Positions 1 to 21,292 of a DNA stretch of 21,292 nt are shown in pieces; the first letter of the stretch is position 1; each line of letters starts with the position of its first letter. Location: positions 4,127-25,418 of the forward strand of contig JAUNHS010000007.1 in NCBI GenBank assembly GCA_030523805.1. Reading direction: 5' to 3'. Below the pieces are notes generated by a model. The model searched no databases, had not been told where the DNA came from, and saw only the letters and a program-made list of their open reading frames with translations. Position numbers and translations under genes: made by a program. This DNA comes from Acinetobacter sp. (GTDB taxonomy: Bacteria > Pseudomonadota > Gammaproteobacteria > Pseudomonadales > Moraxellaceae).

Positions 1-170
1 CGAAATTAGAAAATTTAACGGAACTTTATTTGGTCGGAACAAATGTGAGTGATATTTCAGCATTGGCAAATTTGACCCATTTAGAGCAGCTTTATTTAAA
101 TGATACACAAGTGAAAGATACGTCAATCTTGCAGCATTTGCCGAATTTAACTATTCATCATGATGTGTGA
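1..170 (+). CDS. Leucine-rich-repeat protein, C-terminal part only (5' end outside window)
   Basis: The open frame runs from the window edge (first full codon at 3) to TGA at 168-170, about 55 residues. It holds two full 22-residue leucine-rich repeats, LTELYLVGTNVSDISALANL and LEQLYLNDTQVKDTSILQHL (each plus two residues), then a short cap ending LTIHHDV. The unit is the same as in the complete LRR gene 39 bases downstream, so the two look like tandem paralogues, probably cotranscribed. The repeat resembles the 22-residue internalin-type LRR, a protein-binding solenoid. The N-terminus is not visible, so secretion and length cannot be judged. No specific function is recognised. Confidence 0.8.
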   Translation, partial: KLENLTELYLVGTNVSDISALANLTHLEQLYLNDTQVKDTSILQHLPNLTIHHDV

Positions 171-209
171 ATAGACTTTTAATTTTTATCGTAAGTATAG
201 GAGTTTAAT

Positions 210-956
210 ATGAATACAGAAAACGACAAAATCATCGCTGAACAACACAAGAGCTTTTGGGCATGGTGGCAAAGCTTGAGTAAAGAATGGCAAGAACGAT
301 TGGTTCAAGCCATTGGTTTGCGTGCCGTATCAGCAGAAGATTTGCAAAATCAAGATTTTATGAAACAACATTGGTACGCAATGGAAAATATAACACACCT
401 TGATTTAAGTGATACCAGCGTGAGCGATATTTCTGCGTTGGAGAAATTAACGAACTTAACACACCTTGTGTTGAGCCACACAAATATTCGTGATATTTCC
501 ATATTGGCACAATTGCCTTATTTACAAGAGCTTGATTTAAACAATACCCAAGTGGTCAATCTTTCAGCATTGACAAAATTAAAGCAATTAACTACGCTTG
601 ATTTAGAAAATACAAACGTAGATAGCATTGCTGCATTGGCGAAATTGACCAATTTAAAGAGCCTTTTACTAGGTTATACAGGGGTGAGAGATTTTTCTGT
701 ATTGGTCAATTTGACGAAATTGACCTATCTGAATTTAATGGAAACTGGCATTAGAGATATTTCAGTATTAGCGAATTTGACCAATTTAAAAGAATTGGGT
801 TTGGGTTGGACAGCCGTCAGCGATATTTCAGCTTTGGCGAATTTAACTAATTTAACCTATCTTGATTTACGATTTACCGATGTGGAAGATATTTCAGCTT
901 TAGAGCATTTACCACATTTAGATCAGATTGATGTAGAAGGCACAAGCATGGAATGA
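210..956 (+). CDS. Cytosolic leucine-rich-repeat protein (248 aa)
   Basis: ATG at 210 follows AGGAG at 199-203. Residues 1-60 form a Trp-rich, probably helical N-terminal cap (for example FWAWWQSLSKEW at 16-27). Residues 61-236 are eight consecutive 22-residue repeats of the pattern LxxLxLxxTxVxDISALxxLTN, and 237-248 start a ninth. There is no signal peptide, lipobox or membrane segment, so it should be cytoplasmic unless exported by another route. LRR solenoids of this kind usually bind proteins; no enzymatic domain is present. The gene lies directly behind a related LRR gene whose tail starts the window and is followed by a strong terminator, so it is probably the last gene of an LRR operon. 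The near-identical repeats suggest growth by internal duplication. Partner and role are unknown. Confidence 0.85.
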   Translation: MNTENDKIIAEQHKSFWAWWQSLSKEWQERLVQAIGLRAVSAEDLQNQDFMKQHWYAMENITHLDLSDTSVSDISALEKLTNLTHLVLSHTNIRDISILAQLPYLQELDLNNTQVVNLSALTKLKQLTTLDLENTNVDSIAALAKLTNLKSLLLGYTGVRDFSVLVNLTKLTYLNLMETGIRDISVLANLTNLKELGLGWTAVSDISALANLTNLTYLDLRFTDVEDISALEHLPHLDQIDVEGTSME

Positions 957-971
957 TGATGTTCTACAATC

Positions 972-1022
972 AAAAAGCAAGCTCAATTACATGATTGGAT
1001 ATATGATTGGGCTTGCTTTTTT
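972..1022 (+). terminator. Rho-independent terminator after LRR gene
   Basis: The arm AAGCAAGCTCAAT pairs with ATTGGGCTTGCTT (one G-U pair), followed by a run of T. It lies 15 bases after the LRR stop codon. Confidence 0.8.
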
Positions 1023-1041
1023 ATTGGTATGATTTACCCAC

Positions 1042-1081
1042 AAAAAAACCACCGAATGATGAAGCATTCAGTGGTTTTTTA
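1042..1081 (-). terminator. Terminator downstream of dnaK
   Basis: Arms at 1043-1058 (AAAAAACCACCGAATG) and 1065-1080 (CATTCAGTGGTTTTTT) pair along 16 positions with one wobble and a 6-base loop. The A/T flanks allow use from both strands. It lies 33 bases beyond the dnaK stop, so it mainly ends the leftward dnaK transcript. Confidence 0.85.
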
Positions 1082-1113
1082 TTGTGATAGTTAGTCAATC
1101 ACTTTAGTTCAGA

Positions 1114-3036
1114 TTACTTTTTATCATCTTTCACTTCAGTAAATTCAGCATCTACCACGCCATCGTCAGCTTTTTGCTGTGCTGCATTGGCATCAAAACC
1201 TTCTGCACCACCTGCTTGCTGAGCTTGCTCATAAGCACGTTGCGTAATCGGCATAATGATATTTTGCAAGGCTTCAGTTTTCGCCTTTAAGTTGTCAATA
1301 TCATTCTCTTTCGCCGCAGCTTCAAGTTCGCTTACTGCTGTTTCTACTGCAGTTTTCTCATCAGCTGTAACCTTGTCGCCAAGATCTTTCACGGCTTTGG
1401 TTGAGCTTGCAATTAACGCATCTGCTTCGTTACGAGCTTTTGCCAATTCTTCAAACTTACGGTCTTCTTCAGCATTCTTTTCAGCGTCTTTAATCATCGC
1501 TTCAATTTCAGCATCGCTCAAACCAGAGTTTGCTTTAATTTGAATAGATTGCTCTTTACCAGTGCTTTTATCTTTTGCAGATACTTTCAAAATACCATCG
1601 GCATTGATGTCAAACGACACTTCAATTTGTGGCACACCACGTGGAGCAGGTGGAATATCGCCCAATTGGAAGTTGCCCAACAATTTATTTTGAGCAGCGA
1701 CTTTACGCTCGCCTTGATACACTTGAATATCTACTGCAGGTTGATTATCTGCTGCTGTAGAGAATACCTGTGATTTTTTCGCAGGAATGGTTGTATTTTT
1801 CTCAATGATTGGCGTAAGTACACCACCCATAGTTTCAATACCTAAAGTCAATGGCGTAACATCAAGCAACAATACGTCATTCTTATCGCCAGAAAGTACC
1901 GCACCTTGAATTGCTGCACCCATTGCCACAGCTTCATCAGGGTTTACGTCTTTACGTGGTTCTTTACCGAAAAACTCTTGTACTTTTTGTTGTACCAATG
2001 GCATACGAGATTGACCACCAACCAAAATCACGTCAGAAATATCAGACGTTGATAAACCTGCATCTTTCAATGCAATACGGCATGGCTCAATGGTACGCTC
2101 AACCAAATCTGCAACTAGGCTTTCCAATTTTGCACGTGTTACGTTAATCACTAAATGTTTCGGGCCAGTCGCATCAGCCGTGATATATGGCAAGTTGATT
2201 TCTGTTGCATTTGAAGATGACAACTCAATTTTTGCTTTTTCAGCCGCTTCTTTTAAACGCTGTAATGCCATTGGGTCATTTTTCAAATTCACGTCTTGTT
2301 CTTTTTTGAACTCATCAACTAAAAAGTCAATTAACGCTGTATCAAAATCTTCACCACCTAAGAAAGTATCACCATTGGTTGATAATACTTCAATTTGTTG
2401 CTCGCCATCTAAGTCAGCAATTTCAATGATTGATACGTCAAAAGTACCACCACCCAAGTCATAAACAGCTACTTTACGGTCGCCTTCTTTCTTGTCCATA
2501 CCGAATGCTAACGCTGCTGCAGTTGGTTCGTTGATGATACGTTTTACATCTAAACCAGCAATACGACCTGCATCTTTAGTCGCTTGACGTTGAGCATCGT
2601 TGAAGTAAGCAGGTACAGTTACCACTGCTTCAGTAACGGTTTCGCCCAAATAATCTTCTGCTGTTTTCTTCATTTTTTTCAAAACTTCAGCAGAAATTTG
2701 TTGTGGAGCAAGTTCTTTATCGTTTACATTTACCCACGCATCGCCATTGCCTGCTTTGATGATTTTATACGGTACTAAACCGATGTCTTTTTGTACCGCT
2801 TGGTCATCATAACGGCGACCGATTAAACGCTTAATTGCGAATAATGTGTTTTTAGGATTGGTTACGGCTTGGCGTTTTGCTGATTGACCAACCAAGATTT
2901 CGCCATCTTTATACGCAATGATTGATGGTGTCGTACGAGCACCTTCTGCGTTTTCAATTACTTTAACTTTATCGCCTTCAAGTACAGCTACGCATGAGTT
3001 GGTTGTACCTAAGTCAATACCAATAATTTTAGCCAT
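1114..3036 (-). CDS. dnaK: Chaperone protein DnaK (Hsp70)
   Basis: Cytosolic ATP-dependent Hsp70 that binds exposed hydrophobic stretches and folds or rescues proteins together with DnaJ and GrpE. The 640 residues match the family length. [20 protein letters not shown] is the phosphate-1 motif; [13 protein letters not shown] is the second phosphate motif; VGGQSRMP and the linker [16 protein letters not shown] join the ATPase domain (about 1-385) to the substrate-binding domain; the lid ends in an acidic tail ([12 protein letters not shown]). AGAGGA precedes ATG at 3036. It follows grpE on the minus strand with a 140-base gap carrying its own heat-shock-like promoter; dnaJ is not in the window. 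The product is certain. Confidence 0.99.
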
Positions 3037-3082
3037 TTGCTTATTCCTCTAAAAATTTGTGAATGTTTTCAGTTGTTATTGG

Positions 3083-3110
3083 ATATGAGAGCCTTTTAAA
3101 AATTTTCAAG
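3083..3110 (-). promoter_or_regulatory. Sigma-32-like heat-shock promoter of dnaK
   Basis: On the minus strand CTTGAAA (3110-3104) is followed after 14 bases by CTCATAT (3089-3083). The family consensus is CTTGAAA-N13-15-CCCATnT; only one position of the -10 differs. It sits 46 bases upstream of the dnaK start, so dnaK can be heat-induced separately from grpE. Confidence 0.75.
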
Positions 3111-3176
3111 TTTAAAAATGAAAAATCTTTAAAAATATTTTCTAAACTTGATATTTTTCAACGGTTTGCTGATGAT

Positions 3177-3698
3177 TTAACCACCAACCATGACCATTGC
3201 AGGGCGTAATAAACGACCATTTAGGCTATAGCCTTTTTGCAAAACTGTGCCGATTTCATTGGCTTTGGCATTTGGGTCAATGCCAACGGCTTGGTGCAAT
3301 TCTGCGTTAAAACCTTGCGTGGTATCCACTTGTTGAATGCCGAATTTTTCCAATGTTGCCAATAATGATTTTAATGTCAGCTGCACGCCTTCGGTTAAGG
3401 CATTTTCTTCGCCAGTTGCTTGTAAAGCACGTTCTAAATTATCAACGCTATTGAGCAATTCTTTGGCAAATTTCTCTAGCACCGCATCTTTATGCTTTTC
3501 AGCATCTCGCTGAATGCGTTCTACACTTTTTTGTGCTTCATAAACAGCATTTGCTGTGCGTGCTTTTTCCAGTTTTAAATCATCTTGTAATTGCGTGATT
3601 TCGGCTTGTAATTGTTCAACGGATAAAGTTTCTTGTTCCGCTGTGCTTTCAACCGTTTCATCTACTGGCGTTTCAGTAGCATTTTGCTCTTGAGTCAT
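3177..3698 (-). CDS. grpE: Nucleotide exchange factor GrpE
   Basis: GrpE is the homodimeric nucleotide exchange factor that drives ADP release from DnaK. The 173-residue product has an acidic N-terminal stretch, a long coiled coil (about residues 28-80, [20 protein letters not shown] onwards) and a C-terminal beta domain ending [13 protein letters not shown], the family's typical end. The frame opens further upstream (TTG at 3734, ATG at 3728), but ATG at 3698 has GGAG seven bases before it and starts [10 protein letters not shown], so it was chosen. The gene is first in the grpE-dnaK pair. Confidence 0.97.
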
Positions 3699-3764
3699 GG
3701 ATTTACTCCGTTTAAAAAAGTTCAACATGTGCAACAGCCATGTAAATTCATTAAAGTTATCTTA

Positions 3765-3793
3765 AAAATAGGGTTGATTTTGTAGATTTCAAG
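3765..3793 (-). promoter_or_regulatory. Sigma-32-like heat-shock promoter of grpE
   Basis: On the minus strand CTTGAAA (3793-3787) is followed after 13 bases by CCCTATTTT (3773-3765), close to the heat-shock -10 CCCCATnT. It lies about 67 bases upstream of the chosen grpE start and would cover both genes by read-through. Confidence 0.65.
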
Positions 3794-3881
3794 CGAAAGG
3801 GTGGATTTATTGTGTGAAATGCTGGCAAGAGTAATGAAAATGTTTATTTTGTGGGCGATGAGCGTGTAGGGATTGCATAAA

Positions 3882-3905
3882 AAAGCCTATCTGATGATAG
3901 GCTTT
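3882..3905 (-). terminator. Terminator downstream of the DyP peroxidase gene
   Basis: A perfect 10-bp stem, AAAGCCTATC / GATAGGCTTT, with a 4-base loop. A run of A on its left reads as T on the minus strand, so it ends leftward transcription. It starts 21 bases past the peroxidase stop. Confidence 0.85.
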
Positions 3906-3925
3906 ATACTGAATGCAGGATTGAG

Positions 3926-4852
3926 TTAATCGTCTAACCCTAACACATCTGCCAATAATTCTTCCGATGGAGCAAAATAATATGCACCGTCCATCGCTGT
4001 TGTAAAGTGCAATAAACGGTCGTGGATATTGTCGCCACTTGTACCAAACATTTGTAAGAGCATACGGTCAATAATGCTTAAATCATTGCTATACGCCACA
4101 AAGTACAAGCCTTTATCGCCCTGTCCATCGCCATAAGGTAAGCTATGACGCAAAATGGCTAATTCTTCGCCATCGTCATCTTCCACAATGGCACGACTAG
4201 CATGGGCATTTTCAGGTTTTACATCGTCATCAAGTTCAATAGATTCCAACTTGGTACGACCAATGACTTTTTCTTGAGCATCTACTTTTAAGCGTTGCCA
4301 TTTTTGTAAATCATGCACATAGCGTTGGGCAAAAATAAAGCTACCATCAGCAAATTCGCCGTGTTCTTCGCTTAATAATGCCGCTTCGGCACGGTCGTCA
4401 TCAAATTGTGGATTTTCTGTACCGTCAATAAAACCTGTTAAATCTCGGCTATCTAAATAACGGAAGCAAGCACGTTCTTCTAACACTTCTACTTGATCGG
4501 CAATGCCTTCAAAAAATGATTGGCTTAATGCAAAGCACAAATCGGCACGAGATGATGCAATGTGTAGGAAAATGTCCGCAGGGGTGGCTGGCATTTGAAA
4601 TGCACCGTCAATGGCATTTAAATCTAAAAATCCTGCAGGTGTCGTATCATGCAACTGTTGCCAAAGTTGTTTACCAAAACCAATTGCTGTTTTAATATCT
4701 GCTTGGCGGTGCTGTGTTTTTAAGCGATCACGAGTGCCTAAGAAATGAGCGAGCTGAGCTTTTAAGTCTTCTACGCTGAGCTGGTTTAAGCGAATTACAA
4801 CAAAGCGAGCGTGTTCTGATGGTAAAGGTAAAATGACAGATTGAGCAGTCAT
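3926..4852 (-). CDS. DyP-type heme peroxidase (YfeX-like)
   Basis: Dye-decolourising-type peroxidase: a heme protein that uses hydrogen peroxide to oxidise organic substrates, and whose relative YfeX acts on porphyrinogens. The 308 residues match the YfeX class. The signature GFIDGTENP is at 140-148, giving the catalytic Asp143. H217 (in NAHASRA) fits the proximal heme ligand and R235 (in RHSLPYG) the distal arginine. The C-terminal part (GLYFVAYS, then YYFAPS) also matches. There is no Tat or Sec signal, so it should be cytoplasmic. AGGA lies six bases before ATG at 4852. It is monocistronic with its own terminator, without an encapsulin or iron-transport partner nearby. The physiological substrate is not shown by the sequence. 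Confidence 0.93.
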   Translation of the reverse strand: MTAQSVILPLPSEHARFVVIRLNQLSVEDLKAQLAHFLGTRDRLKTQHRQADIKTAIGFGKQLWQQLHDTTPAGFLDLNAIDGAFQMPATPADIFLHIASSRADLCFALSQSFFEGIADQVEVLEERACFRYLDSRDLTGFIDGTENPQFDDDRAEAALLSEEHGEFADGSFIFAQRYVHDLQKWQRLKVDAQEKVIGRTKLESIELDDDVKPENAHASRAIVEDDDGEELAILRHSLPYGDGQGDKGLYFVAYSNDLSIIDRMLLQMFGTSGDNIHDRLLHFTTAMDGAYYFAPSEELLADVLGLDD

Positions 4853-5048
4853 GACAAATCCTATGTGAGCTATTCAAGGGTGTAAAGCAAGCTATTTTAA
4901 CAAAAAATAGCAAGGGGATAAATAACTTTTGTAGATGAATACAAGAACGATTGCCGAACAAAATAGAAAAGCACGCAAATCAACACTAGGCAAAATCTAC
5001 AATCGCCATTACACTTAAGTGAAGCATTTGATTTTGGAATTGCACGAT

Positions 5049-5984
5049 ATGAAATATTTTACACCATTATATTTGGCTGTTGCACTACTTGCTGCTTGTC
5101 AGCCACAACCAAGCAATACGCCATCAAGCGAAAGCAAAGCCACAACAAGCACCAATACATCATCATCAACACAGCCAACATCATCGGCACAGCATTTGTA
5201 TTATTCCAATTTGCAAGATGAAGCAACGCAAAACGAAGTCAAACATGCTTTGCTTAAAGCTGGGATTGCTGCTCCACGGGTAGATGCGTTTTTAGCCAAT
5301 GTTCGCCAATTTAATACATCGGTGGAAGGCAAGCAGTTGGTGAAAAATAATTTTGTGATGAGCCAAAGTGCATTGCCACATTATGACGAACAAGTGCTAC
5401 AAGAGATTTGGTCGCAAAAGAATGGGCAATTTGTGGGCTATAATTGCCGTATTACATCGTACGATTTAATGAAAGATTTGATTAAAATTGACAAGAAAGC
5501 GGAGAAAGACCACAGCATTTTATTTGTAGATGCGGAATCATTACAGCATAGTCCACACAAAGTATTTACAGCACAGGAAGAAGAGAAGTTTTTTACTTTA
5601 TATGCACCAATCCAAACCCCGATGAGTAAGGATATTGCCGTACATGAGCAAAGCATTGTGCAAGCCTTTCAAGCACGTGGGATTTCATTTCCTGCTGCAC
5701 AGCAAAGTCAGGCTGCACGGTTAATTTCGGTATTTAAACATAGTGCGATTGATGGTGAAGAAAGCCAATTATTTGTTGGGCATATTGGCGTGCTTGTGCC
5801 GTATGAAAATGGCTATTTATTCGTGGAAAAATTAGCATTTCAAGCACCTTACCAAGCGACTAAATTTGCCAATAAGCAAGATTTGTATGATTATCTGATG
5901 AAAATGTATCGCCCTGAAGTAGAGACGGATACGGCTTTACCGATTGTGATGGAAGATGATCATTTACTGATTAAACCAGCATAA
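5049..5984 (+). CDS. Lipoprotein, DUF4300-like
   Basis: The 311-residue product begins MKYFTPLYLAVALLAAC, a signal peptide with lipobox LAAC (lipidated Cys17), then a Ser/Thr/Gln-rich spacer to about residue 50. The rest is one globular domain. Blocks YYSNLQDEATQNEVKHALLKAG, split around residues 52-73, GYNCRITSYDLMKD, LISVFKHSAIDG and FVGHIGVLVP resemble, from memory, the DUF4300 family, whose function is unknown. The conserved NCRITS and GHIGVLVP blocks hint at an enzyme-like pocket, but no catalytic residue can be assigned. ATG 5049 was chosen over GTG 5019 because it puts the signal peptide at the N-terminus. It is probably anchored in the inner or outer membrane and is a single-gene unit. 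Confidence 0.85.
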   Translation: MKYFTPLYLAVALLAACQPQPSNTPSSESKATTSTNTSSSTQPTSSAQHLYYSNLQDEATQNEVKHALLKAGIAAPRVDAFLANVRQFNTSVEGKQLVKNNFVMSQSALPHYDEQVLQEIWSQKNGQFVGYNCRITSYDLMKDLIKIDKKAEKDHSILFVDAESLQHSPHKVFTAQEEEKFFTLYAPIQTPMSKDIAVHEQSIVQAFQARGISFPAAQQSQAARLISVFKHSAIDGEESQLFVGHIGVLVPYENGYLFVEKLAFQAPYQATKFANKQDLYDYLMKMYRPEVETDTALPIVMEDDHLLIKPA

Positions 5985-5997
5985 TTTGATTGCAAAT

Positions 5998-6029
5998 AAA
6001 AAACGCACGCTGAATTGTCGTGCGTTTTT
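5998..6029. terminator. Bidirectional terminator between the lipoprotein gene and znuB
   Basis: AAACGCACG (6001-6009) pairs with CGTGCGTTT (6019-6027), flanked by A on the left and T on the right. It sits between convergent genes and can serve both. Confidence 0.8.
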
Positions 6030-6033
6030 GCTG

Positions 6034-6837
6034 TTATTTGCCGAATTTGAGCAATTTCTGTGTACAAAAAATAATGGCAAATAAGCCTGACATGGTGAGA
6101 ATAATGCTTAACCCTGTGGCTAAATCTAGCCAAGCACTGCCAGCCAAGCCAAGCATGATGGCAAGTTGCCCTAAAATAAAAGCGTATCCCACCATTTGAT
6201 TGGGTGAGTGAGCCAGCAAACGTGCTGTTAAAGCAGGAATGACCAACAATGCTCCCATCAGCAGAGAACCGACTGCACGCAATGCCAATACGGTAAATAG
6301 TGCCAAGAGCAACATAAAAATCAAGCGTTGCCATTGCACGGCTACGCCTTCACTTTGAGCAATATCTGCCGCAATAGATGAACGGATTTGTGCTTTCCAA
6401 TGATAGCCTAAAATCGCCACACTCACGGCAACAACGCCTGCAAAAAGCGGTAAATCTTGCCACGAAACAGTGAGCAAATCGCCAAATAAATAGCTTAATA
6501 ATTCTGGGCGTAAACTTGGAACGTGTTGGATAAACAATAATCCAGCACACAGTAAAGTCGCTGAGCATAAGGCTAACAGAGCATCATTCGGCAGGCGAGA
6601 GTCGTGCAAAAACCATAAACTTGCCACGAGCAATACAGCAATCAATAACACGCCAAGCCACAATGGCAAACTTAAAAATCCTGCCAAAGCAACGCCGAGC
6701 AATGTCCCATGTGCCATGGTATCGGCAAAAAAGGACATTCGTCGCCACAGCATTAAACAGCCCAAAGGTGCAGTAAGAAAGACTAAAATACTGCCCATCG
6801 CCCATGCAGGCAATAAAAGAATTAACAGATCAAGCAT
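6034..6837 (-). CDS. znuB: Zinc ABC transporter permease ZnuB
   Basis: Membrane subunit of the high-affinity zinc importer, carrying Zn2+ from periplasmic ZnuA into the cytoplasm. The 267 residues are hydrophobic throughout, with about eight membrane spans, and belong to the ABC-3 metal permease family. MLWRRMSFFADTMAHGTLLG near residues 29-48 and ALRAVGSLLMGALLVIPALT are typical family blocks. GGGA lies seven bases before ATG at 6837. It follows znuC by 66 bases in the zur-znuC-znuB transcription unit and ends just before a shared terminator. Confidence 0.95.
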   Translation of the reverse strand: MLDLLILLLPAWAMGSILVFLTAPLGCLMLWRRMSFFADTMAHGTLLGVALAGFLSLPLWLGVLLIAVLLVASLWFLHDSRLPNDALLALCSATLLCAGLLFIQHVPSLRPELLSYLFGDLLTVSWQDLPLFAGVVAVSVAILGYHWKAQIRSSIAADIAQSEGVAVQWQRLIFMLLLALFTVLALRAVGSLLMGALLVIPALTARLLAHSPNQMVGYAFILGQLAIMLGLAGSAWLDLATGLSIILTMSGLFAIIFCTQKLLKFGK

Positions 6838-6903
6838 GATTTATTCCCAAATTGATTGCATGATTGATGAAATGATAAGGTGCCATGAGTGGTTGCGAGA
6901 TGG

Positions 6904-7644
6904 TCAATGCGATTGATGATGACAATGTTCATGCTGATGTTGATAATAGGCACGGGATTTACCAAAAATGGCTTGATATTCAGGGTGATGCTGAATGCTT
7001 TCAGGCGAACCTGTACAGCAAATATGTTTATTTAAACAAATCACACGTTGCGTACCTTGCATGACCCATTGCAAATCGTGAGAGACAATCACAATACTAC
7101 AACCATAACGCTGTGGCAGCGAACGTACATAAGCATACATTTCTGCTTCCGATTGCAAATCCAAACCTTGCATTGGCTCATCAAGCACCAAAACGTGGGG
7201 TTGCTTCAATAAAGCACGAGCCAATAACACACGTTGCCGTTCACCGCCAGACAGCTGTTGTACTTTGGCATTTAATAATGTGTGTATGCCTGTTTCTTGA
7301 ATAATTTGTTGTTTAAATGCAGCAGAACACGGCTCTAACGCCAATAAATCTTGCACACGTAATGGCAAAGTATTGGACGGATTAAACTTCTGTGGCACAT
7401 AAGAAAAGCGTAAATCTTGATGATAGCGGACTTGCCCATGTGTCGGTTTTAAAATAGACAATAAAACCTTAATAAACGTAGATTTACCTGCACCATTTGG
7501 CCCAATGATGGTAACGATTTCTTGTGGAAACAGTTCAAAATCAATCTCTTGCAAAATGGTGCGTTGCTCAAGTACCACCTGTACTTGCGATAAACTCAGC
7601 AAACAATCCGCAGGATTTACGCTTGATGCTGACATTGCTGGCAT
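6904..7644 (-). CDS. znuC: Zinc ABC transporter ATP-binding protein ZnuC
   Basis: ATPase that powers zinc import through ZnuB. In the 246-residue reading: Walker A GPNGAGKS at 48-55, Q-loop near Q85, signature LSGGERQR at 131-138, Walker B VLVLDEP at 151-157, and switch histidine H189 (VSHD). The C-terminus is unusually His-rich (YYQHQHEHCHHQSH). ATG 7644 overlaps the end of zur by 28 bases and has AGGG very close to it; ATG 7635, three codons in, is an equally possible start with a longer spacing. The overlap implies translational coupling with zur. Confidence 0.95.
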   Translation of the reverse strand: MPAMSASSVNPADCLLSLSQVQVVLEQRTILQEIDFELFPQEIVTIIGPNGAGKSTFIKVLLSILKPTHGQVRYHQDLRFSYVPQKFNPSNTLPLRVQDLLALEPCSAAFKQQIIQETGIHTLLNAKVQQLSGGERQRVLLARALLKQPHVLVLDEPMQGLDLQSEAEMYAYVRSLPQRYGCSIVIVSHDLQWVMQGTQRVICLNKHICCTGSPESIQHHPEYQAIFGKSRAYYQHQHEHCHHQSH

Positions 7645-8123
7645 AACCCTGAAATTTCAATAATGCTATGTTGTACCTGAAATTCATCAGCATCGGTTAA
7701 TTGTTGTAATTCATGCAACACGCCTAATGCTGGTGCTTCTTTGACGCTATGGCACGCCGTGCAAATAAAAAATGCCGCTTGATGCCCTTCTCGTGGGTGG
7801 CAGCAAGGAATAAAGGCATTGATAGAACTTAAACGATGAATTAACCCTTTTTCCAATAAAAAATCCAAACTACGATACACGGTCGGTGGTGCAGCAGGTC
7901 GGTCGGAACGATTTTTGATATTGGCTAATAAATCATACGCTCCCATTGGCTTATTTGCCGTTAAAATTAATTGTAAAACTTCTTTGCGTAAAGGGGTCAA
8001 TCTTGCCCCAGTTTCTGCACAAAAACGCTCTGCGGCAGATAAACGCTGTTCTACATCATCATGATGATGCACATGATGTAACGTATTATGATGTTCGTGT
8101 GAGCTGTGGCAACACTGCGACAT
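7617..8123 (-). CDS. zur: Zinc uptake regulator Zur (Fur family)
   Basis: Zinc-sensing repressor of zinc-uptake genes; when Zn2+ is abundant it binds AT-rich palindromes and shuts them off. The 168 residues show the Fur winged helix (PPTVYRSLDFLLEKGLIHRL at 79-98) and dimerisation half. CTAC (121-124) and CQQC (161-164) are the structural zinc cysteine pairs, and HPREGHQAAFF carries likely sensor histidines. Residues 6-21 form a His-rich extension not essential to the fold. GGAG lies five bases before ATG at 8123. It is the first gene of zur-znuC-znuB, divergent from znuA, and so probably controls itself too. Assignment as Zur rather than Fur rests on the znu neighbours and the PPTVYR form of the helix. 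Confidence 0.95.
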   Translation of the reverse strand: MSQCCHSSHEHHNTLHHVHHHDDVEQRLSAAERFCAETGARLTPLRKEVLQLILTANKPMGAYDLLANIKNRSDRPAAPPTVYRSLDFLLEKGLIHRLSSINAFIPCCHPREGHQAAFFICTACHSVKEAPALGVLHELQQLTDADEFQVQHSIIEISGLCQQCQHQA

Positions 8124-8162
8124 AGCTACTCCAGAGTAGAAAAAATGGTCAAAATTTTAATT

Positions 8163-8168
8163 ATTTTA
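8163..8168 (-). promoter_or_regulatory. Probable -10 of the zur-znuCB promoter
   Basis: The minus strand reads ATGTTAAAAT, an extended -10 (TGnTAAAAT) about 40 bases upstream of the zur ATG. No convincing -35 is visible. The call is weak. Confidence 0.4.
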
Positions 8169-8218
8169 ACATAAAAAAGCCAGATAAATTGAGAATATTT
8201 ATCTTTAGCTGCTAAATT

Positions 8219-8234
8219 ATGTTACACTATAACC
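8219..8234. promoter_or_regulatory. Zur-box-like operator in the zur/znuA divergent region
   Basis: GTTACACTATAAC (8221-8233) differs at one position from GTTATANTATAAC, the core of the gammaproteobacterial Zur box as I recall it, and is nearly palindromic. It lies 70-83 bases upstream of znuA and about 100 from zur, over likely znuA -10 sequence (TATAAC or TACACT). The position in a shared zinc-gene control region supports the call; binding is inferred. Confidence 0.65.
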
Positions 8235-8303
8235 GAAAATTTGTCCTGTTGCTATGGGCAAGCGTGGTGATTTTGAGTGTGCAATTTTTGGGGAAGGTCA
8301 TAG

Positions 8304-9173
8304 ATGTCTGCCATCATGTGTATTTTACAGCGTCTTTTTTTAATGATTTTTATGTTGCTGGGTTTGACTTGGGCGACATCAATTCATGCCAAAAGTTTGG
8401 TGGTTACATCGTATCCGATTTATTTGATTGCACAAGAAATTACGCAAGGGATTGAAAAACCTGAATTATTGCTAGAAAATCAAACAGGGCATGATATTCA
8501 AATTACACCCATGCACCGTAAAAAAATTCAAGATGCGTCTTTGGTGCTGTGGCTCGGCAAAGAACACGAAGCTCCTTTACAAAAAATGTTGAAAGAACAA
8601 AAATCTGCGATTGCGATTTTAGATGCAGGCGTGATTAATCGCTTACCACAACGCCATGTGCGTGGTGGCAGCATTGCCAATACGGTGGATACGCACGTTT
8701 GGTTAGACCCAAATCATGCGGTACGCATTGGCTTTTTTATTGCGATTTTACGCTCACAGCAATCACCAGCATATAAAGATAAATATTGGGCAAATGCACA
8801 GCGTTTTGCAAAGGAAATGTTTCAAGCCGCACAGCGTTATCAACAACGTGGCACGCCACAGCCGTATTGGGCATATCATGATGCTTACCAATATTTAGAG
8901 CGTGCCATGAATTTGAAATTTGCTGGAGCAATGACCGCAGATACACACACTGCACCAACTCCGACACAATTAAAATATTTAGATGAACATCGCCCACAGA
9001 AAAAAATGTGTTTATTGGCAGAAGGTCATGCACAAGCACGTCATTATCAGCATTTAGAGCCGATTATTTTCCATAAGGTAGATGAAACTTTGCAAGGCGA
9101 GCAAAAGTTTGTAGATGCGTGGCAAAAGCTGGCTCAAGGTGTGCAACGCTGCGTACAACAATCTAAAATGTAA
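8304..9173 (+). CDS. znuA: Zinc ABC transporter substrate-binding protein ZnuA
   Basis: Periplasmic zinc receptor that hands Zn2+ to ZnuB/ZnuC. The 289-residue product starts with a hydrophobic signal peptide, probably cut after A29 (SIHA|KSLVV). Family zinc ligands are in place: H63 in TGHDIQ, H131 in THVWLDP, H192 in YHDAYQYL; the usual acidic C-terminal site may be in FHKVDET. The long His/Asp-rich loop found in E. coli ZnuA before THVWLDP is nearly absent here (RLPQRHVRGGS). ATG 8304 follows GGGGAAGG by six bases. It is divergent from zur across a region with a Zur-box-like sequence. Confidence 0.95.
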   Translation: MSAIMCILQRLFLMIFMLLGLTWATSIHAKSLVVTSYPIYLIAQEITQGIEKPELLLENQTGHDIQITPMHRKKIQDASLVLWLGKEHEAPLQKMLKEQKSAIAILDAGVINRLPQRHVRGGSIANTVDTHVWLDPNHAVRIGFFIAILRSQQSPAYKDKYWANAQRFAKEMFQAAQRYQQRGTPQPYWAYHDAYQYLERAMNLKFAGAMTADTHTAPTPTQLKYLDEHRPQKKMCLLAEGHAQARHYQHLEPIIFHKVDETLQGEQKFVDAWQKLAQGVQRCVQQSKM

Positions 9174-9212
9174 TCATATCAATATGATGTTTTAAAATTT
9201 TTAGTTTGCGTG

Positions 9213-9242
9213 TTGTCTATCTCATGCAAAATTGTATATGAT
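9213..9242 (+). promoter_or_regulatory. Possible sigma-70 promoter of the MFS gene
   Basis: TTGTCT (9213-9218), 18 bases, then TATGAT (9237-9242), about 31 bases upstream of ATG 9273. This spacing supports the downstream start over GTG 9210. Confidence 0.45.
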
Positions 9243-9272
9243 AAGCATTTCTATCTTACAAACTGTGCCAAC

Positions 9273-10637
9273 ATGAATGCTTTAGAACGCCGTGCCACTT
9301 TTGCCTTAAGTAGTATTTTTGCCTTGCGTATGCTGGGCTTATTCATGATTATTCCTGTATTTGCTGTGGCAGGGCAGCATTATGATGCGGCAACGCCAAT
9401 GTTGATTGGCTTGGCAATGGGCGTATATGGTTTAAGTCAAGCCATTTTTCAAATTCCCTTTAGCTTATGGTCGGATCGTTTAAGCCGTAAACGCTTAATT
9501 ATCATTGGTTTAGCATTGTTTGCTTTAGGTGGTGCGATTGCGGCCTTGTCTGACCATATTTATGGCGTGATTATTGGGCGAATTGTTGCAGGGGCTGGGG
9601 CTGTGTCGTCTGTGGTGATGGCATTGTTAGCCGATGTTACCCGAGAAGAACAACGTAGCAAAGCGATGGCAATGATGGGCATGAGCATTGGTTTATCTTT
9701 TGTGGTGGCATTTGCGATTAGTCCGTGGGTTACAGGGCAAATTGGTATTACAGGATTATTTTGGCTCACCGCAGTCATGGGCGTATTGGCGATGTTTAGC
9801 CTAGCCCTTGTACCAGATACGCAACGTTATCATCAACCTGTCCAACAAAATTATCAAACACAACTCAAACAAGTTTTGGCTCGTGCCGATTTAAATCGTT
9901 TGCATTTTTCTATTTTTAGCTTGCATTTGCTGTTGGCAGCCATGTTTGTTTATATTCCATCTCAGCTGATTCGTTATGCCGATTTGGCTCTGGCAGAGCA
10001 TGGTTGGGTGTATTTGCCTTTATTGGTAGCGAGTTTGTTGTTGGCATTTCCAAGCATTATTTGTGCTGAAAAATACCGTAAAATGCGTGGCGTATTTCTT
10101 GCTGCCATTGCTGGCATTGCTTTGAGTTTTGCTGTTTTAGCGATTGGGGCGAGTTGGTCGGTGGCGTTATTTGCGGCATTATTTTTATTTTTTGTCGCCT
10201 TTAATGTGCTGGAAGCCTTATTACCATCATGGATTTCTAAAGCTGCACCAATCCAATCTAAAGCGACGGCTATGGGAATTAACGCCAGTAGCCAATTTTT
10301 AGGTGGCTTTAGTGGTGGTGTCTTGGGTGGGCAATTATTGTCGCTGTCACCAAGCGTGGGCTGGAGCATTTTAGCGGTGATTGGCGTGCTTTGGTTGCTT
10401 GTTGCGATACGATTGCCACAGCCGCCATATTTATCTACCTTGGTCTTGCGTTTGCAACAGCGTCAGGCACAAGCTGACGTGTTGGCAGGGCAATTATTGG
10501 CGGTGCAAGGCGTTGCAGAAGTGCTATTTATGGAACAAGGCGATGTGCTTTATTTAAAAATAGATCGTCAGTCATTGGGCGATGAGCAACGCCATCAAGT
10601 AGAGCAATTATTGGGGCAATCGCTGCCTGTGGCATAA
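9273..10637 (+). CDS. MFS transporter with C-terminal YAM-like domain (YajR-like)
   Basis: Inner-membrane major facilitator with 12 predicted spans; substrate unknown, probably proton-coupled efflux. The 454-residue product begins MNALERRATFALSSIFALRM. Motif A appears as SDRLSRKRLI after the second span, and RIVAGAGAVSSVVMALLAD is typical of drug/proton antiporter-type MFS proteins. From about residue 383 (QPPYLSTL) a soluble tail of some 70 residues resembles the ferredoxin-like YAM domain at the C-terminus of E. coli YajR (GVAEVLFMEQGDVLYLKID). The frame opens at GTG 9210, but ATG 9273 gives a normal N-terminus and lies behind a candidate promoter; its ribosome site is weak. The gene precedes ssb. 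Confidence 0.88.
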   Translation: MNALERRATFALSSIFALRMLGLFMIIPVFAVAGQHYDAATPMLIGLAMGVYGLSQAIFQIPFSLWSDRLSRKRLIIIGLALFALGGAIAALSDHIYGVIIGRIVAGAGAVSSVVMALLADVTREEQRSKAMAMMGMSIGLSFVVAFAISPWVTGQIGITGLFWLTAVMGVLAMFSLALVPDTQRYHQPVQQNYQTQLKQVLARADLNRLHFSIFSLHLLLAAMFVYIPSQLIRYADLALAEHGWVYLPLLVASLLLAFPSIICAEKYRKMRGVFLAAIAGIALSFAVLAIGASWSVALFAALFLFFVAFNVLEALLPSWISKAAPIQSKATAMGINASSQFLGGFSGGVLGGQLLSLSPSVGWSILAVIGVLWLLVAIRLPQPPYLSTLVLRLQQRQAQADVLAGQLLAVQGVAEVLFMEQGDVLYLKIDRQSLGDEQRHQVEQLLGQSLPVA

Positions 10638-10664
10638 AGTCGTCCGTGAAAGCAGAGATTTAAC

Positions 10665-10692
10665 TTGACACATGATGAAAGTCGTCTAATAA
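10665..10692 (+). promoter_or_regulatory. Sigma-70 promoter of ssb
   Basis: A perfect TTGACA (10665-10670), 16 bases, then TAATAA (10687-10692). Downstream, ACAAATG (10700-10706) and CATTTGT (10714-10720) form a perfect 7-bp inverted repeat in the leader, which could be an operator or a small 5' hairpin. The leader to ATG 10800 is about 100 bases. Confidence 0.7.
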
Positions 10693-10799
10693 TAGGGCAA
10701 CAAATGGTATTCGCATTTGTAGATGAAATTGTAGTATCTTACAAAATATCGTGTTAATGAAATTGTGTTATTAAAAATGAAAACTTTTAGGAACTGTCT

Positions 10800-11492
10800 A
10801 TGCGTGGTGTAAATAAAGTTATTTTAGTCGGTACTTTAGGTCGTGATCCTGAAACCAGAGCATTTCCAAATGGTGGCTCAATTACAACATTCTCTATTGC
10901 AACAAGCGACTCTTGGGTAGATAAACAAACAGGCGAACGCAGAGAACAAACAGAGTGGCATCGCATTAGTTTAAATAACCGTTTAGGCGAAGTTGCACAG
11001 CAATATTTGCGTAAAGGTTCAAAAGTATATATTGAAGGTTCATTGCGTACTCGCCAATGGAAAGACCAGCAAACAGGTCAAGATCGCTCAATTACCGAAG
11101 TGCGTGGCGATGTAATGCAAATGTTAGATAGTCGTCCACAGCAAGGGGGCTATCAAAATAATAATTATCAAGATGGTGGTTATTCTGCAAGCCAGAATAA
11201 TTACCAAAGAAATAATCAAAGTCCAAATTTCCAAAATAATCAATATGGTGGCAATCAATTTCAAAACCCAGGGGGGTATGGTCAATCTGCACCAAACGTT
11301 GCACAACCTGGCATTAATCCCCACATGAGCCAAAATTATCCAAATAGTGCTGCACCTTATGGCAATCAGCTCAATGCTGGGCCAAGTGAAAATACGATGG
11401 ATAATAGCGGTTATCAAGCCACTTTTAATGCTCAAAGCACTGGTGATGTGAATTTAGCAACAGAAGGAAAGGACGAAGATATTCCATTCTAA
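10800..11492 (+). CDS. ssb: Single-stranded DNA-binding protein SSB
   Basis: Binds single-stranded DNA during replication, recombination and repair and recruits partner proteins by its C-terminal tip. The 230 residues show an OB fold (about 1-112, [19 protein letters not shown], with EWHRI and [17 protein letters not shown]), a low-complexity linker rich in Asn, Gln, Gly and Tyr (about 113-222), and the acidic tip DEDIPF. AGGA lies seven bases before ATG. It is longer than E. coli SSB (178 aa) because of the linker. The tip matches the family consensus, so partner binding should be intact. Confidence 0.98.
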
Positions 11493-11512
11493 ATATTTCA
11501 CGATGAAAGAGC

Positions 11513-11545
11513 AAAAATCCGACAGTAAAATGTCGGATTTTTTAT
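11513..11545 (+). terminator. Terminator of ssb
   Basis: A perfect 12-bp stem, AAAAATCCGACA / TGTCGGATTTTT, with a 6-base loop and a T run, 21 bases after the ssb stop. Confidence 0.9.
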
Positions 11546-11613
11546 TGCGTGCATAATGGTGGAAAATCTATATTAAATTCATTGGTCAAAATTTATATTT
11601 TAGTACAGAGCTA

Positions 11614-11622
11614 TGTTATACT
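11614..11622 (+). promoter_or_regulatory. Extended -10 promoter of the thiC leader
   Basis: TGTTATACT (TGn followed by TATACT at 11617-11622) lies just before the riboswitch, so the transcript would start near 11629. No good -35 is seen, as expected for an extended -10. Confidence 0.6.
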
Positions 11623-11628
11623 AAACCC

Positions 11629-11748
11629 AACTTGACGGAGTACAGCCAAGCAGCTGTTGAGATTGTCTTATTTTCATTTAAAAATGCACAAATTACAGAC
11701 AAATACCGTTGAACCTGATGCAGTTCATACTGCCGTAGGAATCAAGTT
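11629..11748 (+). ncRNA. TPP riboswitch (THI element) upstream of thiC
   Basis: Leader aptamer that binds thiamine diphosphate and lowers thiC expression. P1 pairs AACTTGA (11629-11635) with TCAAGTT (11742-11748); P2 pairs CGG with CCG (11706-11708); P3 pairs ACAGC (11642-11646) with GCTGT (11653-11657), followed by the conserved TGAGA (11658-11662); a long variable arm is closed by TTGTC/GACAA; the pyrophosphate side has CCTGAT (11714-11719), then GCAGT/ACTGC and GTAGGAA. All conserved boxes are present. Downstream, a second copy of the P1 3' strand (AATCAAG, 11749-11755) and CTTGATT (11788-11794) can compete for pairing near the ribosome site. Confidence 0.93.
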
Positions 11749-11800
11749 AATCAAGAACCCCATTCCCTTGGCGGCATTCTTTATTGGCTTGATTTGTTAA

Positions 11801-13714
<1,914 letters not shown>

Positions 13715-13744
13715 AATGCTGTAAAAGTTGCCATGAATGGCAAT

Positions 13745-13781
13745 AAAAACGTCCGCTCAAGTATATGAGTCGGACGTTTTT
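13745..13781. terminator. Bidirectional terminator between thiC and the thioesterase gene
   Basis: AAAAACGTCCG pairs with CGGACGTTTTT, with inner CTCA/TGAG extending the stem. The A and T flanks serve the two convergent genes. Confidence 0.85.
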
Positions 13782-13801
13782 AATTGTCTATTGGCGATGG
13801 T

Positions 13802-14707
13802 TTACATATCAATTTCACGCAATCGCATTAAACCTTCTTGTGTGGTGCTAGCAACAAGCTGACCATTTTGCCACATTTTACCTAAATTTAAACCACGAGA
13901 GCTGGCACTGGTGGTTGCTTCTATATCGTACAATACCCAATCATCGGCACGCAAAGGACGATGAAAATAAATACTATGGTCAATGCTGGCACATTGTAAA
14001 TTTGGCGTATAAAGATTGAGACCATGTGGGCGTAGAGCGGTCGTCATCAAAATAAAATCAGAATAAAACGCCACAATGGCTTGGTGCAACGCAATTTGAT
14101 CAAGTTGGGGTGGAATGGCATCGTGCGTACGCACATAAAAGCGATTTACGGCTTCGCTTGGCTCAGCTTTAAAAGGATTGGCTAAATTCACAGGGCGAAT
14201 CTCTACATGACGATCACGCAAAAATGATGCTCGCACGTGTTCAGGAATAAAATCTAACATTTCCTGTTTGAGCGTGCGTTCATTTTTTAACGTATTTACA
14301 TCGGGTACATCAGGCATATGCTGTTGATAATCCAACCCTGCTTCCACATGAGCAAAAGAAATCATCGCTGTAAAAATCACACGGCCATGTTGAATGGCAT
14401 TCACTTGGCGATTGATAAAACTTTTACCATCACGAATGCGTTGCACATCATAAATAATTGGTGCTGTGGTATCACCGCCGTGCAGAAAATAGGCGTGCAT
14501 AGAATGTGCAGGTCGGTCGGTAGTATAAGCCGCAGCACGCAAGGCTTGCCCGAGTACTTGACCACCAAACACACGTTTGCCGACTAAATTGCGACTTTGC
14601 CCACGAAAGAGATTGTCTTCCAAACGCTCAAGGCTTAAAAGATCAATAAGTTCTTGGGTTAAATGTGGATTTTGTTCAGATTGTGTGCTTGAAAACGTGT
14701 GATTCAT
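13802..14707 (-). CDS. tesB: Acyl-CoA thioesterase II (TesB family)
   Basis: Hydrolyses acyl-CoA to free fatty acid and CoA in the cytoplasm. The 301-residue product has the double hot-dog layout: RVFGGQVLGQALRAA and SMHAYFLHGGD in the first half, SIDHSIYFHRPLRADDW and ASTTQEGLMRLRE in the second. The likely catalytic set is Asp in AFYSDF (D217), the Ser/Asp block SIDH (about 241-244) and Gln in TTQEG (Q290). The open frame reaches TTG 14725, but ATG 14707 is preceded by AGGTGG and starts MNHTFSSTQ, so it was chosen. It is divergent from an acyl-CoA synthetase gene that catalyses the reverse type of reaction. Confidence 0.92.
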   Translation of the reverse strand: MNHTFSSTQSEQNPHLTQELIDLLSLERLEDNLFRGQSRNLVGKRVFGGQVLGQALRAAAYTTDRPAHSMHAYFLHGGDTTAPIIYDVQRIRDGKSFINRQVNAIQHGRVIFTAMISFAHVEAGLDYQQHMPDVPDVNTLKNERTLKQEMLDFIPEHVRASFLRDRHVEIRPVNLANPFKAEPSEAVNRFYVRTHDAIPPQLDQIALHQAIVAFYSDFILMTTALRPHGLNLYTPNLQCASIDHSIYFHRPLRADDWVLYDIEATTSASSRGLNLGKMWQNGQLVASTTQEGLMRLREIDM

Positions 14708-14864
14708 CGTACCACCTAACGGCAAAAAAAGAGAAAGAATAAGGCATTATGGCATAAAAACCGACTACAAAAAATCATAACAAAAAATAAGATGCGAAAA
14801 AACCTAAATTTAGTTACATTAACTACATGATGTTGATGAAAGCATACGATGATAAGGAGATAAC

Positions 14865-16529
14865 ATGACCGACTTTCATACAGGCTTGCAGCAAAATGCA
14901 GCGAATTATCAAGCACTTAGTCCTATTGATTTTATTGAGCGGACAGCAGCGATTTATCCACATAAAACAGCGATTATTTACGATGACTTACAGCACAACC
15001 AATTACAGCAAACATGGGCAGAAACCTTTGTCCGCTGTAAGAAAATGGCGGCTGCATTACGCCAATTGGGCATAGATAAAAATGATACCGTTGCCGTCAT
15101 GCTACCCAATACGCCTGCGATGGTAGAAGTGGCATTTGGCGTGCCGATGGCTGGGGCAGTGTTGTGTACATTAAATACACGCTTGGATATTAACGCTTTA
15201 ACCTTTTGTTTGCAGCACTCTGAAGCGAAAGTGTTGATTTTAGACAGTGAATTTGCTCATTTTGCAGAATTAATTAGCGAGACTTTTCCACAGTTGATTT
15301 TAATTCATGCGACTGATGCAGCGTTTCACGTGGAACAATTCGGGCAAATGAGTTATGAGCAATTGATTGCTAGTGGTGAAAATATTGATTATGAAAATGC
15401 TTGGGAAAAGCCAGAAGATGAATGGGACGCTATTACGCTAAATTATACATCAGGTACAACAGGCGTACCGAAAGGCGTGGTGTATCATCATCGTGGAGCA
15501 GCGTTGAATGCCATTTCTAATATTTTAGATTGGGATATACCGAAATTTGCAACATATTTGTGGACGTTACCATTATTCCATTGTAATGGTTGGTGTTTTC
15601 CTTGGTCGGTGGCAGAGCGTGCAGGCGTGAATGTATGCTTACGCAAGATTGATGCTGATTTGATTTTGAAATTGATTGTGAAATATAAAGTTACGCATTA
15701 TTGTGCTGCACCGATTGTGCATAATATGATTGCAGGCGGACAACAGCAGTTAAAAGATGAAATCCATCATACCGTAAAAGGTTGGGTGGCAGGTGCTCCA
15801 CCATCGGAAGCCATGCTTGAAAAAATGGAAGCGATGGGCTTTCACATTAGCCATGTGTACGGTTTAACCGAAGTCTATGGGCCTGTAACCATTTGCGTAG
15901 AGCATGATGAATGGCAAGATTTGAGCGTGGCAGAGCGAGCCAGTAAAAAATCACGGCAGGGCGTACGTTCGCATTTAATGGCAGGTTTTGATGTGTTTAA
16001 ACAAGGCACAACTGAGCCTGTGGCAGCCAATGGCGAAGAGATGGGCGAATTGGCATTGCGTGGTAATTTAGTGATGAAAGGCTATTTAAAAAGCCGTAAA
16101 GCGACCGATGAAGCCTTCCGTGATGGTTGGTTTAGAACGGGTGATTTGGGCGTGAAATATGCCGATGGTTACATTAAAATCATGGATCGCTTAAAAGATA
16201 TTATTATTTCAGGTGGGGAAAATATTTCCAGTATTGAAGTAGAAAATATTTTATACCGTATGCCTGAAGTGGCAAGCTGTGCTGTGGTGGCAGCACCACA
16301 TGAAAAATGGGGCGAAGTACCTGTAGCATTTATTGAAATTGCACAAGGTTGTACACTTGATCGAGCGAGTGTGATTGAGCATTGCCGTCAGCATTTGGCA
16401 GGTTTCCAAGTGCCGAAGCATATTGTATTTGCCGAAATTCCGAAAACCAGCACAGGCAAGGTGCAGAAATTTGAGTTACGCCAAGCAGCGAAATCTTTGG
16501 CACATGAAGAGCCGAAAGTAACGCATTAA
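14865..16529 (+). CDS. AMP-dependent acyl-CoA synthetase
   Basis: Activates a carboxylic acid with ATP to an acyl-adenylate and then to acyl-CoA (ANL superfamily). In the 554 residues: P-loop YTSGTTGVPKG at 194-204, VYGLTE at 331-336, GWFRTGD at 421-427, hinge region DRLKDIIISGGENIS at 441-455 and catalytic Lys532 in STGKVQKFELR. The overall form resembles the medium-chain / methylmercaptopropionate-CoA ligase branch, but chain-length preference cannot be read from the sequence. AAGGAG (14854-14859) lies five bases before ATG. It is divergent from the TesB-type thioesterase, so the pair could balance one acyl-CoA pool. Confidence 0.9.
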   Translation: MTDFHTGLQQNAANYQALSPIDFIERTAAIYPHKTAIIYDDLQHNQLQQTWAETFVRCKKMAAALRQLGIDKNDTVAVMLPNTPAMVEVAFGVPMAGAVLCTLNTRLDINALTFCLQHSEAKVLILDSEFAHFAELISETFPQLILIHATDAAFHVEQFGQMSYEQLIASGENIDYENAWEKPEDEWDAITLNYTSGTTGVPKGVVYHHRGAALNAISNILDWDIPKFATYLWTLPLFHCNGWCFPWSVAERAGVNVCLRKIDADLILKLIVKYKVTHYCAAPIVHNMIAGGQQQLKDEIHHTVKGWVAGAPPSEAMLEKMEAMGFHISHVYGLTEVYGPVTICVEHDEWQDLSVAERASKKSRQGVRSHLMAGFDVFKQGTTEPVAANGEEMGELALRGNLVMKGYLKSRKATDEAFRDGWFRTGDLGVKYADGYIKIMDRLKDIIISGGENISSIEVENILYRMPEVASCAVVAAPHEKWGEVPVAFIEIAQGCTLDRASVIEHCRQHLAGFQVPKHIVFAEIPKTSTGKVQKFELRQAAKSLAHEEPKVTH

Positions 16530-16542
16530 TTACTTATACAGC

Positions 16543-16575
16543 AAAAAGCCATTCGGGAATGAATGGCTTTTTTGT
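16543..16575 (+). terminator. Terminator of the acyl-CoA synthetase gene
   Basis: A perfect 12-bp stem, AAAAAGCCATTC / GAATGGCTTTTT, with a 6-base loop and T run, 13 bases after the stop. Confidence 0.9.
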
Positions 16576-16591
16576 GGTATTTCATGATTGA

Positions 16592-16705
16592 TTACATTTT
16601 ACCGTTACATTTCGGATTCCACTCATCTGACATCATGCAAGATAGCGTTTCAACATAATCGCTAAAGCAAAATTCAAAACCTGTCTTTGTCGCTTTAAAA
16701 ATATT
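16592..16705 (-). pseudogene. Possible gene remnant: 37-codon Cys-containing reading frame
   Basis: Downstream of the acyltransferase stop, in another frame and starting just after a TGA, 37 codons stay open (KATKTGFEFCFSDYVETL, then SCMMSDEWNPKCNGKM) to TAA at 16592-16594. The composition, with three Cys, Trp, and Asp/Glu, looks more like real protein than AT-rich noise. It lacks a start with a ribosome site at its front; the only ATGs are late. It may be the tail of a decayed gene or mere chance. Confidence 0.2.
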
Positions 16706-17843
16706 TCAAAATCGCAATATGCTTGTGCGAATGCTTAAAGCGAGAAAATGCCAGCATGACAGGGTACAAAGCGACGCTCAATAACGCACTCACTACCCAC
16801 AACCACGCAACATGATCTACACCAAAATAATCGCCGTGTGTTTTGCCAAATAGAGCAACTAAAATCAAATAAATAACTTTTAAAACATAAAGATGCACTA
16901 AATAAAAAAACATCGGTACAGAGCCATACACGCACAATTTTGCAATCCATGCCTGCTGTTGATAACGCTCAAAAATCGCTAATAAAGCCAAACCCAGCGA
17001 TACATTAAACAAAATAAATAACAACGATGGTGGATATTTTGTTAAATTAAAAAAGCTCATCACCGTTTCTAACGTGCTTGGATAACTGAGCCACGCACGG
17101 TCGCCATAGACATTGAGCCAGCGAATTGCCACAAAACTCAATAAACCGATGATGGCAAAACGCCATAAAATCGCCATACGCTGCGTGCTATGTACTTGCT
17201 TTTGATAAATACAACCCATCAGCCAACCTGCGACAATCACACCAATCCACGGCAATAATGGATATGATGTTCGCATTTTAAAATGCTCACTCACTTCTAT
17301 CCAACTACGGTCATGTAGCACAAACCACACATAACGCAAAGGGTGGTTAGATTGTGAAAAATCTATAAAATCCAAGGCATTATGCCCAGCAATAATGGCA
17401 ACAGCAAGTAGAGCTTGTACCATGCGTGGCAAGCCGATGAGAGCAGCCAACGCAATCATACTTAAACCAATCACCCAAATCACTTGTAAATATAACTTTT
17501 CAGGTGGGAATTGTGCTGTCCATGCAAAATTGATTAAGGTAACTTCTAGTAGCACCAAAAATAAACCACGCTTTAATAAAAATAAACGTGTTTGCGTTAA
17601 ATCTTGATGTTTTAAATGAAATAAATAGGCAGATAAACCCGTTAAAAACACAAATACAGGAGCACATAAATGAGCCAAAGTACGGCTAAAAAATAGTGCA
17701 GGTTCAGTTTCGCCAATCAGCATAGGGTCGGGGACTTGATGATGCAAATAAATCGTTTCTCGCACATGATCTAACAGCATGATGAGAATCACCAAGCCAC
17801 GCAACGCATCAATCGCCAAAAGACGTTGGGAAAGTTGTTGCAT
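16695..17843 (-). CDS. DUF1624 / HGSNAT-like membrane acyltransferase
   Basis: Integral membrane protein of 382 residues with about ten spans. The N-terminus RLLAIDALRGLVILIMLLDH carries the D-x-LRG...DH pattern typical of DUF1624 and heparan-alpha-glucosaminide N-acetyltransferase-like proteins, which move acyl groups across or at the membrane. The acceptor is unknown. RTSYPLLPWIGVIVAGWLMG and the late FFYLVHLYVLKVIYL are further typical blocks. The frame stays open to 17921, but a TATAAT lies at 17883-17878 inside that extension, so ATG 17843 (MQQLSQRLLAID, with GGA nine bases before it) is preferred. It is divergent from the stress-protein gene. Confidence 0.85.
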   Translation of the reverse strand: MQQLSQRLLAIDALRGLVILIMLLDHVRETIYLHHQVPDPMLIGETEPALFFSRTLAHLCAPVFVFLTGLSAYLFHLKHQDLTQTRLFLLKRGLFLVLLEVTLINFAWTAQFPPEKLYLQVIWVIGLSMIALAALIGLPRMVQALLAVAIIAGHNALDFIDFSQSNHPLRYVWFVLHDRSWIEVSEHFKMRTSYPLLPWIGVIVAGWLMGCIYQKQVHSTQRMAILWRFAIIGLLSFVAIRWLNVYGDRAWLSYPSTLETVMSFFNLTKYPPSLLFILFNVSLGLALLAIFERYQQQAWIAKLCVYGSVPMFFYLVHLYVLKVIYLILVALFGKTHGDYFGVDHVAWLWVVSALLSVALYPVMLAFSRFKHSHKHIAILKYF

Positions 17844-17872
17844 GGGAAAAGTTCCATCAAATGAAAATAAAG

Positions 17873-17888
17873 GTGTTATTATAACATT
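17873..17888 (-). promoter_or_regulatory. Extended -10 promoter of the acyltransferase gene, inside a palindrome
   Basis: The minus strand reads AATGTTATAATAACAC: TGTTATAAT is an extended -10, and TGTTATTATAACA on the plus strand is a perfect odd palindrome over it, so it could also be an operator. A near-copy drives the YcgN-family gene at 18988-19003. Confidence 0.6.
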
Positions 17889-17905
17889 ACATGAGACAAA
17901 GTCGC

Positions 17906-17934
17906 TTGGCATTTGTGTCAAAATGAGCTACATT
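17906..17934 (+). promoter_or_regulatory. Sigma-70 promoter of the universal stress protein gene
   Basis: TTGGCA (17906-17911), 17 bases, TACATT (17929-17934), about 40 bases upstream of ATG 17975. Confidence 0.5.
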
Positions 17935-17974
17935 AAAAGATGAAGAATGATTTGATATGAACAAGGAGAAAAAC

Positions 17975-18418
17975 ATGGCTTATCAACATATTGTTGTCCC
18001 TGTAGATGGCTCTCGTACGTCATTGAAAGCGGTGAGCCAAGCGGTAGCATTGGCAAAAGCATTTTCTAGTAAAGTTACTGCCGTGAGTGTGGTGAGTTTA
18101 GAGCCGTTTGTTGGCGTTGAGTTTGTAGATACTCGTCAAATGTCGGCAGATTATGTACAACAAGCCCGTAGCAGTGTAGAAAATATTTTACAGCACGCCC
18201 AGCAACTCTTTTTAGAACAAGGTGTAGAAGTAGAGCAATTAATTTTGGAAGGCGTGAGTATTCATAAAGAATTGGTAAAAGCGGTAGAACAGCTCAATGC
18301 CGATTTGGTGGTGATGGGTTCGCATGGCCGTAAAGGCTTCAAAAAAATGGTGCTAGGAAGTGTCGCACAAAGTGTATTGGGCGAAATTCATGTACCAGTG
18401 CTGGTGGTGCGTGATTAA
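17975..18418 (+). CDS. Universal stress protein (UspA family)
   Basis: Small cytoplasmic stress protein of 147 residues with the alpha/beta USP fold. It starts MAYQHIVVPVDGS, and near the C-terminus GSHGRKGFKKMVLGS fits the ATP-binding pattern G-2X-G-9X-G(S/T), so it belongs to the nucleotide-binding branch. The frame also offers ATG 17957, but AAGGAG at 17963-17968, six bases before ATG 17975, settles the start. It is monocistronic with a strong terminator; its target is unknown. Confidence 0.95.
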   Translation: MAYQHIVVPVDGSRTSLKAVSQAVALAKAFSSKVTAVSVVSLEPFVGVEFVDTRQMSADYVQQARSSVENILQHAQQLFLEQGVEVEQLILEGVSIHKELVKAVEQLNADLVVMGSHGRKGFKKMVLGSVAQSVLGEIHVPVLVVRD

Positions 18419-18433
18419 CATCTAACATCATAT

Positions 18434-18470
18434 AAAAATAAAGGGCAAGTGATATTGCCCTTTATTTTTT
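18434..18470. terminator. Bidirectional terminator after the stress protein gene
   Basis: A perfect 15-bp stem, AAAAATAAAGGGCAA / TTGCCCTTTATTTTT, with loop GTGATA. It lies between convergent genes. Confidence 0.92.
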
Positions 18471-18484
18471 AGGAGCATCACACT

Positions 18485-18940
18485 TTAACGCACCCAGCGT
18501 ACAATATAATCTTCCAAATCATCATCATGCACATCTTGCTCGGAAATACATCGCCCTGCGACCGATTTTTTGGCTTTAATCACACTTTTGCGTGAGCCTG
18601 TATTTAAATAATGCCACGATGGCAATGCCTTGCCTTCACTCAAACGTCGGTAAGCACAGCTCGGCGGCAACCAATAAAATGATGCGACATTGTCCATAGA
18701 AAGTTGAATACAATCAGTAACTTGTGATTTACGATTGCGATAATCCGAACACGCACCTGTTGCACAATCGAGCAATTTACACGCCACTTTGGTGTAGGCG
18801 ACTTCGTGTGTTTCGTCATCTTCCAATTTAATGAGACAGCACAAGCCACAGCCATCGCATAAGGCTTCCCATTCATCGTGCGAAAGCTCATGTAAAGCAT
18901 AATTTTTCCAAAATTGTGGGCGTAAGTTGGCAAGGTTCAT
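18485..18940 (-). CDS. YcgN-family cysteine cluster protein (UPF0260)
   Basis: Protein of 151 residues resembling E. coli YcgN: EWEALCDGCGLCC at 23-35, VACKLLDCATGACSDY and DCIQLSMDN, then WLPPSCAYRRLSEGKALPSW at 90-109. Cysteines at 28, 31, 34, 35, 54, 59, 64, 77 and 95 suggest metal or Fe-S binding; the biochemical role of the family is not known to me. The frame is open to 19084, but the family N-terminus (MNLANLRPQFW) starts at ATG 18940, and a TATAAT at 18998-18993 lies inside the extension. The ribosome site is weak. Confidence 0.92.
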   Translation of the reverse strand: MNLANLRPQFWKNYALHELSHDEWEALCDGCGLCCLIKLEDDETHEVAYTKVACKLLDCATGACSDYRNRKSQVTDCIQLSMDNVASFYWLPPSCAYRRLSEGKALPSWHYLNTGSRKSVIKAKKSVAGRCISEQDVHDDDLEDYIVRWVR

Positions 18941-18987
18941 AACAGCGACCAAAGTAAGGTGAAATATTGACACAGCATAAAAATATC

Positions 18988-19003
18988 GTGTTATTATAGC
19001 ATT
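18988..19003 (-). promoter_or_regulatory. Extended -10 promoter of the YcgN-family gene
   Basis: The minus strand reads AATGCTATAATAACAC, with TGCTATAAT an extended -10, about 53 bases upstream of ATG 18940. Fifteen of 16 bases match the element at 17873-17888. Confidence 0.6.
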
Positions 19004-19069
19004 GAAAAGTACAAAAGAAGGCGATGTGTTCGTATATTCTTTTGATTGATAATCCTGTGGGAGTAAGGC

Positions 19070-19435
19070 ATGAGTTATTATCATATTTTAATTGAATGCA
19101 AAGATTATATTAGCACCATAGAACAAACCCGAGATATAGAACTATTTGATATACAAGAGATTAAAGGCTATCTTACGCCTGTACTTTTACCTTATTTTCA
19201 TGAGCAAAGTTTAACCATAGATGATGAAGAAATTGCCTTTGAAGATGTATTGCATTTAACCATTCGCCAAACATTATTGCCGATTGGTGAGTTGATTCAG
19301 CAAGAGCAACGCCTATTACCAAGCGATACCGATATTACCATCAGTGCGTATGAAATTTTTAACGATCGCAGTTTAAGTCGTGATGTTACCAGCGTGGTGT
19401 TTGACTTGATTGAAGCGTTAAATGATGTGGAATAA
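19070..19435 (+). CDS. Unrecognised acidic protein (121 aa)
   Basis: ATG 19070 is preceded by GGGAG with six bases between, and the stop is followed by a clear terminator, so this is very likely a real gene. The product is acidic, has no signal peptide or membrane span and few Cys (one, Cys10), and looks mostly helical (IEQTRDIELFDIQEIKGYL; SVVFDLIEALNDVE). I recognise no domain. It is divergent from the YcgN-family gene and convergent with a small RNA and recD. It could be a lineage-specific cytoplasmic protein; no function is proposed. Confidence 0.8.
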   Translation: MSYYHILIECKDYISTIEQTRDIELFDIQEIKGYLTPVLLPYFHEQSLTIDDEEIAFEDVLHLTIRQTLLPIGELIQQEQRLLPSDTDITISAYEIFNDRSLSRDVTSVVFDLIEALNDVE

Positions 19436-19459
19436 GTTCATCAAGCTCAAATGAAAATG

Positions 19460-19488
19460 AAAGCAATCAAGCAAAGATTGCTTTTTTT
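19460..19488 (+). terminator. Terminator of the 121-aa gene
   Basis: AAAGCAATC (19460-19468) pairs perfectly with GATTGCTTT (19476-19484), followed by more T. Confidence 0.88.
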
Positions 19489-19524
19489 ATGCTTAAAATT
19501 TAGGTTAATAGATAAAAAATATAG

Positions 19525-19672
19525 AAAAAACAAAGCCTTGCAATCTCTCCCAAAATTACAAGGCTTAGTGGTTTAGCAACCTCTATCTACCTGCATCCTG
19601 CAAGCCTCTAAAATTACTATGCGGAGCGACAAGAATTTTAGAGATAGTACCCAACGTCCTGTTTGGTTATGC
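19525..19672 (-). ncRNA. Probable structured small RNA with GGA-loop hairpins (CsrA/RsmA-sponge-like)
   Basis: This fills the gap between the 121-aa gene and recD. On the minus strand an extended -10 (TGTTATAAT, TATAAT at 19684-19679) predicts a start near 19672. The RNA folds into: hairpin 1, CCAA/TTGG around loop ACAGGACG (19666-19651); hairpin 2, a perfect 10-bp CTCTAAAATT/AATTTTAGAG with an 18-base loop (19643-19606); hairpin 3, CUUGCA-GGA-UGCAGG (19604-19590); a small GGTT-GCTA-AACC; and a terminator with a 15-bp stem and loop GGGA (19566-19533), then a T-rich tail. GGA in three loops, two of them near the CsrA consensus, suggests CsrA/RsmA sequestration. No long reading frame is present. 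The RNA call is fairly firm; the role is inference. Confidence 0.6.
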
Positions 19673-19678
19673 ATTCAT

Positions 19679-19687
19679 ATTATAACA
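19679..19687 (-). promoter_or_regulatory. Extended -10 promoter of the small RNA
   Basis: The minus strand reads TGTTATAAT, with consensus TATAAT at 19684-19679. A weak -35, TTGCAT, lies 15 bases upstream. No GacA-type TGTAAG palindrome is visible upstream. Confidence 0.6.
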
Positions 19688-19754
19688 TACGATAAATTTA
19701 TGCAATAGTCCAAAGGGTAAAAAATTGCAAAGAATGTAAAAAAATATGAATGAA

Positions 19755-21292
19755 TTAATTGCTTGATAAAGAATAATAACTTTCTACCTTTTTGACCAAT
19801 CGGCTTGAGCGTTGGGTTTTATTGTGCAAGGCATCTTGCAAAGCCTGTTCGGTGTACCACAAACTCAACGCATTTTTAGCACGAGTAATGGCAGTATAAA
19901 GCAATTCTTGACTGAGTAAGCGTTCTGCACCATCATCAAGCACCACAGCGGTATGGTTAAATTCTGAACCTTGAGATTTGTGAATGGTCATGGCAAAGGC
20001 TGTTTGAATATCTTTCGGTAGGCGAGCGGCAGGATACCAACGCTCTAAACTTGGAAAATACACCATAAATTGCTGATCGGCTGTTTCACCCAAGCATAAG
20101 CCAATATCACCATTGGATAAATCAAGTTGATAGTCGTTATGTGTCATCATGACTGCTTTACCAAAGTACCATGTAGATTTGTGCTGATGAGCTGATGGGA
20201 AGATATGCTGTTTGATGTAATTTTCACAGTGTAGGTTGAGCTGTTCCACACCAAAGTTGCCTTGTTGTGTCGCTGTTAAAACTCTATAATAATCAAAGGC
20301 TTCACATATTTTATTAACAATTTCATTGCTAGATGTGGTAAGTGTTTCACGTTGTGGGTAATAGCGTTTTAATTGTTCGGCATAATGTGCAAAACCTTGA
20401 ATAATATCATCATGATGGACGTGTGAGCTTAATGGGTAGCCATGGGCAAATTCTGTCGCTGCTGTGGTATCTGCATGGCTTTTTAGCGTGAGTAATTGTT
20501 TAAACGCTTGGCTAGATGGTTTGCTTGTTTCATTGTTAAAGCATTGTTCTATAAAGAATTTTGCTAATTTTCCAATCGGGTTGTCATCAGAAAAGCGGCG
20601 ACTTTTCAGTAAGTGCTGACGATTATGCTCTAGTGCGTTGATGTGTTGCAAATCGGCAAGCACTGAACCAACATCTACCGATGCCAATTGATTTACATCG
20701 CCCAATAAAATTAAACGGCATGATGTAGGAATGGCTTCAAAGAGCTGTCGTGCGAGATTTAAATCTAGCATTGACGCTTCATCTACCACGATGACATCGT
20801 AAGGCAACGGATTTTTGGCATGGTAGCGAGCTTGCTGTGTGTAGCCCAAACCAAGTAAACGATGTAGAGTGATGGGTTGCTGTTGTTTTAATTTTTCTTT
20901 TGCCGTAGAAAAATCTTGTGGTAAACGATTGGCAGCACCTTGCAAGGCTTCTTTCATACGCTGGGCGGCTTTACCTGTCGGAGCTGCCATGGCAATGCGT
21001 ATGTCTGCTTGCCAATCTAATAAAATGGCAATAATTTGTGAGAGTGTGGTGGTTTTTCCTGTTCCTGGCCCGCCTGTGATAAGTGTAAAGCGTTGTGTTA
21101 ATGCGTGGCGTAATGCACTTTCTTGATGTTGGTCTAGGTCTTGGCTGTGTTTGATTTTGGCAATGGCAAGGTTTAAATCTTGTGTCTCATGTGCTGTATT
21201 CTGCTCGCTGTGTTGTGTTGCGTGTGGTGTGGCAAGTTGTTGAATATATTGAGCAAGTTGCATTTCCCAGTACCAATAACGATACAATGCCA
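19755..21292 (-). CDS. recD: Exodeoxyribonuclease V alpha subunit RecD (N-terminus outside window)
   Basis: RecD is the fast 5'-3' helicase subunit of RecBCD, which processes double-strand ends for recombination. About 512 residues are visible; the frame is open through the window end (ALYRYWYWEMQLAQYI fits the family block LYLxRxWxxE), so roughly the first 100 residues lie outside. Motifs: Walker A ITGGPGTGKTTT, Walker B VVDEASMLDL, motif III LLGDVNQLASVDVGSVLADL, and near the C-terminus FAMTIHKSQGSEF and LLYTAITRAK. These show an intact SF1B helicase core. recB and recC are not in the window but would be expected upstream. The stop is followed, on the same strand, by the small RNA promoter. 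Confidence 0.96.
   Translation of the reverse strand, partial: ALYRYWYWEMQLAQYIQQLATPHATQHSEQNTAHETQDLNLAIAKIKHSQDLDQHQESALRHALTQRFTLITGGPGTGKTTTLSQIIAILLDWQADIRIAMAAPTGKAAQRMKEALQGAANRLPQDFSTAKEKLKQQQPITLHRLLGLGYTQQARYHAKNPLPYDVIVVDEASMLDLNLARQLFEAIPTSCRLILLGDVNQLASVDVGSVLADLQHINALEHNRQHLLKSRRFSDDNPIGKLAKFFIEQCFNNETSKPSSQAFKQLLTLKSHADTTAATEFAHGYPLSSHVHHDDIIQGFAHYAEQLKRYYPQRETLTTSSNEIVNKICEAFDYYRVLTATQQGNFGVEQLNLHCENYIKQHIFPSAHQHKSTWYFGKAVMMTHNDYQLDLSNGDIGLCLGETADQQFMVYFPSLERWYPAARLPKDIQTAFAMTIHKSQGSEFNHTAVVLDDGAERLLSQELLYTAITRAKNALSLWYTEQALQDALHNKTQRSSRLVKKVESYYSLSSN

Follow-up and report, generated by a model that had tools for sequence, protein, structure and literature searches.

A candidate CsrA-sequestering small RNA downstream of recD in Acinetobacter and the genus-wide family of recD-linked RNAs

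The small RNAs RsmX, RsmY and RsmZ of Pseudomonas and CsrB and CsrC of enteric bacteria present GGA motifs in unpaired loops, are preceded by a GacA box and end at terminators of their own. A short minus-strand segment downstream of recD in Acinetobacter sp. raises the question whether a further RNA of this type, one that would keep CsrA away from mRNAs, is encoded there, as an earlier note on this DNA had proposed. We addressed this question within the window, i.e., the entire 21,292-nucleotide stretch of DNA analyzed here, within the genome to which it belongs (G000, assembled as 1.85 Mb in 220 contigs, at 90% completeness), and across related genomes. On the sequence evidence presented below, the proposal is supported as that of a candidate, short of proof.

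The RNA gene beside recD in the window

The sequence, the strand and the coordinates (19525..19687, minus) that the earlier note assigned to the gene proved correct; the gene spans 19687-19525 of the minus strand and the RNA is about 140-150 nt long, with transcription probably starting near 19672. The claimed extended -10 element, TGTTATAAT, is located at 19687-19679(-), but such a motif by itself is no proof of a promoter: TGNTATAAT is found in three copies in the window versus 1.5 expected by chance, for which reason the promoter motif alone was rejected as evidence, and a sigma-70 scan of 19400-19800 listed no two-hexamer promoter. The intrinsic terminator, also claimed previously, is a 15-pair stem capped by a 4-nt loop and followed by a T run, at 19566-19533(-), with T extending to 19525. 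The assertion that the RNA has no reading frame turned out to be slightly overstated, given that the gene is overlapped by an ATG-initiated open reading frame of 33 aa (19674-19573, minus strand) and by TTG-initiated frames of 23 and 28 aa.

Table 1. Features of the recD-linked RNA gene and its surroundings in the window
Feature	Position	Strand	Remarks
recD	19755..21287	-	C-terminal 510 aa read in the window; TIGR01447, 398 bits; same-strand upstream neighbour of the RNA gene
Extended -10, TGTTATAAT	19679..19687	-	Sequence motif
Hairpin 1, CCAAACAGGACGUUGG	19651..19666	-	Predicted fold; loop GGA at 19659-19657; aligned by model R1 to GGA hairpin 1 of the family
Hairpin 2, AU-rich 10-bp stem CUCUAAAAUU/AAUUUUAGAG	19606..19643	-	Predicted fold; no GGA; CUCC near the tip
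Hairpin 3, GCUUGCA-GGA-UGCAGGU	19589..19605	-	Loop GGA at 19598-19596; aligned by model R1 to the CUUACAGUGAAGUAAG hairpin of the family
Intrinsic terminator	19525..19566	-	15-pair stem followed by a T run; the tip, UUUUGGGAGAGA (19555-19544), hardly varies within the genus
Terminator-like site	19459-19485		Downstream, near the convergent 121-aa ORF
Convergent ORF, 121 aa	19070..19435	+	Downstream of the RNA gene; no NCBIfam or Pfam match

The predicted fold of the RNA is better than those of dinucleotide-shuffled sequences, with z = -3.3 for the 163-nt form and z = -3.1 for the 146-nt form, for which one of 200 shuffles was equally good. All three GGA motifs fall into predicted hairpin loops, exactly where they had been placed before, an arrangement that was seen in none of 1000 dinucleotide shuffles (two loop GGAs appeared in 10 of the 1000). 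The number of GGAs as such is not enriched, at least three being present in 498 of 1000 shuffles, so the count alone was rejected as evidence. One of the three loop GGAs is the terminator tip, the conservation of which may have another reason than CsrA binding, leaving only two outside the terminator, in hairpins that are 61 nt apart. For hairpin 2, no counterpart was seen in the family consensus structure, described below.

When the whole window was compared with Rfam, the only match at the gathering score was a TPP riboswitch (11626-11758, 65.1 bits) that lies upstream of thiC (11822-13714). None of the CsrB, CsrC, RsmX, RsmY and RsmZ families matched at this threshold, and no Csr/Rsm family was detected near the locus at E values up to 5, nor in 20 relatives and 8 further loci (that of the window included) at E values up to 1. 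Matches obtained at the locus with permissive E values (rli28, E = 2.2; STnc250, 0.56; and others) were at the chance level and were rejected. A confident match to an unrelated RNA class, which the earlier note had named as refuting its proposal, was thus not obtained. As would be expected of a genome with a GacA-controlled Rsm small RNA, the window genome encodes CsrA (117.5 bits; cut-off, 73) together with a UvrY/SirA/GacA-type regulator and a BarA/GacS-like kinase, the latter two with scores (261 and 505 bits) that are below the curated cut-offs of the respective models (280 and 890). A GacA-type regulator and a GacS-like kinase were each found in all ten genomes searched, never above the curated cut-offs; the lowest kinase scores were those of G193 (483), discussed below, and of the window genome (505), the other eight being in the range of 551-577.

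A genus-wide family of recD-linked RNAs

When the window RNA was used as a BLAST query, matches were obtained in 57 of the 58 other Acinetobacter genomes searched and in none of 36 genomes from outside the genus, nearly always confined to the terminator part. Scanning the genome collection with a terminator pattern yielded 106 stretches, 105 of them titled Acinetobacter and one Moraxellaceae bacterium; in 101 of these, RecD, encoded on the same strand, ends 199-243 nt ahead of the terminator, and the other five terminators are near a stretch end. Of the 106 hits, 105 were clustered (one, without sufficient room, was left out), and the resulting 38 sequences, one per cluster, comprise alignments A1 and A2; a covariance model, R1, was likewise built from 38 pattern-hit sequences. 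Because the search pattern fixed the terminator, that element hardly varies in A2. A larger alignment, A3, consists of 85 loci picked from those fetched, with paralogues elsewhere in the genomes excluded and the weakly matching G136 left out before counting; since A3 was fitted to the R1 structure, its pair counts lean towards that structure.

Of the 175 genomes of the genus, R1 matched 174; the remaining one, G136, gave a weak match (E = 3.5e-4) with laxer filters. Among 249 sampled genomes of the family Moraxellaceae, 95 matched, including five outside the genus: four belong to one other genus (E from 1.6e-5 to 6.6e-5), and the match in genus g45 (G279, E = 8.6e-4) was not accepted as a member because it looks like a gene end followed by an unrelated terminator. 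The four homologous RNAs from the other genus (L237-L240) have GGAs in hairpins 1 and 2. Their terminator is a different one, and the box-like element that goes with them reads TGTGAG-N6-CTCACA or, in L240, TGTAAG-N6-CTCACA.

The loop GGA of hairpin 1 is present in 84 of the 85 members of A3, and the stem of this hairpin shows two-sided changes at all six pairs, with none of 500 column shuffles as high on any measure; the result was repeated on A2, a MAFFT alignment, where at most one of 500 shuffles was as high. Thus, upon the alignment of related loci that the earlier note had called for, the GGA of this hairpin is retained while the stem changes, with G193 as the exception. In 76 of 85 members, a GGA is found within the 42 nt that precede the terminator, and hairpin 2 has a GGA in 16 of 85 by the script count, which includes the four homologues from the other genus, the window and a G193 entry that is an unclean reading of the loop. 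Altogether, the family RNAs contain two to five GGAs each (85 members), so the expectation that the window would harbor a compact variant with few sites is borne out for the family as a whole and is not special to the window. Of 17 relatives whose RNA folds were predicted, 13 have a loop-GGA count that no more than 2 of 100 shuffles attained; in the remaining four, G193 and the other genus among them, the count was not clearly above the shuffles (6, 6, 9 and 19 of 100).

The most conserved part of the RNA is the terminator tip UUUUGGGAGAGA, which is preserved while the stem below it covaries. Two-sided changes were detected at 6 of the 15 pairs of this stem in A3, the top four pairs next to the tip (U-A/U-G) are invariant where present, and the tip GGGAGA is shared by 81 of the 85 members, i.e., by all 81 from Acinetobacter, the other four being those of the other genus; G136, outside A3, carries UUGGGAGAU. 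Such near-invariance goes beyond what the sequestration of CsrA alone requires.

The family RNAs resemble rsm genes in having a palindromic box upstream. The palindrome TGTA(A/C/G)G-N6-C(T/G)TACA, which has the form of the GacA box of rsm genes, precedes the RNA in 104 of the 106 stretches and is missing from L044 and from L104, which is truncated by the end of its stretch; among recD-linked members, 79 of 82 have a box with at most three mismatches to TGTAAG-N6-CTTACA. On the RNA strand of the 106 stretches, there are 178 boxes, of which 104 are located before the RNA, 74 downstream of it and none elsewhere. The downstream boxes (stretches L033-L138) are 71-289 nt past the start of the terminator of the first RNA, and each heads a second small-RNA gene, which is accordingly present in 74 of 106 stretches, with a script-found terminator in 71 of the 74. 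The RNAs of the second genes contain from zero to five GGAs (five have none), and many of them have GGA hairpins such as ACAUGGAAUGU. The two box-headed genes are a tandem Rsm-like locus beside recD.

Several genomes have extra copies of the RNA, some of these on small contigs; three to six R1 matches per genome were obtained in G145, G201, G125, G181, G023, G037, G202 and G208. Extra copies elsewhere in some genomes (L242-L250) keep the GGGAGAGA tip, some have CGAAAAG where others have CGGAAAAG, and some are without a loop GGA. One extra copy matches 42 plasmid records, all from Acinetobacter, and a search against phage records with an extra copy gave no match. The plasmid-matching copy owes its membership to the terminator; with the body model, it reached only E = 0.062. 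In 12 of the 42 plasmid records, no feature is listed under the match, although the gene table of the collection is incomplete, and in two records that were examined a replication-initiation gene is within 1.6 kb of the copy.

The window copy and its nearest relative

The window RNA is matched by R1 from end to end (54.4 bits, E = 1.3e-9), mostly through the terminator, and it shares with the family both this terminator and the place by recD. The R1 alignment puts hairpin 1 of the window on hairpin 1 of the family and the window CUUGCAGGAUGCAGG on the family CUUACAGUGAAGUAAG; this shared order of elements is seen only in the R1 alignment and on its own carries no significance. With the terminator left out, a sequence profile of the body finds neither the window RNA nor the body of G193, which we call the nearest relative on RecD alone (the best score among 174 other genomes of the genus, with 54% identity). 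With a structure model of the body, R2, two homologues from the other genus were recovered at E = 2e-4 and 2.5e-3, as were, at E = 9e-9 and 2e-7, two divergent members from Acinetobacter that had not gone into the model, whereas the window scored 11.8 bits (E = 1.1), the fifth of 16 chance-level matches, and the G193 body was not found. It is by the shared terminator and place, and by these only, that the window gene may be taken to descend from the genus-wide recD-linked gene.

The window copy and G193 also differ from the family in their upstream regions. Near the window gene, there is no GacA-type box with up to two mismatches and the best site has five; shuffles of the upstream stretch gave a best site with four or five mismatches in 438 of 500 cases, so we do not file the window RNA as GacA-controlled. 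The upstream region of G193 is similarly without a box (best site, six mismatches), and a scan of the window genome with the box pattern, omitting TGTACG, a form common in relatives, revealed one site, on another contig, a result that we do not take to prove that boxes are lacking. The -10 element is TATAAT in both genomes, the G193 sequence TGATATAAT occupying the same place as TGTTATAAT of the window, as opposed to GAAGAT, GATGAT and similar variants in 35 of 38 relatives (the other three rows were misread by the parser). The loss of the box and the replacement of the weak -10 of the relatives by TATAAT suggest that the RNA is probably made without GacA. In G193, moreover, the hairpin-1 loop is AAGAU and its GGA is lost, one GGA being kept in the body, within CGUUCAAUGGAUUAACG, in addition to that of the tip. 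As only some 90 nt separate the window gene from the convergent ORF, there is no second RNA gene at that place in the window.

Alternative readings and biological implications

The features described above are best interpreted, for the family, as those of an RsmX/Y/Z-like CsrA sponge. For the window RNA, a role as an RsmX/Y/Z- and CsrB/C-like sponge that titrates CsrA at GGA loops is, in our estimation, the probable one, by a modest measure, because of the loop GGAs, the fixed GGA that the family keeps in a covarying stem, the box found in relatives and a genome that encodes CsrA and Gac proteins; the dissimilarity of the window body once the terminator is removed, the lack of the box and the loss of the GGA in G193 all count against it. 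The sponge reading fits the genus-wide family better than the window's own copy. According to this reading, an untranslated RNA of about 140-150 nt, provided that it is expressed, would present GGA hairpin loops to which CsrA would bind; CsrA would thereby be titrated off mRNAs, so that the mRNAs it holds would be freed, and CsrA binding would be the main job of the RNA. The window RNA is similar to RsmX/Y/Z and CsrB/C in its loop GGAs, in having its own terminator and in residing in a genome with CsrA, a GacA-type regulator and a GacS-like kinase, but unlike these RNAs, it belongs to a group with no Rfam match, with two to five GGAs per RNA and with a nearly invariant GGGAGAGA tip, and the window copy itself is without the box.

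The invariance of the tip is what gives weight to the alternative that we are dealing with a base-pairing regulatory RNA, in which UUUUGGGAGAGA pairs with C/U-rich mRNAs or with the CUCC seed of a small RNA such as Aar, the GGAs being incidental. The tip stays constant in Acinetobacter while its stem varies, extra copies elsewhere in some genomes retain GGGAGAGA, and a CUCC seed is indeed used by Aar of A. baumannii (excerpts of PMC11472050). However, base pairing leaves unexplained the fixed GGA in the covarying hairpin 1, the GacA-type box and the GGA hairpins of the second RNA, and we regard it as unlikely. A little less doubtful, if still no better than tentative, is a combination in which the RNA is a CsrA sponge that has been uncoupled from Gac in a small-genome lineage, with the GGA loops of an ancestral Gac-controlled RNA retained, the box lost, a consensus promoter, constitutive titration of CsrA and GacS/GacA left for other uses, and in which the tip has a second, RNA-pairing or protein-binding role across the family. 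Alternatively, the window gene could be a decayed orphan that has lost the box and most of the sponge body in a small genome and now mainly serves to end recD transcription. The body is unrecognizable and the box lost in both the window genome and G193, where the hairpin-1 GGA is gone as well; yet the -10 is a consensus one in both genomes, and the window RNA places all its GGAs in loops more consistently than its shuffles, so we consider decay quite improbable. Finally, the product might be a short protein of 33 aa starting from the ATG at 19674. The reading frame exists and would be nearly leaderless, but it has no match among the NCBIfam families, and the RNA family shows compensatory changes and small insertions typical of a structured RNA, which makes translation a highly improbable explanation.

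Several RNAs from the literature are relevant to the sponge reading. Excerpts of PMC5568370, which cites an earlier prediction (Kulkarni 2006), describe two additional RsmA-regulating RNAs predicted in Acinetobacter ADP1, at ACIAD0018/0019 and ACIAD2750/2751, and these share with the present RNAs the genus and the proposed role; in an excerpt of PMC7366521, A. baumannii is listed with CsrA and bracketed RsmX/Y/Z. In A. baylyi DSM 14961, the RNA gene is flanked by recD and a LipE-like gene and lies some 2.4 kb away from pnp; in this assembly, dnaA and recD, which were compared with regard to ACIAD0018/0019, are on different contigs. Perhaps the family is already among the Acinetobacter predictions. 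In the literature searched, a limited library, no recD-linked Csr RNA of Acinetobacter was found, and we make no claim that the family is unpublished. Like the window RNA, RgsA of Pseudomonas is a Gac-linked small RNA with few GGAs; as described in the consulted excerpts of PMC2375449, it carries a single GGA motif, lacks a GacA-type box, did not relieve the repression of hcnA by RsmA and did not sequester RsmA, which counts against a sponge role of the window RNA with its two non-terminator GGAs. Aar is a small RNA conserved in Acinetobacter, with a promoter that is down 1.4-fold without GacS; it pairs through a 5' seed in which CUCC occupies positions 29-32, and the words CsrA, CsrB and Rsm are absent from the main text (PMC11472050). 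The window RNA resembles Aar in having CUCC, in hairpin 2 (19643-19606), at position 47 of the R1 match, and it is alone in this among the 85 members, so that, judging by the seed alone, identity of the family with Aar is unlikely.

Acinetobacter possesses CsrA and GacS/GacA, and in the literature excerpts at hand the RNAs that would connect them are only predicted. A covariance model for an RNA at a fixed genomic place, together with a tandem partner gene and plasmid copies, make the Gac-Rsm-CsrA branch directly testable in A. baylyi, and the window contributes what may be a natural instance of a sponge that has escaped from Gac control.
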